A DNA stretch of 64,000 bases from Microbacterium sp. zg-B185 (lineage in GTDB: Bacteria > Actinomycetota > Actinomycetes > Actinomycetales > Microbacteriaceae). The stretch spans positions 186,001 through 250,000 of the forward strand of contig NZ_CP126739.1 of assembly GCF_030246885.1 (NCBI RefSeq). The letters are read 5' to 3'. The position numbers and the translations under genes are program-made. The notes beneath the pieces were generated by a model. That model was given only the letters and a program-made list of their open reading frames with translations, did no database searches and was not told the origin of the DNA. How positions within the stretch are numbered: the first letter of the stretch is position 1; each line of letters begins with the position of its first letter. This document shows positions 1-64,000 of this stretch, piece after piece.

Positions 1-1
1 C

Positions 2-385
2 GTGCGCGTGCGCGAGGCCGTCCTTCCGGTGCTCGAGGCCGAACTGGGCCCCGGGATCGCCGAAGCGCTGGCCCGCACGGCGGTGCAGCTGCGGGAGGAT
101 GCCGCGGCCTTCGAGGAGATGATCCAGGAGACCATCGAGGACATCGTCGAGCACGCCGAGGCGGGCATCTCGGTGTCGATCGCAGCGCTGGCCGCCAACC
201 CGGCCGCCCTGCGCCACCGCATCATCCGGCACGTGGTCGCGGCCGAGTTCGGTTCGAGCCTGACGCGCACGCAGACGCTCGAGGTCGGCCGGCTGGTGAC
301 CGACTGGTCCGGACAGGGACCGATCGACCTGCCCGGGTGCCGCGCCCGGCGCGTCGGCGGACGACTGGAGTTCACGGCATCCTGA
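2..385 (+). CDS. tilS: tRNA(Ile)-lysidine synthase, C-terminal part (5' truncated by window)
   Basis: This is the last 127 residues of a protein that begins before the window. The RHRIIRHVV segment followed by a TRTQTLEVGRLVTDW stretch and a small beta-rich tail matches the C-terminal part of TilS, the ATP-dependent enzyme that converts the wobble cytidine of tRNA-Ile(CAU) to lysidine in the cytoplasm. The N-terminal P-loop domain is not visible. The position directly upstream of hpt and ftsH is the usual actinobacterial order and supports the call. Reading frame 2 is open from the first base, so no start codon can be assigned. Confidence 0.8.
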   Translation: MRVREAVLPVLEAELGPGIAEALARTAVQLREDAAAFEEMIQETIEDIVEHAEAGISVSIAALAANPAALRHRIIRHVVAAEFGSSLTRTQTLEVGRLVTDWSGQGPIDLPGCRARRVGGRLEFTAS

Positions 386-443
386 GCGGCCCCGACGCGG
401 GGCCGCGCTCGGCGCCGACCCGGCCCGACTCTAGACTCGGAGC

Positions 444-995
444 ATGCGAGCCTCGGACATCCAGAGCGAGATCACCGAAGTCCTCGTCACCGAGGAGCAG
501 ATCCTCACACGGCTCGATGAGGTCGCCGCACAGGTCGCGGTCGACTACGCCGGCAAGGATCTGCTGCTCGTGGGCGTGCTCAAGGGCGCGATCATGGTGA
601 TGGCGGACTTCTCCCGGGCGCTGCCGACCGTCGCCCCGATCGACTGGATGGCGGTGTCCTCCTACGGCGCCGGGACGAAGTCCAGCGGCGTCGTGCAGAT
701 CCGCAAGGACCTCGACGAGGACCTGCACGGTCGCCACGTCCTGATCGTCGAGGACATCATCGACTCCGGCCTGACCCTGAGCTGGCTGCTGGAGAACTTC
801 GCCTCCCGGGGTGCGGCGTCGGTCGAGGTGTTCGCCCTGCTGCGCAAGCCGGATGCAGCGAAGGTGCATGTCGACTGCAAATACGTCGGCTTCGACATCG
901 CGAACGAGTTCGTCATCGGCTACGGGCTGGACTACGCCGAGAAGTACCGCAATCTTCGCGACGTGGCGATCCTCGCCCCCCACGTTTACAGTTGA
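444..995 (+). CDS. hpt: hypoxanthine phosphoribosyltransferase
   Basis: The 183-residue protein is full length for the family. It salvages hypoxanthine and guanine by transfer of the phosphoribosyl group from PRPP to give IMP or GMP. The PRPP-binding motif VEDIIDSGLT lies at about residues 102-111, preceded by hydrophobic strand VLI, and the early LVGVLKGAI segment is the conserved PPi loop. A TAGACT box ends about 7 bases before the ATG and there is no Shine-Dalgarno sequence, so the transcript is probably leaderless. The gene sits between tilS and ftsH, as in most actinobacteria. I see no anomaly. Confidence 0.95.
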   Translation: MRASDIQSEITEVLVTEEQILTRLDEVAAQVAVDYAGKDLLLVGVLKGAIMVMADFSRALPTVAPIDWMAVSSYGAGTKSSGVVQIRKDLDEDLHGRHVLIVEDIIDSGLTLSWLLENFASRGAASVEVFALLRKPDAAKVHVDCKYVGFDIANEFVIGYGLDYAEKYRNLRDVAILAPHVYS

Positions 996-1042
996 CGCGC
1001 CTCGACGCAATGCCGCGCAGCGGCGTTGCGCCGAGGCGCGTC
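994..1042. repeat. long palindrome after hpt
   Basis: The arms GACGCGCCTCG (994-1004) and CGAGGCGCGTC (1032-1042) are perfect, and the inner bases CGCAATGCCGC / GCGGCGTTGCG pair with a single wobble around a 3-base loop. The result is an almost continuous stem of about 23 pairs that starts right at the hpt stop codon. It could stop hpt transcription, although no U tract follows, or it may be a copy of a dispersed palindromic repeat. A second palindrome follows immediately. Confidence 0.75.
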
Positions 1043-1150
1043 GAGATCGAGTAGGCGGCGCAGCCGCCGTATCGAGATCTCTCCAGGCCGCGATGCCGCG
1101 CAACGGCGAGCAGTCTCGGGGCCTCGATGCGGCGCAGCGGCGAGCAGTCT
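1043..1150. repeat. second palindrome and 19-bp direct repeat
   Basis: An imperfect palindrome at 1043-1079 has the core GGCGGC-GCA-GCCGCC and outer TCGA/TCGA pairs. It is followed by two copies of a 19-bp direct repeat that differ at one base (GCGCA-A/G-CGGCGAGCAGTCT at 1098-1116 and 1132-1150). Short palindromes of this GGCGGCGCAGCCGCC type recur between genes in Microbacteriaceae. I see no coding potential in this 300-base gap apart from the ftsH promoter region at its end. Confidence 0.6.
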
Positions 1151-1225
1151 TTCCGCACACCACCGACCCGCGCCGGCTGATTACGCCCCGGGCGAATGCA
1201 CAGTCTGGGCATAGGCAGCCCGCGA

Positions 1226-1231
1226 TACCCT
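1226..1231 (+). promoter_or_regulatory. -10 box of the ftsH promoter
   Basis: TACCCT fits the actinobacterial TANNNT -10 pattern and lies about 77 bases before the chosen ftsH start, so ftsH has a real leader, unlike many neighbours. No convincing -35 box is visible. Confidence 0.4.
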
Positions 1232-1307
1232 GATTTCACCGTCGCCGAGGCCCCGAGCCCTTGTGCGCACGGATCGTCGACGAAAGGGAACGGGCGCCGC
1301 CCGCACC

Positions 1308-3314
1308 ATGGACCTGAAGAAGATCACCCGAAACCCGCTCTTCTACGTGCTGCTGATCGGGATCTTCCTGATCGTCGGGTTCTCGCTCATCTCCAGCCTT
1401 GGCGGAGCCAAGCAGATCTCCACCCAGGAGGGGCTCAAGCTCCTGGACGGTTCGACGGTCACCGAGGTCGTGAACACCGACGGTGATCAGCGTGTCGACA
1501 TGAAGCTGTCCAAGCCCTACGAGGGCGCTTCCGACGTGCAGTTCTACTACGTCTCGGCACGCGCCGAAGAGGTCGTCGACGCGATCACCGCCGCCGACCC
1601 CGCCGACGGTTTCAACGACTCCGTGCCGCGTCCGAGCTGGTTCGACGGCATCCTCTCGCTCATGCTGCCGCTTCTGCTGCTCGGCGTGCTCTTCTGGTTC
1701 CTGCTCTCCAGCGCCCAGGGCGGCGGGAGCAAGGTCATGCAGTTCGGCAAGTCCAAGGCCAAGCTCGTCTCGAAGGAGTCACCCACGGTGACCTTCGACG
1801 ATGTCGCCGGCGCCGATGAGGCCATCGAAGAGATGCAAGAGATCAAGGACTTCCTCAAGGACCCCTCCAAGTTCCAGGCCGTGGGGGCCCGCATCCCGAA
1901 GGGCGTGCTGCTGTACGGCCCTCCCGGAACCGGCAAGACCCTCCTCGCCCGGGCGGTCGCCGGTGAGGCCGGTGTGCCGTTCTACTCGATCTCGGGCTCG
2001 GACTTCGTCGAGATGTTCGTGGGCGTCGGTGCGAGCCGCGTCCGCGACCTGTTCAACCAGGCCAAGGAGAGCGCGCCGGCGATCATCTTCATCGACGAGA
2101 TCGACGCGGTGGGCCGTCACCGCGGCGCCGGGATGGGCGGCGGTCACGACGAGCGCGAGCAGACGCTCAACCAGATGCTCGTGGAGATGGACGGCTTCGA
2201 CCCGAAGGTCAACGTCATCGTCATCGCGGCGACGAACCGACCCGACATCCTGGACCCCGCACTGCTGCGCCCGGGTCGTTTCGACCGCCAGATCGGCGTG
2301 GACGCGCCGGACCTGAAGGGCCGCAAGCGGATCCTCGAAGTGCACGGCCGCGGCAAGCCCCTCGCGGAGGGCGTGGACCTCGAAGTCGTCGCCCGCAAGA
2401 CGCCCGGGTTCACCGGCGCTGACCTGGCCAACGTGCTCAACGAGGCGGCGCTGCTGACCGCGCGCTCCAACGCGCAGCTGATCGACAACCGCGCACTGGA
2501 TGAGGCCATCGACCGTGTCATCGCGGGACCGCAGCGCCGCACCCGCGTCATGCGCGACAAGGAGAAGCTGATCACCGCGTACCACGAAGGCGGTCACGCT
2601 CTCGCGGCGGCGGCGATGAACAACACCGACCCGGTGACGAAGGTCACCATCCTGCCCCGCGGCAAAGCGCTCGGGTACACGATGGTCCTCCCGCTGGATG
2701 ACAAGTACTCCGTCACCCGCAACGAGCTGCAGGACCAACTCACGTACGCGATGGGCGGTCGCGTGGCCGAGGAGATCGTGTTCCACGACCCCACCACCGG
2801 CGCCTCCAACGACATCGAGAAGGCCACCGGGATCGCCCGCAAGATGGTCACCGAGTACGGCATGACCAACGAGGTCGGACCCGTGAAGCTCGGCTCCGCC
2901 AGCGGCGAGGTGTTCATGGGGCGCGACATGGGCCACGGCCGGGAATTCAGTGAACGGCTCGCCGAGCGCATCGACCTGCAGGTCCGCGAGCTGATCGAAC
3001 AGGCCCACAACGAGGCCTACCAGGTGCTCAACGACAACCGGGATGTCCTGGACCGGCTCGCGCTGGAGCTGCTGGAGAAGGAGACGCTCGACCACATCGA
3101 GCTCGCCGAGATCTTCAAGGACGTCAAGCGGCTTCCGCCGCGGCCGCAGTGGCTCTCCAGCAACGAGCGTCCGGTCTCGGTCCGGCCGCCCGTCGAGGTG
3201 CCGCGCCGAACGCACCCCGAAGGCATCGCCGCGGCCGTGGAGGCCGAGCAGGAGGCGCCCGAGAAAGCCACGAAGCGTCGTCCCAGCGGGCAGGCGCGTC
3301 CCGCGACCGCGTAG
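1308..3314 (+). CDS. ftsH: ATP-dependent zinc metalloprotease FtsH
   Basis: This membrane-anchored AAA+ protease degrades misfolded membrane proteins and short-lived cytoplasmic regulators. The 668-residue protein has an N-terminal transmembrane helix (about residues 9-29), a periplasmic-side domain, a second helix near 115-135, Walker A GPPGTGKT at about 204-211, Walker B IIFIDEID, the second region of homology, and the zinc site HEGGH at about 426-430. I start at the ATG at 1308 because [16 protein letters not shown] is the typical family N-terminus; the frame is open to a GTG at 1263, but those 15 Arg-rich residues are not family-like. The Pro-rich tail after residue 620 is normal for actinobacterial FtsH. 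The TAG stop overlaps the likely -10 box of folE. Confidence 0.96.
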
Positions 3315-3317
3315 GCT
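3312..3317 (+). promoter_or_regulatory. -10 box of leaderless folE promoter
   Basis: TAGGCT fits TANNNT, ends 7 bases before the folE GTG and includes the ftsH stop codon itself. This would give the fol genes their own leaderless promoter inside the ftsH-fol run. Confidence 0.45.
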
Positions 3318-3324
3318 CGGGCCT

Positions 3325-3915
3325 GTGGCCGTCGATCGTGAGCGCGTCGCTGCGCTCGTTCGCGAGCTGCTGGCGGCGATCGGTGAGGACCCCGAACGCC
3401 CCGGCCTGCATCTGACCCCGCAGCGGGTCGCAGACGCCTATGCGGAGTTCTTCTCCGGCGTGGGGGTGGATCCTGCCGCGCCCCTCGCGCACACGATCTC
3501 GATCGCACGCGGCCCCGCGCCGGACACGCTGCCCTCGGGTGCGGTCATGCTCCGCGACATCCGCTTCCGGTCGGTGTGCGAGCACCACCTGCTTCCGTTC
3601 CGCGGCCACGCGCACATCGCCTATCTGCCCGGGGAACAGGTCGTCGGGCTGGGCGCACTGCCGAAGGTCGTGGACATCCTGGCGTCCCGTCCGCAGGTGC
3701 AGGAGCGCCTCGGCGAGCAGATCGCCGACACGATCGCCGATTCTCTGGACGCCCGCGGTGTGCTGGTCGTCCTCGATGCCAGCCACGAGTGCGTCACGAT
3801 GCGCGGTGAGCGGCAGACCGAGGCCTCGACCGTCACCATCGCCGCCCGCGGGGAACTGTCCGAACCCGCCGCCCGGGCGGAGTTGATCGCGCTGCTCGGG
3901 GCGCCGCGCGGATGA
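3325..3915 (+). CDS. folE: GTP cyclohydrolase I
   Basis: The enzyme opens GTP to 7,8-dihydroneopterin triphosphate, the first step of folate synthesis. The 196-residue protein has the zinc ligands Cys85 and His88 (in CEHH) and Cys156 (in SHECVTMRG), and the QERLGEQIADTI helix typical of the tunnel-shaped decamer. I chose the GTG at 3325 because it comes 7 bases after a TAGGCT box and gives the expected N-terminus. The stop overlaps the folP start by four bases (ATGA), so the two are translationally coupled. It opens the complete folE-folP-folB-folK block. Confidence 0.95.
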   Translation: MAVDRERVAALVRELLAAIGEDPERPGLHLTPQRVADAYAEFFSGVGVDPAAPLAHTISIARGPAPDTLPSGAVMLRDIRFRSVCEHHLLPFRGHAHIAYLPGEQVVGLGALPKVVDILASRPQVQERLGEQIADTIADSLDARGVLVVLDASHECVTMRGERQTEASTVTIAARGELSEPAARAELIALLGAPRG

Positions 3916-4736
3916 GCACCCTCATCATGGGGATCGTCAACGTCACCCCGGACTCATTCAGCGACGGTGGCCGCTTCGTGGACCCGGATGCGGCGATCGC
4001 CCATGGTCTGCTGCTGCGTTCGCAGGGAGCGCACATCCTCGACGTGGGGGGCGAGTCCACCCGTCCGGGCGCGGAGCGAGTCGCCCCGCGGATCGAGCAG
4101 GAGCGTGTGCTGCCGGTCGTCCGAGCACTGGCCGACGCGGGCATCGCGGTGAGCATCGACACGATGAACGCCTCCACCGCCCTGGCTGCGGCGCAGGCCG
4201 GTGCTCGTATCGTGAACGACGTCTCGGGCGGACTTGCGGACCCGGATCTGCTCGCGGCCGTCGCCTCCACGGGCGCCGACCTCGTGATCGGCCACTGGCG
4301 CGGCCCGTCCACGGACATGTACGCGCGTGCCGAGTACGCAGACGTCGTCGTGGAGGTGATCAGGGAGCTGTCCGAGCGGGTGCAGGCGGCTGCCGTTGCC
4401 GGCATCCCCCCCGCACGGGTGATTGTGGACCCGGGGATCGGGTTCGGCAAGAAGGGCGCACAGAACTGGGACGTGCTCACAGCGCTGCCGCGCATCGCCG
4501 GCCTCGGGCACCGTGTGCTGGTGGGCACCAGCCGCAAGCGCTTCCTGGCCGAGGCGCTCAGCGCGGATGCCGCTGACGACGTCTCGGAGTCGCGCCGCGA
4601 TCTTGCCACCGCGATCACGAGTGTTCTGTCGGCTCAGGCGGACGCGTGGGCGGTCCGAGTGCATGATGTGGTCGGGACGCGGGACGCACTGCGGATCGCC
4701 GATGAGTGGTGGCACCCTGCCGCACGCCGAGCCTGA
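3912..4736 (+). CDS. folP: dihydropteroate synthase
   Basis: The enzyme condenses dihydropterin pyrophosphate with p-aminobenzoate to dihydropteroate and is the sulfonamide target. The 274-residue TIM-barrel protein shows the pterin/pyrophosphate motif NVTPDSFSDGG at residues 10-20, the DVGGESTRPG loop, VNDVSGG and the C-terminal VGTSRKRFL segment. The start overlaps the folE stop as ATGA. The stop codon overlaps the Shine-Dalgarno sequence GAGGGA of folB, so folP and folB are tightly linked. Length and key motifs are all normal. Confidence 0.95.
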   Translation: MSTLIMGIVNVTPDSFSDGGRFVDPDAAIAHGLLLRSQGAHILDVGGESTRPGAERVAPRIEQERVLPVVRALADAGIAVSIDTMNASTALAAAQAGARIVNDVSGGLADPDLLAAVASTGADLVIGHWRGPSTDMYARAEYADVVVEVIRELSERVQAAAVAGIPPARVIVDPGIGFGKKGAQNWDVLTALPRIAGLGHRVLVGTSRKRFLAEALSADAADDVSESRRDLATAITSVLSAQADAWAVRVHDVVGTRDALRIADEWWHPAARRA

Positions 4737-4747
4737 GGGAGAATTCG

Positions 4748-5125
4748 ATGGACGTCGCGGACGAGATCACGCTGACCGGCCTGCGGGTGTTCGGTCGGCA
4801 CGGGGTGTACGAGAGTGAGCGCCGGGACGGCCAGTACTTCATCGTCGACGCGACGCTCCACGTCAGCACCACGACGGCGGCGGCCAGCGACGATGTCGTC
4901 GATACGGTGCACTACGGCGAGGCGGCCGAGCAGATCGCCGCCATCGTCGCCGGAGAACCCGTCAACCTGCTCGAGACGCTCGCCCAGCGCATCGCCGACG
5001 CATTGCTCGGTTACGACGGGGTGCGCATGGTCGCGGTGACGGTGCACAAGCCGGAAGCGCCCATCCCGCTGCAGTTCGCCGACGTTTCCGTCACGATCCG
5101 CCGCAGCCGACCGGAATCCCGCTAG
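4748..5125 (+). CDS. folB: dihydroneopterin aldolase
   Basis: The enzyme cleaves 7,8-dihydroneopterin to 6-hydroxymethyl-dihydropterin and glycolaldehyde. The 125-residue protein contains the family features LTGLRVFGRHGVYESER at the N-terminus, DTVHYGE in the middle and VTVHKPEAPIP near the end. The ATG at 4748 has a Shine-Dalgarno sequence GAGGGAGA (4735-4742) that overlaps the folP stop. The frame is open further upstream but inside folP. Its TAG stop shares one base with the folK GTG. Confidence 0.94.
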   Translation: MDVADEITLTGLRVFGRHGVYESERRDGQYFIVDATLHVSTTTAAASDDVVDTVHYGEAAEQIAAIVAGEPVNLLETLAQRIADALLGYDGVRMVAVTVHKPEAPIPLQFADVSVTIRRSRPESR

Positions 5126-5658
5126 TGAGCCGCCGACTCGCCGAGGGAATCGACACCGACCCGCACCGGACCGATCCCGGGCCGGTGCGGGCGGTCGTCG
5201 CCCTCGGTGCCAACCTGGGCGACCGCGCGGCGACTCTCGAGGCGGCGATCCAGGACCTGCGGCGGCTGCCGCTGGTGGACGAGGTGCGCGCGTCCGCGCC
5301 GGTGGAGTCGGTGGCCGTCACGCCGGAGGGCCCGGATGCCGCGGCCCCGGCGTACCTGAACGCCGTCGCGCTGGTGACCACGCGGCTCGCGCCGTCCCTG
5401 CTGATGGAGTTCCTGCACCGGATCGAGACCCGCCACGGGCGTGAGCGGCACCAGCGGTGGGGGGATCGGACGCTGGATCTGGACCTCATCTCCTACGGCG
5501 CGGTGATCAGCGAAGACGTCTTGCTGACCCTGCCGCATCCACGGGCCGCTGAGCGCGACTTCGTGCTTCAACCGTGGCTGACGATCGATCCGGATGCGGA
5601 ACTGCCCGGTCAAGGCAGGGTGGACGCGGTCCTGGATCGGCTGCGGAGCGGCTCGTGA
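5125..5658 (+). CDS. folK: 2-amino-4-hydroxy-6-hydroxymethyldihydropteridine pyrophosphokinase
   Basis: The enzyme transfers pyrophosphate from ATP to 6-hydroxymethyl-dihydropterin, making the substrate of FolP. The 177-residue protein has VALGANLGDRAATLEAAI near the N-terminus and the catalytic segment RWGDRTLDLDLISYG, with the two Asp residues that bind magnesium. HPRAAERDFVLQPW completes the family pattern. The GTG start overlaps the folB stop by one base. The stop in turn overlaps the GTG of the DUF3180 gene, so the whole block is read as one message. Confidence 0.94.
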   Translation: MSRRLAEGIDTDPHRTDPGPVRAVVALGANLGDRAATLEAAIQDLRRLPLVDEVRASAPVESVAVTPEGPDAAAPAYLNAVALVTTRLAPSLLMEFLHRIETRHGRERHQRWGDRTLDLDLISYGAVISEDVLLTLPHPRAAERDFVLQPWLTIDPDAELPGQGRVDAVLDRLRSGS

Positions 5659-6137
5659 GACGAACCGGGGCCGGCATCCTGCTGATCGCGGCGGCCATCG
5701 GAGTCGCCCTCGGGTTCCTGTTGGACCAGGGGCTCACCGCCGTGGGCCGGGCGACCTTCATCCCCTCCATCACCCTGCCGATCTTCCTGGTGCTGCTCGG
5801 CGGAATCGTCGTGGCGCTCGCGCTGCCCATCCGCCGTGCGACGCGGGGAGTGCACGGTCAGCCGGTCAACCCGTTCTGGGCGCTGCGCATCGCCATGCTG
5901 GCGAAGGCGTCGAGCATCGTCGGAGCCGCCGTCGGCGGCCTCGCCGGTGGTCTGGCGCTGTTCCTGCTGACCCGCCCGGTTTCTCCCTCGGTAGGCTCGT
6001 TGGGCGCCATCATCGCGACCCTCGTCTGCGGTGCACTGCTGGTGGCCGCAGGCTTGTATGCCGAGCATCTCTGCACGATCCGGAAGGACGACGATGACGA
6101 ACAGCCCGGAGGCGACGACCCCGGACTCGCCACGTAG
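5655..6137 (+). CDS. DUF3180 family membrane protein
   Basis: The 160-residue protein has four predicted membrane helices (about residues 5-25, 35-55, 82-103 and 118-137) and an acidic cytoplasmic tail DDDDEQPGGDD. It belongs to the DUF3180 family, found in actinobacteria directly after folK, with no known function. The GTG overlaps the folK stop (GTGA), which I used to fix the start. The gene continues into the start of the next one by an overlap of 44 bases, so the downstream PH-domain protein is likely made from the same message. Confidence 0.85.
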   Translation: MRRTGAGILLIAAAIGVALGFLLDQGLTAVGRATFIPSITLPIFLVLLGGIVVALALPIRRATRGVHGQPVNPFWALRIAMLAKASSIVGAAVGGLAGGLALFLLTRPVSPSVGSLGAIIATLVCGALLVAAGLYAEHLCTIRKDDDDEQPGGDDPGLAT

Positions 6138-6747
6138 CGAGCCGCTCCCGGCGCAGCCTGGCTCCGCCGCCGCGCACGCGGACCTGCCCGTCCCGCCGAC
6201 GGACGCCGCGTCGCTGGACGTCCTGGATTCCGGCACGTACTCGTCGATCCGCGAACCGCGCGCGGAGGGCCGGCTTCCGCTCGGCGACGGCACTTGGCAT
6301 CAGCTGGCCCGTCAATACGTGTGGGTGCAGCTGATCTCCACGGGCGCGCTCGCTGTCCTGGTCCTGGCGGCCATGCTGCTGCTGACTCTGGTGTGGCACC
6401 AGTGGTGGGCGTGGATCCCGGGCGGGATCTTCCTGGTCATCCTCATCTGGACGATCGTGATCACGCCTCGTCAGGCGCGCGCCTACGGATATCAGCTGCG
6501 CCGCGACGACCTGGTGTTCCGTCGCGGCATCCTGTGGCAACGGGTGGTCGCCGTGCCGTATGGGCGGATGCAGCTCGTGGACATCACGCACGGCCCGCTG
6601 GACCGCGGTTTCGGCATCGCTCAGCTCAAGCTGGTGACCGCCGCGGCATCCACCGGCGTCGTCATCCCCGGGCTCAAGCAGGAGGCCGCGGAGCGCTTGC
6701 GCGACACGCTCGTGGACGTGGCCGAGACGCGTCGGACGGGTCTGTAG
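6094..6747 (+). CDS. bacterial PH-domain membrane protein (YdbS-like)
   Basis: The 217-residue protein has a disordered Pro/Ser-rich N-terminus, two membrane helices around residues 80-125 and a bacterial PH (bPH_2, formerly DUF304) domain starting near ARAYGYQLRRDDLVFRRGILWQRVVAVPYGRMQLVDI. Such proteins usually come as a pair with a multi-PH partner, as here, and their molecular role is not established. I start at ATG 6094, which has GGAAGGA 5 bases upstream and lies inside the DUF3180 gene. The next gene starts directly after the stop codon. Confidence 0.85.
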   Translation: MTNSPEATTPDSPRSEPLPAQPGSAAAHADLPVPPTDAASLDVLDSGTYSSIREPRAEGRLPLGDGTWHQLARQYVWVQLISTGALAVLVLAAMLLLTLVWHQWWAWIPGGIFLVILIWTIVITPRQARAYGYQLRRDDLVFRRGILWQRVVAVPYGRMQLVDITHGPLDRGFGIAQLKLVTAAASTGVVIPGLKQEAAERLRDTLVDVAETRRTGL

Positions 6748-8397
6748 GTGCACGCGCAGCCTCCGCTTCCGCCGAGCGATCCGCCGTCGGCTCCGGCCGG
6801 CGTGCCCGGCCCCGCGGCTCGCTCGTTGACCGACGGCGAATGGCACCGCCTGCATCCGCTGACCCCGCTCTTCCGCGGCGGGCTGTTCCTGGTCGTCATC
6901 GCCGGTGTCGTGATCGCGAACCTGCGCGACCGCCTGGTCTTCATCTTCGTGCCCTGGCTCGACGACGACATCGACATCGAGGTGGAGGAGATGCAGGGTG
7001 GTGACCCCATCGATTTCATCGTCGCCAACAACCTCGTCCTCGTCGCCGGGCTTGCGCTGCTGGCGATTCTGTTCGTGCTCATCGGCCTGTTCTACCTGTC
7101 GTGGCGATTCCACACGTTCCGCATCACCGGCGACGACGTCGAAGTGCGCAGCGGCGTGCTGTTCCGGACCCATCGGCGGGCACCGCTGGATCGCGTGCAG
7201 GGTGTCAACCTCACGCGTCCGATGTTCGCCCGGCTGGTCGGCATGGCGAAGCTCGAAGTGGTCGGCGCGGGTCTGGACTCGAACGTCAAGCTCGAATACC
7301 TGTCCACCCCGAACGCCGAGGCGGTGCGGGCAGACATCCTCCGGCTCGCATCCGGGCGCCGTCCGGCGGGCGCACCCGGCCCCGGCTCCGCTCCGCACGC
7401 ATCGCGGGTCGCGAACGCGGCATCCGTGGTCAGCGCCGGAATCAGCGGCATCATCACGGGTGCGGAGGAGCCGGTCAGGGAACCCGAGTCGGTCGTGCAC
7501 ATCCCCGTCGGGCGCCTCATCGCCTCACGCCTGCTGAGCACCTCGACGCTGTGGCTGCTGGCCATCGTCGTCGCGATCATCGTGGGGTCCATCGCCGGCA
7601 CCCCGTGGGTGCTGTTCAGCCTGGTGCCCGCGCTCCTCGGATTCGGGGCGTACTGGGTGCGCACCATCACGCGGTCGCTGCGCTATTCGATCGCCCCGAC
7701 GCCCAGCGGAGTGCGCATCACGTTCGGTCTGTTCACCACCATCACCGAGATCCTCCCGCCCGGGCGCGTGCACGCGGTCGAAGTGGACCAGTCGATCCTC
7801 TGGCGGCCGTTCGGGTGGTGGTCGATCACGGTCAACCGGCTCTCCGGGCGCGGCATCGCCGACGCCAACGCGGATCAGTTCACCACCGTCCTGCCGGTCG
7901 GCACCCGCCAGGATGTCGAGCGCGTGATGCGTCTGCTGCTGCCCACGTTGCCGGAGAGCGATTGGCCGCTCGTGTTCGAGCACGGGGTCCTCGGGCCCAG
8001 ACCGGACGACCCCTACACGAACACACCGCGGCGGGCGCGCCTGCTGCGTCCGCTGTCCTGGAAGCGCAACGGCTTCCTGCTGCTCCCGCAGGCACTGCTG
8101 CTGCGGCGTGGCCTGATCTGGCGCAAGCTGGCCGTGTTCCCGCTCGCCCGGCTGCAGAGCGTCGGCATCGAGCAGGGTCCGATCGATCGGACCCTGTCGG
8201 TCGCCGGCATCCGCGCCCATACGATCGCGGGCCGGGTGTCCGGCCGCCTGGGGGTGCTGGACCGGGATGCCGCGCTCGCACTCTTCGACGACGCCGAAGC
8301 TGCGGCGGTGGCCGCGGCCGCAACCGACCGCAGCCATCGCTGGGCGGGCGACGCGGCGGCATCCGAGCCGGTCGCGGAACCGGGAGGCGCACGGTGA
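6748..8397 (+). CDS. multi-PH-domain membrane protein (YdbT-like)
   Basis: The 549-residue protein starts with GTG immediately after the stop of its small partner. It has pairs of membrane helices around residues 45-60, 90-115 and 270-310, and three bPH_2 domains recognisable by the repeated pattern of R-x-G-hydrophobic-x-R-x-x-x-P-x-x-R-hydrophobic-Q (GVLFRTHRRAPLDRVQGV, GLFTTITEILPPGRVHAV, GLIWRKLAVFPLARLQSV). Paralogues in Bacillus are YdbT-like; the function is unknown, with a role in envelope homeostasis only suggested. The stop overlaps the GTG of the DUF2520 gene. Confidence 0.85.
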   Translation: MHAQPPLPPSDPPSAPAGVPGPAARSLTDGEWHRLHPLTPLFRGGLFLVVIAGVVIANLRDRLVFIFVPWLDDDIDIEVEEMQGGDPIDFIVANNLVLVAGLALLAILFVLIGLFYLSWRFHTFRITGDDVEVRSGVLFRTHRRAPLDRVQGVNLTRPMFARLVGMAKLEVVGAGLDSNVKLEYLSTPNAEAVRADILRLASGRRPAGAPGPGSAPHASRVANAASVVSAGISGIITGAEEPVREPESVVHIPVGRLIASRLLSTSTLWLLAIVVAIIVGSIAGTPWVLFSLVPALLGFGAYWVRTITRSLRYSIAPTPSGVRITFGLFTTITEILPPGRVHAVEVDQSILWRPFGWWSITVNRLSGRGIADANADQFTTVLPVGTRQDVERVMRLLLPTLPESDWPLVFEHGVLGPRPDDPYTNTPRRARLLRPLSWKRNGFLLLPQALLLRRGLIWRKLAVFPLARLQSVGIEQGPIDRTLSVAGIRAHTIAGRVSGRLGVLDRDAALALFDDAEAAAVAAAATDRSHRWAGDAAASEPVAEPGGAR

Positions 8398-9107
8398 GGC
8401 GCGACGGCCGGCTCGGCGTCGGCATCATCGGCGCCGGTCGGGTGGGACCGGTCGTGGGCGCCGCCCTCGGCGGGGCCGGACATGCGGTGGTGGGGATCAC
8501 CCGCGGCTCGGACGAAGAACGCGTCGAGGCGATCCTGCCCGGCGTGCCCGTCCTGGATGCGCTCGAGGTCGTCCGCCGCAGTGAGCTGGTCGTCATCGCC
8601 GTACCCCACGAGGAGTTGCCCGGACTGGTCGCCGGACTGGCCGACCTGAACGCGTGGCAGCCGGGCCAGCTCGTCATGCACACCGATCCCGCGTACGGCA
8701 TCGGCGTCCTCGCGCCGGCCGCCGCGAAGGGCGCGATCCCGCTCGCGGTGCACCCCGCAGTGGCGTTCAGTGGAACCTCGATGGATCTGCGTCAGCTCTC
8801 CCAGGCGTATGCGGCCGTCACCGCGCCGGCACCCGTGCTGCCGATCGCCCAGGCGCTCGCCGTCGAACTCGGCTGCGAGCCGGTCGTCGTCGCCGAGGAA
8901 TCGCGCGCCGCGTACGCGGAGGCCCTCGAGACCGCCACCGAGTTCTCCCAGTCCATCGTCCGCCAGTCCACGCGGCTGCTGGCCGAGGCGGGTGTTCCCG
9001 ACCCCGGCCGGTACCTTTCCGCGCTCGTGCACTCCACCGTCGATCAGGCACTGTCCGAAGCGGGCTCCGCGGCCACCGACGATCCGACGACCGCGCTGGA
9101 GGGCTGA
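8394..9107 (+). CDS. Rossmann-fold/DUF2520 protein
   Basis: The 237-residue protein begins with a dinucleotide-binding loop GIIGAGRVG (G13-x-G15-x-x-G18) and has the C-terminal DUF2520 helical part with FSGTSMDL and AYAEALETATEF. It resembles ketopantoate reductase and pyrroline-carboxylate reductase folds, and in other actinobacteria it sits before panC. Here panC is missing and lysS follows directly. I start at GTG 8394, which overlaps the preceding stop as GTGA; the open frame far upstream lies inside the previous gene. The substrate is unknown. Confidence 0.85.
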   Translation: MRRDGRLGVGIIGAGRVGPVVGAALGGAGHAVVGITRGSDEERVEAILPGVPVLDALEVVRRSELVVIAVPHEELPGLVAGLADLNAWQPGQLVMHTDPAYGIGVLAPAAAKGAIPLAVHPAVAFSGTSMDLRQLSQAYAAVTAPAPVLPIAQALAVELGCEPVVVAEESRAAYAEALETATEFSQSIVRQSTRLLAEAGVPDPGRYLSALVHSTVDQALSEAGSAATDDPTTALEG

Positions 9108-9152
9108 TCCCGGCGCCGACCGGGGGCCGCGAGGTCGCTTCGTGCGCGCGGA

Positions 9153-9158
9153 TAGACT
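9153..9158 (+). promoter_or_regulatory. -10 box of the lysS promoter
   Basis: TAGACT fits TANNNT and lies 28 bases before the lysS ATG, leaving room for a short leader with a CGAGGAG ribosome binding site at 9170-9176. Confidence 0.45.
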
Positions 9159-9186
9159 TGGGCCGACTTCCGAGGAGCCCGAAACG

Positions 9187-10710
9187 ATGAGCACTACGCC
9201 TGCGCCTGCCGACGCGAACGAGCCGACCGAGGAGGACGTCTTCGAGCAGAAGGCCGTGCGACTGGCCAAGCGCGAGCGGCTGATCGCCGAACGGCCGGAT
9301 GCCGCGGGCGGCGCGTATCCGGTCGCCGTGCCGATCACCGACACCATCCCCGCGCTTCGCGCCCGTTTCGGCGAGCTGGAAGCCGGCGCCGAGACCGGTG
9401 TGACCGCGGCCGTCGCCGGTCGCGTGGTCTTCAGCCGCAACACCGGCAAGCTGTGCTTCGCCACGCTGCAGGCCGGAGACGGCAGTCGCATCCAGGCGAT
9501 GGTCTCGCTCGCCGGCGTAGGCGAGGAGTCGCTGCAGCGCTGGAAGGACCTGGTCGACCTGGGCGACCACGTCTTCGTGCGCGGTGAGGTCATCTCCAGC
9601 CGTCGCGGCGAGCTGTCCATCATGGTGTCGGACTGGCAGATCGCCGCCAAGGCGATCCTGCCCCTGCCCAACATGTACAGCGAGCTCTCCGAGGAGAGCC
9701 GCGTGCGCAGCCGGTACCTGGATCTGATCGTGCGCGACCGGGCACGGGAGACGGTGCGGGCGCGCGCGAAGGTCAACGCGTCCCTGCGCCAGACGTTCAC
9801 CGACCGCGGCTACATCGAGGTCGAGACGCCGATGCTGCAGGTCCAGCACGGCGGCGCATCTGCCCGCCCCTTCGTGACCCACTCGAACGCGTTCGACACC
9901 GAGCTGTACCTGCGCATCGCTCCGGAGCTGTTCCTCAAGCGCGCCGTCGTCGGCGGGCTCGACCGGGTGTTCGAGATCAACCGCAACTTCCGCAACGAGG
10001 GAGCGGACTCCACCCACAGTCCGGAGTTCGCGATGCTCGAGTCCTACGAGGCGTACTCCGACTACAACGGCATCGCCGACCTGACGCAGGACCTCGTCCA
10101 GAACGCGGCTGTGGCCGTGGCCGGCTCCACCACCGTCACCTGGGCGGACGGGACCGAGTACGACCTCGGCGGCCAGTGGGACCGCATCTCGATGTACGAC
10201 TCGCTGTCGGCGGCATCCGGTGTTCCGATCACGCCCCAGACCTCGGTCGAGGACCTCCGGGCGCTCGTGGCCCGCGAGGGCATCGAGGAGCCGCCGCTGG
10301 CCACGCACGGCAAGCTCGTCGAGGAGCTGTGGGAGCATTTCGTCAAGCCCGGCCTGGTGCGTCCGACCTTCGTCATGGACTTCCCGCTGGACACCAGCCC
10401 GCTGGTGCGCGAGCACCGCTCGATCCCGGGCGTGGTGGAGAAGTGGGACCTTTACGTCCGCGGTTTCGAACTTGCGACCGGTTACTCGGAGCTCGTCGAT
10501 CCCGTCATCCAGCGCGAGCGGTTCACCGAGCAGGCCAAGCTCGCCGCACGCGGTGACGTGGAAGCCATGCGCGTGGACGAGGAGTTCCTCCGCGCTCTCG
10601 AGCACGGGATGCCGCCGTCGGGCGGCCTGGGGATGGGCATCGACCGTCTGCTGATGGCGATCACCGGTCTCGGCATCCGCGAGACGATCCTCTTCCCGCT
10701 GGTGAAGTAG
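9187..10710 (+). CDS. lysS: lysyl-tRNA synthetase, class II
   Basis: The enzyme charges tRNA-Lys in the cytoplasm. The 507-residue protein has an N-terminal OB-fold anticodon-binding domain (about residues 60-165), then the class II core with motif 1 around YIEVETPML, motif 2 FRNEGADSTHSPEF with its ATP-binding arginine, and motif 3 GGLGMGIDRLLM near the C-terminus. The ATG at 9187 has CGAGGAG at the right distance. The first 20 residues are Ala/Glu/Pro-rich and probably disordered. Length is normal. Confidence 0.96.
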   Translation: MSTTPAPADANEPTEEDVFEQKAVRLAKRERLIAERPDAAGGAYPVAVPITDTIPALRARFGELEAGAETGVTAAVAGRVVFSRNTGKLCFATLQAGDGSRIQAMVSLAGVGEESLQRWKDLVDLGDHVFVRGEVISSRRGELSIMVSDWQIAAKAILPLPNMYSELSEESRVRSRYLDLIVRDRARETVRARAKVNASLRQTFTDRGYIEVETPMLQVQHGGASARPFVTHSNAFDTELYLRIAPELFLKRAVVGGLDRVFEINRNFRNEGADSTHSPEFAMLESYEAYSDYNGIADLTQDLVQNAAVAVAGSTTVTWADGTEYDLGGQWDRISMYDSLSAASGVPITPQTSVEDLRALVAREGIEEPPLATHGKLVEELWEHFVKPGLVRPTFVMDFPLDTSPLVREHRSIPGVVEKWDLYVRGFELATGYSELVDPVIQRERFTEQAKLAARGDVEAMRVDEEFLRALEHGMPPSGGLGMGIDRLLMAITGLGIRETILFPLVK

Positions 10711-10743
10711 CACCGCACCGCGCGGCGAGCCAGGCGGCACGCG

Positions 10744-11934
10744 TCACCTGCGCCGGAACGCCCAGTCCGGCAGATGCCCGGCATAGACGAAGGAGCGCAC
10801 GATCTCGGCCAGCCCGTGCTCCGGCTCGATCCGGCATGCCCGCGCCGCGTAGCTCTCGGCGTGGGTGGAGCGGCCCAGCGCCCACGCCAGCCACGCGCAC
10901 GTGGCGAGGGGTCCCGGCCGCTCCGCGCGCGGTGCGGCCGCCGCGATGCGTCGAGAGAGGGCGAGCGCCGCTTCGAGCCGGTCGGGATCCGGCCGCTCGC
11001 CCTCTCCCCACATCTGCATCGCCAGATGGGCGGGGTACTCCTCACCCGCCTCCCAGCGCAGCTGCGCATCCAGGGCTTCATCGCCCGCAGCCATGCCGCC
11101 GCTCCACTGGACGAGCGCGATGTCGCGCAGCGCGGGGCGCCCGAGGCACCACACCAGTGCCGCCGCCTGGAACGGGGCCAGACATCCGGGATCCCACCCC
11201 AGCGACTCCTCGAACAGCGTCGGGAGATCATCCAGCGTGCACACAGCGGCCAGCGCGCGGGGATCGACGCGGTGCTGGTCTGCGGATCCGGCCACGGATG
11301 CCGCGGCATCCGTCCGCCCGTCCCCGGATGCCGTCCCGCCCGGTCGCCGCGCACCGGAGTCCGGACCGCACAGCAGCCTGACCGCATCCTCCAGCGACGC
11401 GAGCGCGTCGGCCGTTCGCGCCCTCTCATCCCGCGGGACGCGCGGCAGCTCGGCGCCGGTGGCCTGATCTCCCGCGGTCACCGACAGCGCTGCGGCACTC
11501 TCGGGCGCCGCGCCGAGCTCGGCCAGGGCACGGCCGGACGGCGGGCACGAAGGATCGAACGCGGAGCCCCAGCCGTCCGCCGCGACGCACAGCGCGTCGG
11601 TCAGCCGGATGCCGCACGCGTCGGCACGGCGTTCGAGCGCCGTGATCAGATCGCGGTGCGGCAGTCCCGCGGCGGCGAAGACAGCGTCGGTGTACGCAAC
11701 CGCGGCCACCGCATCCGCGTCGGGCAAGCGGCAGACCATGCCCACCAGGGTCGCGGTGAACCGATCCAGGTCGTCGAGGTCGGCAGTGCCGGGCAGATCG
11801 AACCGCATCGCACCGATGCTCCGCGACCCGGAGAAGGGAACCAGAACGAGGCTGCGGGTGGGGTGATAGCCGAGCATCTGGGGCACGAAGGAGAGGAATT
11901 GCGCCGCATTCGCGGCTGTGACGGTCGTGGTCAT
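10744..11934 (-). CDS. DUF4192 family protein
   Basis: The 396-residue protein begins MTTTVTAANAAQFLSFVPQMLGYHPTRSLVLVPF, which is the signature opening of the DUF4192 family, an actinobacterial group with no assigned function. The start at 11934 was chosen for that reason; the frame is open another 38 codons but the extra residues are Pro/Arg-rich and not family-like. The C-terminal third contains TPR-like helices (ERPGPLATCAWLAWALGRSTHAESYAARA). No membrane segment or signal peptide. It is convergent with lysS and divergent from the small membrane protein at 12047. Confidence 0.8.
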   Translation of the reverse strand: MTTTVTAANAAQFLSFVPQMLGYHPTRSLVLVPFSGSRSIGAMRFDLPGTADLDDLDRFTATLVGMVCRLPDADAVAAVAYTDAVFAAAGLPHRDLITALERRADACGIRLTDALCVAADGWGSAFDPSCPPSGRALAELGAAPESAAALSVTAGDQATGAELPRVPRDERARTADALASLEDAVRLLCGPDSGARRPGGTASGDGRTDAAASVAGSADQHRVDPRALAAVCTLDDLPTLFEESLGWDPGCLAPFQAAALVWCLGRPALRDIALVQWSGGMAAGDEALDAQLRWEAGEEYPAHLAMQMWGEGERPDPDRLEAALALSRRIAAAAPRAERPGPLATCAWLAWALGRSTHAESYAARACRIEPEHGLAEIVRSFVYAGHLPDWAFRRR

Positions 11935-12046
11935 GAGTCGAGCTTGGGTCGTCCCGGGCCGGCGCGAACGGGCTTGGGTCCGCACTGGGGAAGGGTCGGT
12001 GGCCGCACCGGGGTGGGGAGGAACCGCTGGACGGTATCCTGGAGGC

Positions 12047-12238
12047 ATGGATAGCTACTGGGTCGCGGTGTTCTGGTCGCTGCTGCCCACGGTCGTGGTG
12101 AGCGGGCTGTTCTTCTTCATCCTCCGCAGCATCCTGCGCAGCGACCGCACCGAGCGTCGCGTGTACGCGCGGGTGGAGGCGCAGGAGCGGGCCAAGCGGG
12201 GTCTGCCCCCGGCGCCGTCGGCGGCGTCCGAGCGCTGA
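12047..12238 (+). CDS. small membrane protein
   Basis: The 63-residue protein has one hydrophobic helix (about residues 6-27) followed by a strongly charged tail RSDRTERRVYARVEAQERAKRG. It is a conserved type of short Microbacteriaceae protein by appearance, but I cannot name a family. TATCCT lies 7 bases before the ATG, so the message is likely leaderless, although GGAGG also directly precedes the start codon. The gene is divergent from the DUF4192 gene. Confidence 0.65.
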   Translation: MDSYWVAVFWSLLPTVVVSGLFFFILRSILRSDRTERRVYARVEAQERAKRGLPPAPSAASER

Positions 12239-12287
12239 GTCGTTCTCCCGTACGCTGGGGGAACGTCCGGGCGGGGGAGGCCACTTG

Positions 12288-13751
12288 ATGACTGTCACGT
12301 TCGACGCGACGTGGTGGCTGATCCTCGTCTTCGTCACGGACATCGCCATCCGCATCGCGGCAGTCATCATCGTGCCGCGCAACCGCCGCCCGACCGCAGC
12401 GATGGCATGGCTGCTGGCGATCTACTTCATCCCCCTGATCGGGGTCTTCCTCTTCCTGCTCATCGGCAATCCGCGGCTTCCGCGCAAACGCCGCCGCATG
12501 CAGCAGCAGATCAACACGTACATCCAGGACACGAGCGCCTCGCTGGATTTCGGGACGCTGCGCCCGCACGCCCCGGACTGGTTCACCTCGCTGGTGACGC
12601 TCAACCGCAACCTCGGCGCGATGCCCTTGGCCGGCGACAACGCGGCGCACCTGATCTCGGACTACCAGCAGAGTCTGGACGAGATGGCCGCGGCCATCCG
12701 GCAGGCCACCCGGTACGTGCACATCGAGTTCTACATCCTGCAGACCGACCCGTCCACGGACAACCTGTTCCGCGCGATGGAGGAGGTCGCCGCGCGCGGG
12801 GTCACGGTGCGGGTGCTGCTGGATCACTGGGCCAACCGCGGCAAGCCGTTCTACAAGGAGACCTTGAAGCGGCTGGATGCGATGGGGGCCCAATGGCACC
12901 TGATGCTGCCGGTGCAGCCGTTCAAGGGCAAATATCAGCGGCCCGATCTGCGCAACCACCGCAAGCTTCTGGTGATCGACGGCAACGTCGCCTTCATGGG
13001 TTCGCAGAACGTCACGGACTCCACCTACAACCTGAAGAAGAACATCAAACGCGGTCTGCACTGGGTCGACCTGATGGCCCGGCTGGAGGGACCGGTCGTC
13101 GCTTCGGTGAACGCCGTCTTCCTCTCGGACTGGTTCAGCGAGACCGGTGAGATCCTCACCGACGAGATCGACCTGTTCAATGTGTCCTCCGGGCCCGGGG
13201 ATCTGGACTGCCAGATCATCCCCTCCGGCCCCGGCTTCGAATTCGAGAACAATCTGCGGCTGTTCCTCGCACTGATCTACTACGCCCAGCGCAAGGTGAT
13301 CATCGTCAGCCCCTACTTCGTGCCGGACGAAGCGCTTCTCCTCGCGATCACCACCGCCTGCCATCGTGGGCTGCACGTGGAGCTGTTCGTCTCCGAGGAG
13401 GGCGATCAGGCGATCGTCTACCACGCCCAGCGCAGCTACTACGAGGTGCTGCTGCGCGCAGGAGTGAAGATCTGGATGTACCGCAAGCCCTACATCCTGC
13501 ACAGCAAGTCGATGACGATCGACGACGGGTTCGGCATCATCGGCTCCAGCAACATGGACATGCGCTCGTTCGGTCTGAACATGGAGATCTCGATGCTCGT
13601 GCGCGGAGAGCAGTTCGTCACCGAGATGCGCGACGTCGAAGCGAGCTACCGTGCGCTGAGCCGCCAGCTCACCCTGGAGGAGTGGGAGAAGCAGCCCCTG
13701 CGCTCCACCGTGCTGGACAACCTGGCGCGCCTCACCTCCGCGCTGCAATAG
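12288..13751 (+). CDS. cls: cardiolipin synthase (phospholipase D family)
   Basis: The 487-residue membrane enzyme joins two phosphatidylglycerols to cardiolipin. Two N-terminal helices (about residues 7-28 and 37-57) match the PLDc_N anchor. Two HKD motifs are intact: HRKLLVID (His224, Lys226, Asp231) and HSKSMTID (His405, Lys407, Asp412), each followed by a G-S-x-N motif. The ATG at 12288 has GGGGGAGG 7 bases upstream; a TACGCT -10 box lies at 12251-12256. The neighbouring genes give no functional link. Confidence 0.93.
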   Translation: MTVTFDATWWLILVFVTDIAIRIAAVIIVPRNRRPTAAMAWLLAIYFIPLIGVFLFLLIGNPRLPRKRRRMQQQINTYIQDTSASLDFGTLRPHAPDWFTSLVTLNRNLGAMPLAGDNAAHLISDYQQSLDEMAAAIRQATRYVHIEFYILQTDPSTDNLFRAMEEVAARGVTVRVLLDHWANRGKPFYKETLKRLDAMGAQWHLMLPVQPFKGKYQRPDLRNHRKLLVIDGNVAFMGSQNVTDSTYNLKKNIKRGLHWVDLMARLEGPVVASVNAVFLSDWFSETGEILTDEIDLFNVSSGPGDLDCQIIPSGPGFEFENNLRLFLALIYYAQRKVIIVSPYFVPDEALLLAITTACHRGLHVELFVSEEGDQAIVYHAQRSYYEVLLRAGVKIWMYRKPYILHSKSMTIDDGFGIIGSSNMDMRSFGLNMEISMLVRGEQFVTEMRDVEASYRALSRQLTLEEWEKQPLRSTVLDNLARLTSALQ

Positions 13752-13803
13752 CTCCGGCGCCGTGACCCGGCCGTGACCGGATTCCCTGGCGAAGTCCAGT
13801 CGC

Positions 13804-14541
13804 ATGCAGGACACTCGGGTCATGATCGCCTCGCACCGTCTGCTCGCCCTGCCCGTTGCCGTGCTGCTGACCGGCCTCGCCCTCGCCGGATGCGCTGCTC
13901 CGGTCGCCGGCGCCCCGTCCTCCAGCCCAGCTGCGGGGGGAGGAGAGGAGCAGGAGATCGACGCCGCCTGGCTGGACGACGGGCGGATGATCGGCCTGGT
14001 CACCCAGGGCAGCTCTGGCTGCGTCCCCACCGCGGAGGATGCGACGCTCGACGGCTCGGTGCTGACTGTGACCCTTGTCGGGCCGGATGCCGACACCGCC
14101 TGCACCGCGGACTACGGCCCTCGTGTGTCGTTGGTCGTGCTGCCTGCGGGTGTGGACCCCACCCAGGATCTGGAGATCCGGGTCACCGGCGACGGGTGGC
14201 GCGGCGACACCGATCTGGACGGTGTCCCGGGCCTCACCGCCGGCGGTCCGACCGACTACGCGCCCAGCGCCGGGTGGACCGATGCGGACGGCCAGTTCGT
14301 GATCCTCACGTGGGGATCCTCGACCTGCGCGCCGATGGTCGAGACGGTCACCCTCTCCGGCCCGTCCGAGGTCACCGTCCTGTTCGCCACGCCGCCGACG
14401 GATCAGGTGTGCACGATGGACCTGGCCCCGCGTGCGGTGCTCGCCGTCGCCGAGGGTCTGGCCGATGACGCCGAGACCTTCGCGGTGCTGACCGGCGCGG
14501 AGTTCGACAACGTGCGGATCCCCATCGTCGGCGAGCACTGA
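13804..14541 (+). CDS. secreted lipoprotein of unknown function
   Basis: The 245-residue protein has a typical lipoprotein signal peptide: Arg/His-containing start, hydrophobic stretch and lipobox LALAGC with the lipidated Cys at about residue 30. After an Ala/Ser/Pro linker the mature part has two similar halves, each with a W-x-D/DG-R or FVILTWGSSTC region and paired cysteines (SGCVPT...TACTADYGPR and STCAPM...QVCTMDLAPR). This suggests an internal duplication of a disulfide-stabilised beta domain. An alternative start is the ATG at 13822. A strong terminator hairpin follows. Confidence 0.7.
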   Translation: MQDTRVMIASHRLLALPVAVLLTGLALAGCAAPVAGAPSSSPAAGGGEEQEIDAAWLDDGRMIGLVTQGSSGCVPTAEDATLDGSVLTVTLVGPDADTACTADYGPRVSLVVLPAGVDPTQDLEIRVTGDGWRGDTDLDGVPGLTAGGPTDYAPSAGWTDADGQFVILTWGSSTCAPMVETVTLSGPSEVTVLFATPPTDQVCTMDLAPRAVLAVAEGLADDAETFAVLTGAEFDNVRIPIVGEH

Positions 14542-14548
14542 CCTCGGT

Positions 14549-14582
14549 GTGATCGGATGCCGCGGCCTCGGCATCCGATCAC
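14549..14582. terminator. bidirectional terminator hairpin
   Basis: The 14-base arms GTGATCGGATGCCG (14549-14562) and CGGCATCCGATCAC (14569-14582) are perfect complements around the loop CGGCCT. The hairpin lies between the convergent lipoprotein gene and the XRE regulator and can serve both. Confidence 0.8.
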
Positions 14583-14617
14583 GGTTCGCGCTGCTCGGGG
14601 TCGGTCGCAGGGCGCCA

Positions 14618-14857
14618 TCACGGTTCGCGCAGGACGAGGAGCTCGCCGACCTGGCACTCCAGGACGCGGCAGATCGCAGCGAGTGTGGAGTAGCGGATCG
14701 CCCGAGCGCGGTCGTTCTTGAGCACCGAGAGGTTGACGACCGAGACGCCGACCAGCTCGGACAGTCGGGTCAGCGTCATCCCCTTGTCCTCGAGCAGTTC
14801 GTCCAGTCGGCAGTGGATGCCGCTCGGTCCGTCCTCGTCGGACTCCGCGGGAGTCAC
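14618..14857 (-). CDS. XRE-family transcriptional regulator
   Basis: The 79-residue protein is essentially one Cro/C1-type helix-turn-helix: LDELLEDKGMTLTRLSELVGVSVVNLSVLKNDRARAIRYSTLAAICRVLECQVGELL. Small XRE regulators of this YozG type are commonly paired with DUF2975 membrane proteins, which is exactly the arrangement here. It starts at a GTG whose first bases overlap the stop of the preceding gene (GTGA), so it is coupled as the last gene of a three-gene operon. Likely an autoregulator; palindromes upstream of the operon are candidate sites. Confidence 0.8.
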   Translation of the reverse strand: MTPAESDEDGPSGIHCRLDELLEDKGMTLTRLSELVGVSVVNLSVLKNDRARAIRYSTLAAICRVLECQVGELLVLREP

Positions 14858-15465
14858 ACGAGTCCTTCACTGTCGCGCTGCATCCGGATGCCGCGGCGGA
14901 ACGCGAGCGAGATGAGTCCCAGCGCCATCGCGGCGATCCAGATCGGGATGAACGGCGCTGCCACCGCCCACGAAGGCGGGACGTATCCGGACAGGCCCGC
15001 GGCGGCCAGCACCCCGTTCCGGCCGAACGTCTCGAGCATGTAGACCGCGAGCGCCCCGCCGAGCATGGTCCACGCCGCGGCGTCGAGCAGTCGGGGATTG
15101 CCCCTGTCGAAGAATCGCCCGTGCAGGAACCGCACCGTCAGCGTCGCGAACACGGCGATCACGGCCAACCAGGCCAGTGCTCCCACGACGATCGAAAGCC
15201 CCAGTGACACTGTCGAGACGGAGTTGACTCCTCGGGCGACGATGTCTCCCGCGGTCACGTGCACGCTCGTGACCTGCTCGCCTTCTGCCGGGGAGAAGTC
15301 CACTGGGACGCCCGGGAAGGGCACCCCCGCCACCAGGCCGGCCGGGGTGAACGTCTCCAGCCACCGGATCACCGTCGTCACGACCACCACGACGGCCAGC
15401 GCCACCGCGGCGATCAGCGGAGCCATGAGGTCCGCCCGCTCCCTGCGGGTGATCGCCTCGTTCAT
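14854..15465 (-). CDS. DUF2975-like membrane protein (second copy)
   Basis: The 203-residue protein has four membrane helices, with an extracellular loop after the first, and ends RRGIRMQRDSEGLV. It is a paralogue of the gene just upstream, which ends GRGQRLQRDTEGLI; the shared LQ/MQ-R-D-S/T-E-G-L-I/V tail resembles the end of DUF2975 proteins. The start at 15465 overlaps the upstream stop by ATGA and begins MNEAITRRERADLM. The function is unknown. The paralogue pair plus the XRE regulator forms a coupled module. Confidence 0.7.
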   Translation of the reverse strand: MNEAITRRERADLMAPLIAAVALAVVVVVTTVIRWLETFTPAGLVAGVPFPGVPVDFSPAEGEQVTSVHVTAGDIVARGVNSVSTVSLGLSIVVGALAWLAVIAVFATLTVRFLHGRFFDRGNPRLLDAAAWTMLGGALAVYMLETFGRNGVLAAAGLSGYVPPSWAVAAPFIPIWIAAMALGLISLAFRRGIRMQRDSEGLV

Positions 15466-16079
15466 CAGATCAGTCCTTCCGTGTCGCGCTGCAGGCGCTG
15501 CCCTCGGCCGAACACGAAGGACAGGGCGAGCACGGCGACCCCGGCCAGGAGGACGCCGGGCTCGAACGAGAAGGCCACCAGGAAGACATCGCCCGCGATC
15601 GGGTTGAGCTCGGAGGCGGCCATCATGCGTCCGAGCCCGCCCAGCCCGCCGGAGAGCAGGCTGCCCAGAAGCAGCGCACTCCCTGCGATCTGCGTCGCGA
15701 CGACCAAGGAGCGGTGGAAGGGGCGCTTCCACAGCAGCAGGAGGAAGAAGTAGGCCACCGCTCCGGCGGTGATGGCGGCGGTGAGTGCGCCGAAGCCCAC
15801 TCCGGCCGCGACCAGCCCCCGGGTGGAGTCGCTCAGGCCGGTCGCGATGACCCAGGCGGACTCGAACGTCGCCGACTCGATGCCCGCACCCCCGGCGGAT
15901 CCGACATGGGGGACCTCCGCGTCGGTGAGCAGACCCACCGGGGTGCGGCCTCCGGCCATGTGGGCGATCTGACGGAGGGGAGGCAGCAGCAGGAGCAGGC
16001 CGATGACCGCGGCCGCAGCCACGAACAGAGCGAGTGTGCCCCGCTCCATGGTCTTGGAAATGCTTTCGGGCGTGGTCAT
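15465..16079 (-). CDS. DUF2975-like membrane protein (first copy)
   Basis: The 204-residue protein has four membrane helices (about residues 15-33, 85-115, 125-150 and 170-190) and the LQRDTEGLI tail shared with its downstream neighbour. It starts at the ATG at 16079, with AAAGGGA about 10 bases upstream. It is the first gene of a three-gene coupled operon ending in an XRE regulator. Its upstream region, shared with divergent clpC, contains AT-rich palindromes unlike the rest of the DNA. Assignment to DUF2975 rests on size, topology, tail and partner and is not certain. Confidence 0.7.
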   Translation of the reverse strand: MTTPESISKTMERGTLALFVAAAAVIGLLLLLPPLRQIAHMAGGRTPVGLLTDAEVPHVGSAGGAGIESATFESAWVIATGLSDSTRGLVAAGVGFGALTAAITAGAVAYFFLLLLWKRPFHRSLVVATQIAGSALLLGSLLSGGLGGLGRMMAASELNPIAGDVFLVAFSFEPGVLLAGVAVLALSFVFGRGQRLQRDTEGLI

Positions 16080-16113
16080 CCGAGGAGTTCCCTTTCGCGT
16101 GACGACGTGTGTA

Positions 16114-16153
16114 TATCGATAATCGTTGTTATCGAAAGACGATATGCATATCG
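16114..16153. promoter_or_regulatory. operator palindromes upstream of the DUF2975/XRE operon
   Basis: Within 40 AT-rich bases there are TCGATAA-N6-TTATCGA (16116-16122 and 16129-16135) and the perfect 14-base palindrome CGATATGCATATCG (16140-16153). Both contain the half-site ATCGA/CGATA. They lie between the divergent membrane-protein operon and clpC and are good candidates for binding of the XRE regulator. Confidence 0.6.
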
Positions 16154-16308
16154 GATGCCGGTGTCAACCCGTGCCGATATCCGATCGCCCCGCCCGGTAG
16201 CCGGGCGCTATGCCCATGGCGAACACCGGCATAACGGCATCCCCCCGTCGTTACCCTCGATGTAAGGCGCTCGGTGCGCCCGTTGGCCCAGTGCCGGAGG
16301 AATGGATG

Positions 16309-18837
16309 ATGTTCGAGAGATTCACGGACCGTGCCCGTCGTGTTGTTGTGCTCGCCCAAGAAGAGGCGAAGATGCTCAACCACAACTACATCGGCACCGA
16401 GCACATCCTGCTCGGTCTGATCCATGAGGGTGAAGGTGTCGCCGCCAAGGCGCTCGAGTCGTTGGGCATCTCGCTCGACGCCGTGCGCGAGCAGGTGCAG
16501 GACATCATCGGCCAGGGTCAGCAGCAGCCGACCGGCCACATCCCGTTCACGCCGCGGGCCAAGAAGGTGCTCGAGCTGTCCCTGCGCGAAGCACTGCAAC
16601 TCGGTCACAACTACATCGGCACCGAGCACATCCTGCTCGGTCTGATCCGCGAAGGCGAGGGCGTCGCAGCCCAGGTGCTGGTCAAGCTCGGCGCCGACCT
16701 GAACAAGGTGCGCCAGCAGGTCATCCAGCTGCTCTCGGGCTACCAGGGCAAGGAACCCGCCGCCGTCAGCGGCGCCGCGCACGACAACACCCAAGCCGCT
16801 CAGGGAGGTTCTGCGGTGCTCGACCAGTTCGGTCGCAACCTGACGCAGGCTGCGCGCGAGAACAAGCTCGATCCGGTGATCGGGCGCGAAAAGGAGATCG
16901 AGCGGGTCATGCAGATCCTGTCTCGTCGCTCCAAGAACAACCCGGTGCTGATCGGAGAGCCCGGCGTCGGCAAGACCGCCGTCGTCGAAGGTCTCGCACA
17001 GGCGATCGTGAAGAACGACGTCCCCGAGACGCTCAAGGACAAGCAGGTCTACTCGCTCGACCTCGGCTCCCTCATCGCGGGTTCCCGCTACCGCGGTGAC
17101 TTCGAGGAGCGCCTGAAGAAGGTCACCAAGGAGATCCGCACGCGCGGCGACATCATCGTCTTCATCGACGAGATCCACACACTCGTGGGCGCCGGTGCCG
17201 CCGAGGGTGCCATCGACGCGGCATCCATCCTCAAGCCGCTCCTGGCCCGCGGAGAGCTGCAGACGATCGGCGCGACCACGCTCGATGAGTACCGCAAGCA
17301 CTTCGAGAAGGATGCCGCACTGGAGCGCCGCTTCCAGCCGATCCAGGTCGCCGAGCCGAGCCTTCCCCACGCGATCAACATCCTCAAGGGCCTGCGCGAC
17401 CGCTACGAGGCGCACCACAAGGTCCAGATCACCGACGGCGCGATCGTCGCCGCCGCGAATCTGGCCGACCGGTACGTCAGCGACCGCTTCCTGCCGGACA
17501 AGGCCATCGACCTGATCGACGAGGCCGGCGCCCGCCTGCGCCTGTCGATCCTCTCGTCGCCGCCCGAGCTGCGTGAATTCGACGACAAGATCGCGAAGGT
17601 GCGCGAGCAGAAGGAACAGGCCTCGGAGGACCAGGACTTCGAGAAGGCCGCATCGCTGCGCGACGAGGAGAAGTCGCTGCTGGCCGAGCGGCTGCGCCTG
17701 GAGAAGCAGTGGAAGAGCGGGGATGTGGCAACCCACGCCGTGGTCGACGAGGGTCTGATCGCGGAGGTCCTCGCGCAGGCCACCGGCATCCCGGTCTTCA
17801 AGCTCACCGAGGAGGAGTCCAGCCGTCTGGTCTTCATGGAGAAGGCCCTGCACCAGCGGGTCATCGGCCAGGAAGAGGCGATCTCGGCGCTTGCCAAGAC
17901 CATCCGCCGTCAGCGCGCCGGCCTGAAGGACCCGAAGCGTCCCTCCGGCTCGTTCATCTTCGCCGGTCCCACCGGCGTCGGAAAGACCGAGCTGGCCAAG
18001 GCGCTCGCGGAGTTCCTGTTCGACGACGAGGCTGCGCTGATCTCCCTGGACATGTCGGAGTTCGGTGAGAAGCACACGGTCTCGCGGCTGTTCGGTGCCC
18101 CTCCCGGTTTCGTCGGGTTCGAGGAGGGCGGACAGCTGACCGAGAAGGTGCGCCGCAAGCCGTTCTCGGTGGTGCTGTTCGACGAGATCGAGAAGGCCCA
18201 CCCGGACATCTTCAACTCTCTCCTGCAGATCCTGGAGGAGGGCCGTCTGACCGACGGTCAGGGTCGCGTCGTCGACTTCAAGAACACCGTCATCATCATG
18301 ACCACCAACCTGGGTGCACGCGACATCGCGGGCGGCCCGGTCGGGTTCCAGGTCGAGGGTGACACGGCCACGTCCTACGACCGGATGAAGGGCAAGGTGC
18401 AGGAAGAGCTCAAGCGGCACTTCAAGCCCGAGTTCCTCAACCGCGTCGATGACATCATCGTGTTCCCGCAGCTGAGCAAGCCGGAACTGATCCAGATCGT
18501 GGACCTGTTCACCAAGCGCCTCGGCGATCGCCTGTTGGATCGGGACATGACGATCGAGCTGTCCCAGGCCGCCAAGGAGAAGCTCATCGAGATCGGGTTC
18601 GACCCGGCACTGGGCGCGCGCCCCCTGCGTCGTGCCATGCAGCGCGAGGTCGAGGACCGTCTGTCCGAGCGCATCCTGCACGGTGAGCTGAACTCCGGCG
18701 ACCACGTCACGGTCGATGCCGTGAACGACGAGTTCGTCTTCGAGAACGGCCCGCGCGGCGACAAGGTCGCGGTCGGCATCACCACCGGCGGCGAGATCAG
18801 CTCGACACCCGACCTCGCGGTCGCGTCCGGCGAGTAG
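16309..18837 (+). CDS. clpC: ClpC AAA+ unfoldase, ATP-dependent Clp protease subunit
   Basis: The 842-residue cytoplasmic unfoldase feeds substrates to ClpP. It has two N-terminal Clp_N repeats (about residues 1-145, both with the [14 protein letters not shown] segment), first Walker A GEPGVGKT at about 216-223, a UVR/M domain with [26 protein letters not shown], and second Walker A GPTGVGKT at about 553-560. The tail is short. I start at the second of two adjacent ATGs ([17 protein letters not shown]); GGAGG lies 8 bases upstream. TACCCT at 16252-16257 may be the -10 box. A strong terminator follows. Confidence 0.96.
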
Positions 18838-18860
18838 GACCGTCCCGGCCACGCCGGGGA

Positions 18861-18894
18861 ACGAAGAGCGGATGCTGCGGCATCCGCTCTTCGT
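18861..18894 (+). terminator. clpC terminator
   Basis: Perfect 15-base arms ACGAAGAGCGGATGC (18861-18875) and GCATCCGCTCTTCGT (18880-18894) enclose a TGCG loop, 24 bases after the clpC stop codon. Confidence 0.85.
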
Positions 18895-18912
18895 CGTCCA
18901 GCGCCGAGCCCT

Positions 18913-18982
18913 CTGCGGTTCACTTGTCGTGGATGTACGGGCGAGGGCGGTTTTGGCGTACACACAGGGCAAGTGAACGCAG
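18913..18982. repeat. long inverted repeat, possible structured RNA
   Basis: CTGCG-G-TTCACTTG at 18913-18926 pairs with CAAGTGAACGCAG at 18970-18982 with one bulged G, and inside it TGTACG (18934-18939) pairs with CGTACA (18957-18962) around a 17-base purine-rich loop. The element stands alone between clpC's terminator and the argA promoter and encodes nothing. Mobile palindrome or small RNA are both possible. Confidence 0.55.
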
Positions 18983-19031
18983 GGGGGCGGGTGCTCGGCA
19001 GAAGCCCGCGGGCGCACCGTACGCTGGGACC

Positions 19032-19535
19032 GTGAGCCAATACACGATCCGGGCGGCCCGGTCCGCGGATATCCGCGGCATCCGTGACCTGCTCGAGCCG
19101 TACGTGCACCGGCGGATCCTGCTCGGCAAAGACCTCGTGGTGCTCTACGAGGCCGTGCAGCAGTTCGTGGTCGCCGAGGACGACGCCGGGCAGCTGATCG
19201 GCTGCGGCGCCCTCCACGTCATCTGGGAGGACCTCGGCGAGGTCCGCACCCTGATCGTCGCGGACGAGTGGCTGCACCACGGGGTGGGCGGCGAGATCGT
19301 CTCGGCCCTGGAGGCGAATGCCCGCGCCCTGGGTCTGTCCCGCCTGTTCTGCCTGACCTTCGAGGTCGAGTTCTTCACCCGCCGGGGCTTCACCCCGATC
19401 GGCGAGCAGATCGTCGACCCGGACGTGTACTCGCAGCTGGTCCGCAGCCCCGATGAGGGGGTCGCGGAGTTCCTCGACCTCGCGCACGTCAAGCCCAACA
19501 CGCTCGGAAACACCCGGATGCTCAAGCACCTCTGA
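19032..19535 (+). CDS. argA: amino-acid N-acetyltransferase (N-acetylglutamate synthase, actinobacterial type)
   Basis: The 167-residue GNAT protein resembles the short actinobacterial ArgA (Rv2747 type): ILLGKDLVVLYEAVQQFVVAE, GCGALHVIWEDLGEVRTLIV, the acetyl-CoA loop HHGVGGEIVSAL, and VAEFLDLAHVKPNTLGNTRML at the end. It acetylates glutamate as the first step of arginine synthesis. It lacks the amino-acid-kinase domain of classical ArgA, as expected for this type. The GTG follows a TACGCT box by 6 bases, so the message is likely leaderless. It converges on the paa operon. Confidence 0.85.
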   Translation: MSQYTIRAARSADIRGIRDLLEPYVHRRILLGKDLVVLYEAVQQFVVAEDDAGQLIGCGALHVIWEDLGEVRTLIVADEWLHHGVGGEIVSALEANARALGLSRLFCLTFEVEFFTRRGFTPIGEQIVDPDVYSQLVRSPDEGVAEFLDLAHVKPNTLGNTRMLKHL

Positions 19536-19554
19536 CCCGGGAAGCGACGCCCGA

Positions 19555-20325
19555 TCAGGCGCCGGTGAACAGGGGCGGCCGCTTCTGCTGGAACGCGGCG
19601 AACCCCTCCCGGTAATCGTCGGTCTCGCCCAGCGCCGCCTGGGCGGCGTTCTCCAGCTCGACCGAGTCCCACAGCGCGAGGCGGTCGTCGCGGATCCGCG
19701 AGACCAGGCGTTTGCTGGCCAGGAACGCCGCGGTGGCGCCGGCTGCGGCACGGGATGCCGCGTCCTGCGTCGCGGCGAGCACCTCCTCGGCGGGCAGGAC
19801 GCGGGAGAACAAGCCGGACTGCACCGCCTCGGTGCCGCTCATCAGCCGCCCGGTGTAGATCAGGTCGAGGGTCTTGTGGGCGCCGAGACGCTCGTAGAAG
19901 AGCGCGTGCCCGCCCGAATCCAGCGTCGCTCCGAGCGCGGCGAACGGCGAGCCGATCTTGGCGCTGTCGGCGACGTAGACCACATCCGTCGCGATCAGCA
20001 GCCCCAGACCGACGCCCAGGCACGCCCCCTGTGCGGCCGCGAAGGTCGGTGCCGGGAAGGCGGACATGCGCCGCAGCAGCGGGGTCACCAGCCCGCCGAG
20101 GTACCCCAGCACATCGTCCTCGCGCGGATCCACTCCGGAGATGTCGCGGCCCGCGCAGAACGCCGGACCCTCGCCGCGCAGCAGCAGGGCGCGCACCCCG
20201 GCCGCCTCGGCGGCGTCGTAGGCCGCGCCGATGTCCCTCAGCGCGGCCTCATCGAGTGCGTTGCGCTTGGCCGGGGCGTGCAGCACCACGTGGGCGAGGT
20301 CATCGGCGATGGTGAGGTCGATCAT
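19555..20325 (-). CDS. enoyl-CoA hydratase/isomerase of the phenylacetate operon (PaaG/PaaF-like)
   Basis: The 256-residue crotonase-fold protein has the oxyanion-hole segments AFCAGRDISGVD and GACLGVGLGLLIATDVV, and ends FQQKRPPLFTGA, common in phenylacetate-operon hydratases. In the pathway it would act as the isomerase that converts ring-1,2-epoxyphenylacetyl-CoA to oxepin-CoA, or as the later enoyl-CoA hydratase; sequence alone does not decide. AGGAG lies 5 bases before the ATG, and the preceding paaE stop is only 7 bases away. Last gene of the paaABCDE operon. Confidence 0.85.
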   Translation of the reverse strand: MIDLTIADDLAHVVLHAPAKRNALDEAALRDIGAAYDAAEAAGVRALLLRGEGPAFCAGRDISGVDPREDDVLGYLGGLVTPLLRRMSAFPAPTFAAAQGACLGVGLGLLIATDVVYVADSAKIGSPFAALGATLDSGGHALFYERLGAHKTLDLIYTGRLMSGTEAVQSGLFSRVLPAEEVLAATQDAASRAAAGATAAFLASKRLVSRIRDDRLALWDSVELENAAQAALGETDDYREGFAAFQQKRPPLFTGA

Positions 20326-20332
20326 GCGGCTC

Positions 20333-21433
20333 CTAGACGTCGTAGTCCACCACGACGCGATCGCTCGTGGGGTGGGACTGGCAGGTCAGCACATAGCCGC
20401 GCTCGAGCTCGTCCGGCTCGAGCGCGAAGTTCTGCGTCATCCGCACCGTGCCGGCTACGAGCCGGGCACGGCACGTGCCGCACACCCCGCCCGCGCAGGC
20501 GAACGGCACGTCGCCGCGGACGCGCAGCGCGGCATCCAGGATCGCCTCGTTCGCCGCGACCGGGGAGGCCACGCTCGAGCGCAGCCCGTCCAGGGTGAAT
20601 TCGACGGTGCGCATCTCGTCGCCCGCGCGCACCTCGACTGGTCGTCCGCGGTCGATCCGGGGGCCGTCGGCATCCGTCGTGAACAGCTCGAACCGGATGC
20701 TGTCGGCCGGCACACCGCGACGCTCCAGGGTGTCTCGGCAGAGGGCGACCAGCTCGAACGGGCCGCACAGGAACCACTCCGTCACCATGGCCGGCTCCAC
20801 CAGGCGGTCCAGGATCGCGTCCAGCTTCGGCGCGTCGATGCGGCCGGACAACAGCGGCGCGGCGCGCTGCTCGCGCGACAGGACGTGATGCAGTGCCAGG
20901 CGGGCGGGGTGGCGGTCCTTGAGGTCGGCGAGCTCTTCGAGGAACATCACGTCCTGCGTGGCGCGGTTGGTGTAGATGAGCGTGAAGCGGGCGGTCGGCG
21001 ACGCGGCCAGCACGGACCCGGCCAGCGACATCATCGGCGTGATCCCCGAACCGGCGGCGATGCCGGCCAGGTGCGCGCCGTCCAGGTCGGGCAGCCCGGA
21101 GGTGAAGGTCCCCTCCGGGCTCATCACGTCGATGCGGTCCCCGGCCCTCAGGTTCTCGTGGGCCCACGCCGAGAACAGCCCGCCGAGGTCCCGCTTGATC
21201 CCCACGCTGATCGAGCCGGGCGCCGGCGGCCGGCAGATCGAGTAGCTGCGGCGCACCTCACGCCCCTGCAGGTGTGCGCGCAGCGCGACGTACTGACCGG
21301 GCAGGTAGTCGTAGTCGCCCTGCAGCTGAGGCGGGACGGCGAAGGTCACCTCGATGCTCTCCGCCGTGAGCGGGCGGACCGCCGCGACCTCGAGTTCGTG
21401 GAACCGCGCGCGGCGGCGCGTCTGCGTGCTCAC
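20333..21433 (-). CDS. paaE: 1,2-phenylacetyl-CoA epoxidase, reductase subunit PaaE
   Basis: The 366-residue iron-sulfur flavoprotein passes electrons from NADPH to the PaaA diiron oxygenase. It has a ferredoxin-NADP reductase-like half with the FAD motif RRSYSIC and the NAD(P) region GIAAGSGITPMMSL, and a C-terminal 2Fe-2S plant-type ferredoxin domain with cysteines CAGGVCGTC and a later C near LTCQSHP. The GTG at 21433 overlaps the paaD stop (GTGA); the frame runs far upstream but only through paaD. Full length for the family. Confidence 0.94.
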   Translation of the reverse strand: MSTQTRRRARFHELEVAAVRPLTAESIEVTFAVPPQLQGDYDYLPGQYVALRAHLQGREVRRSYSICRPPAPGSISVGIKRDLGGLFSAWAHENLRAGDRIDVMSPEGTFTSGLPDLDGAHLAGIAAGSGITPMMSLAGSVLAASPTARFTLIYTNRATQDVMFLEELADLKDRHPARLALHHVLSREQRAAPLLSGRIDAPKLDAILDRLVEPAMVTEWFLCGPFELVALCRDTLERRGVPADSIRFELFTTDADGPRIDRGRPVEVRAGDEMRTVEFTLDGLRSSVASPVAANEAILDAALRVRGDVPFACAGGVCGTCRARLVAGTVRMTQNFALEPDELERGYVLTCQSHPTSDRVVVDYDV

Positions 21434-21939
21434 AGCACCTTGAAGGAGTCGAAGGGCTCCAGGCACGCCCGGCACTCGTACAGTGCCTTGCACGAGGTGG
21501 AGCCGAAGCGGGCGACCTCGCGGGTGTCCAGGGATCCGCACCGCGGGCACCTCACGGCCAGGCGCAGCCGGATCGGCCCCCGCGAAATCGCGGACCGCCC
21601 GGACGGGGGTGCGATGCCGTATTCGGTCAGCTTGCGCTTGCCGGCATCGCTCATCCAGTCCGTCGTCCATGCCGGCGTCAGGGTGGTGCGCACCTCGACG
21701 GTGTCGTATCCGGCGGCGGTGAGGGCCAGGACGACGTCGTCGCGCATCGTCTCCAGCGCGGGGCAGCCGCTGTAGGTGGGGGTGATCGTGACGGTGGCGC
21801 GGTCGCCGTCGACCTCGACCGCGCGCAGGACCCCCAGATCCTCGATGGTCAGCACGGGAACCTCCGGGTCGGTCACCGTCGCCGCGACCCTCCACGCGTG
21901 CGCGCGTGAATGCGGGCGTCGTGCCGTCGCGGGGCGCAT
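21430..21939 (-). CDS. paaD: 1,2-phenylacetyl-CoA epoxidase, assembly subunit PaaD
   Basis: The 169-residue protein combines an N-terminal MIP18/DUF59 iron-sulfur assembly domain (VTDPEVPVLTIEDLGVLR, TPTYSGCPALETM) with a C-terminal zinc-ribbon-like region CPRCGS...STSCKALYECRAC. It is needed for maturation of the epoxidase complex. Both ends overlap neighbours by the ATGA/GTGA pattern, which fixes the start at 21939. The preceding residues MRPATARRPHSRAHAWRV are an ordinary actinobacterial N-terminal extension. Confidence 0.92.
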   Translation of the reverse strand: MRPATARRPHSRAHAWRVAATVTDPEVPVLTIEDLGVLRAVEVDGDRATVTITPTYSGCPALETMRDDVVLALTAAGYDTVEVRTTLTPAWTTDWMSDAGKRKLTEYGIAPPSGRSAISRGPIRLRLAVRCPRCGSLDTREVARFGSTSCKALYECRACLEPFDSFKVL

Positions 21940-22775
21940 CACCAGGTCACCCCCGGATGCTGTCGCGCGAGCACCTGCATCTCGGCGAGCAGATAGCCCA
22001 ACGTCGAGAAGTGCGTGCCGTGCCGGCCGCCGCCGGCGGAGACGAACCCCTGCGGCAGGTCCAGCTCCGCCTCGGCGAACACGGCCGCGATGACCGCGTC
22101 GAAGCCGTCGCGCAGGGTCGAAGGGCGCACCGCGATGCCCTCCAGGCGGTCCAGGAGCGGCTCGTCGCGGAACAGCTCGTCCACGTACGGCCAGACGTCT
22201 CCGACGGCGCGGATCATCCGCGTCCGGGACTCCGCGGTGCCGCCGGCCAGACGCAGCAGCCACTGGATGGCGTGATCCCGGTGGTAATCGACCTCCTTGA
22301 GCGACTTCTCGGCGATCGCCGCGAGCGTCTCGTCGTGCGAGTGGCGCAGGGCCGAATACAGCTCGAACATGTAGGTCGCGGCCACGAGCTGCCGGGCGGT
22401 CGTCTGCGCGAAATCGCCGTTGGGCTGCTCCACGATCCACGCGCAGCGGAACTCGCGCTCGTCGCGGAAGTAGGCCAGGTCGTCCTCGGAGCGCCCGTCC
22501 GCCGAGCCCGCATATCGCAGGAGCGAGCGGGCGTGGCCGAGCAGGTCCAGCGCGATGTTGCCGAGCGCGACGTCCTCCTCGAGCTCCGGGGCGCGGGTGA
22601 TCCACCAGCCCAACTGCTGCGAGAGGATCAGGGCATCGTCGCCGAGCCACAGCGCGTACTCCGCGATCTCCGGTGACGCGATCGCATCCTCGGCCCCGGC
22701 GAGCTCGGCGGACAGCTCGACCTGATCGACCGTGACCGAGCCGTGAACCTGAAACGCGTCCTCGTGGCGGCTCAC
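21939..22775 (-). CDS. paaC: 1,2-phenylacetyl-CoA epoxidase, structural subunit PaaC
   Basis: The 278-residue ferritin-like protein is the non-catalytic partner of PaaA. Diagnostic segments are EYALWLGDDALILSQQLGWWITRAPELEEDVALGNIALDLLGHAR and KSLKEVDYHRDHAIQWLLRLAGG. It keeps the helical bundle but, as expected, lacks a complete metal site. The GTG at 22775 overlaps the paaB stop, and its stop overlaps the paaD start. Confidence 0.93.
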   Translation of the reverse strand: MSRHEDAFQVHGSVTVDQVELSAELAGAEDAIASPEIAEYALWLGDDALILSQQLGWWITRAPELEEDVALGNIALDLLGHARSLLRYAGSADGRSEDDLAYFRDEREFRCAWIVEQPNGDFAQTTARQLVAATYMFELYSALRHSHDETLAAIAEKSLKEVDYHRDHAIQWLLRLAGGTAESRTRMIRAVGDVWPYVDELFRDEPLLDRLEGIAVRPSTLRDGFDAVIAAVFAEAELDLPQGFVSAGGGRHGTHFSTLGYLLAEMQVLARQHPGVTW

Positions 22776-23137
22776 AGGTGCGGCACCCCCGCGGAGGCGG
22801 TGTAGTACACCGCGTGACGGTAGTTCTTGCCGGCCGGGCTCTCGAAGAACGCGCCCTTCGCATCCGGATCGCTGGCCGTGATCGCGTCGGCCGGGACGAC
22901 CCAGATGGAGGTGCCTTCTCCGCGCCGCGTGTACAGGTCGCGGGCGTTGCGGACGGCCATCTCCGCGTCCGGTGCATGCAGCGACCCGGCGTGCACGTGG
23001 CTCAGGCCGCGATTGGCGCGGACGAAGACCTCCCACAGCGGCCACTGCTCGGCAGGCGACGCGCCCGGTCCGACGCGTCCGGCGACCGCGGCCGGGGTCT
23101 CGGCGCCGGACGCACCGGGGGTCGGCGCGGCACCCAT
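22772..23137 (-). CDS. paaB: 1,2-phenylacetyl-CoA epoxidase subunit PaaB
   Basis: The 121-residue protein has the family core WPLWEVFVRANRGLSHVHAGSLHAPDAEMAVRNARDLYTRRGEG, followed by SIWVVPADAITASDP. PaaB bridges PaaAC heterodimers. The N-terminal 28 residues are an Ala/Pro-rich extension. The ATG at 23137 overlaps the paaA stop by ATGA; starts further upstream lie inside paaA. Confidence 0.92.
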   Translation of the reverse strand: MGAAPTPGASGAETPAAVAGRVGPGASPAEQWPLWEVFVRANRGLSHVHAGSLHAPDAEMAVRNARDLYTRRGEGTSIWVVPADAITASDPDAKGAFFESPAGKNYRHAVYYTASAGVPHL

Positions 23138-24138
23138 CACGCCACCGCCCCTTCGCCGTGACTCGAGGCTCCGGTCTCGCGCGCAGCGCGCGCTTTGCGC
23201 GCGTACTCGGCCGCCGCCTCCCGCACCCATGCGCCGTTCTCGTGGGCCTCACGGCGGGCACGCAGCCGCTCGGCGTTCATCGGTCCGCGTCCGGCGAGCA
23301 CCTCGAAGAACTCGGTCCAGTCGATCTCGCTGTGCCGGTAGCGCTGCGTCTGCTCGTCCCAGCGCAGGTTCGGATCCGGCAGCCCCAGGCCCAGCGCCTC
23401 GGCCTGGGGCACCAGCATCCCGATGAAGCGCTGTCGCAGTTCGTCGTTCGAGAAGCGCTTGATCTTCCAGGCGGTGGACTGTGCGGAATTCGGGGACTGG
23501 TCATCGGGCGGGCCGAACATCATCAGACTCGGCCAGTACCAGCGGTTCACGGCATCCTGCGCCATCTCCCGCTGCGCCGGGGAGCCCTGCATGAGGGTGA
23601 GCAGGATCTCGAAGCCCTGGCGCTGATGGAAGGACTCCTCCTTGCAGATACGCACCATCGCACGCCCGTAGGGACCGTACGACGCACGGCACAGGGGCAC
23701 CTGGTTGCAGATCGCGGCGCCGTCGACGAGCCAGCCGATCGCACCCATGTCCGCCCAGGTGGGGGTCGGATAGTTGAAGATCGAGGAGTACTTCGCCGTG
23801 CCGGCGATCAGCTGCTCGGTCATCTCCTCCCGCGTGATGCCGAGGGTCTGGGCGGCCGAGTACAGGTACAGGCCGTGACCGGCCTCGTCCTGCACCTTGG
23901 CCATCAGGATCGCCTTGCGCTTCAGGCTCGGCGCGCGCGTGATCCAGTTGCCCTCCGGCTGCATCCCGATGATCTCGGAGTGACCGTGCTGGGAGATCTG
24001 CCGGATCAGCGTCCGGCGGTACGCGTCGGGCATCCAATCGCGGGGCTCGACGCGCGAGTCCGCGGCGATGATCTCGGAGAAGCGGCGCTCCCCGTCGGAG
24101 ATCTCCGGTTCGACGGTGGTCACATGCACGGAGGTCAT
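23137..24138 (-). CDS. paaA: 1,2-phenylacetyl-CoA epoxidase, catalytic subunit PaaA
   Basis: The 333-residue diiron monooxygenase subunit epoxidises the aromatic ring of phenylacetyl-CoA. Iron ligands are visible in [12 protein letters not shown] and [12 protein letters not shown], and [23 protein letters not shown] is a strong family signature. It is the first gene of the operon paaABCDE plus hydratase. The short gap to the divergent paaI contains a TetR-type palindrome, so both directions are probably under the same repressor. No phenylacetate-CoA ligase (paaK) is in the window. Confidence 0.96.
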
Positions 24139-24174
24139 CGTCGACTCCTGCCTTTGCAGAACGGTGGTTTACAG

Positions 24175-24184
24175 AACGATCGTT
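24175..24184. promoter_or_regulatory. probable PaaR operator between paaA and paaI
   Basis: The perfect palindrome AACGATCGTT is followed by TAG. The core CGATCGTT-Y-AG recurs in the paaZ/tetR gap at 26751-26761. The site sits in the only 54 bases between divergent paaA and paaI. Confidence 0.65.
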
Positions 24185-24192
24185 TAGTTATT

Positions 24193-24609
24193 ATGGCAGA
24201 CATGCGGCGACCCACGGAAGCGATGATGGAACGCGATCGCGCCTCGGCTGTGCTGGGCATGGTCGTCGACCACGACGAACCCGGCCGGGCCGTGGTGCAC
24301 ATGGTGATCCGCGACGACATGACCAACGGCTTCCACATCACCCATGGCGGTCTGGTGTTCGCGCTCGCCGACACCGCCTTCGCGATCGCCTGCAACGAGG
24401 ACGAGCGGATCACGGTCGCGCAGGGCGCGGATGTCACGTTCCTCCGATCCACGACAGCCGGCCAGACCCTCACCGCCACGGCCGTGCGCCGGGTGCGCAG
24501 CGGGCGGGCGGGACTCTACGACGTGAGCGTCGTGGACGAGACGGGGGAGGTCGTGGCGGAGGTGCGCGGCCGGTCGCTCACGACGGACCGCACCCTGCCG
24601 CCGAGCTGA
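24193..24609 (+). CDS. paaI: hydroxyphenylacetyl-CoA thioesterase PaaI
   Basis: The 138-residue hotdog-fold protein has the family motif GFHITHGGLVFALADTAFAIACN, with the catalytic acidic residue in the ALADTAFA helix, and the strand GADVTFLRST. PaaI releases CoA from dead-end ring intermediates and protects the pathway. It starts at ATG 24193 or at the in-frame ATG at 24202; both follow the AACGATCGTT operator closely. It is divergent from paaA. Confidence 0.88.
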   Translation: MADMRRPTEAMMERDRASAVLGMVVDHDEPGRAVVHMVIRDDMTNGFHITHGGLVFALADTAFAIACNEDERITVAQGADVTFLRSTTAGQTLTATAVRRVRSGRAGLYDVSVVDETGEVVAEVRGRSLTTDRTLPPS

Positions 24610-24633
24610 GGCCACCGTGCGGCGTGTACGCCG

Positions 24634-26703
24634 CTACCCGGCGGTCAGCTCCTTGGCGACGAGGGTCAGCACGTCGTACTGGGCGACGACCTCGTCCTTC
24701 TGGTTGCGGATCACGGCATCCCACCGCACTTCGCCGTACTCGTCGGTCTCGCGCGGGGTGATCTGCTTGGCGGTCAGCTCCACGCGGATCCGATCGCCGG
24801 GCGAGACCGGCGTGACGAAACGCAGATTCTCCAGCCCGTAGTTGGCCAGCACCGGTCCCGGTTCCGGGTCGACGAACAGCCCGGCCGCCCAGGAGACCAG
24901 CAGGTAGCCGTGCGCCACCCGTCCCGGAAAGAACGGGTTCGCGGCGGCGGCCGCCTCGTCCATGTGCGCATAGAAGGTGTCGCCGGTGAACCGCGCGAAG
25001 GTCTCGATGTCCTCGAGCGCGACCTCTCGCGACGCCGAGACGATCTGGTCGCCGATCCGCAACTCGGCGAGGGATTTGCGGAACGGATGCCGGCCCACCG
25101 AGTTGGACGCGGCACCGGCGTGCCACACGCCGGTGAGCGCGGTGAGCATCTCGGGGGAGCCCTGCACCGCGGTGCGCTGCATGTGATGCAGGACCGCGCG
25201 GATGCCGCCGAGCTCCTCGCCGCCGCCCGCGCGTCCCGGACCGCCGTGCACCAGGGTGGGCAGCGGCGAGCCGTGCCCCGTCGAGGAGCGTGCATCGTCC
25301 CGGTCCAGCAGCAGCACGCGCCCGTTGAACGCCGAGATGCGGCTCATCAGCTCCAGCGCGATCTCGGGGTCGTGCGTCGCGATGCTCGTGACCAGCGATC
25401 CGCCGCCGCGCGCGACCAGATCGGCCGCCTGCGCGACGGTGTCGTATCCGAGCACCGACGCGACCGGTCCGAATGCCTCGAGCCGGTGCACGGCATCGGC
25501 TCCGGCATCCGGGAAGCGCAGCAGCAGCGGCGTCACGAAGGCGCCCTCCGGCGCCTCGCCCACGGTCCCGTCGGCGCGGGTCACCGACGGCGTGCCGGTC
25601 GAGCCGATCACGAGCTGACCGCCTGCCGCTTCGAGCCGCTCGACCTGCGACAGCACGTCGTCGCGCTGCGCGGTCGAGGCGAGCGGACCCATCGTCACGC
25701 CCTCCGCCCGGGGGTCGCCGAGGACCACGCGCTCGTCGATCCGGGCGCGCACGGCATCGATGACAGCGTCGACGGATGCCGCGGGCACCAGAGCCCGGCG
25801 GATGGCGGTGCACTTCTGTCCCGCCTTGGCGGTCATCTCGGTGACGAGCTGGCGGACGTACGCATCGAACTCGGGCGTTCCGGAAACGGCATCGGGCCCC
25901 AGCACGGACGCGTTGATCGAGTCGGTCTCGCTGGTGAACCGGACTCCGCCGGTCTGGATGCTGTCATGCGCACGCAGCTTCTCGGCGGTCGTCGCGCTGC
26001 CGGTGAAGCCGACGATGTCGCCGAGACGGAGATGCTCGAACAGGTCCGGCACGCTTCCGCTGACCAGCTGCAGCGCACCGTCCGGCAGGAGGCCCGACTC
26101 GACCAGGATGCGCACGAACGCCTCGGCGACGTAGCCGGTCGGTGTCGCGGGTTTGACCAGGCTGGGCATGCCCGCCAGGAAGGCCGGTGCGAACTTCTCC
26201 AGCGATCCCCACACCGGGAAGTTGAACGCGTTGACCTGGACGGCGACGCCGGGCAGCCGCGTGTAGATGTGCCGGCCGAGGAATGAGCCGTCCGTGGACA
26301 GCGGCTCGACGGGGCCGTCGACGAACACCCGGGTGTTCGGCATCTCGCGTCTGGCTTTGCCCGAGTACGAGAACAGCACGCCGATGCCGCCGTCGATGTC
26401 CACCCAGGAGTCGGCTCTGGTCGCCCCGGTGCGCGCGGACAGCCCGTACAGCTCCTCCTTGCGTTCGGTCAGGGCGAGGGCGAGTTTCTTGAGCAGCACC
26501 GCGCGCTCGTGGAAGGTGAGCGCACCGATGCTCGCCTGGCCCACCGTGCGGGCATACTCCAGCCCGGCGCCGAGGTCGAGACCTGCGGTGCTGACCCGGG
26601 CCACGATCTCACCCGTCGAGGCATCGCGCACATCCGTCGCCCCGACCTCGTGCGCGGGGGTCCACCACGCGCCCTCGACGTAACTGGGCAGAATGCCGCT
26701 CAT
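24634..26703 (-). CDS. paaZ: bifunctional PaaZ: oxepin-CoA hydrolase / 3-oxo-5,6-dehydrosuberyl-CoA semialdehyde dehydrogenase
   Basis: The 689-residue fusion protein opens the oxepin-CoA ring and oxidises the resulting aldehyde. The N-terminal aldehyde dehydrogenase part (to about residue 520) has VNAFNFPVWG, the FTGSATTAEKL strand and the catalytic cysteine in AGQKCTAIRR. The C-terminal MaoC-like hydratase part (about 545-680) has FARFTGDTFYAHMDEAAA and VAHGYLLVSWAAGL. The ATG at 26703 has GGAGACAGCGG just upstream. The gene is divergent from the TetR regulator, and the gap has the second PaaR-type site. Confidence 0.94.
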   Translation of the reverse strand: MSGILPSYVEGAWWTPAHEVGATDVRDASTGEIVARVSTAGLDLGAGLEYARTVGQASIGALTFHERAVLLKKLALALTERKEELYGLSARTGATRADSWVDIDGGIGVLFSYSGKARREMPNTRVFVDGPVEPLSTDGSFLGRHIYTRLPGVAVQVNAFNFPVWGSLEKFAPAFLAGMPSLVKPATPTGYVAEAFVRILVESGLLPDGALQLVSGSVPDLFEHLRLGDIVGFTGSATTAEKLRAHDSIQTGGVRFTSETDSINASVLGPDAVSGTPEFDAYVRQLVTEMTAKAGQKCTAIRRALVPAASVDAVIDAVRARIDERVVLGDPRAEGVTMGPLASTAQRDDVLSQVERLEAAGGQLVIGSTGTPSVTRADGTVGEAPEGAFVTPLLLRFPDAGADAVHRLEAFGPVASVLGYDTVAQAADLVARGGGSLVTSIATHDPEIALELMSRISAFNGRVLLLDRDDARSSTGHGSPLPTLVHGGPGRAGGGEELGGIRAVLHHMQRTAVQGSPEMLTALTGVWHAGAASNSVGRHPFRKSLAELRIGDQIVSASREVALEDIETFARFTGDTFYAHMDEAAAAANPFFPGRVAHGYLLVSWAAGLFVDPEPGPVLANYGLENLRFVTPVSPGDRIRVELTAKQITPRETDEYGEVRWDAVIRNQKDEVVAQYDVLTLVAKELTAG

Positions 26704-26747
26704 CCGCTGTCTCCTCGGGTTGTGGGCCGTCGCGCTCGCCCATACCT

Positions 26748-26761
26748 TACCGATCGTTCAG
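26748..26761. promoter_or_regulatory. probable PaaR operator between paaZ and tetR
   Basis: TACCGATCGTTCAG shares CGATCGTT-Y-AG with the paaA/paaI site and lies in the divergent gap of paaZ and the TetR gene, where an autoregulatory operator is expected. Confidence 0.6.
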
Positions 26762-26802
26762 GAAAAGCGCTCGGCGGTGTGGGCCGGTGCGACACTGGAG
26801 GC

Positions 26803-27420
26803 GTGTCCGATCTCACCGCCGCAGCGCACCTCGCCCCCGCACGCCGCGGACGACCGGGATACGATCGGCGGCAGATCCTCGAAATCGCCGTGGACGTCTT
26901 CATCGCGCAGGGCTATGACGCGACCTCGGTCGCGTCATTGGCGGCTCGGCTGGGACTGTCGAAGTCGGCCCTGTACCACCACTTCGATTCCAAGGAGCAT
27001 CTGCTGGATGTGGCGCTCGATGAGGCCCTCGACGGGCTGGAGGGCGTGCTGCGCGAACCCGGTGCGCGGGAGGGGGGTGCGGGGGAGCGGCTCGGCCACG
27101 TGCTGCGGGGAGCGGTCGGGGTCCTGGTGGACAAGCTGCCCTTCGTCACGCTGCTCCTGCGCGTCCGCGGCAACAGCGACGTGGAACGGCGCGCGCTGGA
27201 GCGCCGCCGCGCGTTCGATCACAAGATCACCGGAATGATGCGCGCGGCACAGGAGGAGGGCACCGTGCGCGCCGATGTCGACGCCGCGGTCGCGACCCGC
27301 CTGCTGTTCGGCATGGTCAACTCGATCGTCGAATGGTACCGGCCGACCGGTCCAGAGGGCGCCGCCGAACTGGCCGCCGACGTGATGACCGTCGCCCTGG
27401 ACGGGCTGCGCACCCGCTGA
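26803..27420 (+). CDS. paaR: TetR-family repressor of phenylacetate genes (PaaR-type)
   Basis: The 205-residue protein has an N-terminal helix-turn-helix (DRRQILEIAVDVFIAQGYDATSVASLAARLGLSKSALYHHFDSKEHLL) and an all-helical ligand domain. Actinobacterial TetR proteins in this position (Thermus and Corynebacterium PaaR type) release the paa operators when phenylacetyl-CoA binds. The GTG at 26803 has GGAGG 2-3 bases upstream and a GACACT box. Assignment as PaaR rests on position and on the two shared palindromes; the ligand is inferred. Confidence 0.8.
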   Translation: MSDLTAAAHLAPARRGRPGYDRRQILEIAVDVFIAQGYDATSVASLAARLGLSKSALYHHFDSKEHLLDVALDEALDGLEGVLREPGAREGGAGERLGHVLRGAVGVLVDKLPFVTLLLRVRGNSDVERRALERRRAFDHKITGMMRAAQEEGTVRADVDAAVATRLLFGMVNSIVEWYRPTGPEGAAELAADVMTVALDGLRTR

Positions 27421-27507
27421 CCCGGCCGGCTCCGCTTCGCCGATGGCGATGACCGAAAGGGGCGCGCCGACCCGGAGTGGCCCGGGGCGCGGGCTTAGCC
27501 TGGAGGC

Positions 27508-28218
27508 ATGAGCGCCGCCCCTCCCCGCAGACGGCTGTCGCCGGCGGTCTACCGGCGACGGCGGCTCGTGCTGCTGCTCGCGCTGATGGCTGCCGTCGCG
27601 CTGGTGTGGGTGCTCATCGCACAGCCATGGCGCGGTGCATCCGCAATCGCACCCGATCCGACACCCACGGCGACACAGGCCGGCGTCATCGATCTGCCGG
27701 TGCCCGGAGCCTCGACCCCGACGCCGAGCGAGACGCCGACTGCAGAGGCGGCTCCGGATGCCGTTTCCTCCCCCTCCGCGGCGCCGACTCAGACCACCGC
27801 GCCCACGGCCAAGTCGTGCATGTCCCGTGACGTCACGGTCGAGCCGCTCACCGATCAGGACGGCTACGATCCTGGGCAGAACCCGCAGCTGTCCATCCGG
27901 CTGACCAACAACGGCGCCGCGGACTGCACCATCAACGTCGGCACGAGCACGCAGGCGTTCACGATCGTGAGCGGCAGCGACGTCTGGTGGCGCTCGACGG
28001 ACTGCCAGACCGAACCCAGTGACATGCTCGTCCTGCTTGCGGCGGGTCAGTCCGTCTCCAGCGCTGCCCCGCTCACCTGGGATCGGTCCCGATCGTCGGT
28101 GGACGACTGCGGCGGCGGCAATCGGCAGACCGCACCGGGCGATGGGGCCTCGTACCATCTCAGCGTCGAAATCGGCGGCATCCCATCGATGCAGTCCAAG
28201 CAGATCTTCCTGTACTGA
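27508..28218 (+). CDS. membrane-anchored protein with Thr/Pro linker and C-terminal beta domain
   Basis: The 236-residue protein has an Arg-rich cytoplasmic start (PRRRLSPAVYRRRR), one membrane helix (about residues 22-41), an extracellular Pro/Thr/Ala linker of about 60 residues, and a beta-rich domain with the pattern NPQLSIRLTNNGAADCTINVGTSTQAFTI...DVWWRSTDCQ. The last part resembles DUF4232-type actinobacterial surface domains, without certainty. TAGCCT lies 7 bases before the ATG, so the message is likely leaderless. An 8-bp stem hairpin follows at 28266-28287. Confidence 0.7.
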   Translation: MSAAPPRRRLSPAVYRRRRLVLLLALMAAVALVWVLIAQPWRGASAIAPDPTPTATQAGVIDLPVPGASTPTPSETPTAEAAPDAVSSPSAAPTQTTAPTAKSCMSRDVTVEPLTDQDGYDPGQNPQLSIRLTNNGAADCTINVGTSTQAFTIVSGSDVWWRSTDCQTEPSDMLVLLAAGQSVSSAAPLTWDRSRSSVDDCGGGNRQTAPGDGASYHLSVEIGGIPSMQSKQIFLY

Positions 28219-28265
28219 CGCACCGGATCGGCCACGCGCGGCCTGCCCGATCGCCCCTGTGCACA

Positions 28266-28287
28266 CTGTCCCCCGAAGAGGGGACAG
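28266..28287 (+). terminator. hairpin after the surface protein gene
   Basis: CTGTCCCC (28266-28273) and GGGGACAG (28280-28287) pair perfectly around CGAAGA, 48 bases after the stop codon. Confidence 0.6.
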
Positions 28288-28382
28288 ACGTCTCCGGCCC
28301 GGCGCGCGTACTCTTGATTCAGCTCCCGGTTCAACCGGCTCTTGGCTGCCCCCCAGCAGTGATCCGTCCCCAGCGAGAGAAC

Positions 28383-28509
28383 AAGAGCCTCCGGTGAGCA
28401 TATGGCCCTCTCGAGTCATCCCCCGCGCAGGGGGTGGCCCGAGGGGGCCATTCACGTGTCCTGGCAACATCGCAAAAGCGCCTTAACGCCTGACCGGAGG
28501 CTCTTTTCC
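28383..28509 (+). ncRNA. candidate structured small RNA
   Basis: A perfect 13-base long-range stem, AAGAGCCTCCGGT (28383-28395) with ACCGGAGGCTCTT (28493-28505), closes about 97 bases and is followed by a T run (28504-28507), like an intrinsic terminator on the plus strand. Inside are a CCCCC-GCGCA-GGGGG hairpin flanked by GGCCCTC/GAGGGGGCC and two short hairpins, CGC-AAAA-GCG and GCG-CCTTAA-CGC. Just upstream is GCTG-CCCCC-CAGC. No protein is encoded. I cannot match it to a known RNA family; C-rich loops recall the actinobacterial 6C RNA only loosely. Confidence 0.45.
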
Positions 28510-28547
28510 GCCTCGCGCGAGCAGGGGCGTCTGGCTCAGCAGAGAAC

Positions 28548-28586
28548 GCGGGGTCGGAGTATCCCCCCGGACCACTCCGACCCCGC
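28548..28586. terminator. terminator of the permease gene
   Basis: GCGGGGTCGGAGT (28548-28560) and ACTCCGACCCCGC (28574-28586) are perfect 13-base arms; the loop holds CCCCCC on the plus strand. It lies 10 bases past the 3' end of the permease on the minus strand and can act in both directions. Confidence 0.8.
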
Positions 28587-28596
28587 TTCCCCCATG

Positions 28597-30156
28597 CTAG
28601 GACCTGTCGCCGAAGACTTCCGACTCCATTGCGTCATAGCCCTCCGCCTGAGGGTCCCGATGCGTGCCTCCGGACAGCGCGTACTCCTCCTCGGGAGAGA
28701 GCACGAGGCGGTGCCGGAAGGACACGGCGAAGCCGACCAGGATGATCACGTAGACGATTCCGATCGCGATGATGGCCGGCAGGAACGTCGGGTTCAGCAG
28801 GAAGCCGACGAAGATCAGGGCGGCGATCACCGCGGCGATCACGGCACCGGGCACCCCCCACGGGCTGACATATGGGCGGCTGGCGTTCGGGAACTTCCGG
28901 CGCAGGATGATGAACGAGATCATCTGAAGCAGATAGGCGAGCACCGCGCCCCACACCGCGATGTTCAGCACGATGGCGCCGGCCACGGCCCCGGCTCCCT
29001 CGTTGACGGCAGCCAGGCTCTCCAGCACCACCAGGGCGACGAAGCCGATCACCGCGCCCACCACCAGCGCGACCCACGGAGTCTGGCGCTTGCCGGTGAG
29101 TGAGAGGAACTTCGGGTAGTACCCGGCACGCGAGAGCGAGTACATGTTGCGTCCGTAGGCGAACATGATCCCCTGCAGTGAAGCCAGCAGTCCGACCAGT
29201 GCGAACAGGGCAAGCAGCGCGGCGAGCTGGTCGCCGACGATCGCGCGGAACCCGTCCAGCAGCGGTTCCGCCGCGACCCCCGTCGCCTCGGCGCCGATGA
29301 CGCCGGTGTTCAGGAACAGCACCAGCAGACCCGTCACGATCAGCGTGCCGCGCGCCCAGAATCCCGCCTTGGGGATGTCGCGGACCGGGTTGTGCGATTC
29401 CTCCGCGGCCAGCGGCAGCTCTTCGATCCCGAGGAAGAACCACATCGCGAACGGCAGCGCGAACAGGATGGGGAAGAAGCCGTGGGGCAGGAACGCCGAC
29501 TGCCCAGGGTCGGGCTCGATGTTCCACAGCGCATCCCACGAGAACGACCCGGTGAACAGGGACATCAGCGAGAAGACCACGATGATGCCGATCGAGATGA
29601 TCGAGACCACGATCGCGAACCGGAACGAGATGGCCGCGCCCGAGGAGTTCAGCGCGATGAACGCGACGTACAGGATGATCCACCACACCCACGTCGGCAT
29701 CGAGAAGTTCAGCAGTTCGGTCGTGATCGCATCGGCGTACGACGCGGAGAAGTACACGATGACCGCGGTGGTCGCGACGTACTCGATGGTCTCGGCCGCT
29801 CCGGTGATCAAGCCGCCCCACGGCCCCATCGCCGATCGTGCGAACGAGTAGGCACCGCCGGTGTGCGGCATCGCGGCGGCCATCTCGCCGATCGAGAAGA
29901 TCATGCCGTAGTACATCGCCACGAGGATCACGAAGGCGATGAGCATGCCCCCGAATCCGGCGAAGTCGATGCCGAAGTTCCATCCGGAGAAGTCACCCGA
30001 GATGACCGCGGCCACCGCAAGCCCCCACAGGCCCCAGATGCCCGCCGACCGCTTCAGGGTCCGCTTCTCGAAATACCCTTCCCCTGCCCGCGTATAGGTC
30101 GCCCCGGCGACCTTGGCCGAATCACTGCGAGCGGGCACATTGCTGGACTGAGTCAT
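28597..30156 (-). CDS. amino acid/ethanolamine permease (APC superfamily)
   Basis: The 519-residue protein has about 12 membrane helices and the opening YFEKRTLKRSAGIWGLWGLAVAAVISGDFSGWNFGI, which is characteristic of the ethanolamine permease branch of APC transporters. GPWGGLITGAAETIEYVATTAVIVYF and FFLGIEELPLAAEESHNPVRDIPKAG are further conserved parts. It is divergent from a glutamine synthetase-like ligase, aldehyde dehydrogenase and SDR, so the substrate is probably ethanolamine or another amine. A strong terminator follows. Confidence 0.82.
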   Translation of the reverse strand: MTQSSNVPARSDSAKVAGATYTRAGEGYFEKRTLKRSAGIWGLWGLAVAAVISGDFSGWNFGIDFAGFGGMLIAFVILVAMYYGMIFSIGEMAAAMPHTGGAYSFARSAMGPWGGLITGAAETIEYVATTAVIVYFSASYADAITTELLNFSMPTWVWWIILYVAFIALNSSGAAISFRFAIVVSIISIGIIVVFSLMSLFTGSFSWDALWNIEPDPGQSAFLPHGFFPILFALPFAMWFFLGIEELPLAAEESHNPVRDIPKAGFWARGTLIVTGLLVLFLNTGVIGAEATGVAAEPLLDGFRAIVGDQLAALLALFALVGLLASLQGIMFAYGRNMYSLSRAGYYPKFLSLTGKRQTPWVALVVGAVIGFVALVVLESLAAVNEGAGAVAGAIVLNIAVWGAVLAYLLQMISFIILRRKFPNASRPYVSPWGVPGAVIAAVIAALIFVGFLLNPTFLPAIIAIGIVYVIILVGFAVSFRHRLVLSPEEEYALSGGTHRDPQAEGYDAMESEVFGDRS

Positions 30157-30221
30157 CGATCCTCCGAGCAGTCGGGTGCGGCGCGGAGCGGAGCGGCGCC
30201 ATGCGCATGATTGTGATGCCT

Positions 30222-30244
30222 AAAGGTCGGTTCTGTCTACCTTT
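30222..30244. promoter_or_regulatory. inverted repeat in the divergent permease/ligase promoter region
   Basis: AAAGGT (30222-30227) and ACCTTT (30239-30244) are separated by 11 bases in the 181-base gap between the divergent permease and ligase genes. It is a possible operator for the GntR/FadR regulator of the cluster. Confidence 0.35.
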
Positions 30245-30337
30245 GCGGGGAACTTCCTGATTACAGTGGGACGCAGCGCGGACGCCCGGGATCGCGCTCG
30301 TGCCGCGCGCGGACTGCGCGCCCAGAGAGGGTGACGG

Positions 30338-31693
30338 ATGCCAGGAAACCTCAGCGCCGCGGACTTGAACGCTGCCATCGCGGCCGACCGGATCGACACC
30401 GTGATCGTCGCGTTCGCCGATGCGCAGGGCCGGCTCGTCGGCAAGCGGGTCTCGGCCCGCTTCTTCCAGGAGGAGGTGCTCGCGCACGGCGCCGAGGCGT
30501 GCAACTACCTGCTCTCGGTCGACGTCGACATGAACACCATCGACGGGTATGCGATGTCCAGCTGGGAGAAGGGCTACGGGGACATGATGCTGCTGCCGGA
30601 CCCGGCGACGCTGCGGCGGATGCCGTGGCTCGAGGGGACCGCGCTGGTCATGGCAGACCTGGCCTGGCAGGGAGGTGAACCGGTCGTCCAGTCGCCGCGC
30701 GCGATCCTCAAACACCAGCGTGATCGCCTCGCCGAACGGGGGTTGACCGCATACGCCGGCACCGAGCTGGAGTTCCTGGTCTTCGACGACACCTATCGGG
30801 ATGCCTGGACGCGCGGCTACCGGGATCTGAAACCGTCGACGGATTACAACGTGGACTACGACATCCTCGCCTCGGGCAGGCTCGAGCCGTTGCTGAGGGA
30901 CATCCGCCGGGGGATGGACGGCGCCGGGATGTACAGCGAGGGCGTCAAGGGGGAGTGCAACCTCGGTCAGCAGGAGATCGCGTTCCGCTACGCCGAGGCC
31001 CTGGAGACGGCCGACCAGCACACCATCTACAAGAACGGGGCGAAGGAGATCGCCGACAAGCACGGCAAGTCGATCACCTTCATGGCCAAATTCAACGAGC
31101 GCGAGGGCAACAGCTGCCACGTCCACCTGTCGGTGCGCGGCCAGGATGGGGAGCCGGTGATGGCCGGTGACGGCGAGCACGGGTTCAGCCCGCTGATGGG
31201 CCACTGGATCGCCGGCATCCTGGCGACGCTGCGCGAATTCACCCTGCTCTATGCCCCCGCGATCAACTCGTACAAGCGCTACCAGGACGGGTCCTTCGCC
31301 CCGACCGGCGTCGCCTGGGGTCTGGACAACCGGACGTGCGCCCTCCGCGTCATCGGCCACGGGCAGTCGCTGCGCGTCGAGAACCGGGTTCCCGGCGGCG
31401 ACCTCAACCCGTATCTGGGCATCTCTGCGATCATCGCCGGGGGACTGCACGGCGTCGCGAACGAGCTCCCGCTGCCCGAGCCGCTCGCCGGCAACGCGTA
31501 CACGGCCGGAGTCGACCACCTGCCCACCACGCTGCGCGAAGCGGCGCAGCTGTTCGAGCAGTCCGCGATCGCCCGCGCGGCGTTCGGTGACGACATGGTC
31601 GATCACTACCTCCACCAGGCGCGGATCGAAGTCGCGGCGTACGACGCGGCAGTGACCGATTGGGAGCGGATCCGTGGCTTCGAACGACTCTGA
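30338..31693 (+). CDS. glutamine synthetase-like gamma-glutamyl-amine ligase (GlnA4/PuuA type)
   Basis: The 451-residue protein belongs to the glutamine synthetase fold: TELEFLVF, GECNLGQQEIAFRYAEALETADQHTIYKNGAKEIA, NSCHVHLSV, and ENRVPGGDLNPYLGISAIIAGGL. It lacks the adenylylation-loop context of true GlnA, and its neighbours (ethanolamine-type permease, gamma-glutamyl hydrolase, aldehyde dehydrogenase) point to gamma-glutamylation of an amine such as ethanolamine or a polyamine. Streptomyces GlnA4 and E. coli PuuA are the known models. The ATG has GAGAGGGTGA upstream. The stop overlaps the next gene by 20 bases. Confidence 0.82.
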   Translation: MPGNLSAADLNAAIAADRIDTVIVAFADAQGRLVGKRVSARFFQEEVLAHGAEACNYLLSVDVDMNTIDGYAMSSWEKGYGDMMLLPDPATLRRMPWLEGTALVMADLAWQGGEPVVQSPRAILKHQRDRLAERGLTAYAGTELEFLVFDDTYRDAWTRGYRDLKPSTDYNVDYDILASGRLEPLLRDIRRGMDGAGMYSEGVKGECNLGQQEIAFRYAEALETADQHTIYKNGAKEIADKHGKSITFMAKFNEREGNSCHVHLSVRGQDGEPVMAGDGEHGFSPLMGHWIAGILATLREFTLLYAPAINSYKRYQDGSFAPTGVAWGLDNRTCALRVIGHGQSLRVENRVPGGDLNPYLGISAIIAGGLHGVANELPLPEPLAGNAYTAGVDHLPTTLREAAQLFEQSAIARAAFGDDMVDHYLHQARIEVAAYDAAVTDWERIRGFERL

Positions 31694-32510
31694 CCCGTCG
31701 ACCGGCGCGGGCTCCGAGGCGGTCGGGGGCTCGCACCGGCGGGCGCCGGTGATCGGCCTGACGACGTATCTCGAGCAGGCCAGGCAGGGCGTGTGGGATG
31801 TCCGCGCCGCCTTCCTCCCGCACGTCTACTTCGACGCGGTCGCCGCCTCGGGCGGGGTGGCGGTGCTGCTGCCGCCCCAGCCCAACCCCGAGCTGGCGGC
31901 ATCCGTCGTGCTGGACGGGCTGGACGGACTCATCCTGACCGGCGGGCTGGACGTGCAGCCCGAGCTGTACGGCGCGGAGCGGCATCCCTCCACCGACCCA
32001 CCGCGCCCCGACCGGGACGCATGGGAACTGGCGCTGTTCCGGGGCGCCGACGAGCGACGCATCCCGGTGCTGGCGATCTGCCGGGGTCTGCAGCTGGTCA
32101 ACGTCGCCCGCGGCGGGACTCTCCAGCAGCACCTGCCTGAGTCCATGGGCACCGACCGTTACCGCCTCGGCGGCGGCGTCTTCGCCTCCAACACCGTGGC
32201 CGTCGACGACGGCACCGCTCTGGCCGGCGTGGTCGGTGCGGGCGAACTGGCCGTCCACAGCTACCACCACCAGGGCATCGACCGTCTCGGCGACGGCCTC
32301 GTGGTCACCGCGCGCACCGACGATGGACTCGTCCAGGCCGTCGAGTCCACCGGGGACGGATACCTGCTGGGCGTGCAGTGGCACCCGGAGCAGGACACCG
32401 AGGACCGACGGCTCTTCGCGGGGCTGGTCGCCCAGGCATCCCGGTATGCCGCGTCGCGATCCGTCGCCGCGCCGCCCGAGCGCGAACCCACACTGGAGGC
32501 GATGCCGTGA
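31674..32510 (+). CDS. class I glutamine amidotransferase-like gamma-glutamyl hydrolase (PuuD-like)
   Basis: The 278-residue protein has the nucleophile Cys in PVLAICRGLQLVNVARGGTL, an LQQHLPES segment, and the catalytic His-Glu in GVQWHPEQD, and so fits gamma-glutamyl-GABA hydrolases. It would remove the glutamyl group after the amine has been oxidised. The GTG at 31674 lies 20 bases inside the ligase gene, and the stop overlaps the aldehyde dehydrogenase start, so the order ligase-hydrolase-dehydrogenase is one operon. The first 22 residues are disordered. Confidence 0.84.
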   Translation: MASNDSDPSTGAGSEAVGGSHRRAPVIGLTTYLEQARQGVWDVRAAFLPHVYFDAVAASGGVAVLLPPQPNPELAASVVLDGLDGLILTGGLDVQPELYGAERHPSTDPPRPDRDAWELALFRGADERRIPVLAICRGLQLVNVARGGTLQQHLPESMGTDRYRLGGGVFASNTVAVDDGTALAGVVGAGELAVHSYHHQGIDRLGDGLVVTARTDDGLVQAVESTGDGYLLGVQWHPEQDTEDRRLFAGLVAQASRYAASRSVAAPPEREPTLEAMP

Positions 32511-33871
32511 GCACGTTCACCCTGATCAACCCGGCCACCGCCGAGCCCATTCGCGAGGTGCCCCGCGCCGGTGTCGGCGACGTGGATGCGGCGATCTCCC
32601 GCGCGGTCGCGGCCCAGCGCTCCTGGGCGGCGCTGGCCCCGGTCGCCCGCGCGGATGCGCTGCGGGCGTTCGCCCGGGTCGTGGAGGCGCACATCGAGGA
32701 GCTGGCCGGACTCGAGGTGATGAACTCCGGGCATCCGATCAACTCCGCCCGATGGGAGGCATCCCATGTCGCCCAGGTGCTGAACTTCTACGCCGGAGCG
32801 CCTGAGCGTCTGTCCGGTCGGCAGATCCCGGTCCCGGGGGGCCTGGATGTCACCTTCCACGAGCCGTACGGGGTGGTGGGCATCATCGTGCCGTGGAACT
32901 TCCCGATGACGATCGCGGCATGGGGCTTCGCGCCCGCGCTGGCGGCGGGCAACGCCGTGGTGCTCAAACCGGCCGAGCTGACACCCCTGACCGCGATGCG
33001 ACTCGGTGAGCTGGCACTCCAGGCCGGACTGCCGGAGGGGCTGTTCCAGGTGGTCACCGGGTCCGGTTCGGTCGTCGGCCAGCGGTTCGTCACTCACCCG
33101 GATGTGCGCAAGGTCGTGTTCACCGGATCGACGGAGGTGGGGACGGATGTCGCGGCCGGCTGCGCTCGTGCGCTCAAGCCCGTCACGCTCGAGCTGGGCG
33201 GCAAGAGCGCGAACATCATCTTCGCGGACGCCGACCTGGAGCGCGCCGCCGCGTCGGCGCCGGCCGCCGTGTTCGACAACGCCGGCCAGGACTGCTGCGC
33301 GCGCAGTCGCATCCTCGTGCAGCGCTCCGTGTTCGACCGTTTCCTCGAGCTGCTCGAACCCGCCGTCGCCGACTGGCGCGTCGGCGACCCGCGGGACGAG
33401 GCGACCGAGATGGGGCCGCTCATCTCGGCTGCGCACCGGGACTCGGTGATCCCGTTCGTGAAGCACTCGCGCGTGGCCTTCCGCGGCTCCGCACCGAACG
33501 ACCCGGGGTTCTGGTTCGCGCCCGCGGTCGTCCTGCCCGACTCGCCCCGGGACCGGGTGGCGCAGCACGAGATCTTCGGGCCGGTCGTCGCAGTGCTGCC
33601 GTTCGAGGACGAGGCCGATGCGGTGCGCCTCGCCAACGACACGATCTTCGGCCTGGCCGGGTCGATCTGGACCGAGAACCTGGGCCGCGCCGTGCGCGTC
33701 TCGCGCGCGGTCAAGAGCGGTGTCCTGTCGGTCAACTCCCACTCGTCGGTGCGCTATACGACCCCGTTCGGGGGGATGAAGGCGTCCGGTCTCGGCCGCG
33801 AGCTCGGCCCGGACGCGGCGGAGCACTTCACCGAGACCAAGAACGTCTTCTACGCGACCGGAGACGCCTGA
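32507..33871 (+). CDS. aldehyde dehydrogenase (PuuC-like) of the amine cluster
   Basis: The 454-residue NAD(P)-dependent enzyme has the strand GIIVPWNFPMTIAAWGFAPALAAGNAVVLKPAE, the glycine motif FTGSTEVG, the catalytic Glu in LELGGKSANIIF and the nucleophilic Cys in NAGQDCCARSRIL. It likely oxidises the gamma-glutamylated aldehyde. I start at the GTG at 32507, which overlaps the hydrolase stop (GTGA); the frame is open further upstream only inside that gene. It is somewhat shorter than typical 480-residue members but has all core motifs. Confidence 0.88.
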   Translation: MSTFTLINPATAEPIREVPRAGVGDVDAAISRAVAAQRSWAALAPVARADALRAFARVVEAHIEELAGLEVMNSGHPINSARWEASHVAQVLNFYAGAPERLSGRQIPVPGGLDVTFHEPYGVVGIIVPWNFPMTIAAWGFAPALAAGNAVVLKPAELTPLTAMRLGELALQAGLPEGLFQVVTGSGSVVGQRFVTHPDVRKVVFTGSTEVGTDVAAGCARALKPVTLELGGKSANIIFADADLERAAASAPAAVFDNAGQDCCARSRILVQRSVFDRFLELLEPAVADWRVGDPRDEATEMGPLISAAHRDSVIPFVKHSRVAFRGSAPNDPGFWFAPAVVLPDSPRDRVAQHEIFGPVVAVLPFEDEADAVRLANDTIFGLAGSIWTENLGRAVRVSRAVKSGVLSVNSHSSVRYTTPFGGMKASGLGRELGPDAAEHFTETKNVFYATGDA

Positions 33872-33974
33872 TGAGTCCGATGCCCTCCCGCTTCGATTCC
33901 GTGTCCCCTATTCACATCTCCCCGAGGGTCTTTCCCCTGACTTCTCGGGACATCACCCCCTCGGGAGCAGCGCA

Positions 33975-34754
33975 ATGAACGTCGATCTCACCCAGCGACT
34001 GAAGGACCGCGTCGCCGTCATCACCGGCGGGGCCAGCGGCATCGGTCTGGCGACGGCCCGGCGGTTCGCCGCCGAAGGCGCGTTCGTCGTGGTCGCCGAC
34101 GTCGACCCGGCGACCGGGGAGGCCGCGGCATCCGAAGTCCACGGGGTGTTCCGCCGCGTCGATGTCGCCGATGAGGCGCAGGTGAACGCCCTCTTCGACG
34201 GCGTGGCGGAGGAGTTCGGCCGTCTCGACATCGCGTTCAACAACGCCGGCATCTCCCCTGCGGATGACGATTCGATCGAGACGACGGAGCTGCCCGCGTG
34301 GGATCGCGTGCAGGACGTCAACCTCAAGTCCGTCTACCTGTGCTCGCGCGCGGCGCTGCGCCACATGGTGCCGGCCGGCAAGGGGTCGATCATCAACACC
34401 GCCTCCTTCGTCGCGCTGCTGGGCTCGGCGACCTCGCAGATCTCGTACACCGCGTCCAAGGGCGGGGTGCTCGCCATGACGCGGGAGCTCGGGGTCCAGT
34501 TCGCGCGCCAGGGCGTCCGGGTGAACGCACTCTGCCCGGGACCGGTCAACACGCCGCTGTTGCAGGAGCTGTTCGCCAAGGACCCCGAACGGGCCCAGCG
34601 CCGGCTCGTGCACGTGCCGATGGGCCGATTCGCCGAGCCGGAGGAGCTGGCCGCCGCGGTGGCGTTCCTCGCCTCGGACGATGCGTCGTTCATGACGGCG
34701 ACGACCTTCGTGGTGGACGGCGGCATCACCAACGCCTACGTCACCCCCCTGTGA
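33975..34754 (+). CDS. short-chain dehydrogenase/reductase
   Basis: The 259-residue Rossmann enzyme has the cofactor loop TGGASGIG (about residues 16-23), the strand NNAG, and the catalytic YTASK with an upstream Ser in NTASFVALLGS. It ends VDGGITNAYVTPL. An Asp (VVADVD) after the second strand suggests NAD rather than NADP. In the amine cluster it may reduce or oxidise a 3-hydroxy or amino-alcohol intermediate; the actual substrate is not shown by sequence. It lies 103 bases after the dehydrogenase, with CGGGAG near the ATG. Confidence 0.85.
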   Translation: MNVDLTQRLKDRVAVITGGASGIGLATARRFAAEGAFVVVADVDPATGEAAASEVHGVFRRVDVADEAQVNALFDGVAEEFGRLDIAFNNAGISPADDDSIETTELPAWDRVQDVNLKSVYLCSRAALRHMVPAGKGSIINTASFVALLGSATSQISYTASKGGVLAMTRELGVQFARQGVRVNALCPGPVNTPLLQELFAKDPERAQRRLVHVPMGRFAEPEELAAAVAFLASDDASFMTATTFVVDGGITNAYVTPL

Positions 34755-34857
34755 CCGGTCGCATGCGAAAGAACGGGGAGAAACCGGCCATGGAGCGAGG
34801 GCTCAGCACGCCGACGTGGGAATTCTCCCGCGTTTTCGACGACCTGCCGGGGTCACC

Positions 34858-35574
34858 GTGACCGAGACGCCGCTGCGCGAGGTGCGCCGGGCGGTGTACC
34901 GGCCGCTGCGCGAGGGGAACGCGCTCGAAGACACCGTCGCACGTCTGGTGCAGACCATCCGGCTCGGCGTGGTCGCGCCCGGGGAGTCCCTGCCGCCCGA
35001 GCGGGAGCTCGCCGGCCGGTACGAGGTCAGTCGCGACACCGTGCGAGAGGCGATCCGCGAGCTCGCCGACACCGGATACCTGGTCCGCCGCCGCGGACGA
35101 TACGGCGGCACCTTCGTGGCCGACCCGCTGCCGCCGGCGCCGCACCCCGGGGTGGTGCCGCTGGACGAGCTGGACGACGTGCTGGGGCTGCGGCGGGTGC
35201 TCGAAGCCGGTGCCGCCCGCACGGCGGCCGGGCGCACCCTGACCCCCGAGTCGCGGACCGAGCTGTGGGCCCGCCACGAAGCGGCAACCGCTGCCGACAC
35301 CGCGGAGTACCGCCGTCTCGACACCCTGCTGCACCTGACGATCGCGGAGGTCGCCGGCATCCCCTCGCTGGTCGCGCTCGCGGCGGAGAACCGCGCGCGC
35401 GTGAACGCCTGGCTGGACACCTTCCCCCTGCTGCCGCGCAACATCGAGCACTCCAACGCTCAGCACGAGCGCATCGTCACGGCGATCCTCGCAGGGCGGG
35501 CGGATGCCGCGGAGGCGGCCATCCTGGAACACCTGGCCGGGTCGGAAGCACTGCTGCGCGGCTTCCTCGCCTGA
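34858..35574 (+). CDS. GntR/FadR-family transcriptional regulator
   Basis: The 238-residue protein has an N-terminal winged helix (NALEDTVARLVQTIRLGVVAPGESLPPERELAGRYEVSRDTVREAIRELADTGYLVRRRGRYGGTFV) and a C-terminal FCD ligand domain with helices beginning LRRVLEAGAARTAA and metal-site-like His in LLHLTIAEVAG and NAQHERIVTAI. It closes the amine cluster and probably controls it. The GTG at 34858 gives a normal N-terminus, but a start upstream in the same frame (34816) is possible. Confidence 0.8.
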   Translation: MTETPLREVRRAVYRPLREGNALEDTVARLVQTIRLGVVAPGESLPPERELAGRYEVSRDTVREAIRELADTGYLVRRRGRYGGTFVADPLPPAPHPGVVPLDELDDVLGLRRVLEAGAARTAAGRTLTPESRTELWARHEAATAADTAEYRRLDTLLHLTIAEVAGIPSLVALAAENRARVNAWLDTFPLLPRNIEHSNAQHERIVTAILAGRADAAEAAILEHLAGSEALLRGFLA

Positions 35575-35639
35575 GCGCATACGGTCCGCCGGCGGGTGCG
35601 CGGAGCCAAGAGACGGGCGGCGTTCGGTAGCGTGGAGCG

Positions 35640-36068
35640 ATGGCTTCAGCACACGATCCCGACCCGAGCGAGGTCGACGAACTCCCCGAATTCCGCAACA
35701 CGGCACTCAGCGATGCGCTTCAGACCCAGGATCTCGCCGCGGTCGCCTTCGCCCTGCGACACGGACCCACGGTGGTCCCTCTGATCCCCGCGGATGCCGA
35801 GGCGGAATCGGGGCTGGAAGCGTCCAGTGCCGACGACGTGTGGACCTATCGCGATCCGAGAACCGGGCAGGTCGCGCTGCTGCTGTTCAGCGATGCCGCG
35901 AACAAGCCGGCCTCCCTTCCGGCCAAGGTCGCGCTGAACAGCCCGGGCTGGCTAAGGGCGTTCCTGGGGCTGCACGAGGAGGTCATCACCACGGTGTTCT
36001 TCGACATCGCCGGGCCGCATCCGATGCAGGCCAGCCCCGCCGCGCTCATCGCCGCTCTGGACGCATGA
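35640..36068 (+). CDS. SseB-like protein of unknown function
   Basis: The 142-residue cytoplasmic protein has a first half with LSDALQTQDLAAVAFALRHGPTVVPLIP and a second with TGQVALLLFSDAANKPASLPAKVALNSPGWLRAFLGLHEEVITTVFFDIAGPHPMQASPAALIAAL. The layout, with a small alpha/beta domain that includes an LLLFSD strand, resembles the N-terminal SseB domain, but I hold this lightly. A TAGCGT box lies 6-7 bases before the ATG, so the message is likely leaderless. It has no membrane part. Confidence 0.6.
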   Translation: MASAHDPDPSEVDELPEFRNTALSDALQTQDLAAVAFALRHGPTVVPLIPADAEAESGLEASSADDVWTYRDPRTGQVALLLFSDAANKPASLPAKVALNSPGWLRAFLGLHEEVITTVFFDIAGPHPMQASPAALIAALDA

Positions 36069-36123
36069 GCGGATCGCCGTCGGCTGCCTCGACTTCCGCG
36101 ACGCGGCCTGGCATGCTCATGCG

Positions 36124-36261
36124 ATGGAGTTCGTGATCGTCGCAGTCGTGTGTACCGCGGGGCTTGTGATCCCCATCGCGTTGGCCCGCATGCCGAGTCA
36201 GCAGAGCGGTAGCCGGCTGCAGGCGTCCGCGGCTCGCACCACGCTCCGCGGCCGGCGCTAG
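36124..36261 (+). CDS. very small membrane protein
   Basis: This 45-residue open frame starts with a hydrophobic helix (EFVIVAVVCTAGLVIPIALA) and ends in a basic, Arg-rich tail. It is too short for most gene finders. Its TAG stop at 36259-36261 overlaps the stop codon of the convergent radA gene through the self-complementary bases CTAG. There is no clear ribosome binding site, so it is a moderate call. Confidence 0.4.
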   Translation: MEFVIVAVVCTAGLVIPIALARMPSQQSGSRLQASAARTTLRGRR

Positions 36262-37625
36262 AACTCCGGAACGTCACCGCCGGGGTCGGCTCTGCTGCGC
36301 GCCCGCACGTCGTCCAGCGCGCCGCGCAGGGTGCGCGAGCGGTTGTCGATGAACTCGCTGTAGCCCAGGCGTGCGGCCTCGCTGCGGCGCTGCGCTGTCT
36401 GCGTCACCGGGCGGATCTCGCCGGCGAGGCTCAGTTCGCCGATCGCGGCGAGCGTCTTGGGTACGGACTGGTTGCGTACCGACCCCGCGACGGCGATCGC
36501 GATGGCCAGGTCGGCGGCGGGCTCGGTGAACCGCACGCCCCCCACGGTCGAGACGTACACGTCCAAGTTCGAGGTCACGATCCTGGCCTTCTTCTCCAGC
36601 ACCGCAAGGACCATCGCCACGCGCGCGCCGTCCACGCCGTTCACGATCCGCCGGGGGTTGGGCGCCGTGGTCTGTATCGTCAGCGCCTGCACCTCGACCG
36701 GCAGGGCGCGGCGGCCCTCCAAGGCGATCGCGACGCACGTGCCCGGCTCCGGGCTGCCGTGACCGAGGAAGAGGGCGCTGGGATCGGCGACTTCGGCGAT
36801 GCCCGCACCGGTCATGTCGAAGCAGCCCACCTCGTCGGTCGGTCCGAAGCGGTTCTTCAGAGCGCGCACGAACCGCAGCGACGTCTGCCGGTCGCCCTCG
36901 AACTGGCACACCACATCGACGAGGTGCTCCAGGATCCGTGGGCCAGCGATCGAGCCGTCCTTGGTCACGTGGCCGACCAGGACGACCGGGAGCCCGCGAT
37001 CCTTGGCGACGCGGATCAGCGTGGAGGCCACTTCGCGCACCTGGCTGGGGTGGCCGGCCATGCCCTCGGAGAGGGACGAGGACACGGTCTGGACGGAGTC
37101 GACGATCAGCAGCTCGGGCTGGACCTGGTCGATGTGCCCCAGGATCGTCGCCAGGTCGGTCTCGGCGGCCAGGTAGAGCTCGTCGTGCAGCGCCCCGGTC
37201 CGCTCGGCGCGCAGTCGCACCTGGCCGGTGGATTCCTCCGCGCTGGCGTAGAGCACGCGTCGGCCGGCGCGTGCGCTGGCGGCCGCGACCTCGAGCAGCA
37301 GCGTGGACTTGCCCACTCCGGGCTCGCCGGAGAGCAGGATCGCCGCCCCCGGGACGATGCCGCCGCCCAGCACGCGGTCGAACTCGCCGACGCCGGTGGT
37401 GCGGCGCGGGGTGTCCCGGGAGTCGATCGCCGTGATCGGGCGCGCGACGCGGTCGGTTCCGGGAGTGACGGCGGTCACGGCGCGGTTCAGGCCGGTCGGC
37501 TCGGATGCTTCAACCACCGTGCCCCACTGCTGGCACTCACCGCAGCGACCCACCCACTTCAGCGCGGTCCAGCCGCACTCGGTGCACCGGTACGGCGCGG
37601 TCGCGGTCGTGCGTCGGGTGGCCAT
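36258..37625 (-). CDS. radA: DNA repair protein RadA
   Basis: The 455-residue protein helps process recombination intermediates by branch migration. It has an N-terminal C4 zinc finger (Cys14, Cys17, Cys28, Cys31), RecA-like core with Walker A GEPGVGKST, Walker B LLIVDSVQT, the RadA-specific motif KNRFG, and a C-terminal Lon-like domain around SVGGVRFTEPAADLAIAIAV. The ATG at 37625 gives the standard MATRRT-zinc finger start; the longer open frame upstream runs into low-complexity repeats. The stop shares CTAG with the opposite small gene. Confidence 0.95.
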   Translation of the reverse strand: MATRRTTATAPYRCTECGWTALKWVGRCGECQQWGTVVEASEPTGLNRAVTAVTPGTDRVARPITAIDSRDTPRRTTGVGEFDRVLGGGIVPGAAILLSGEPGVGKSTLLLEVAAASARAGRRVLYASAEESTGQVRLRAERTGALHDELYLAAETDLATILGHIDQVQPELLIVDSVQTVSSSLSEGMAGHPSQVREVASTLIRVAKDRGLPVVLVGHVTKDGSIAGPRILEHLVDVVCQFEGDRQTSLRFVRALKNRFGPTDEVGCFDMTGAGIAEVADPSALFLGHGSPEPGTCVAIALEGRRALPVEVQALTIQTTAPNPRRIVNGVDGARVAMVLAVLEKKARIVTSNLDVYVSTVGGVRFTEPAADLAIAIAVAGSVRNQSVPKTLAAIGELSLAGEIRPVTQTAQRRSEAARLGYSEFIDNRSRTLRGALDDVRARSRADPGGDVPEF

Positions 37626-37730
37626 GCTCTCAGGGTAGGCGCGGCGTGCGACACTCGGATGCCGCGCTCCGGCGGGCCGCGGCATCCCGTCCTCGCGGCA
37701 GCCGGCCTGGACAGCGCCGCCGGGCAGGGC

Positions 37731-37800
37731 AGCGCAGCCGGTGCCGTGCTCAGCGCAGCCGGTGCAGTGCTCAGCGCAGCGAGGGCGGTGCTCAGCGCAG
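37731..37800. repeat. 21-bp tandem repeat at the 3' end of ldh
   Basis: Three 21-base units starting AGCGCAG and ending GTGCTC stand head to tail at 37731-37751, 37752-37772 and 37773-37793, with a partial fourth inside the ldh 3' end. The third unit contains the ldh stop codon (TCA at 37792-37794 on this strand). The units appear to be duplications of the end of ldh; with a stop-codon loss they would add ALSTAPA repeats to the protein. Confidence 0.7.
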
Positions 37801-38742
37801 GGAGGTGGCGACCTCGCGCAGCGCGTCCGCCGACCGACGCAGCAGACCCACCTCGTGCGGGGAGAACGGGTTTTCGTGGATCGGCACCGCTCCGGAGGCG
37901 CTGACCACCGAGGGGACCGAGAGCGCCACGCCGCTGACACCGTGATAGTCCTGCAGCACGGTACTGACCGGCATCACGGCGTGCTCGTCGCCGAGGATCG
38001 CCTCGACGATCCGTGCGGTGGACAGCCCGATGGCGTAGTTGGTGGCGCCCTTGCCCTGGATGACCTTGTACGCGGCATCCCGCACATCCACGGCGATGTG
38101 GTCCAGTTCGTCCGCGCTCATCGGAGGGTGCCCGGGGGTCTCCCACTCCAGGATCGGGACGGTGCCGATCGTCGCCTTGGACCACAGCGGGAACTCGGTG
38201 TCCCCGTGCTCGCCGACGATGTACGCGTGCACGCTGGAGGTGGAGACCCCGGCGCGCTGACCGAGCTTCCAGCGCAGGCGCGAGGTGTCCAGGACGGTGC
38301 CGGACGCGAAGATCCGCTCGGGCGGAAGCCCGGTCTCCTGCTGGGCGAGCACGGTGAGCACATCGCACGGGTTGGTCACGATCACGTAGATGGCGTTCGG
38401 TGCCACCTCCAGCAGCTGCGGCATCATCTTCTTGAGAATGCCGGCGTTCACTCCGGCCAGCTCGATCCGCGTCTGGCCGGGGTTCTGTTTCGCGCCCGCC
38501 GTGATCACGACGACGTGCGAGCCTGCGACCACGGAGATGTCGCTGCCGCCGACGATGTCGCTGGAGCCGGTGAACTGCGTGCCATGGGCGAGGTCGAGCA
38601 CTTCGGCCTCGACCTTCTGCGTGGCGATGTCGTACAGCGCCACATGTCTGGCCGATCCGCGGATCAAGGCGGCGTAGGCGGAGCTGGATCCCACGCTTCC
38701 GGCTCCGACGACGGTCAGTTTCGAATTCTCGATGACAGCCAT
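37792..38742 (-). CDS. ldh: L-lactate dehydrogenase
   Basis: The 316-residue enzyme interconverts pyruvate and lactate with NAD. It has the NAD loop VVGAGSVGSS, the Asp that selects NAD in ALYDI, the substrate arginine region NPGQTRIELAGVN, ASGTVLDTSRLRWKL and the catalytic His in VGEHGDTEFPLW. LDH rather than MDH is supported by AGAKQNPGQTR, which has Gln at the specificity position. The ATG at 38742 gives the full family N-terminus. Short 21-bp tandem repeats begin at its 3' end. Confidence 0.93.
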   Translation of the reverse strand: MAVIENSKLTVVGAGSVGSSSAYAALIRGSARHVALYDIATQKVEAEVLDLAHGTQFTGSSDIVGGSDISVVAGSHVVVITAGAKQNPGQTRIELAGVNAGILKKMMPQLLEVAPNAIYVIVTNPCDVLTVLAQQETGLPPERIFASGTVLDTSRLRWKLGQRAGVSTSSVHAYIVGEHGDTEFPLWSKATIGTVPILEWETPGHPPMSADELDHIAVDVRDAAYKVIQGKGATNYAIGLSTARIVEAILGDEHAVMPVSTVLQDYHGVSGVALSVPSVVSASGAVPIHENPFSPHEVGLLRRSADALREVATSLR

Positions 38743-38785
38743 GCGGCAAGTCTGACAGTGCCGGGCTCGCGATGGGGCGCGCTGG

Positions 38786-40183
38786 TCATTTCACCGTCGA
38801 CTCGGCGGAGGACGGGGCGTCGGGCTGCGGCGTCCCGTTTCTGATGCCGGCGTAGGAGATCAGGCCCCCGACGGCCATCATGACGGCCGTGACGATGGCT
38901 GCCCGGTGGAACCCGGCCAGGTCCAGGCTGCCGCCGACGATGGCGGCGAGCATCGCGATCACGAGCAGGCCGGCGACCCGGGCCACGGCGTTGTTGACCG
39001 CCGAGGCGATGCCGGAGCGGCCGGTGTCCACCGAACCGAGGATGGCGGCGGTCAGCGGCGAGACGGTGGTGGCCAGCCCCAGGCCGAAGACGATCATGCT
39101 CGGCAGCACCTGCGTCCAATAGTCGAACTGCTCGTTCACGGTCAGCAGCAGGAGAGCGCCGATTCCCATCAGGATCGGCCCGATCGTCATGAACAGACGC
39201 GGTCCCCACTTGCCGGCGAGGGCTCCCATCCTCGAGCTGAGCAGGATCATCAGGATCGTGGTCGGGATGCTGGCCAGACCGGCGAGGGTGGCCGGCAGCC
39301 CGGCGCCCTGCTGAAGGTAGACGGCCACCACGAAGCCGTTCAGCGAGAGGGCGCCGTAGACGAAGAACGTCGCGACGTTCCCGGTCCAGAAGTTGCGGAT
39401 CTTGAACAGACTCAAAGGCAGGATCGGTGTCGAGGTGGTCTGCTGGCGCACCAGGAACGCACCGAACAGGAGGATGCCGGCCACCAGCGGGATCCAGATC
39501 CCCGGCGCGGCCCAGCCCAGGTTGGGCTGTTCGATCAGTGCGAACACGGCCGCACCGAGGCCGAACGTGCACATCGCGCCGCCGAGCCAGTCGATGCGCG
39601 TGCCGGGGTTGCGGACGTCATGCGCCTGCAGGCGGGTGAGCAGCCAGAGCGTGATCGCGATCGGGATCACGTTGATCAGGAACACGAACCGCCACGAGAG
39701 CAGGTCGACGAACAGGCCGCCGATCAGGGGCCCGGCGACCATGGCGCTCGTGGTCAGAGCCGTCCACAGTCCGATGGCCTTGCCCTGCAGCGGACCGCGG
39801 ATCGTCGAGGTGATCAGCGCGAGAGAGCTGGGCACCAGGAACGCGCCGGCGGCACCCTGCGCGGCGCGCGCGATGATCAGGAAGAGCGGATCGGGCGCCG
39901 CCGCGATCGCGATCGAGGCGATGCCGAACCCGATCAGTCCGATCCGCATCACCAGGATGCGGCCGAACGCGTCGCTGGCCGACCCGGCGAGCAGGATCAG
40001 CGCGCTGAGCGTGATGAGGTAGGCGTCGACCGTCCACTGCTGAGTGGTCAGGCCACCGCCCAGTTCCCGGCTGATGGCGGGCAGGGCCACGTTCACGACG
40101 GTGCCGTCCAGGAACGCCACGAACGAGGCCAGTGCGGCGATCCAGACGACGAGGCGCTGCTGCGCGTCCAAAGTGAGGCTCAC
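38786..40183 (-). CDS. MFS drug/proton antiporter, EmrB/QacA (DHA2) type
   Basis: The 465-residue protein has the length and the roughly 14 membrane helices of the DHA2 family. Helix 1 carries FLDGTVVNVALPAISRELGG, the DHA2 motif D1, and motif A is present as GSASDAFGRILVMRIG. Motif C appears as RAAQGAAGAFLVPSSLALI. The substrates cannot be told from sequence. It is followed on the same strand by ldh, with 43 bases between; the start is the ATG at 40183. Confidence 0.87.
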   Translation of the reverse strand: MSLTLDAQQRLVVWIAALASFVAFLDGTVVNVALPAISRELGGGLTTQQWTVDAYLITLSALILLAGSASDAFGRILVMRIGLIGFGIASIAIAAAPDPLFLIIARAAQGAAGAFLVPSSLALITSTIRGPLQGKAIGLWTALTTSAMVAGPLIGGLFVDLLSWRFVFLINVIPIAITLWLLTRLQAHDVRNPGTRIDWLGGAMCTFGLGAAVFALIEQPNLGWAAPGIWIPLVAGILLFGAFLVRQQTTSTPILPLSLFKIRNFWTGNVATFFVYGALSLNGFVVAVYLQQGAGLPATLAGLASIPTTILMILLSSRMGALAGKWGPRLFMTIGPILMGIGALLLLTVNEQFDYWTQVLPSMIVFGLGLATTVSPLTAAILGSVDTGRSGIASAVNNAVARVAGLLVIAMLAAIVGGSLDLAGFHRAAIVTAVMMAVGGLISYAGIRNGTPQPDAPSSAESTVK

Positions 40184-40242
40184 GCAGCCAACCTAATCCC
40201 GCCGACCCGACCTGTGGGTCCCGCCATCGGCGGGCGCAGCAG

Positions 40243-40311
40243 AGCGGATGCCGTGACCCCGGTCCGCGGCATCCGCTGGTCTGCGCGCCGGTCCGCGGCA
40301 TCCGCTGGCTG
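40243..40311. repeat. terminator-like hairpin and 20-bp direct repeat
   Basis: AGCGGATGCCG (40243-40253) and CGGCATCCGCT (40267-40277) form a perfect 11-base stem. The right arm lies in a 20-base unit beginning CCGGTCCGCGGCATCC that occurs twice in tandem about 30 bases apart (around 40258 and 40288). The region lies between the SDR 3' end and the MFS promoter. Confidence 0.6.
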
Positions 40312-40320
40312 CAGGTCGTC

Positions 40321-40360
40321 AGGAGGTCAGGAGGTCAGGAGGTCAGGAGGTCAGGAGGTC
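40321..40360. repeat. 8-bp tandem repeat, five copies
   Basis: AGGAGGTC occurs five times in a perfect row, and the last copy contains the first bases of the stop codon of the SDR gene on the opposite strand (TCA at 40359-40361). It is a simple sequence repeat prone to slippage at the extreme 3' end of a gene. Confidence 0.85.
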
Positions 40361-41156
40361 AGCGTGAGTCTGCCCACGACCAGATGTCATCGCCGCGCAG
40401 GGTCACATCCGCGCCGCCGTCGTCGTAGATGACCTGGCCGGCGAGGTGGGTGTTCTCCACGCTCGTTAGCCAGATGAGCAGGTAGGCGATGGATTCGGGC
40501 GACTGGTGGCCGTTCAGCGGCATGGGGACCGCGGCATCCACCATCGCCTGACCCTCCGGCGTACTGAGCAGCCCTGCCGTCATCGGGGTGACCACTGTGC
40601 CCGGTGCGACGGCGTTCAGCGGGATGCCCGCGCCCGCCCACGCGGGGGTGATCGACTCACGGCGCACCCAGCGCGACAGCGCGCGCTTGGACGACGGGTA
40701 GACCAGGTAGCCGACCTGCGGCCCCTGAGCAGCCAGCGCGGCCGCGATCTCGAGGGCCTTCGGCTCATCGCCGGCGAGGGCTGCCTCGACCATGTCGGGG
40801 GAGTTCGGCTGCAGCGAGGCCATCGAGGACACCACGGCCGCGCGAGGCGCCTGGGAGCGGGCGAGCGCGGGAAGCAGTGCAGTCAGGAGCTCGGTGACGC
40901 CGAAGTAGTTCACCGAGATGGTCTTGGGGATCGGCGCGGAGATTCCGGCGCACGCGATCACCGCGTCAATGCTCTCGGCCAGTTCCATCGCGCGGGCTGC
41001 CGCGTCCGCGCGGCCCTCCGGGGTCGACAGGTCGGCTTCGATGTCGGTGTCCCGCAGATCGATGCCGATCACCCGCTCGCCGCGGTCGCGGAGAATCGCC
41101 GCGGTCGCGGCTCCGATTCCGGATGCGGATCCGGTGATGACATACGTACGCGTCAT
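40359..41156 (-). CDS. short-chain dehydrogenase/reductase (atypical, hydroxysteroid-dehydrogenase-like)
   Basis: The 265-residue protein has the cofactor loop TGSASGIG (residues 8-15), a GIDLRD strand end typical for NAD binding, CAGISAP, and the catalytic pair in YPSSK. Its Rossmann part is shortened between beta3 and beta4 (ADLSTPEGRAD), and the insertion EAALAGDEPKALEIAAALAAQGPQVG before YPSSK is seen in 3-alpha-hydroxysteroid dehydrogenase-like SDRs. The ATG at 41156 follows a MarR gene on the same strand by 10 bases, so the two are coregulated. The open frame upstream is the MarR gene. Confidence 0.82.
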   Translation of the reverse strand: MTRTYVITGSASGIGAATAAILRDRGERVIGIDLRDTDIEADLSTPEGRADAAARAMELAESIDAVIACAGISAPIPKTISVNYFGVTELLTALLPALARSQAPRAAVVSSMASLQPNSPDMVEAALAGDEPKALEIAAALAAQGPQVGYLVYPSSKRALSRWVRRESITPAWAGAGIPLNAVAPGTVVTPMTAGLLSTPEGQAMVDAAVPMPLNGHQSPESIAYLLIWLTSVENTHLAGQVIYDDGGADVTLRGDDIWSWADSR

Positions 41157-41166
41157 GGCTCTTCTT

Positions 41167-41730
41167 TCATTCGTGGACGGTCGCGGGGTTCGCGATCGTC
41201 GGGGGGATGCCGACGGGATCGCCGCCGGACGGGGGGATGTCGCGCGGGCCTCGACTGGGTGCGGGGATGTCGGCGGGATGCGTGATCGCGCTCGCCGTGG
41301 CGACGAACCGCTGGACCAGTTCCGCCAGGCAGCGGCGCTCGTCCCGGGGCCAGTCCGCCATGATGTGCCGGACCATCTGAAGTCCACTGTCGACGAGCGC
41401 GGCGTACACGTCGGCTCCGGAATCGGACAGGGCGATGATCATGGCGCGTCCGTCGGTCGGATCGGGATGCCTGGTGATCAACCCGGCGGCGTGGAGCCTC
41501 GCCAGCTGCTTGCTGATTGTGGGACGACTGACTCGCAGTTCCGTCGCCAACTCGCTCGCCCGGCGCTGACCGCTCAGCCCGAGGGCGTACAGCGGCTGGA
41601 TGTCCACGGGGTCGAGCGTGACACCGACGTCGGGAACGAAGCGCGCCTGGAGGGCAAGGGCGGACCACTGTGCCATGAGCCGGGTCAGTCCCGACAATAC
41701 GACGGCCTCGCTCTGGTCCCGCGTTTCCAC
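41167..41730 (-). CDS. MarR-family transcriptional regulator
   Basis: The 187-residue protein has the winged helix SGQRRASELATELRVSRPTISKQLARLHAAGLITRHPDPTDGRAMIIALSDSG, with the D-x-R-x wing, and flanking dimerisation helices. The tail after residue 150 is Pro-rich and disordered. It starts at GTG 41730. The SDR gene follows after 10 bases, so MarR plus SDR form a small stress- or detoxification-type operon. The upstream inverted repeat TAGTT-N9-AACTA is a possible own operator. Confidence 0.82.
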   Translation of the reverse strand: METRDQSEAVVLSGLTRLMAQWSALALQARFVPDVGVTLDPVDIQPLYALGLSGQRRASELATELRVSRPTISKQLARLHAAGLITRHPDPTDGRAMIIALSDSGADVYAALVDSGLQMVRHIMADWPRDERRCLAELVQRFVATASAITHPADIPAPSRGPRDIPPSGGDPVGIPPTIANPATVHE

Positions 41731-41749
41731 ATCTCCATCCTACCCGTGG

Positions 41750-41768
41750 TAGTTGCGGGAGGAAACTA
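41750..41768. promoter_or_regulatory. possible MarR operator
   Basis: TAGTT (41750-41754) and AACTA (41764-41768) are separated by 9 bases, 20 bases upstream of the MarR start codon. AT-rich half-sites of this kind are usual for MarR proteins. Confidence 0.4.
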
Positions 41769-41844
41769 TTTGGACCCACCGCCCGCGCTTGACGCGCAGC
41801 CGCCAAGTTGGCGGGTGGGTTGGCCGTCGCGTACACTCGTCCGC

Positions 41845-41935
41845 GGTGACGTGTCCGAGCGGCCGAAGGTGCAACTCTCGAAAAGTTGTGTAGGGTAACC
41901 CCCTACCGTGGGTTCAAATCCCACCGTCACCGCCA
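41845..41935 (+). tRNA. tRNA-Ser (anticodon CGA)
   Basis: The acceptor arms GGTGACG (41845-41851) and CGTCACC (41925-41931) pair perfectly, followed by discriminator G and encoded CCA. The anticodon stem CAACT/AGTTG holds the loop CTCGAAA with anticodon CGA. A long variable arm around TGTAGGGTAACCCCCTACC is diagnostic for a class II tRNA, and the T stem GTGGG/CCCAC holds TTCAAAT. A strong terminator follows. The gene is the probable attachment site of the integrative element that starts here. Confidence 0.95.
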
Positions 41936-41937
41936 CT

Positions 41938-41986
41938 GTGAAAGCCCCGCGATCCCTTGTAAACACTGGGATCGCGGGGCTTTCAC
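41938..41986 (+). terminator. terminator after tRNA-Ser
   Basis: Perfect 19-base arms (41938-41956 and 41968-41986; GTGAAAGCCCC...) enclose an 11-base loop directly after the CCA end of the tRNA. Confidence 0.9.
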
Positions 41987-42006
41987 TTTGCCCCGAAATG
42001 GGCCCG

Positions 42007-42026
42007 TGCCCACATTTTGCCCACAT
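42007..42026. promoter_or_regulatory. direct repeats near the attachment site, possible integrase arm sites
   Basis: TGCCCACAT occurs at 42007-42015 and again at 42018-42026, 72-91 bases beyond the tRNA. Tandem 9-base direct repeats of this kind next to a tRNA are typical arm-type binding sites of tyrosine integrases. Confidence 0.45.
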
Positions 42027-42041
42027 CTGAAACGGATCGAG

Positions 42042-42056
42042 GGTGATTCAGGCCGA
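42042..42056. repeat. left target-site duplication of the IS481 element
   Basis: GGTGATTCAGGCCGA directly abuts the left end of the element and is repeated exactly at 43476-43490 directly after the right end. Confidence 0.85.
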
Positions 42057-43475
42057 TGTCATGTCTCAGGACATGGGTGACGAAAGTGCATCAGGACATC
42101 GGTGACGCTTTGGTGGTGTCTGGTGGTGACACTTCTCCTCTATCTGTGAGGGATGAGCCGTGTTGAGCCTGTCGATCCTCGTATCCGTCTCGCGATCGTG
42201 CAGTGGCCGCCGGACGCGCCGCGTGGGGCGGTGACCACGTTCTGCGCCGAGCACTCGATCTCACGCAAGACGTTCTATGCGATCCGGAGGCGTGCCCTCG
42301 ACGAAGGGCAGGCCGCAGCTCTGGAGCCCCGATCGCGCCGTCCGAAGCGCAGCCCGACGATGATCACCGACGAGGTGAAGCAGCGGGCGGTGGCGGTGCG
42401 GGCCGCGTTGGAGTCGTCCGGACTTGATCACGGGCCGATCAGTGTGCACGACAAGATGCTCGCGCTGGGGATGACCCCGGCGCCATCGATCGCGGCGTTG
42501 GCGCGGATCTTCCGGGAGACCGGTGTCGCCCGGGCGGAGCCGCGGAAGAAGCCGCGGGCTGCGTACCGGAGGTTCGTCTATCCGGCACCGAACGCATGCT
42601 GGCAGCTCGACGCCACCGAGTACGTCCTGGCTGGTGGCCGAAAGTGCGTGATCTTCCAACTCATCGACGACCACTCCCGGTACGCGGTAGCCTCCCACGC
42701 CGCTACCGGTGAAACCTCGAGGGACGCGATCCGGGTCGTGCGCAAAGCGATCAGGGCTCACGGGGTGCCGCAGCGTCTGCTGTCTGACAACGGCATCGCG
42801 CTGAACCCGTCGCGGCGCGGGATCGTCGGGCAGCTCGTCGAGTACGTCACCCGACTCGGTGTCGAGCCGATCACCGGGAAGCCGTATAAGCCGACCACGC
42901 AAGGCAAGAACGAGCGGTTCCATCAGACCCTGTTCCGCTATCTCGACAAGCAGCCCATCGCAGGCGACCTGCGGGAGCTGCAGGCGCAGATCGACCAGTT
43001 CGACCACATCTATAACACTGAGCGTCCCCATCAGGCGCTCCCCGGCCGGATCACGCCGCGAGTGGCATGGGACGCGACGCCGAAGGCCGAGCCACCGAGG
43101 CCCCGCCCGTTGCCGCGGAGATCGGGCGACCCGCTGCCCCCGGCGCCGTCGCCGAACGGCCGCCTCCGCGAGGGCATCCGCGTCGCAACCATTCACCCGA
43201 ACGGATCGATCAAAGCTCGCGGCATCATCTTCAACGTCAGCTACCCGCTGCGCGGGCAGGACGTCTACCTGATCTACGAAGCCGCCGGCATCATGATCTT
43301 CGACAACCGCGGCACCCTCCTCGCCGAGCACAACTGGCCAGCGCCCGGCATCAAGTACATCGGTAACGGCAAACCCCGCGGCCCCCGAGGACGAGAACTG
43401 TCACCGAAGTCCTGAGACACCAACTGTCACCGATGTCCTGATAAAGAACTGTCACCGATGTCCTGAGACATCACA
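42057..43475 (+). mobile_element. complete IS481-family insertion sequence
   Basis: The 1419-bp element has 25-base terminal inverted repeats (42057-42081 and 43451-43475, starting TGT-C/G-ATGTCTCAGGACAT and ending GGTGAC) with two mismatches, a single transposase gene, and 15-base target duplications. Both ends are TG...CA. Extra subterminal copies of GTCACCGATGTCCTGA occur inside the right end (three in all) and one, TCAGGACATCGGTGAC, in the left, presumably transposase binding sites. The element separates tRNA-Ser from the integrase gene. Confidence 0.92.
42153..43415 (+). CDS. IS481-family transposase
   Basis: The 420-residue protein has an N-terminal helix-turn-helix (GAVTTFCAEHSISRKTFYAIRRRA), an HTH_Tnp-like middle and an rve catalytic core. 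The DDE residues are Asp153 in WQLDATEY, Asp212 in LLSDNG and Glu254 in KNERFHQTL. The C-terminal 80 residues contain a Pro/Arg-rich linker and a beta domain, as in the longer actinobacterial IS481 transposases. The gene is intact and its 3' end runs into the right-end repeats. The protein is probably active. Confidence 0.93.
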   Translation: MSRVEPVDPRIRLAIVQWPPDAPRGAVTTFCAEHSISRKTFYAIRRRALDEGQAAALEPRSRRPKRSPTMITDEVKQRAVAVRAALESSGLDHGPISVHDKMLALGMTPAPSIAALARIFRETGVARAEPRKKPRAAYRRFVYPAPNACWQLDATEYVLAGGRKCVIFQLIDDHSRYAVASHAATGETSRDAIRVVRKAIRAHGVPQRLLSDNGIALNPSRRGIVGQLVEYVTRLGVEPITGKPYKPTTQGKNERFHQTLFRYLDKQPIAGDLRELQAQIDQFDHIYNTERPHQALPGRITPRVAWDATPKAEPPRPRPLPRRSGDPLPPAPSPNGRLREGIRVATIHPNGSIKARGIIFNVSYPLRGQDVYLIYEAAGIMIFDNRGTLLAEHNWPAPGIKYIGNGKPRGPRGRELSPKS

Positions 43476-43490
43476 GGTGATTCAGGCCGA
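43476..43490. repeat. right target-site duplication of the IS481 element
   Basis: Exact second copy of GGTGATTCAGGCCGA, immediately after the right inverted repeat. Confidence 0.85.
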
Positions 43491-43615
43491 TATGAGGGTC
43501 GTCTGCCGGTGCGTGACTCCCAGATATTCGTATAAATGTTCCCGTTCTTGTGGAGCCAGGCGAGCACGTTGCGAACAGGGGTGTCTTCTTTCCCGGTCGC
43601 CGGACCGGATCGGGC

Positions 43616-44701
43616 TCAGATCGCGCGGGAGCGTGCTCGGTCCAGGGCTTCCGATACGGCGTCCAGGTCGTCGTCGAAGAGGTCGCTGTAGGTGTCGAGT
43701 GTCATTGCGGCGCTGGCGTGGCCGAGCATGCGCTGCACGGCCTTCACGTTCGCGCCGGCGCTGACTGCTAGTGATGCGGCGGTGTGGCGGAGATCGTGCG
43801 GCGTCACCCGGGGCACGTTGGGATCGGCCTGCTGCGCTCGGCGCACGGCGCCAGCGAACCACCCATCTTTCGAGTTGGGCAACCGGAGTGGTTCTGCCCC
43901 GTCGCCGAAGACATAGGCGTCCCGGTGGCGGGCTTGGACGCGTAGGCGCAGTTCCTGGACCAGGAACGCGGGCAGTGGCACCGATCGCGTCTTGTGCGTT
44001 TTGGGGGTGCCCATGATCACGGTGTTGTTCACCATGACCGCGTTCTCCTCAATTGAGGCGCGTCTTCGCCCAAGATCAAGGTGCCGTATGCGCAGCGCGG
44101 TTGCTTCACCCCACCGCAGGCCGGTGTACGCGAGGAAGCGTACGAGCGTCGGCTCGGCTGCGTTCCGGGCGAGGAGTTCCACTTGCGCGTGGGTGAGGTA
44201 TGCCTTGCCCTTCTTCCCCTTGCGGGGGACACCCACGTCGCGGGCCGGATTCGCGGCGAGGCTGCGGTCCTTCACTGCGGTATCGAAGATGGCCGCGAGG
44301 ATCCCATGCGCGCGGAGTACGTTCGTCGCGCTCTGGCTCTGTGCCATCTCGGAGATCCAGGCCTGGATCTCGGAGTGTCGGATGCTGCCGATAGCGCGGG
44401 TACCCCATCGAGGCAGGACGTGGATGCGCCATGAGGACTCGAGTGAGCGGAACGTGGATGGCTTGAGGATTTGCCGGCGAGAGGCTATCCATCTCGTGCC
44501 GAGCGTGCCCACCTTCGCCTCGGCGGCGCTGACGTCGATGAACTCGCCCTTGGCCTTGGCGACCTCGACTGTCGAGAGGAACAGTTCAGCGTCCCGTTTG
44601 GTTGTGAACCCTCGCCGATCGGTTTGAGTCCCGTCGGGGCGACGGTAGCGGACACGGTATCGGCGGCCCTGCTTGGTTGTGTAGGCAGCGATGCTACCCA
44701 C
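43616..44701 (-). CDS. int: site-specific tyrosine recombinase (integrase)
   Basis: The 361-residue protein has an N-terminal AP2-like arm-binding domain (KQGRRYRVRYRRPDGTQTDRRGFTTKRDAELFLSTVE), a SAM-like core-binding domain, and a C-terminal catalytic domain with Arg in AYTGLRWGEATAL, HDLRH and the nucleophile Tyr in LDTYSDLF. It catalyses integration and excision, here most likely at tRNA-Ser. In most such elements the integrase lies right beside the tRNA; here the IS481 insertion lies between. The stop leaves no gene between it and the IS. Confidence 0.92.
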   Translation of the reverse strand: MGSIAAYTTKQGRRYRVRYRRPDGTQTDRRGFTTKRDAELFLSTVEVAKAKGEFIDVSAAEAKVGTLGTRWIASRRQILKPSTFRSLESSWRIHVLPRWGTRAIGSIRHSEIQAWISEMAQSQSATNVLRAHGILAAIFDTAVKDRSLAANPARDVGVPRKGKKGKAYLTHAQVELLARNAAEPTLVRFLAYTGLRWGEATALRIRHLDLGRRRASIEENAVMVNNTVIMGTPKTHKTRSVPLPAFLVQELRLRVQARHRDAYVFGDGAEPLRLPNSKDGWFAGAVRRAQQADPNVPRVTPHDLRHTAASLAVSAGANVKAVQRMLGHASAAMTLDTYSDLFDDDLDAVSEALDRARSRAI

Positions 44702-45284
44702 TCGCCGGTCGACCGACGTGTGCGGTCATGCCGACCAGGCGGCCGGAGTCGCGGGCTTTGCGAATCCAGTCCTCGGCGGTGCGCTGCGGGACATCCAGTT
44801 CCAGGGAGATGAGTTTGACCGGCGGCGAGCCGGCCAGTGTGGCGGCGCCGTAGAGGATCTCCACGACGTCCCATCGTTCGTCCTTCATGCCCCGCTTGAC
44901 GACGGTGGATGCCATCCAGGGCGGGATGATGCGACCCTCGCCGGTGGTCAGATCTGCCACCGTGACCCACCGTGCGTCCGACCCGTCGTCCAATCGCACC
45001 GCCACGCAGTGCGGAACCGCCGCCTGCAGCGTGGCCTGCGCCAAGGTGTGACCCACGCGGGAGGCATCCAGTTCGCCGTCCACGGCGCGGGTGATGACCG
45101 TGCTCGGGATGTACCGCACCTTTGCCGCGTTGTACCGCGCCTCGATGGTGGTCTCGATCCCGGCATCCTCGTCCAGCGCTGTTGCGACAAAGCCGGGCGC
45201 GATGCGCAACGCAGTGCCGACAAGCGTGTCGGCAGCGTCTGCGGTCATCGCCTTGCCGTCGAGTGTCTTCACGTCGACCTTCAC
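44694..45284 (-). CDS. element-encoded protein of unknown function with C-terminal HTH
   Basis: The protein of about 196 residues begins VKVDVKTLDGKAMTADAADTLVGTALRIAP and ends with a helix-turn-helix-like stretch (ISLELDVPQRTAEDWIRKARDSGRL). It overlaps the integrase start by 8 bases. I prefer the GTG at 45284 because TAAGAT lies 6 bases before it and the product begins like a folded domain; the frame is also open to an ATG at 45341 that lies inside an inverted repeat. Such genes precede integrases in several actinobacterial integrative elements; its role is unknown. Confidence 0.6.
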   Translation of the reverse strand: MKVDVKTLDGKAMTADAADTLVGTALRIAPGFVATALDEDAGIETTIEARYNAAKVRYIPSTVITRAVDGELDASRVGHTLAQATLQAAVPHCVAVRLDDGSDARWVTVADLTTGEGRIIPPWMASTVVKRGMKDERWDVVEILYGAATLAGSPPVKLISLELDVPQRTAEDWIRKARDSGRLVGMTAHVGRPASG

Positions 45285-45333
45285 CCCCTCATCTTGCCTT
45301 ACCTCGACTGCGTTCCGCAGATTCCTCTTGACT

Positions 45334-45358
45334 AAGTACATACTTTAGCCATGTACTT
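45334..45358. promoter_or_regulatory. inverted repeat between divergent element genes
   Basis: AAGTACAT (45334-45341) and ATGTACTT (45351-45358) form a perfect 8-base inverted repeat with a 9-base spacer, between the leftward integrase operon and the rightward excisionase-parA operon. A likely operator or excisionase site. Confidence 0.55.
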
Positions 45359-45397
45359 GTGTGGAAGGCAACAGGAATACCACGAAAGGATTGAGCG

Positions 45398-45625
45398 ATG
45401 TCCAGCACGACCAACCCGGCGGAGCCGGTTCTGAGCAAGTGGCTGCTGAAGCCCGAGGACGTTGTGCAGTTGATTCCGGGGCTCAGCGTGAAACTCCTGG
45501 CCCAGTGGCGCTACGAGCGAAGAGGCCCGCGGTACTACAAGGTCGGACGGATCGTGCTGTACCCGTTCGAGGACCTCGAGCAGTGGTTCGAGGCCCAGGT
45601 CGGCGCGAGTGGATCGGAAAGATGA
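45398..45625 (+). CDS. excisionase-like helix-turn-helix protein
   Basis: The 75-residue protein has the winged-helix pattern LLKPEDVVQLIPGLSVKLLAQWRYERRGPRYYKVGRIVLYPFEDLEQWFEAQ, typical for the MerR-like HTH_17 group that includes excisionases. CGAAAGGA lies 9 bases before the ATG. The stop overlaps the parA start (ATGA). It is divergent from the integrase operon with an inverted repeat between, so it may control both. Confidence 0.8.
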   Translation: MSSTTNPAEPVLSKWLLKPEDVVQLIPGLSVKLLAQWRYERRGPRYYKVGRIVLYPFEDLEQWFEAQVGASGSER

Positions 45626-46299
45626 CCGAGTTCTCGCGTACCCACATCGTCGCGATCGCCAACCAGAAGGGTGGAGTGGGGAAGACGACGGTCACGATGC
45701 ACCTCGGGGCGGTCCTATCCCGCCGGTGCCGGGTGCTGGTGGTCGATGTGGATCCGCAGCGATCGACCGCGTGGTGGGCGGAGAACGCGCGCGACAGGTT
45801 GCCGTTCGATTTCGCCGGCTACCAGTCACCGGCAATCCTCGCCCAGTTGCCGGAGCTGAGGGCGGAGTACGACTTCGTCCTGTTCGACACACCAGGCGGC
45901 CTCGAGGCCACGCCGCTCCTGGAAACGGTGCTGGATGCGGCCGATTATGTCGTGGTCCCCATGACGCCCGAGCGCTTGGCGGTGGAGCCGACTGCGCGGA
46001 CGGTCTCCCGGCTGATCGAGCCCCGCCGTGTGCGGTACGGCGTGCTGCTGAACCGCATCAACCCGCGCAGCCCCACCCAGTTGCGCACCTTCCAGCACCT
46101 GCTGGACACCACCTTCGGGATTGCACGGTTCGACGGGCATCTGCGGCAGTACCAGGCTCATGCGGAGGCACCGGTTCTCGGGCAGCTGGTCACCACAACG
46201 CCGCCTACCGGACGCACAGCCGGCTACATCGCCGACCTCACCCGAGTCGGGTACGAGCTGAGCGACCAGTTCTCCCCGCTCCTCGCCGGTGTGTGGTGA
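45622..46299 (+). CDS. parA: ParA-family ATPase
   Basis: The 225-residue protein has the deviant Walker A KGGVGKTT (residues 16-23), VLVVDVDPQRS, and VLFDTPGG (Walker B region). It belongs to the small plasmid-type ParA/Soj group that partitions DNA by pattern formation over the nucleoid. Its presence suggests that the element can exist as an extrachromosomal circle. No ParB-like protein with HTH follows; the Arg-rich protein downstream may take that place. It is coupled to the excisionase-like gene by ATGA. Confidence 0.85.
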   Translation: MTEFSRTHIVAIANQKGGVGKTTVTMHLGAVLSRRCRVLVVDVDPQRSTAWWAENARDRLPFDFAGYQSPAILAQLPELRAEYDFVLFDTPGGLEATPLLETVLDAADYVVVPMTPERLAVEPTARTVSRLIEPRRVRYGVLLNRINPRSPTQLRTFQHLLDTTFGIARFDGHLRQYQAHAEAPVLGQLVTTTPPTGRTAGYIADLTRVGYELSDQFSPLLAGVW

Positions 46300-46400
46300 A
46301 CCGTGACCGGCGCCGACTGCGTCCCCCGCATCCACGGGGGGGCGGATCTGCGAGCGACGCTCCGGCCCCCCACGGTGCGAGGCGCGGATAGGAGACCGCG

Positions 46401-47483
46401 ATGACCAACGCTGACGATGACAGCGGCCTCACCCCCGATGCTGGTGGGCCGCATTCGCTGGACCGCCCTGGCGAGTTGGGGCAGAGCAACGCGGAGGCGG
46501 TGGGGGATCGGGGCGGCGTTCGCGCCCGCCGCCGTCGCTACCCGGAACCTCGGGCGGACCGGCGTGGGGAGGTGTTGAAGAGTTGGAAGGAACGGAACCC
46601 GGAAAAGGTGAAGCAGTACCGGGACCGGTACCGGCAGAATCACCTGGAGCAGATTCGGCGGGAGAACCGGGAACGAGAACGTGCCCGGCGGATCCGGCTG
46701 CGCGAGGAACAGCAGGCGCAAGAGGAGCGACGCGCGTACGCGCGGGAGTGGTACGCGCAGCACCGGGAACAGTATCTGCAGTACCAGCGGGAGTACCGCG
46801 CGGCCCGGAAAGCGCAGGACCCGGAGAAGTACCGGGAGGGTGTGCGGGCACGGAACAAGCAGTGGCGGAACAATCACCGGGACCGCGAGAACGCCAAGCT
46901 GCGGGCGAAGTACTGGGACGATCCGGACCGGAAAACCAAACGCGCCGCGAGCTACTACAAGACCCACACCGATGAGGTGCGGGCCCGTCGCCGGGAACGG
47001 TACGCCGCCAACCGGGAACACGAACGTGAGATCCAGCGCCGCTACCGGGAACGCCAGAAGTTCCGGCGCGAGGCAGGGCTCCCCGCACCTCAGCTGCACC
47101 GCACCCCGCGGGAGGAGAGACTGGCCAACGCCGACGCGGCCGACCAGTTTTTCAGCCGCCTGCGGACACGGGATGAACGGGCGGAACTCCGCAAGGAACT
47201 GGGCACCCCGCCGGAGCTGCTTGCCGCCTGGATGCGGGACTGCAAACGCGCCCGCGCCGCCCACCACCTCGCCGAAGACGCGCAGCTCCGGGCCCGGCTG
47301 CGCCACGAACTCTCCCCCCGCCCGACCGCCAAGCAGATCGAGGAGGCGCGGCTGGAGGCCATCGGCAGAGAAGTCAACGAGCGACTCCGCCGCAAAGACC
47401 CGCCGCGACGGCCCCCGCACAACGACCCGGCGGCACCGCACCCGATGCTGCACCCGCACCCACAGACAGGACTACACCGATGA
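46401..47483 (+). CDS. Arg-rich charged-repeat protein of the element
   Basis: The 360-residue protein consists mostly of Arg/Glu/Tyr-rich helical repeats (about residues 55-235) with repeated W/Y-x-x-N/H and Y-R motifs, such as SWKERNPEKVKQYRDRYRQNHLEQ, YAQHREQYLQYQREYR and YYKTHTDEVRARRRERYAANRE. The N-terminus is acidic and disordered; the C-terminus is Pro/His-rich. The composition suggests DNA or RNA binding. AGGAG lies 7 bases before the ATG. It is downstream of parA and coupled (ATGA) to the next gene. No family name can be given. Confidence 0.65.
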   Translation: MTNADDDSGLTPDAGGPHSLDRPGELGQSNAEAVGDRGGVRARRRRYPEPRADRRGEVLKSWKERNPEKVKQYRDRYRQNHLEQIRRENRERERARRIRLREEQQAQEERRAYAREWYAQHREQYLQYQREYRAARKAQDPEKYREGVRARNKQWRNNHRDRENAKLRAKYWDDPDRKTKRAASYYKTHTDEVRARRRERYAANREHEREIQRRYRERQKFRREAGLPAPQLHRTPREERLANADAADQFFSRLRTRDERAELRKELGTPPELLAAWMRDCKRARAAHHLAEDAQLRARLRHELSPRPTAKQIEEARLEAIGREVNERLRRKDPPRRPPHNDPAAPHPMLHPHPQTGLHR

Positions 47484-47779
47484 CCACCCACACCCGGCCC
47501 GGTAGCCTTCCGACAGGACCGCACATGATCGAACGACACAGAACAGAAGAGGCCCTCTACCGGGTCGCCGTCAGCGCCTTCACCCACTACCCCGGCAAGG
47601 ACACGGAAGAACCCGGCTACGCGGTGGACGAGGACATCAACTGGTGCATCGCACCCCTGTTACCGCTGCCCCCGCAGCAGGCGGCGCAGATGCGCGAGAC
47701 GATCCGGGAACTGATCACCAACCCGCAGTCCGATCGGCAGGCATTCATCGCGACACTTGACCGACTCACGCGGGAATAG
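47480..47779 (+). CDS. small protein of unknown function
   Basis: The 99-residue protein starts at ATG 47480, coupled to the Arg-rich protein by ATGA; a second ATG at 47525 is possible. It contains EEALYRVAVSAFTHYPGKDTEEPGYAVDEDINWCIAPLLPLPPQQAAQMRETIRELITNPQSDRQAF. It has no signal peptide or membrane helix and belongs to the element's operon. No recognisable domain. Confidence 0.6.
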   Translation: MTTHTRPGSLPTGPHMIERHRTEEALYRVAVSAFTHYPGKDTEEPGYAVDEDINWCIAPLLPLPPQQAAQMRETIRELITNPQSDRQAFIATLDRLTRE

Positions 47780-48094
47780 CCGGCCACCACCACGCACGAA
47801 CGGGCCTCCCCTGGCCGGTCATGGTAGCTCCCGCCGGGCTACTCCGTTCCGGGCTTTCGCGGCATATCCTCCCTCGCTGCGCTCGGTCCGGTATTCCACG
47901 ACCCGGCACTGCGCACCCCTCCGGTCGCACACGACGCTCTTGCCAGGACAGACCCACGACACAGCCAAGGAACAGCGAAACGGACATCACCCCGGCACCC
48001 GGAGGACCCCAAGGTTTGGGCGCGGTCCGCGGGCGGTGAGGTGTCCGCTCACACCACGGGCAGAGGACGATAGAGGGATGCGGGAAAGCGACAA
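47780..48094. other. gap without recognised gene
   Basis: I find no coding frame with family-like content, no tRNA and no strong hairpin in these 315 bases. A TAGAGG box at about 48071 lies before the small zinc-ribbon gene. The region may contain a control or transfer site of the element, but nothing shows it. Confidence 0.4.
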
Positions 48095-48271
48095 ATGACC
48101 GGCGATGATCCCATCGAGCTGGACGAAGACGGACTGCCCAAGGGGCGGGACTGTCCGGCTTGTGGTGCGCCGCTGGAGCCAGGACCCGTCGACGCGGCGG
48201 TGGCGGTGGCTTGGATGTGCCCGAACCATGGCCTGGTCGAGTTCACCGCGGACCCGTTCGGCGACGATTAG
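48095..48271 (+). CDS. small zinc-ribbon protein
   Basis: The 58-residue open frame encodes MTGDDPIELDEDGLPKGRD followed by CPACG and later MCPNHGLVEF; the Cys-x-x-Cys and Cys-x-x-His pairs are spaced like a zinc ribbon. The N-terminus is acidic. It is short and lies alone, and it ends on TAG whose bases overlap the stop of the opposite recombinase gene (TTAG). GGGAAAGCGACAA precedes the ATG. Function unknown; a small metal-binding DNA- or protein-interaction module is plausible. Confidence 0.5.
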   Translation: MTGDDPIELDEDGLPKGRDCPACGAPLEPGPVDAAVAVAWMCPNHGLVEFTADPFGDD

Positions 48272-48846
48272 CCGCGCGGCGCCGGCATCGCGGAGGGGGC
48301 GAGCGCGCGCTGCACCGCACTGGCGCTGACCCCGATCACCCGACCGATGTGGGTGAACGAACGCCCCTGCGCGCGCAACTCCTGCGCGATCGCCACCCGC
48401 TCCTCGGTCATCACCGTGGGCCGCCCCGCGCGACGCCCCGCCGCCGCGGCATCCCGCATGCCGGCACGCGTCTCCACGCTCCGCAAACGCCGCGCGAAAC
48501 CCTCCAACGCCGCCAGCACCTCCGCAGGATCAGACACCATCCCCGCGCCCGTCGATAGGGCAGGCTCCGCCAGCGACCGGAAACCGACACCCCGTGCGGT
48601 CAGGTCGGTGATGGTGGAGATGAAATGCTGCAGCCCGTGTGAGAGCCGGGCAGAACTGGTCACCAGCAACACATCACCGGCTTCCAGATCGTCCAGGCAC
48701 GCGGCCAACTCTGGCCTGGTCCGCGCGTCCGCCGAGGCCAGATCAGCAAAGACCGGCTCCGCCCCCGCCCGCTCCAGCTCGTCAGCATCAGCCGTCGTTC
48801 CGGCGTCGGCGAACAGCTCCCGCGTGTACCCCACCACCCGGGTCAT
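48268..48846 (-). CDS. serine-recombinase homologue lacking the catalytic serine
   Basis: The 192-residue protein has the resolvase layout: an N-terminal domain with GYTR, LEAGDVLLVTSSARLSHGLQHFISTITDLTARGVGFRSL, and a C-terminal resolvase helix-turn-helix GRRAGRPTVMTEERVAIAQELRAQGRSFTHIGRVIGVSASAVQRAL. In active enzymes the first motif is Y-x-R-V-S; here it reads Y7-T-R9-E-L11, so the nucleophilic serine is missing. It is coupled by ATGA to the zeta-like gene upstream. It may act only as a DNA-binding protein, or be decayed. Confidence 0.75.
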   Translation of the reverse strand: MTRVVGYTRELFADAGTTADADELERAGAEPVFADLASADARTRPELAACLDDLEAGDVLLVTSSARLSHGLQHFISTITDLTARGVGFRSLAEPALSTGAGMVSDPAEVLAALEGFARRLRSVETRAGMRDAAAAGRRAGRPTVMTEERVAIAQELRAQGRSFTHIGRVIGVSASAVQRALAPSAMPAPRG

Positions 48847-49859
48847 CGCGACGGACCGCCGTGCTCCGGACCCGCCGGCACCACCACTGGCCCGGTCGCA
48901 TCCACAGGCCGCTCGGCGACCAGCAGCTTCCGTAGCGTGACCAGGTCAGAGGCGCTGCGATGCTCCTGCGCTGCGACCACCCTCGAACCGCTGGGGACGG
49001 GCAGTTCGGGGATGATCTCCCGCAGCGCCGTCTCATGCAGATCGATCAGCACCTCCGTCACCGGACGGGGAACATTCCGCAGCGTGGCGGCGAACTCGGT
49101 GACCCGACGTAACTCACTCAACCACTGCGCCGACTCCAAGCTCGACAAACGCTGCGACTGCGCCGCCCGCAACGCGGCGGCCGCACCCTGAAACGGTCGG
49201 TCCACGCCGGTACGCACCGCATCAAAAGCGGCTGCGCCGACCCGATCGAGCACCGTCACCCGATCCACCGCATCCGACTTCTCGGCAGCCGCCGCCAGCG
49301 CACCGGTCCCGGCGAAACCCTGATCGTGAATCTCACGACTGACAAGACCACCCGCGCGGCCAGCCTCCACCGCACGCAGATAGCCCGAGACTGTCGAAAG
49401 CAGGCTCTCCGCACGCCGCGCAGCGACCACCACCACCCGGGTTGCAAACCCATCGGTGCGGAACCGCTGAACCAGCCCCAGCGCCGTCGCCGGGTTCGCG
49501 AAACTGCCCTCCAGAATCAGGGAACGATGATGCTCGCGCGCAAACCGCATGCCCGCCCGCAACCACTCCGCCGTCGCCTCACTCAACTCCCGTGACGATT
49601 CCATCGACCCGGACGCCGATGCCTCTGCGAAACGGGGATGGAACGGCCGCAACAGCTCCGCACTGAGCACGGCGGCATCCCCGCCCAGCTCGGCACGCAG
49701 CCGACCCGTCGCGCGCCCGACTCCGGAACCGGGCTGTCCGCTCAACAGGACGAAGACCGGGTCGGTGTTCCGGTCATCTCCGTCCGGGAACAACAACGGC
49801 CGGATCTCGCGCGCAAACACGTCATCACGCGGAACAGCCGTCGGGGCAGGGTTCGTCAT
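48843..49859 (-). CDS. zeta-toxin-like protein with degenerate P-loop
   Basis: The 338-residue protein resembles zeta toxins (UDP-GlcNAc or nucleotide kinases): LLSGQPGSG at about 39-46, LLRPFHPRFAE like the LR-x-HP motif of the family, and LILEGSFANPATALGLVQRF. But the P-loop reads GQPGSGVGR, with Val47 where the essential Lys should be and Gly48 for Ser/Thr. So kinase activity is doubtful. The C-terminal part (to 338) is a helical extension. It is coupled at both ends, to a small gene upstream and to the recombinase homologue downstream. I start at ATG 49859. Confidence 0.7.
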   Translation of the reverse strand: MTNPAPTAVPRDDVFAREIRPLLFPDGDDRNTDPVFVLLSGQPGSGVGRATGRLRAELGGDAAVLSAELLRPFHPRFAEASASGSMESSRELSEATAEWLRAGMRFAREHHRSLILEGSFANPATALGLVQRFRTDGFATRVVVVAARRAESLLSTVSGYLRAVEAGRAGGLVSREIHDQGFAGTGALAAAAEKSDAVDRVTVLDRVGAAAFDAVRTGVDRPFQGAAAALRAAQSQRLSSLESAQWLSELRRVTEFAATLRNVPRPVTEVLIDLHETALREIIPELPVPSGSRVVAAQEHRSASDLVTLRKLLVAERPVDATGPVVVPAGPEHGGPSR

Positions 49860-50107
49860 GACCCGCCCTCCAGAGTCAGCGCCCGCGCCGTCAACCGAGC
49901 GGCGAGGCGATCGACCGCGCGACGGTCGTAGCCGTTGACGAGGAGACTCTCGCGACGGACCGCCTGCACCTCTTCCCAGGCCTCCCGCGCACTCGGGCCA
50001 TCGCTCCGGACCACCTGCAGCAGGAGTGCGGTAACCCGCGCGGAGGTGTCCCGCAGGGCCTCGAACGCGACCGCGTCGTTGACACGCCATGCTGACGAAT
50101 GCGCCAA
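49856..50107 (-). CDS. small protein upstream of the zeta-like gene, possible antitoxin
   Basis: The 83-residue helical protein (AFEALRDTSARVTALLLQVVRSDGPSAREAWEEVQAVRRESLLVNGYDRRAVDRLAARL) overlaps the zeta-like start by ATGA, the usual place of an antitoxin. I start at a TTG at 50107 because GGGAGGG lies 4 bases upstream; the frame continues further without a good start. It does not visibly match the epsilon antitoxin; the function is inferred from position. Confidence 0.5.
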   Translation of the reverse strand: MAHSSAWRVNDAVAFEALRDTSARVTALLLQVVRSDGPSAREAWEEVQAVRRESLLVNGYDRRAVDRLAARLTARALTLEGGS

Positions 50108-50467
50108 GCTGCCCTCCCGGCACCAGTGTAGCCACCGCCCCGAAAAGGTGACGAGCGCACTTTCCGTTCGCCAGTGCACGGTTCAGGCGAGGTGAAGGGC
50201 TGCGCCGCGTCGTCCGCAGCATGAGTTCGCACGAGCCGGTGACGTACGGCCGCGGCTGGTGCAAGTTTCAGCGTGGCCACCAGGAGCGCGGCGGCCGACA
50301 TCCTTTGCCCAGTGGGAGGGCGCGGCGGGAGCGCGGCCCGCGAGTGGATCCGTAACAACCGGTTCCGTGCGCGGAGGGGCATCTTCCGGCGGGCGCTGTG
50401 CTCCCAATGACTCACGTGTCCCAGCCGATCCCTCGTTGTGGCATTACAGCTGCCAGTCGGCGTTGAA
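50108..50467. other. gap without recognised gene
   Basis: This 360-base stretch separates the zeta-like operon from the PucR gene. It should carry the promoter for the leftward zeta operon. Short open frames exist on both strands but none has a ribosome binding site and family-like sequence together. No tRNA is present. Confidence 0.4.
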
Positions 50468-51466
50468 TCACGGTGCGGGCGGTGCCGCCAGCGTCATCAG
50501 CATGCGGGCGAGGGTGTAGCGGGTATGGCCACGGGTGCTGCGCGGATCGTAGCCGAGTTGGCCTGCGAGGGTGCCGGCCCGCTCCTGCACACTGGAGTGG
50601 TGTCTTCCGAGCCGGATGGCGGCACCGCGACCGCTTCGTTCTGCGCTGAGAGCGTCCAGGAGCTCGAGGCTGCTCGAGTCCAGCTTCGTCAGCGCCAGAG
50701 CATCGGGATGCAACGGTGCCCTCTCGGCGTTTTCCGCGATCGCGAGCGCCGCACCCAGATCGGTCGCGTCGAGCATGGGCTCGGCGGGCGTGGTTAGGCG
50801 GGCAGCGATCAGCGCCGACGACCAGGAGGCCGGCAGCTGGTCGCTGGGCACGGTGAGCCCGACACCGAGCCGGGGTGGTTCCTCCCACGCGGCGTCCGGC
50901 TCCACGGTGGAGTCGATAATCGTTGCGCGGGTGAGTCCGTATCGGGTAGTGACGACGGCGGAGGCGTGGGACAGTGCCGGGGCCGGGTCAGGTGGGGACG
51001 CGATGACTCGCAACGTCCCCGGCTCGATCCGCAGACGTGCCAGGGCGGCCGCTCGCTCATCGGAGTCGGTGTGAGAGCTAATTGCCAGCTCCACGGCACT
51101 TTCAGGCCCGATGGTGCGACGTGCTCTGATGATGCCAAGCGCCAGCGCCAGCCGTTCGAGGATCATGGCGTCGTTGACGTGCGGTTCGCCCTGCCGCTCA
51201 AGCCACACTTCGGCGCCCATGCCGGCTTCACGGCGCGCCCACCCGTCGGAAGCGGCCGCAGGTAGCCGCCCGCCGTTCCCGTCCACGCGGGTGAGGTGGG
51301 TGCCGTCCCGATACCCGACGGGAGCGCCGGCGAGCAGCGCAGCCCCACGCAGCATGCTTTCGGCACCGACCAATCGGGTGACGAGCGCGTCGAAGTAGGA
51401 GACGACTTTCAGCGTCTCGCTGGCGTCTGGGTCGAGGGCGGTCAGACGTCCCATCAGCTCTTGCAT
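50468..51466 (-). CDS. PucR/CdaR-type transcriptional regulator
   Basis: The 332-residue protein has a GAF-like or GGDEF-derived N-terminal sensor region and ends with a helix-turn-helix of the HTH_30 type: SSSLELLDALSAERSGRGAAIRLGRHHSSVQERAGTLAGQLGYDPRSTRGHTRYTLARMLMTL. In PucR proteins the last 60 residues look exactly like this. It lies downstream of an HSL-family hydrolase on the same strand, with a terminator between. It may control that hydrolase; there is no direct evidence. Confidence 0.8.
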   Translation of the reverse strand: MQELMGRLTALDPDASETLKVVSYFDALVTRLVGAESMLRGAALLAGAPVGYRDGTHLTRVDGNGGRLPAAASDGWARREAGMGAEVWLERQGEPHVNDAMILERLALALGIIRARRTIGPESAVELAISSHTDSDERAAALARLRIEPGTLRVIASPPDPAPALSHASAVVTTRYGLTRATIIDSTVEPDAAWEEPPRLGVGLTVPSDQLPASWSSALIAARLTTPAEPMLDATDLGAALAIAENAERAPLHPDALALTKLDSSSLELLDALSAERSGRGAAIRLGRHHSSVQERAGTLAGQLGYDPRSTRGHTRYTLARMLMTLAAPPAP

Positions 51467-51498
51467 CTCGGCTCCATCGCACGGGGTTCCCCCACCCT

Positions 51499-51531
51499 AA
51501 CGTGGCCGGTGGTCAGACGGCCGGCCACGTT
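51499..51531 (-). terminator. terminator of the hydrolase gene
   Basis: AACGTGGCCGG (51499-51509) and CCGGCCACGTT (51521-51531) are perfect 11-base arms around an 11-base loop, just past the 3' end of the hydrolase. Confidence 0.75.
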
Positions 51532-51539
51532 GATGCGGG

Positions 51540-52505
51540 TCAGGCGCCGAGCACTCGGCTCAGCCAGCTCTCTCGAGCCGCGGCCGCTGCCTGCGAGACC
51601 GCGGCGTGCGGGGCAAAGGCCTCAAACCCGTGGAAGCCGCCAGCCCACACGTGCAGCTCCGCCTGCACTCCCGCTTCCCACAGTCGGGTGGCGTAGGCGA
51701 CATCCTCGTCGCGGAACACCTCCGCGCTGCCGCAGTCGATGTACGCCGGCGGCAGCCCGGACAGGTCGGTCGCTCGGGCTGGGGCGGCGTAGATGGAGAC
51801 GTCGTCAGTGCCGCGACGATCGCCGAGCAGCGCCGTCCAGCCGACAATATTGGAGGCGCGGTCCCACACGCCGACGCCGTCGATCTGCTGGGTGGAGCTA
51901 GTCGCGTCGCGGTCGTCGAGCATCGGACAGAACAGCATTTGCGCGGCCAGGGCCGGGCCGCCGCGATCACGAGCAAGAAGCGCCGTGCCAGCGGCTAGTC
52001 CGCCCCCGGCACTTCCTCCGGCGATGAACAGACGGGAAGGGTCGATGCCCAATTCCTCGACGTGATCACCAGTCCACACCAGGCCCGCGTAGCAATCTTC
52101 AACCGGGTAGGGGTCAGGGAACTCCGGCGCGAGACGGTACTCGACGGTGACGATGACGCCGTTTGTGCGTTCGACCGCATCGAGAAGCATGGTCACTCCG
52201 CCCCAGCGGTCGCCGACAATCATTCCGCCACCGTGCGTGTGGTACATCCCCGGTCCTGTACCCGCGCGGTCCCGCTTGTGGATGACAGACACGACGATGC
52301 CGTCATCCTCATATCCAGGGATCGTGACATCACGGGTGACGAAACCCCTGGCTCTGAGGAGTTCCTGCGGGTCCTGTCCCGGGGTCATGGGCTGGCTGCG
52401 CATGGCGGGAATCATCTCTACCGTGAGCGCCGGGAACCCACCCATGAGGGTGAGCGCGGCGTCCAGTTCCGGGTCGAACGGGGGGCGGGCGAGTGTGTCA
52501 GTCAT
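51540..52505 (-). CDS. alpha/beta hydrolase of the hormone-sensitive-lipase family
   Basis: The 321-residue esterase has the oxyanion motif HTHGGGMIVGDRWG, the nucleophile elbow GGSAGGG in FIAGGSAGGGLAAGTALLARDRGGP, an acidic residue in DCGSAEVFRDEDVAYA and His in GGFHGFEAFAP. The HGGG and GxSxG motifs and the length place it in the bacterial HSL (family IV) group. The ATG at 52505 has AAAGGAG 6 bases upstream. The palindrome CCCCGCC-AAAT-GGCGGGG lies about 100 bases upstream and may be a regulator site. Confidence 0.9.
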   Translation of the reverse strand: MTDTLARPPFDPELDAALTLMGGFPALTVEMIPAMRSQPMTPGQDPQELLRARGFVTRDVTIPGYEDDGIVVSVIHKRDRAGTGPGMYHTHGGGMIVGDRWGGVTMLLDAVERTNGVIVTVEYRLAPEFPDPYPVEDCYAGLVWTGDHVEELGIDPSRLFIAGGSAGGGLAAGTALLARDRGGPALAAQMLFCPMLDDRDATSSTQQIDGVGVWDRASNIVGWTALLGDRRGTDDVSIYAAPARATDLSGLPPAYIDCGSAEVFRDEDVAYATRLWEAGVQAELHVWAGGFHGFEAFAPHAAVSQAAAAARESWLSRVLGA

Positions 52506-52598
52506 CGGAACTCCTTTGTTCTCGGGTGATGCACCCTCAGTCTTCATGCCCACAGAATTACAGTGCCCCCGCAACGCGTGACCGATTCGACAGTGTCT

Positions 52599-52616
52599 CC
52601 CCGCCAAATGGCGGGG
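52599..52616. promoter_or_regulatory. palindrome upstream of the hydrolase promoter
   Basis: CCCCGCC-AAAT-GGCGGGG is a perfect inverted repeat. Downstream toward the hydrolase, on the minus strand, there are TTGCGG and TAATTC boxes with a plausible spacing. Possible binding site of the PucR-type regulator. Confidence 0.4.
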
Positions 52617-52747
52617 TCGCTCAGCGTCGCAGGCGATACCGTCGTCCCGGTCGAGGTGCTTCCCCAGTGATCTTCGGTCACGAGTGCGCGAGTTGCCTGG
52701 GCCCCCCCGCCGCGACAGGTGAACGAGAAGCTATGCATCCGTCACCG

Positions 52748-52788
52748 CGACGCTGAGTAACGGGTTCGAGCACCGCTACTCAGCGTCG
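52748..52788. repeat. 12-bp inverted repeat
   Basis: CGACGCTGAGTA (52748-52759) and TACTCAGCGTCG (52777-52788) are perfect arms around 17 bases, 80 bases before the HtaA pseudogene. It could be a terminator or the footprint of a mobile element. Confidence 0.55.
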
Positions 52789-52867
52789 TGGTGCCCGCAC
52801 AGGATCGTTGAGCGGTCTCGGGTCACTGCCGTGGTGATGTTCGGGGTTGTCGGATAAGTTGGCTTGA

Positions 52868-53328
52868 ATGATCAGACGTCTGGGACGTGTGGCGGCGACC
52901 TCGGCTGTTATGGCGATGCTCGGGACTGTCGTCGGCTGTGCTCGGCGTCGCTGATCGCCACCGTCCAGTCGCAGGGCTTCAATGGCGCGCGGAGCATGAA
53001 CGCCAGCGGCGGCGTCTTCGCGACGCTCTCGCTGCCGAATGCTACCGGGACCGGCTCGCGCATCGGCTGGAACAACGCGGCCGCCACGCTGACGCGGCCG
53101 GCACGGAGGCTTTCGCAGGCTTCTACACGGCAGGTACGCTAGATGTACCCGGCTGACGTTCTCATTCCCGCTGGGTGCGGACGTGCCGTGCGACACGACA
53201 CGACCGGTTCGCTGGCCGCCACCGGAGGGGCCGCACCCGTTGACGTGCTCTGGCTGGGACTCGGGATGCTGCTGTTCGGCGCCGGCGTATATGTGCTGTG
53301 CCTGCAACGACCTTCCGTGAAGGGCTGA
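52868..53328 (+). pseudogene. decayed sortase-anchored HtaA-domain surface protein
   Basis: Pieces of one protein lie in order in different frames. A signal-peptide-like start MIRRLGRVAATSAVMAMLGTVVG is in frame 2, then GVFATLSLPNATGTGSRIGWNNAAATLT in frame 1, GTEAFAGFYTAGT in frame 3, LTFSFPLGADVPCDTT in frame 2, and finally SLAATGGAAPVDVLWLGLGMLLFGAGVYVL followed by a basic tail in frame 1. The middle matches the end of an HtaA (heme-binding surface) domain, and LAATG plus a hydrophobic segment is a class E sortase signal. At least four frameshifts and a large loss in the middle make it a pseudogene. Confidence 0.65.
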
Positions 53329-53541
53329 CGGTCAGGGAATCCGCCACACCGATCGGAGAGCTCATGGCTCTTGCCAGTCGACTCGTCAAGCCCGTTGCGC
53401 AGGAACTCCTGCACCTGACCGTGCTGCGCACCGAGCGACTCTCTCGCCGCACTGGATGCGAATTGCCCTCCGCAGCGGCGATATCGCCAGGGTGTAGCTG
53501 GTCTGGAGTGGCGTCGCTCGGTCGAGCCGCGCCCGCAGGCG

Positions 53542-54936
53542 TTACGACGTCGGGGGGAAGGGATCGTCGGCGAGCCGGATGGTGCGGAACCCTCGCGTTT
53601 CGAGGCGGGCACGGTTTGCCTCATTCAGTCTCAGCAGCGCGAGTGCGATGCCGGATGCTCCGACCTGATGGCCAACTTCTGCCTTGAGTGTTCCTATCGG
53701 GAGGACATGCGATTCGCTGTACCAACGCCTGCCCCGGTCGTCGACGACGGAGCGAATCAGAAGGTCGTCAGCTTGTGCATTTGCCGCCTCGAGCCACAGC
53801 GGGTCACCGGTTTCCAGCCAGAGTCCGATGAAGGACTCGAGTATGGCGGCCGAGCCACAGCACTGGTGGTGTACCCAGGTGTTGCCCGGTGTCTGTCTGC
53901 CAGGGACACCGCTTCGCAGGATGCCGCGGCCCAGCCGCAGCGCCCATTCCAGGTAGATCCCCGCTCCCGTCGCGCGATAGACCTGCACGAAGGAGCGAAT
54001 CGCGCCGGAGCTGCCGGTGCAGTATCCGAAGGAGTAGGTATCCCCGATCCGTGCGACTACCGCGGCGTCTCCGACGAGGATCGCTGTAGCGGCGATGTGG
54101 TCCGCGGCGCGTGCAGCAGCATCCTGGAAGCGGTGATCGCCTGTCGCGATGGCCAACGTGGCGAACACGAATGCGATGCCGACGGTGCCGAGTTCGAACC
54201 CGTCGAGTTCCTGACCTGCGGGCAGACCGAGCAACTGTGCATCGAGACCGCGCCACCAGGATCCGTGCTCATCGTGGAGTTCCTCTGCGAGGATGCCCAG
54301 TCCCGCCGCGATCGCCGTGTCCAAATATCTGCTCTGCTCGAGTCTTCGTGCCGCTTCGACGAGGCCGATGATCGGGCCACCGTCGCCGAGAAGTGCATTT
54401 GCTCCAGTCCAACCGAACGAGCGCCCGCCGTTCTCGCCGGCACGGGACGCGATCTCGTCGAAGATGGCGATCGCGGTGGCTTTGTGCTCCGGGAACCGTT
54501 CACTGAGTTCAAGGAAGACACCGCCCACTCCGGCGAGCCCGCCGTAGTGCCCGAACCCGGTACCGGGGACGCCGAGGAAATCGGTCTCTGGCAGTGTCCT
54601 CCAGTTGTCCGCCACGTAGGCCGCGGCTCGCTGTGCTCGTGCGACGTGTGCGGCGTGTGCGGCGTCTCCGCTCGCGTCGGCTGCCGCGAGTGAGTACCAG
54701 GCTATTCCTGCCGCGCCGGTGTTGAGACTGACCGCACCGTAGACCGGCGTGAATCCGGGCTGGTCCGGCCAGGCGTGCCAGCGACTCGATCGCTCGTCCA
54801 CCGGCTCTTCGGCCGAGTCGATCCACTGCTGGACTTGCGCGAGCGCCTCGGGAATGTCCGGCAAGGATGTCCCCGGGAACGGGGCGCCGAGCATCTCTGG
54901 GCGCAGGGTGGGGATGGTGACCTGGGGAAGACTCAT
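53542..54936 (-). CDS. LanC-like protein coupled to a peptide ABC importer
   Basis: The 464-residue cytoplasmic protein has the repeated Gly motifs of the LanC alpha-toroid: NTGAAGIAWYSL, GHYGGLAGVGGVFLEL, ANALLGDGGPIIGLVEA, ELGTVGIAFVFATLA, YCTGSSGAIRSFVQVYRATG, QCCGSAAILESFIGLWLETG and VGASGIALALLRL. The usual zinc ligands of LanC are Cys, Cys and His (WCYG and CHG); here Cys306 and Cys359 fit the first two, but the third position is Cys360. So the metal site may be kept as Cys3. No lanthipeptide precursor or dehydratase is near. The gene overlaps the ATPase stop by ATGA and is the last gene of the importer operon. Confidence 0.72.
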   Translation of the reverse strand: MSLPQVTIPTLRPEMLGAPFPGTSLPDIPEALAQVQQWIDSAEEPVDERSSRWHAWPDQPGFTPVYGAVSLNTGAAGIAWYSLAAADASGDAAHAAHVARAQRAAAYVADNWRTLPETDFLGVPGTGFGHYGGLAGVGGVFLELSERFPEHKATAIAIFDEIASRAGENGGRSFGWTGANALLGDGGPIIGLVEAARRLEQSRYLDTAIAAGLGILAEELHDEHGSWWRGLDAQLLGLPAGQELDGFELGTVGIAFVFATLAIATGDHRFQDAAARAADHIAATAILVGDAAVVARIGDTYSFGYCTGSSGAIRSFVQVYRATGAGIYLEWALRLGRGILRSGVPGRQTPGNTWVHHQCCGSAAILESFIGLWLETGDPLWLEAANAQADDLLIRSVVDDRGRRWYSESHVLPIGTLKAEVGHQVGASGIALALLRLNEANRARLETRGFRTIRLADDPFPPTS

Positions 54937-56582
54937 TGCCGAATTCCTTGTGTCGTGGCTTCTGGGATGGGCAGGGCGCTTAGGAGCTCCTGTGTGTAAG
55001 AGTGCTGTGGGTCGGTGAAGACCGCTTCGGTCGACCCGCGCTCGACGACGACACCGTCGCGCATGACCAGTACTTCATCGCTCACGTGTCGGATGACGCC
55101 CAGGTCGTGAGAGATGAACACCGTTGACAGTCCGAGCTCGGTTTGGATGTCGGCGAAGAGGTCGAGGACTTGCGCCTGAATGGATACGTCGAGTGCTGAC
55201 ACCGGTTCGTCGCACAACAGCACCCGGGGATTTCTTGCGAGGGCGCGTGCGATCGCCACGCGTTGGCGTTGCCCTCCGGACAGCGCGAACGGCAACCGCC
55301 TCAAAAGGTCGGGAGCGAGTCCCACCTGGTCGGCGAGTTGCACGGCTCGCTCGCGGCGATCGGCGCGCGGAACTCCGCTGAGCGCGAGGGATTCTTGAAG
55401 GATGGATCCCGCGGTGAGCCTGGGGTCGAACGAGCTCAGCGGGTCCTGATAGACGGCTTGAATGCTGTGGCGGCGGCTTCGGCGGGCTCGCTCGGCAACG
55501 TGACTCCATTGTTGTTCGTCGAGGAATACTTCGCCTGCATCGGGTTGCTGCAGTCCGAGGATGATCCGCCCGAGCGTCGTCTTGCCTGAGCCCGATTCCC
55601 CAACGATTCCGACCGTGCGCCCCTCGGTGAGCTCGAACGAAACGTCGTCGACGGCGCGGATTTGGGCACCGCTCGGTTGGCGGAAGCTTTTGCTCACACC
55701 CCTCACCGAGAGCACCGTGCGCTCTGGGTCGATGACCGCCGCTGCCAGGGTCGCTTCTGGGCGGGGAAGGGTACTGAGCCGCGCGCCCTTCTTATGCAGG
55801 CTCGGCGTGGCATTGAGGAGTGCGCGGGTGTACTCGTGTTCTGGCTCACCGAGCACGATGGACGTGGCGCCGGTCTCCACAATGTGCCCGCCACGCATGA
55901 CCGCAATGCGATCGGCGATCCGTGCCACCACCGCGAGATCGTGACTGATGAGCAGGATTCCTGCACCGTTCCCCTTCAGGCGAGCAAGCAGGTCGAGCAC
56001 CTGGCTCTGCACGCGCAGGTCAAGTGCGGTGGTTGGTTCGTCCGCGATCAGCAGCCGGGGCCGCGCGATCGTCGCCGCGGCGATGAGCGCCCGCTGTCGA
56101 AGGCCACCCGAAAGTTCGTGAGCGTGTTGTTTCGATCGCTCGCGCGGCGAAGGGATGGCTACGCGAGCCAGTTCCTCGACAACCGCGGACGCGAGAGCGT
56201 CATGCGAAAGCTGCTGCCGCTCGCGCCGCGAGTGCACCCGCAAGACTTCTCCCACTTCTCTGCCGATGGTGCGAAGAGGATCGAGAGACACGAGGGCGTC
56301 CTGGGCCACCAGCCCGACCTGACGGCCTCGAAGATCTCGCCATCGGCTTTCATCGAACGCGCGAGTGTCGGTGCCCGCGACGTCAAGTCGATCAGCGGAG
56401 ACAACACCCGGGGACGGCACAAGTCCGAGCAGTGACCGTGAGGTCAGAGTCTTCCCAGAGCCAGACTCCCCAACTAGGGCGAGACATTCGCCGGCGCGAA
56501 CCTCGAAGCTCACCCCGTCAACGACCGTGGCGCCGCCGAAGCTGATGCGCAAACCTTCGACGTTCACGAGGAGGTCACTCAT
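54933..56582 (-). CDS. fused double ATP-binding protein of a peptide ABC importer (DppDF-like)
   Basis: The 549-residue protein carries two complete ATPase domains. The first has Walker A GESGSGKT at residues 38-45, signature ELSGGLRQRALIA and Walker B LLIADEPT; the second has GESGSGKTT, signature ALSGGQRQRVAIA and Walker B VLLCDEPVSALDVS. It thus combines the DppD and DppF subunits in one chain, as often seen in actinobacteria. The start at 56582 overlaps the permease stop (ATGA), and the stop overlaps the LanC-like start. Confidence 0.93.
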   Translation of the reverse strand: MSDLLVNVEGLRISFGGATVVDGVSFEVRAGECLALVGESGSGKTLTSRSLLGLVPSPGVVSADRLDVAGTDTRAFDESRWRDLRGRQVGLVAQDALVSLDPLRTIGREVGEVLRVHSRRERQQLSHDALASAVVEELARVAIPSPRERSKQHAHELSGGLRQRALIAAATIARPRLLIADEPTTALDLRVQSQVLDLLARLKGNGAGILLISHDLAVVARIADRIAVMRGGHIVETGATSIVLGEPEHEYTRALLNATPSLHKKGARLSTLPRPEATLAAAVIDPERTVLSVRGVSKSFRQPSGAQIRAVDDVSFELTEGRTVGIVGESGSGKTTLGRIILGLQQPDAGEVFLDEQQWSHVAERARRSRRHSIQAVYQDPLSSFDPRLTAGSILQESLALSGVPRADRRERAVQLADQVGLAPDLLRRLPFALSGGQRQRVAIARALARNPRVLLCDEPVSALDVSIQAQVLDLFADIQTELGLSTVFISHDLGVIRHVSDEVLVMRDGVVVERGSTEAVFTDPQHSYTQELLSALPIPEATTQGIRQ

Positions 56583-57445
56583 CGCAGTCGTCCCTCGAAC
56601 CGGCGTTGAAGATAGCGTCCCACCACGGTCGTGGAGATGACGGTGACGGTGATCGCAAGTCCCGGGAAGACCGCGATCCACCACGCCGAGCCGAGGGAGC
56701 TTCTGCCGTCCGAGAGCATGAGGCCCCACTCAGGGGTGGGCGAAACGGGCCCGAGCCCTAAGAAGCTCAGACTCGAACCGGCGATGATCGAGGTGCCGAT
56801 CCCGATGGTCGCAAGCACCAGGAGGGGGCCCACGACATTCGGCAGCACATGGCGCGTCACGATCGCGGCCGGGCGTTGACCAAGGGCGACGGCTGCTTCG
56901 ACGAACGCGGATGTCTTGACCTGCAAGGTGGTGATCCGTACGATGCGCGCGTAGGCGGGCACCGCGGCGATGGTGATGGCGACGATGACGTTCACCGCGC
57001 CCGGCCCCAGGAGCGCGATAACCACCAGCGCAACGAGCAGCTCGGGAAAGGCGAGCGCGATCTCGAGCACGCGCATGGCGATGTTGTCCACGGCCCGGGG
57101 GGCAAGGCCCGCGGTAAGGCCGATCGCGACTCCGCCGATGAGCGCAAGGATCGTGGCTGAGAACCCGAACGACAATGACAAGCCCGCGCCGTACACCACG
57201 CGGGTGTAGACGTCGCGTCCGAGTTTGTCGGTGCCGAACAGGTGTTCTGCAGATGGCGGGAGCTGAGAGTCCGCCGTCGCGGTGGCGAGCGGGTCGGCCG
57301 ACGTGAAGATCCAGGGGAAGAGCGCCGCAACGATGAGCACGAGCAGCACCGCGGCGGCCAGTATCGCCCCGATCGGCTTCGGGCGCCCCGACCGCTCGGG
57401 CACAGCGATGGCCGCTTCTACGAGTTCTGGCGTGCCGATGCTCAT
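56579..57445 (-). CDS. peptide ABC importer, permease (DppC-like)
   Basis: The 288-residue protein has an N-terminal membrane helix, the OppC-N region with HLFGTDKLGRDVYTRVVYGAGLSLSFGF and the EAA loop EAAVALGQRPAAIVTRHVLPNVVGPLLV, with five to six helices in all. It forms the channel together with the next permease. Both ends overlap neighbours by ATGA, so the operon is fully coupled. Confidence 0.92.
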   Translation of the reverse strand: MSIGTPELVEAAIAVPERSGRPKPIGAILAAAVLLVLIVAALFPWIFTSADPLATATADSQLPPSAEHLFGTDKLGRDVYTRVVYGAGLSLSFGFSATILALIGGVAIGLTAGLAPRAVDNIAMRVLEIALAFPELLVALVVIALLGPGAVNVIVAITIAAVPAYARIVRITTLQVKTSAFVEAAVALGQRPAAIVTRHVLPNVVGPLLVLATIGIGTSIIAGSSLSFLGLGPVSPTPEWGLMLSDGRSSLGSAWWIAVFPGLAITVTVISTTVVGRYLQRRFEGRLR

Positions 57446-58401
57446 CGGGCTCCTCTGAGTCTCGGGTCCAGGAGCGGGGCTACCGCATCAACAATGAGAT
57501 TCACGACGACAAACACGAGCGCTGCGAAGATGACGATCGCCATGACTATCGGGATGTCGCGGTTGTTGATGGCTTCGAGCGTCACGCGCCCGATGCCGGG
57601 CCTACCGAAGAGCTGTTCGATGATCACCGCCCCGCCCAGAAGGCTCCCCACGATGTATGCGGCCAGCGTGACTGCGGGCAGCGCCGCGTGTCGCAGTGTG
57701 TGCCGAGCGAGCAACTGGGAGAAGCTCAACCCGCGCGCCCGCGAGGAGTCAACGAATGGCTGCGTCTCGGTTCCCTCCAGGCCGTGCCGGAGAACTTGGC
57801 TGAGGATGCCGGCGATCGGAAGAGCCAGGGTCAGCGCGGGAAGAACGAGCGCGTTCAATCCTTGTCCGCCGGAGATCGGGAACCAGTGAAGCTGGAACGA
57901 GAACACCGTCAACAAGAGTAGGCCGGTCCAGAACGTCGGTGAGGAGATGGCGATCAACTCGACGAGGGAGGCGACGGCCCGTGCCACTCGACCCCTCGCG
58001 GCAAGGGATATGCCTAACGCGAGCACCACGGCGAAGACGATGGACAGTCCGGCCAGCTGAAGGGTGGGCATGATCTGCTCGCCGATGACATCTATCACCG
58101 GCTTCTGGAGTCGGTAGGACATGCCGAATTCGCCCGTGACGAGCTTGCCGAGATATCCGACGTACTGCAGAAGGACCGGTTGAGTCAGGCCGAGCTCTTC
58201 CCGAATGTTCTGGCGCACCCCTTCGCTGACTTGGGATTGCACGCCGAGCATGATGTCCACAGGGTCGCCCGGCACGATGTGCAGCACGAGGAATGCGAGG
58301 GAGGACGCGCCCCACACGACGATGAACGCGCCGACGAGCCGGGGCAGGTACAGCGCGAATGCTGCACCTACCCGGCCGCGTAGCACTACAGGTTGCGTCA
58401 A
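57442..58401 (-). CDS. peptide ABC importer, permease (DppB-like)
   Basis: The protein of about 319 residues has the family opening LPRLVGAFIVVWGASSLAFLVLHIVPGDPVD, six membrane helices and the EAA loop SRARGLSFSQLLARHTLRHAALPAVTL. I start at a TTG at 58401 because it overlaps the stop of the solute-binding protein (TTGA) in the same way as the other junctions; an ATG at 58440 in the same frame would overlap that gene by 43 bases. Confidence 0.9.
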   Translation of the reverse strand: MTQPVVLRGRVGAAFALYLPRLVGAFIVVWGASSLAFLVLHIVPGDPVDIMLGVQSQVSEGVRQNIREELGLTQPVLLQYVGYLGKLVTGEFGMSYRLQKPVIDVIGEQIMPTLQLAGLSIVFAVVLALGISLAARGRVARAVASLVELIAISSPTFWTGLLLLTVFSFQLHWFPISGGQGLNALVLPALTLALPIAGILSQVLRHGLEGTETQPFVDSSRARGLSFSQLLARHTLRHAALPAVTLAAYIVGSLLGGAVIIEQLFGRPGIGRVTLEAINNRDIPIVMAIVIFAALVFVVVNLIVDAVAPLLDPRLRGAR

Positions 58402-60047
58402 GGTTGCCTGCTTGTCCAGGCGTCGTACAGCAGCGGCCAACCCGTGATGTCAGCACGTACGCCACCGATCGTCGAAGAGACGCCGATGATATGGCTCGGT
58501 ACGTAGATCGGCACGATCGCAGCGTCCTCGATCGCCCAATGTTGCACCTCGCTGTAGATCTTCTTCCGCTCGTCGGGATCGGTGGATTCCGATGCCGTCA
58601 CGAGCAGATCATCGAGCTCAGGATCGTTCACGAACGATGCGTTCTGGACGGGAGCGAACCCCGAGTAGAGGTGGAGCCGCAAGATGTCGCCTTCGGGCCG
58701 CACGAAGCTCCAATCGGCGATGTCGTACGTTCCGCCGTAAAGGCTCTCAATGTACGCGCCACCGTCAAGAGGGTTGGGGTTGAGCTCGAAGCCGATCTTC
58801 TTCAAGTCGGCCTGGAACGCGTCGATGAGGCTCTTGCGGTCCTCACGCGGTGCCGAATAGGAGGGCCACTCTGCGCTCAGGCGCACCCCGTCTTTGGTTC
58901 GGTAGTCATCCGTGTCCCGCTCGGTCCACCCAGCATCGTCGAGAAGCTGGTTCGCGAGATCCTCGTCGTACTCCCAGCTGCCCTCGACGGTCGGGTCATA
59001 GGCGTTGGGCGTGGTGGGGCCGAGTACACTCCATGCGCGATCGTATTCGCCGCCGTACACAGCGGTCACTGCAGAGCCGATGTCGATGCCCTGCTGGAAC
59101 GCCTGGCGCACGAGTTTGTCCTGGAACACGCCCTTGGAATGGTTGAGGAAGATCGAGTAGGGGAGGCCCGGTGTACCGGTTCCAGTGACCGAGACCGTGC
59201 CGTCCACCTCCAGGGCGGGGACATCGTTGGGTGAAACGTTGCTGGCCACATCCACCTCGCCGCTCGTGAGCGCCCCGGCCCGCACGGCGTTCTCCGGCAG
59301 GATCCGGTAGACCAGTTCGTCCGGGTGTGCCGCGCCGGAGTGTGTGGCGTTGGCCGGGCCCCAGTTGTAGTCCGGGTTCTTGGTGAGAGTGATGTCCTGG
59401 CCCGCCACGACGCTCTCCAGGATGAAGGGGCCGGTGCCGACCGTGATGCCGGGGCCGCCAGCGATGAGCTTGTCCGGGCTCTCTTCAAGCACCTTGGGTG
59501 AGTAAAACCCGAGGTAGGCCGTGCTTGCACCCTGGAGGAAAGGGGCGAACGGGCGGGTGAAGCTCACCTTCACGGTGTCAGCGTCGACCGCCTCGGTGCC
59601 TGCGTACGCGTCGCCACCGAGGAGAGCCGCCGCATACTGGGAGGCCGTCTCCGGGTCGGCGATGTGATCGAAGTTGGCCTTGACCGCGTCGGCGTTGAAC
59701 GGCTCGCCGTCGCTGAACGTCACGTCTTCCTTGAGCTGGAAGGTGTACTCCAGGCCGTCGTCGCTGACCTCCCACGACTCGGCGAGCCACGGCTGAATCG
59801 AGCCGTCCGTGTCCTGCACGACGAGAGAATCGAAGACGTTCCGCAAGACCAGTGCGGAGATGTCTGCAGCAGTGACGTGGATGTCGAACTGCGAGCTCGG
59901 GTCGCCATCGATGGCGACAGTAATCGTGCCGCCCTCAACGGGATTGTCGGTGGCTGGTCCTGCGCCCGCCGTGCTGCAGCCGGCGAGGATCAGGGCGGCG
60001 CCGGCCAGTATCGCCAGCACGCCGCCCTTTCTGTGGTGGGACGTCAT
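58398..60047 (-). CDS. peptide ABC importer, solute-binding lipoprotein (SBP family 5)
   Basis: The 549-residue extracellular protein has a lipoprotein signal peptide (HHRKGGVLAILAGAALILAGC) and the family 5 fold: PWLAESWEVSDDGLEYTFQLKEDVTFSDGEPFNADAVKANFDHI, VRQAFQQGIDIGSAVTAVYGG and LLDDAGWTERDTDDYRTKDG. It catches oligopeptides or similar solutes outside the membrane and hands them to the permeases. GAAGGA lies 5 bases before the ATG. First gene of the five-gene operon, divergent from a TetR gene. Confidence 0.93.
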   Translation of the reverse strand: MTSHHRKGGVLAILAGAALILAGCSTAGAGPATDNPVEGGTITVAIDGDPSSQFDIHVTAADISALVLRNVFDSLVVQDTDGSIQPWLAESWEVSDDGLEYTFQLKEDVTFSDGEPFNADAVKANFDHIADPETASQYAAALLGGDAYAGTEAVDADTVKVSFTRPFAPFLQGASTAYLGFYSPKVLEESPDKLIAGGPGITVGTGPFILESVVAGQDITLTKNPDYNWGPANATHSGAAHPDELVYRILPENAVRAGALTSGEVDVASNVSPNDVPALEVDGTVSVTGTGTPGLPYSIFLNHSKGVFQDKLVRQAFQQGIDIGSAVTAVYGGEYDRAWSVLGPTTPNAYDPTVEGSWEYDEDLANQLLDDAGWTERDTDDYRTKDGVRLSAEWPSYSAPREDRKSLIDAFQADLKKIGFELNPNPLDGGAYIESLYGGTYDIADWSFVRPEGDILRLHLYSGFAPVQNASFVNDPELDDLLVTASESTDPDERKKIYSEVQHWAIEDAAIVPIYVPSHIIGVSSTIGGVRADITGWPLLYDAWTSRQP

Positions 60048-60093
60048 CGTGTTCCTTCGGGAAGAGGAAAGGGCAAATGGGACCGCGGTTCAC

Positions 60094-60107
60094 CGCCACG
60101 AGTGGCG
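60094..60107. promoter_or_regulatory. possible operator in the tetR/importer gap
   Basis: CGCCAC-GA-GTGGCG is a perfect 14-base palindrome between the divergent importer operon and the TetR gene, 47 bases upstream of the lipoprotein start. Confidence 0.45.
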
Positions 60108-60229
60108 CAGATCCGGCTCTGTGAGAGTAAATGCGCGACGGAATGCGCCGCTCGAAAGTGACCGCGTGTGTCAGATAGATGGACGCGCGCAAGACCAAGT
60201 CCAACAATCGGGGAAGGAGTGTGGACTCA

Positions 60230-60850
60230 ATGCATGACCAACCGACGCTGCCAGGCCGCCCTCGAGCGAGCACACGATCAGCGATCTCTGCGACCGCCCT
60301 ACGGCTGTTCAGCACACATGGATTCGCCAGCACCACGGTCGAACAGATCGCAACCGCGGCCGGGATCAGCCGGTCCACATTTTTCAACTACTTCTCGTCC
60401 AAAGCGGAGACCATTTGGAACTGCCAGGAGCATCAGCTGGCGGCGCTCGAGACGGATCTGGCAACGGCCGACGATGGCGACCCGTTCGAGATCGCAACCC
60501 GAGCGGTCGTGGGCGTGGCTTCCGATGTCGGGCCGGTAGCGGCGGAGCCGACCCGATCCTACGGTGCTCTCATAGCGAGTTCGCCGACTCTCGCACTGGA
60601 GTCGGCAACCTGGCCAGCCCGACGCGCCGTCCTGGTCGGGCGATACATAGCACGACGATTGGGGCTGAGCGACGACGACCTCCTCGCTCAGTCGTACGCT
60701 CACGCGCTGAACGGCGCAATCAGCGCAGCGGCGATCAACTTCGGCAACTCACGAGGTCGCCGACTCAGCGACATCCTTGCCGAGTCGACGACCCCCGTAC
60801 AAGAAGGATTCTCGAACGCATGGCGCACCGCGCACCCGATCGGGGTCTAA
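60230..60850 (+). CDS. TetR-family regulator divergent from the peptide importer
   Basis: The protein of about 206 residues has a helix-turn-helix RSAISATALRLFSTHGFASTTVEQIATAAGISRSTFFNYFSSKAETIW and a helical ligand domain. It starts at ATG 60230 with GGAAGGAG 10 bases upstream; an in-frame GTG at 60221 and an ATG at 60179 are alternatives. Position and palindrome suggest that it controls the importer-LanC operon. The ligand is unknown. Confidence 0.82.
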   Translation: MHDQPTLPGRPRASTRSAISATALRLFSTHGFASTTVEQIATAAGISRSTFFNYFSSKAETIWNCQEHQLAALETDLATADDGDPFEIATRAVVGVASDVGPVAAEPTRSYGALIASSPTLALESATWPARRAVLVGRYIARRLGLSDDDLLAQSYAHALNGAISAAAINFGNSRGRRLSDILAESTTPVQEGFSNAWRTAHPIGV

Positions 60851-60973
60851 CGGTATCGCGGTCGTCGAGCTGCAGCAACGAGGAAATGCAGGTCCCCTTG
60901 TCGTTACTGGCGCGGTTTGGCTGAGCCTGCTCAGCTGGACACGGTGGGGCGGCGCGCAGACCGGTTCGGGGGG

Positions 60974-62029
60974 CTACCAGGGTTTGGCGACTTCGGCGTG
61001 TGTGAGCAGGATGCCCTCGGTCGTGCCCGCAGGAGCGCGTCCGATGCCGCACTCTGTGCCGACACCGAATCGCTCGACGAACTCGTACGCTGCGGCCGCG
61101 CGCCGCTGTGCGCCGGCCGTGCCATCCTCGCGGTGCACGAGACCGAGGTAGAGCTCGGTTTCCTCGGGCAGTTCGAGCGATGCGAGCGGGGCGAAGTACT
61201 CAGCGTCGTCTCGCTCGATCGGGACGGGCAGGTGCAGCCAGTCGATACGACGTGGGGATGCCGAGACCACGGCGTTCGCGAAGCGGACGAGGTTCGCGGC
61301 ATCCGCCGGCTGGGCGAAGTGCTGCTCGTTGGCGTCGCCATAGCAGAAGTGAAATCCGAGCTCGATATCTTCGGGGATGATGGCTGCCTGTTCCCCGGCT
61401 CGAGCAACCAGGCCCGCCCATACGTCCGCCCACCACGCGGTGACCGCGCCTCCGAAGTCTGGGCCGTAGCCCTTGGATTCGATGATCTGGAACTCCACAG
61501 CGACATCCCACTGGATCGCCAGGTCTTTATGAGGGATCGCGTCGACGATCTCTTCAATCTCCCGATACAGCGCGTCCCGGTACACGGGTTCAATCGCGGC
61601 CCTCTGGTCGGCGGGGAAGAAGCATCCCACGACCGCCGCAGGCGTCGGCACCGACACCTGGAAGCGCACGCCCTCGGCTACGACGCCCTCATCTCGCAGG
61701 CGGCGGAAGATCGCGTACGATTCCCGCGCCGCTGACGCGTAACCCAGGGGCGGCAACGCGATTGAGGCGGGGTCGATTCCGTCCGACACCCGGACGAATC
61801 GCGCGTCTACTGGGCCGAGCCAGATCGGCTCGTCGCCGACGCGTTCGATGCCCTCGGCCTGGCCGAGCACGTCGCCTTGGAACATGATCCAGTGGTAACG
61901 CTTGCCGACCTCGCCATCGGGAATGCGCTTGAGCTGCGGGCCGAGAACCTCGGCAGCGGTGCGGATAGTGGTCTCGGCGTCGTCGTAGTTGACGCTGCCC
62001 ACCAGAAGGGCGCCTTGTGGCTGTGTCAT
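60974..62029 (-). CDS. MetE/UROD-like protein of unknown function
   Basis: The 351-residue protein resembles the barrel domain of cobalamin-independent methionine synthase and uroporphyrinogen decarboxylase: GSVNYDDAETTIRTAAEVLGPQLKRIPDGEVGKRYHWIMFQ at the start, VQWD-like AIQWDVAVEF in the middle, GFHFCYGDANEQHF and DWLHLPVPIERDDAEYFAPL. It is shorter than MetE and lacks the MetE C-terminal zinc motif in recognisable form. His and Cys in FHFCYGD might bind a metal. It lies beside the TetR gene, on the importer strand. Perhaps thiol or methyl transfer chemistry linked to the imported compound; that is inference. Confidence 0.6.
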   Translation of the reverse strand: MTQPQGALLVGSVNYDDAETTIRTAAEVLGPQLKRIPDGEVGKRYHWIMFQGDVLGQAEGIERVGDEPIWLGPVDARFVRVSDGIDPASIALPPLGYASAARESYAIFRRLRDEGVVAEGVRFQVSVPTPAAVVGCFFPADQRAAIEPVYRDALYREIEEIVDAIPHKDLAIQWDVAVEFQIIESKGYGPDFGGAVTAWWADVWAGLVARAGEQAAIIPEDIELGFHFCYGDANEQHFAQPADAANLVRFANAVVSASPRRIDWLHLPVPIERDDAEYFAPLASLELPEETELYLGLVHREDGTAGAQRRAAAAYEFVERFGVGTECGIGRAPAGTTEGILLTHAEVAKPW

Positions 62030-62185
62030 TGATCATTCGCTTTCGATCACGCGGAGGTCTCGACTTCCGCTCATCAGGGGAAGTCGCAGCCAGTGCCCTC
62101 GATCGGGCGCGAGGCTTCGCGTCTGCCTGCGAACGAGCCCACACTCTCAGCCCCGAGCACCGTCGGCAAGCGCGAGGAAACGCCG

Positions 62186-62440
62186 CTTAACAATCGCGAC
62201 AACCCGGGTACAGATCGGCTCGACCCCGGCATCGCCGCGCTCGCGGAGGGCGACAACCACGCTGTCCGCTCGGCGATGGAGCGAGATACGGCGTCACCGC
62301 GGGTTCCGCGGGCTTGGCAGCGGAAGCACAGCTCCCCTGGGAGGAGGCATATGCGTGCCAACGGCTGGCCGAATCCCTCCTGCGCGGCGCGGGGGGTGCG
62401 CGTCGCCTCGGCGGTGCCCGCACCGCGATCCTTGGGTTAA
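62186..62440 (+). pseudogene. possible remnant of a TPR/LuxR-type regulator, cut by IS30
   Basis: A short stretch PGIAALAEGDNHAVRSAMERDTA in one frame and AAEAQLPWEEAYACQRLAESLLRGAGGARRLGGARTAIL in the next frame resemble the alpha-helical repeats of large LuxR regulators. The pieces stop exactly at the left inverted repeat of the IS30 element. The evidence is limited to pattern similarity. The 412-base gap holds nothing else I can recognise. Confidence 0.3.
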
Positions 62441-62441
62441 T

Positions 62442-63637
62442 GCGGTGGTTGCAACACCTCGAGAGATGGTGTGCTGTGGCGATGTATTCACTTCGTATTC
62501 GGCCTGACTTGCTCCAGGTGTTCTGGGTGGGGATGCAGGCGGGTGATTCTCTGACCGACGCGGTGCTCCCGCTCGGCGTCGATCGCAGGACCGGGGCGCG
62601 GATTCTGGTCGCTGCCGGCGGTGTCAGACCACGCCGCGGCCGTGATCTCAAGGGGCGGTGTTTGACGTTCGCCGACCGGGAAGAGATCGCGGTCCTGCGG
62701 GCGCCGGGGAACTCATTGCGGCAGATCGCGGCGGCGATCGGGAGAGCGGCATCGACAGTGTCGAGGGAGCTGTCCAGGAACACCGCCCGTGGGTCGGCGT
62801 ATCGTGCGAGGACCGCGCATGTCCTGGCGTATGAGCGTGCGTCGCGGCCGAAGCCAGCCAAGCTCCATGTGAACCTCGAGCTGCGTGCGAAGGTGGAGCG
62901 GGACCTTCGCAAGAAGTACTCGCCCGAGCAGATCTCGGGGCGCCTGAAACGGGAGTTCCCCGGCCGGGAGGAGATGCGGGTGTCGCCCGAGACGATCTAC
63001 CAGTCTCTCTACGTGCAGTCTCGGGGCGCGCTCAAGCAAGAGCTGACCAGGCATCTCCGGACCGGGAGGGCTTTGCGGAGCCCGTCGCGCAAGACCTGGC
63101 AGCGTAAGAACCGGATCCCGAACATGATCAACATCTCCGAGCGTCCCGCGCAGGCTAGCGACCGGGCCGTGCCGGGCAGCTGGGAGGGTGATCTGATCAT
63201 CGGGAAAGGCAACCTGTCAGCGATCGGCACGCTCGTCGAACGCTCCAGCAACTACACGATGCTGGTGGCCCTACCCGATGGATACAAGCCGGAGCAGGTC
63301 GCATCGGCGTTGACCCGGAAGATCCAGCAGCTTCCTGAGCAGCTGCGGGTCGCGTTGACCTGGGATCAGGGACCCGAGATGCGGGACTGGGAGAAAGTCC
63401 GCATCGACACCGGGATCGAGATCTTCTTCTGCGACCCGAAGTCGCCGTGGCAACGCGGCATCAACGAAAACACGAATGGGCTGCTGCGCCAATACTTCCC
63501 GAAAGGCACCGAGCTGGCCGGGTTCAGCGAGGAACACCTCGACGCCGTCGCCGCGGAACTGAACGACCGACCCCGCAAACGACTAGAGTTCCAAACCCCG
63601 ATCGAAGTCATCGGGAATGTCCTGTTGCAATGACCGC
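62442..63637 (+). mobile_element. IS30-family insertion sequence
   Basis: The inverted repeats GCGGTGGTTGCAACA (62442-62456) and TGTTGCAATGACCGC (63623-63637) match with two mismatches and enclose one transposase gene. The right repeat overlaps the end of the gene. No target duplication is clear; IS30 elements make only 2-3 bp ones. It lies at the end of the remnant of a helical-repeat gene. Confidence 0.8.
62482..63633 (+). CDS. IS30-family transposase
   Basis: The 383-residue protein has an N-terminal helix-turn-helix (LTFADREEIAVLRAPGNSLRQIAAAIGRAASTVSRELSRN), KKYSPEQISGRL, and the rve core with catalytic residues in WEGDLIIGKG, TWDQGPEM and INENTNGLLRQYFPKG. I choose the ATG at 62482 since it is the first good start inside the inverted repeat; the frame continues upstream into the remnant. 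All key residues are present, so it may be functional. Confidence 0.9.
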   Translation: MYSLRIRPDLLQVFWVGMQAGDSLTDAVLPLGVDRRTGARILVAAGGVRPRRGRDLKGRCLTFADREEIAVLRAPGNSLRQIAAAIGRAASTVSRELSRNTARGSAYRARTAHVLAYERASRPKPAKLHVNLELRAKVERDLRKKYSPEQISGRLKREFPGREEMRVSPETIYQSLYVQSRGALKQELTRHLRTGRALRSPSRKTWQRKNRIPNMINISERPAQASDRAVPGSWEGDLIIGKGNLSAIGTLVERSSNYTMLVALPDGYKPEQVASALTRKIQQLPEQLRVALTWDQGPEMRDWEKVRIDTGIEIFFCDPKSPWQRGINENTNGLLRQYFPKGTELAGFSEEHLDAVAAELNDRPRKRLEFQTPIEVIGNVLLQ

Positions 63638-63748
63638 CAGAATCCGCCGATCCCTTACCGGGCGCAGGAGACGAGATTGGTGACAATCGTCTCGATGAGC
63701 GGCCGTCAATTGGCCATTCCCATCCGCGCGCAGGTCTGGGCGGTCGGC

Positions 63749-64000
63749 CTAGTCGCAGCCTCGGCTGGCGAACGGGGATCGGTCCCTCAAACGAATCTCG
63801 ACTGACGCGGCTGATGGGAGACTCGGAGCCGCGAAGGATTGAGTGCGGCCGGCCAGCTCGCGCTTTAGCTCCGAGTCGTCGCCAGAACGAATCGTGGCTA
63901 GTGCCCTGACGGCGAGGTCTCCGAGTGGGGTGTAGTCATGCTGGAGCGCGATCTGGCGCAGGCGGCGGAGGCGCGGAACTTGAGCAAGGTCTCCGCTTGT
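63749..64000 (-). CDS. C-terminal part of an unknown protein (5' end outside window)
   Basis: An open frame of 83 codons runs from the window edge to a TAG at 63751-63749. It contains LAQVPRLRRLRQIALQHDYTPLGDLAVRALATIRSGDDSELKRELAGRTQSFA. The helical Arg/Leu-rich part could be a scaffold or regulatory domain. I do not recognise the family. The start lies beyond base 64000. Confidence 0.5.
   Translation of the reverse strand, partial: TSGDLAQVPRLRRLRQIALQHDYTPLGDLAVRALATIRSGDDSELKRELAGRTQSFAAPSLPSAASVEIRLRDRSPFASRGCD

Follow-up and report, generated by a model that had tools for sequence, protein, structure and literature searches.

A stand-alone LanC-like protein encoded with a family-5 ABC importer in Microbacterium sp. 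zg-B185: a possible import-and-process module for organosulfur compounds

The closest described relatives of the protein studied here are the LanC cyclases (e.g., NisC) and the LanC domains of LanM, LanKC and LanL enzymes. LanC proteins bind zinc through C-x-G and (C)C/H-G motifs, the CCG three-cysteine site being of the ProcM type. The eukaryotic proteins LanCL1 and LanCL2 add glutathione to dehydroamino acids, and the zinc site of LanCL1 consists of Cys-Cys-His. In known LanC enzymes, the enolate is protonated by a histidine (His212 in NisC, and His219 in LanCL1, which also carries His277), and replacement of the corresponding histidine abolished the retro-Michael reaction, which the same study, following earlier work, treats as the reverse of the LanC reaction (PMC9934072). 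After filtering, 1392 LanC-like proteins stayed unclassified in a mining survey, which suggested an uncharacterised RiPP class for a number of them (PMC7268733).

The locus described here lies in a 64,000-nucleotide stretch of the Microbacterium sp. zg-B185 genome (the window), in which five genes follow each other on the minus strand between 53542 and 60047, with a regulator gene diverging from them:

58398..60047, minus strand: family-5 ABC solute-binding lipoprotein (SBP_bac_5; PF00496, E 3e-83), with an ATG start at 60047
57442..58401, minus strand: DppB-type permease (PF00528; Opp2B model 275 bits, cut-off 350)
56579..57445, minus strand: DppC-type permease (PF00528; Opp2C model 243 bits, cut-off 300)
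54933..56582, minus strand: fused DppDF ATPase (two PF00005 stretches, i.e., two ABC_tran domains; oligo_HPY)
53542..54936, minus strand: stand-alone LanC-like protein of 464 aa (LANC_like, PF05147, 46 bits, cut-off 23.2)
60094..60107: palindrome with arms CGCCAC and GTGGCG around GA (CGCCACGAGTGGCG), a candidate operator between the lipoprotein and regulator genes, occurring once in the window
60179..60850, plus strand: TetR-family regulator with an MftR-like C-terminal domain (PF00440, PF17754)

The part set of a family-5 (Opp/Dpp) importer is thus complete, with one SBP_bac_5 lipoprotein, two BPD_transp_1 permeases and two ABC ATPase domains. Reading of the junctions revealed ATGA overlaps at DppB/DppC, DppC/DppDF and DppDF/LanC, and a TTGA overlap at SBP/DppB that requires an uncertain TTG start at 58401 (a longer DppB ORF begins at another TTG, at 58440). 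Because of this weaker junction, the original observation that all five genes are joined by four-base overlaps is narrowed to three firm joins and a possible one.

The same five-gene order is present in three other Actinomycetota (L011, L012 and L013), whose LanC-like proteins are 70%, 69% and 53% identical to that of the window, and this recurrence argues that the arrangement is beyond chance. In all three, the coordinates also yield four-base overlaps at DppB/DppC and DppDF/LanC (with the LanC start of L013 taken as the ATG at 10001, where the match to the window protein begins), and in L013 a 10-base gap takes the place of the SBP/DppB overlap.

Other elements that had been assigned to this neighbourhood are less well conserved. 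The TetR-family gene (125.9 bits against TIGR03968, cut-off 224.9) is real and divergent, but a relative (52% identity) adjoins the operon in L011 only, none being found beside the operon in L012 or L013. The palindrome is equally real in the window, but both its full sequence and a relaxed core are absent from the L011, L012 and L013 stretches, and it was rejected as a conserved operator. The adjacent protein that had been labelled MetE/UROD-like matched nothing in Pfam (up to E 0.5), NCBIfam (up to 0.001) or the PDB (up to E 1), and none of the L011–L013 flanks encodes a homologue at E 1e-5; both the label and its membership of the module were therefore dropped.

The substrate of the importer could not be read off solved relatives. 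The nearest NCBIfam model of the lipoprotein is TIGR04028 (271 bits, cut-off 468.5), with no model above cut-off for it or for either permease, and its nearest PDB chains are 5u4o and NikA (4oer). Since its PDB matches include chains that bind nickel, heme, dipeptides and oligopeptides, no ligand was inferred from them, and a peptide is only one candidate, since related LanC-like genes also adjoin amino-acid-type and sulfonate-type importers.

Importers of three types were in fact frequent neighbours of stand-alone LanC-like relatives, namely Opp/Dpp, amino-acid SBP3 and SsuABC-like. Ten Bifidobacteriaceae genomes (27.3 Mb) contain 68 SBP5 and 69 SBP3 genes above cut-off, and at least one such gene lies within 5 kb of 8/13 LanC-like genes (about 6% expected for each; P 1.6e-7) and within 10 kb of 10/13 (P 3.7e-8), these P values ignoring relatedness among genomes that are not independent; the 13 genes are 15 LanC-like places minus two pieces from G1132 (Bifidobacterium amazonense). 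Amino-acid SBP3 genes adjoin the LanC-like gene in L056, L057, L059 and L064, an SsuABC-like set immediately precedes LanC in Nonomuraea gerenzanensis (all three genes below their cut-offs), and an SsuA-family gene follows LanC in L011 (219 bits, cut-off 163.5). These whole-genome Pfam counts replaced a first control (importers in 12/15 loci vs. 1/20 random stretches; P 6e-6) that was biased because its queries were partly drawn from the test loci. That control took in L027, L038, L055–L066 and L072, left out the window, L011–L015, L028, L037, L039–L041 and L068–L070, and used 20 stretches placed by hand in genomes with LanC-like genes. The predicted tie between the LanC-like gene and an importer is thus borne out both by the kept gene order and by the importer excess near relatives.

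The association is not universal. Of 8000 candidates scored, 853 were bacterial LanC-fold relatives at E 1e-30 or better. In the set of 31 loci, from which repeat copies of the same places and five longer proteins were dropped (L067, L071, L073, L034 and L035, whose frames of 702–1107 aa make them probable multi-domain enzymes), and in which the pairs L014/L015 and L039/L040 each stand for one gene, split as judged from contig ends, 10 loci revealed neither an importer part nor a sulfur-related PLP gene within 10 kb, some contigs being short. Among these 10 are all five loci of a deep clade of relatives that carry the histidine (0/5). The plasmid collection yielded only two records with LanC-like relatives, and in the one from Mesobacillus neither an importer nor a sulfur PLP gene turned up within 10 kb of the LanC-like gene.

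By sequence profile, the window protein is LanC-like. The LANC_like family matches 31/31 members of set A1 and 15/15 of set A2 at E 0.001 (best E-values 5e-18 and 6e-28, respectively). Against the PDB, the A1 profile places LanCL2 first (E 2.7e-12), its best matches being LanCL chains (2.7e-12 and 3e-9), while the A2 profile is led by LanCL2 and 8car, a kinase-fused LanC-domain chain. The window protein also matches the LanM model (63 bits, cut-off 304) and the LanL and LanKC models, and its own genome contains one LanC-domain gene and one 58-residue fragment, which is evidence against LanM, LanKC and LanL. The concern that these homologues might be structurally unrelated toroids is thereby reduced at the level of sequence, with weak GH127 and GH76 toroid matches persisting.

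Its motif cysteines, which we take to be zinc ligands, are C306, C359 and C360 (in C359-C360-G361). C306 and the CCG are invariant in all sequences scored (198/198 at each site; the alignment has 199 rows, one split gene filling two of them), C306 aligning with the WC of LanCL proteins and the CCG with that of 8car (via the A2 profile). At the proton-donor position, a histidine is absent from all 55 proteins of the close set (Leu249 in the window protein), and Glu occupies 248 or 249 in 55/55 (Glu248 beside Leu249 in the window protein), while His and Glu never co-occur among the 198 sequences. The register of this site is backed by the A1–LanCL alignment, by the relatives that retain the His and by a similar spacing in 8car, although the matching of residues is less certain than it would normally be, the helical repeats having let HMMER shift by a repeat in one alignment with LanCL2.

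The window protein therefore differs from LanC cyclases in standing alone in an importer operon with no precursor found, and in replacing their His by Leu with a neighbouring Glu. It resembles LanCL1 and LanCL2 in being stand-alone with no ring closure needed, but has Leu249, Thr307 and a Cys-Cys-Cys set where LanCL1 has His219, His277 and a Cys-Cys-His site. Without the proton-donating His it is probably not simply a lanthionine-forming cyclase, and since the retro-Michael reaction is lost when the His is replaced, this family may perform other chemistry; the intact motif cysteines make thiol chemistry plausible. Of the original proposal, i.e., uptake of a modified or thiol-containing peptide followed by thiol or thioether chemistry, the importer link and the plausibility of thiol chemistry hold up, with a peptide as one candidate substrate and the LanC-type His absent from this family.

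Sulfur-amino-acid neighbours support this picture more weakly than the importers do. Sulfur-amino-acid PLP enzymes occur within 10 kb in 6/31 loci, as cysteine-synthase-like genes (L027, L038 and L099) or OAH-sulfhydrylase- or cystathionine-lyase-like genes (L057, L059 and L060). Strong PF01053 genes (51 strong matches of 109 listed were used) lie within 2.5 kb of 3/13 Bifidobacteriaceae LanC-like genes (P 6e-4), an excess that is weak at 10 kb (P 0.014), and a blast comparison of sulfur PLP genes showed no significant difference (5/15 loci vs. 3/20 controls; P 0.19). Beside operons of the window family, the SsuA-family importer of L011 was the only sulfur gene found, the sulfur-gene queries revealing none beside the window, L012 or L013.

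Several other explanations were weighed. GH127 beta-L-arabinofuranosidases are alpha/alpha toroids with a zinc site held by cysteines, and family-5 importers also transport oligosaccharides, such that the LanC-like protein might be a repurposed toroid acting on an imported sugar or glycopeptide. The GH127 catalytic domain indeed weakly matches 22/31 A1 members (best E 2.4e-7), with the match in L027 spanning the CCG motif; a GH76 mannanase chain is matched by A1 (7e-4) and several by A2 (1e-4 to 7e-4), A2 members weakly match GH88, GH76 and epimerase families, and carbohydrate genes lie near a few relatives (a GH1 near L095, and by eye in L099 and L013). However, LANC_like covers every A1 and A2 member with better E-values, the PDB matches are led by LanCL2 and 8car, none of the 22 PDB matches listed for A1 is named GH127, and the window protein has no PF07944 (GH127) match at E 0.001. 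In addition, the place of the Glu that GH127 carries at position −2 relative to its first zinc Cys is taken by Gly304 in 31/31 members, making this explanation unlikely. A metal-chelate route, in which an importer resembling nickel or opine importers would serve a LanC-like protein handling zinc or a metallophore, seems very unlikely: the lipoprotein matches NikA-type chains, the permeases match the Opp2B and Opp2C nickel models best and the ATPase exceeds some CntD, CntF, NikD and NikE cut-offs, but both permeases fall below their cut-offs, the ATPase cut-offs are inapplicable because its score sums two ABC domains, and related LanC-like genes adjoin amino-acid-type and sulfonate-type importers.

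Two further readings stay closer to known LanC biology. An undescribed RiPP system, whose ribosomal peptide is modified by the LanC-like protein and sensed or re-imported via the importer, would fit the survey mentioned above, in which some unclassified LanC-like genes cluster with ABC transporters and proteases and, as at this locus, lie near ABC transporters without lanthipeptide markers; the window family may be part of that set (PMC7268733). Nevertheless, as originally noted, no precursor peptide emerged, since none of 207 small ORFs around four loci was position-consistent (weak matches fell at inconsistent places), and a Pfam scan of the five operon proteins and five flanking ones revealed no LanB, kinase or exporter domain. 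The transporters moreover carry solute-binding proteins and are hence importers, several loci have sulfur-amino-acid neighbours, and the enolate-protonating His is absent, which leaves a RiPP role only a small chance. Alternatively, the enzyme could join a thiol (cysteine, mycothiol or other) to an imported electrophile such as a dehydroamino compound, much as LanCL1 does with glutathione. Such thiol addition is the forward reaction of the known LanC family (PMC9934072), and some relatives have His at both LanCL1 sites, three of them (L027, L038 and L099) adjoining cysteine-synthase-like genes; it however needs an imported electrophile, which is hypothetical here, and the His is missing from the window's family, and we consider it quite unlikely.

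Taken together, the context favours a role in processing an imported compound that may contain sulfur, over a role in antibiotic production. Our preferred reading, held tentatively and somewhat short of an even chance, is an import-and-process module in which the family-5 importer would take up an organosulfur compound resembling a peptide or an amino acid, and the LanC-like protein, presumably made in step with the importer and holding zinc by its three cysteines, would use zinc-thiolate chemistry to attack a C–S bond of that compound. Thioether opening (retro-thia-Michael) would be the likeliest direction, freeing a thiol for sulfur-amino-acid metabolism, and the proton transfer might fall to the conserved Glu that occupies or flanks the former His site. 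It is more doubtful, yet conceivable, that a large group of LanC-fold proteins is nutritional in this sense, opening thioethers (perhaps lanthionine-like compounds or S-conjugates, as amino acids or peptides) by an importer-coupled, zinc-thiolate retro-Michael reaction, with the His giving way to a neighbouring Glu in several clades.

No description of a catabolic role for the LanC fold was found in searches of the open PMC library. A non-RiPP reading of such proteins, i.e., organosulfur uptake and processing, is offered by their association with importers, by nearby sulfur-amino-acid genes and by the His/Glu pattern. If correct, this would give a nutritional role to a fold known from lanthipeptides and from glutathione addition in animals, and would provide a candidate route to thioether sulfur for those Bifidobacteriaceae and Coriobacteriia that carry relatives.

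The operon lies on the minus strand of the window, from 60047 down to 53542, and comprises five genes, the last of which encodes a LanC-like protein of 464 aa. As read from the sequence, three junctions are ATGA stop-start overlaps, while at the first (binding protein/DppB) the overlap reads TTGA and its TTG start is uncertain. The operon and its annotated surroundings are as follows:

60047..53542, minus strand: operon, 5′ to 3′ family-5 solute-binding lipoprotein, DppB, DppC, fused DppDF ATPase, LanC-like protein
60179-60850, plus strand: divergent TetR gene of the MftR type (family-profile matches)
62314-63633: transposase with HTH_38 and rve domains (Pfam), presumably IS30-like, close to the operon

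For the 351-aa protein encoded at 60974-62029, searches of Pfam, NCBIfam and the PDB gave no match at the applied thresholds.

Pfam assigned the last protein of the operon to LANC_like, and a profile of 31 relatives (A1) matched LanCL2 (2.7e-12), LanCL1 (3e-9) and NisC (9e-5) in the PDB. A rival reading would make the protein a sugar-active toroid; in the same search a GH76 mannanase scored 7e-4, and no chain named GH127 was among the 22 matches listed up to E 10. Both C306 and C359-C360-G361 were kept in 198 of 198 scored aligned relatives at each site, and by motif we take C306, C359 and C360 to be zinc ligands. Leu249 aligns with the proton-donating His of LanCL (A1 vs. PDB, domain 1). The fold is repetitive, and in one HMMER alignment LanCL2 is shifted by a repeat; the present register was adopted because relatives carry His exactly at 249, within an SHG motif, because CCG aligns to the CCG of 8car (a PDB chain with a kinase-fused LanC domain), and because of the hand-counted spacing (249-306-359 vs. 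673-729-775 in 8car, at AHG, FCQG and CCG).

Among the 198 scored sequences, His occupied position 249 in 90 and Glu position 248 or 249 in 101, with neither in 7 and both in 0; after thinning at 80% identity (n = 100) these counts were 21, 73, 6 and 0, in a non-random sample in which 120 sequences of the wide group are the best 120 of 853 rows and many are near-copies. All 55 close relatives carried the Glu. On a quick tree, the window protein fell inside a 37-row clade (SH-aLRT 100) in which every row is Glu-type, with Nonomuraea gerenzanensis as its less firm sister (SH-aLRT 85), and the Glu state required six changes, at least three of them forced by starred branches. The tree also holds a second large Glu-type clade of 29 rows (P0060-P0116 and others), known from protein-database rows only. 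According to a study on LanC enzymes, the His is the acid that protonates the enolate (PMC9934072). Because its replacement abolished the retro reaction in that same account, Glu at 248/249 is only a possible, unproven substitute for the proton-donating His.

The five-gene order recurs in a Rhodoglobus MAG (L011; LanC identity 70%), a MAG from the same genus as the window (L012; 69%; contig shared with genome G656) and a Propionibacteriaceae MAG (L013; 53%). Genome G1408 (L055) has SBP, DppB, DppDF and a 42% LanC-like gene within one stretch, and in Bifidobacterium amazonense a 37% relative is split over two contigs: L014, which also carries a DppDF gene, and L015. GlcD-like FAD oxidases were seen near the LanC-like genes of L014, L055 and L057. 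In the B. amazonense locus L014 further encodes an aminotransferase and a DUF1684 protein, and L015 an iron alcohol dehydrogenase, so that these genes may form a degradation cluster. The profile match to one LanC-like gene (G1747:C12:28981-30375; L098, L100) crosses an in-frame TGA.

The distribution of the family is patchy: two of the 366 genomes searched within the genus have members, and in a sample of 396 genomes from the order seven gave any match and the own genome alone a full-length one. A genome-contig scan, possibly not including the own genome, returned five loci in four genomes. G+C is lowest in the segments between 52 and 64 kb (0.648-0.651 vs. 0.666-0.718 in the other 13 segments of the window), and the transposase sits in this low-G+C end. 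Moreover, a 487-bp piece (53226-53712, the 3′ end of the LanC-like gene and downstream DNA) recurs with 97% identity (L009, 1182-1668) at about 1.88 Mb in the same genome, beside an ORF that looks resolvase-like by eye. Low G+C, transposase, repeat and patchy distribution together suggest that the operon was gained horizontally.

The neighbourhood table (31 loci, two split genes each counted once) is descriptive, since its queries were partly taken from the same loci. Importer parts lay within 10 kb in 18 of 31 (window, L011-L013, L014/L015, L055-L060, L062-L066, L072, L096), including L014/L015 with SBP5 at 8.9 kb in L015 and DppDF in L014, and L058 and L060 with permeases and no binding protein. 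Sulfur-amino-acid PLP genes were found within 10 kb in six (L027, L038, L057, L059, L060, L099), three of which also have importers. Neither was present within 10 kb in ten (L028, L037, L039/L040, L041, L061, L068-L070, L095, L100), several on short contigs; all five loci of the deep His-type group (L028, L041, L068, L069, L070) are among these.

Importer proximity was also assessed in ten Bifidobacteriaceae genomes (27.3 Mb, 13 LanC-like genes), picked for having LanC-like genes independently of neighbours and holding 68 SBP5 and 69 SBP3 (amino-acid-type) genes over the Pfam cut-off and 51 strong PF01053 (sulfur-amino-acid PLP) genes. An SBP5 or SBP3 gene lay within 5 kb of 8/13 LanC-like genes (0.06 expected each, P 1.6e-7) and within 10 kb of 10/13 (P 3.7e-8), and PF01053 within 2.5 kb of 3/13 (P 6e-4), its excess being weak at 10 kb (P 0.014); because several genomes are kin with similar loci, these P values are lower bounds.

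The PLP proteins resemble OAH sulfhydrylases (L057, L060), a cystathionine lyase (L059) and cysteine synthases (L027, L038, L099), names that express likeness only, as none of the scanned PLP proteins reaches the NCBIfam cut-off of its best match. Next to the L011 operon is an SsuA-family binding protein that exceeds its cut-off; a weaker such match occurs in L059, and L056 has a Sulf_transp protein. Directly upstream of the N. gerenzanensis LanC-like gene, on the same strand, lie binding-protein, permease and ATPase genes with best NCBIfam matches to the aliphatic-sulfonate set, all below cut-off. This locus (L096, NZ_LT559118.1) stems from an 11.85-Mb record that is classed as a plasmid and carries ten annotated features in total.

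Because the cysteines of the putative zinc-thiolate site are kept, the LanC-like enzyme probably acts on a C-S bond. The PLP and sulfonate-importer neighbours lead us to favour the opening of thioethers for sulfur salvage, although the neighbourhood-table queries found no sulfur gene beside the operon of the window, L012 or L013. Rivals of this reading are, besides the sugar-active toroid, forward thiol addition, a metal-chelate system formed by importer and LanC-like protein, and a role in a RiPP system; a mining study could not classify 1392 LanC-like proteins of this sort and proposed RiPPs for some (PMC7268733).

When an importer is produced along with a cytosolic enzyme, the usual implication is that a compound is taken up and then processed. 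Under thioether opening, the importer would take up a compound, which the cytosolic LanC-like enzyme would then process by acting on its C-S bond through the zinc-thiolate site.
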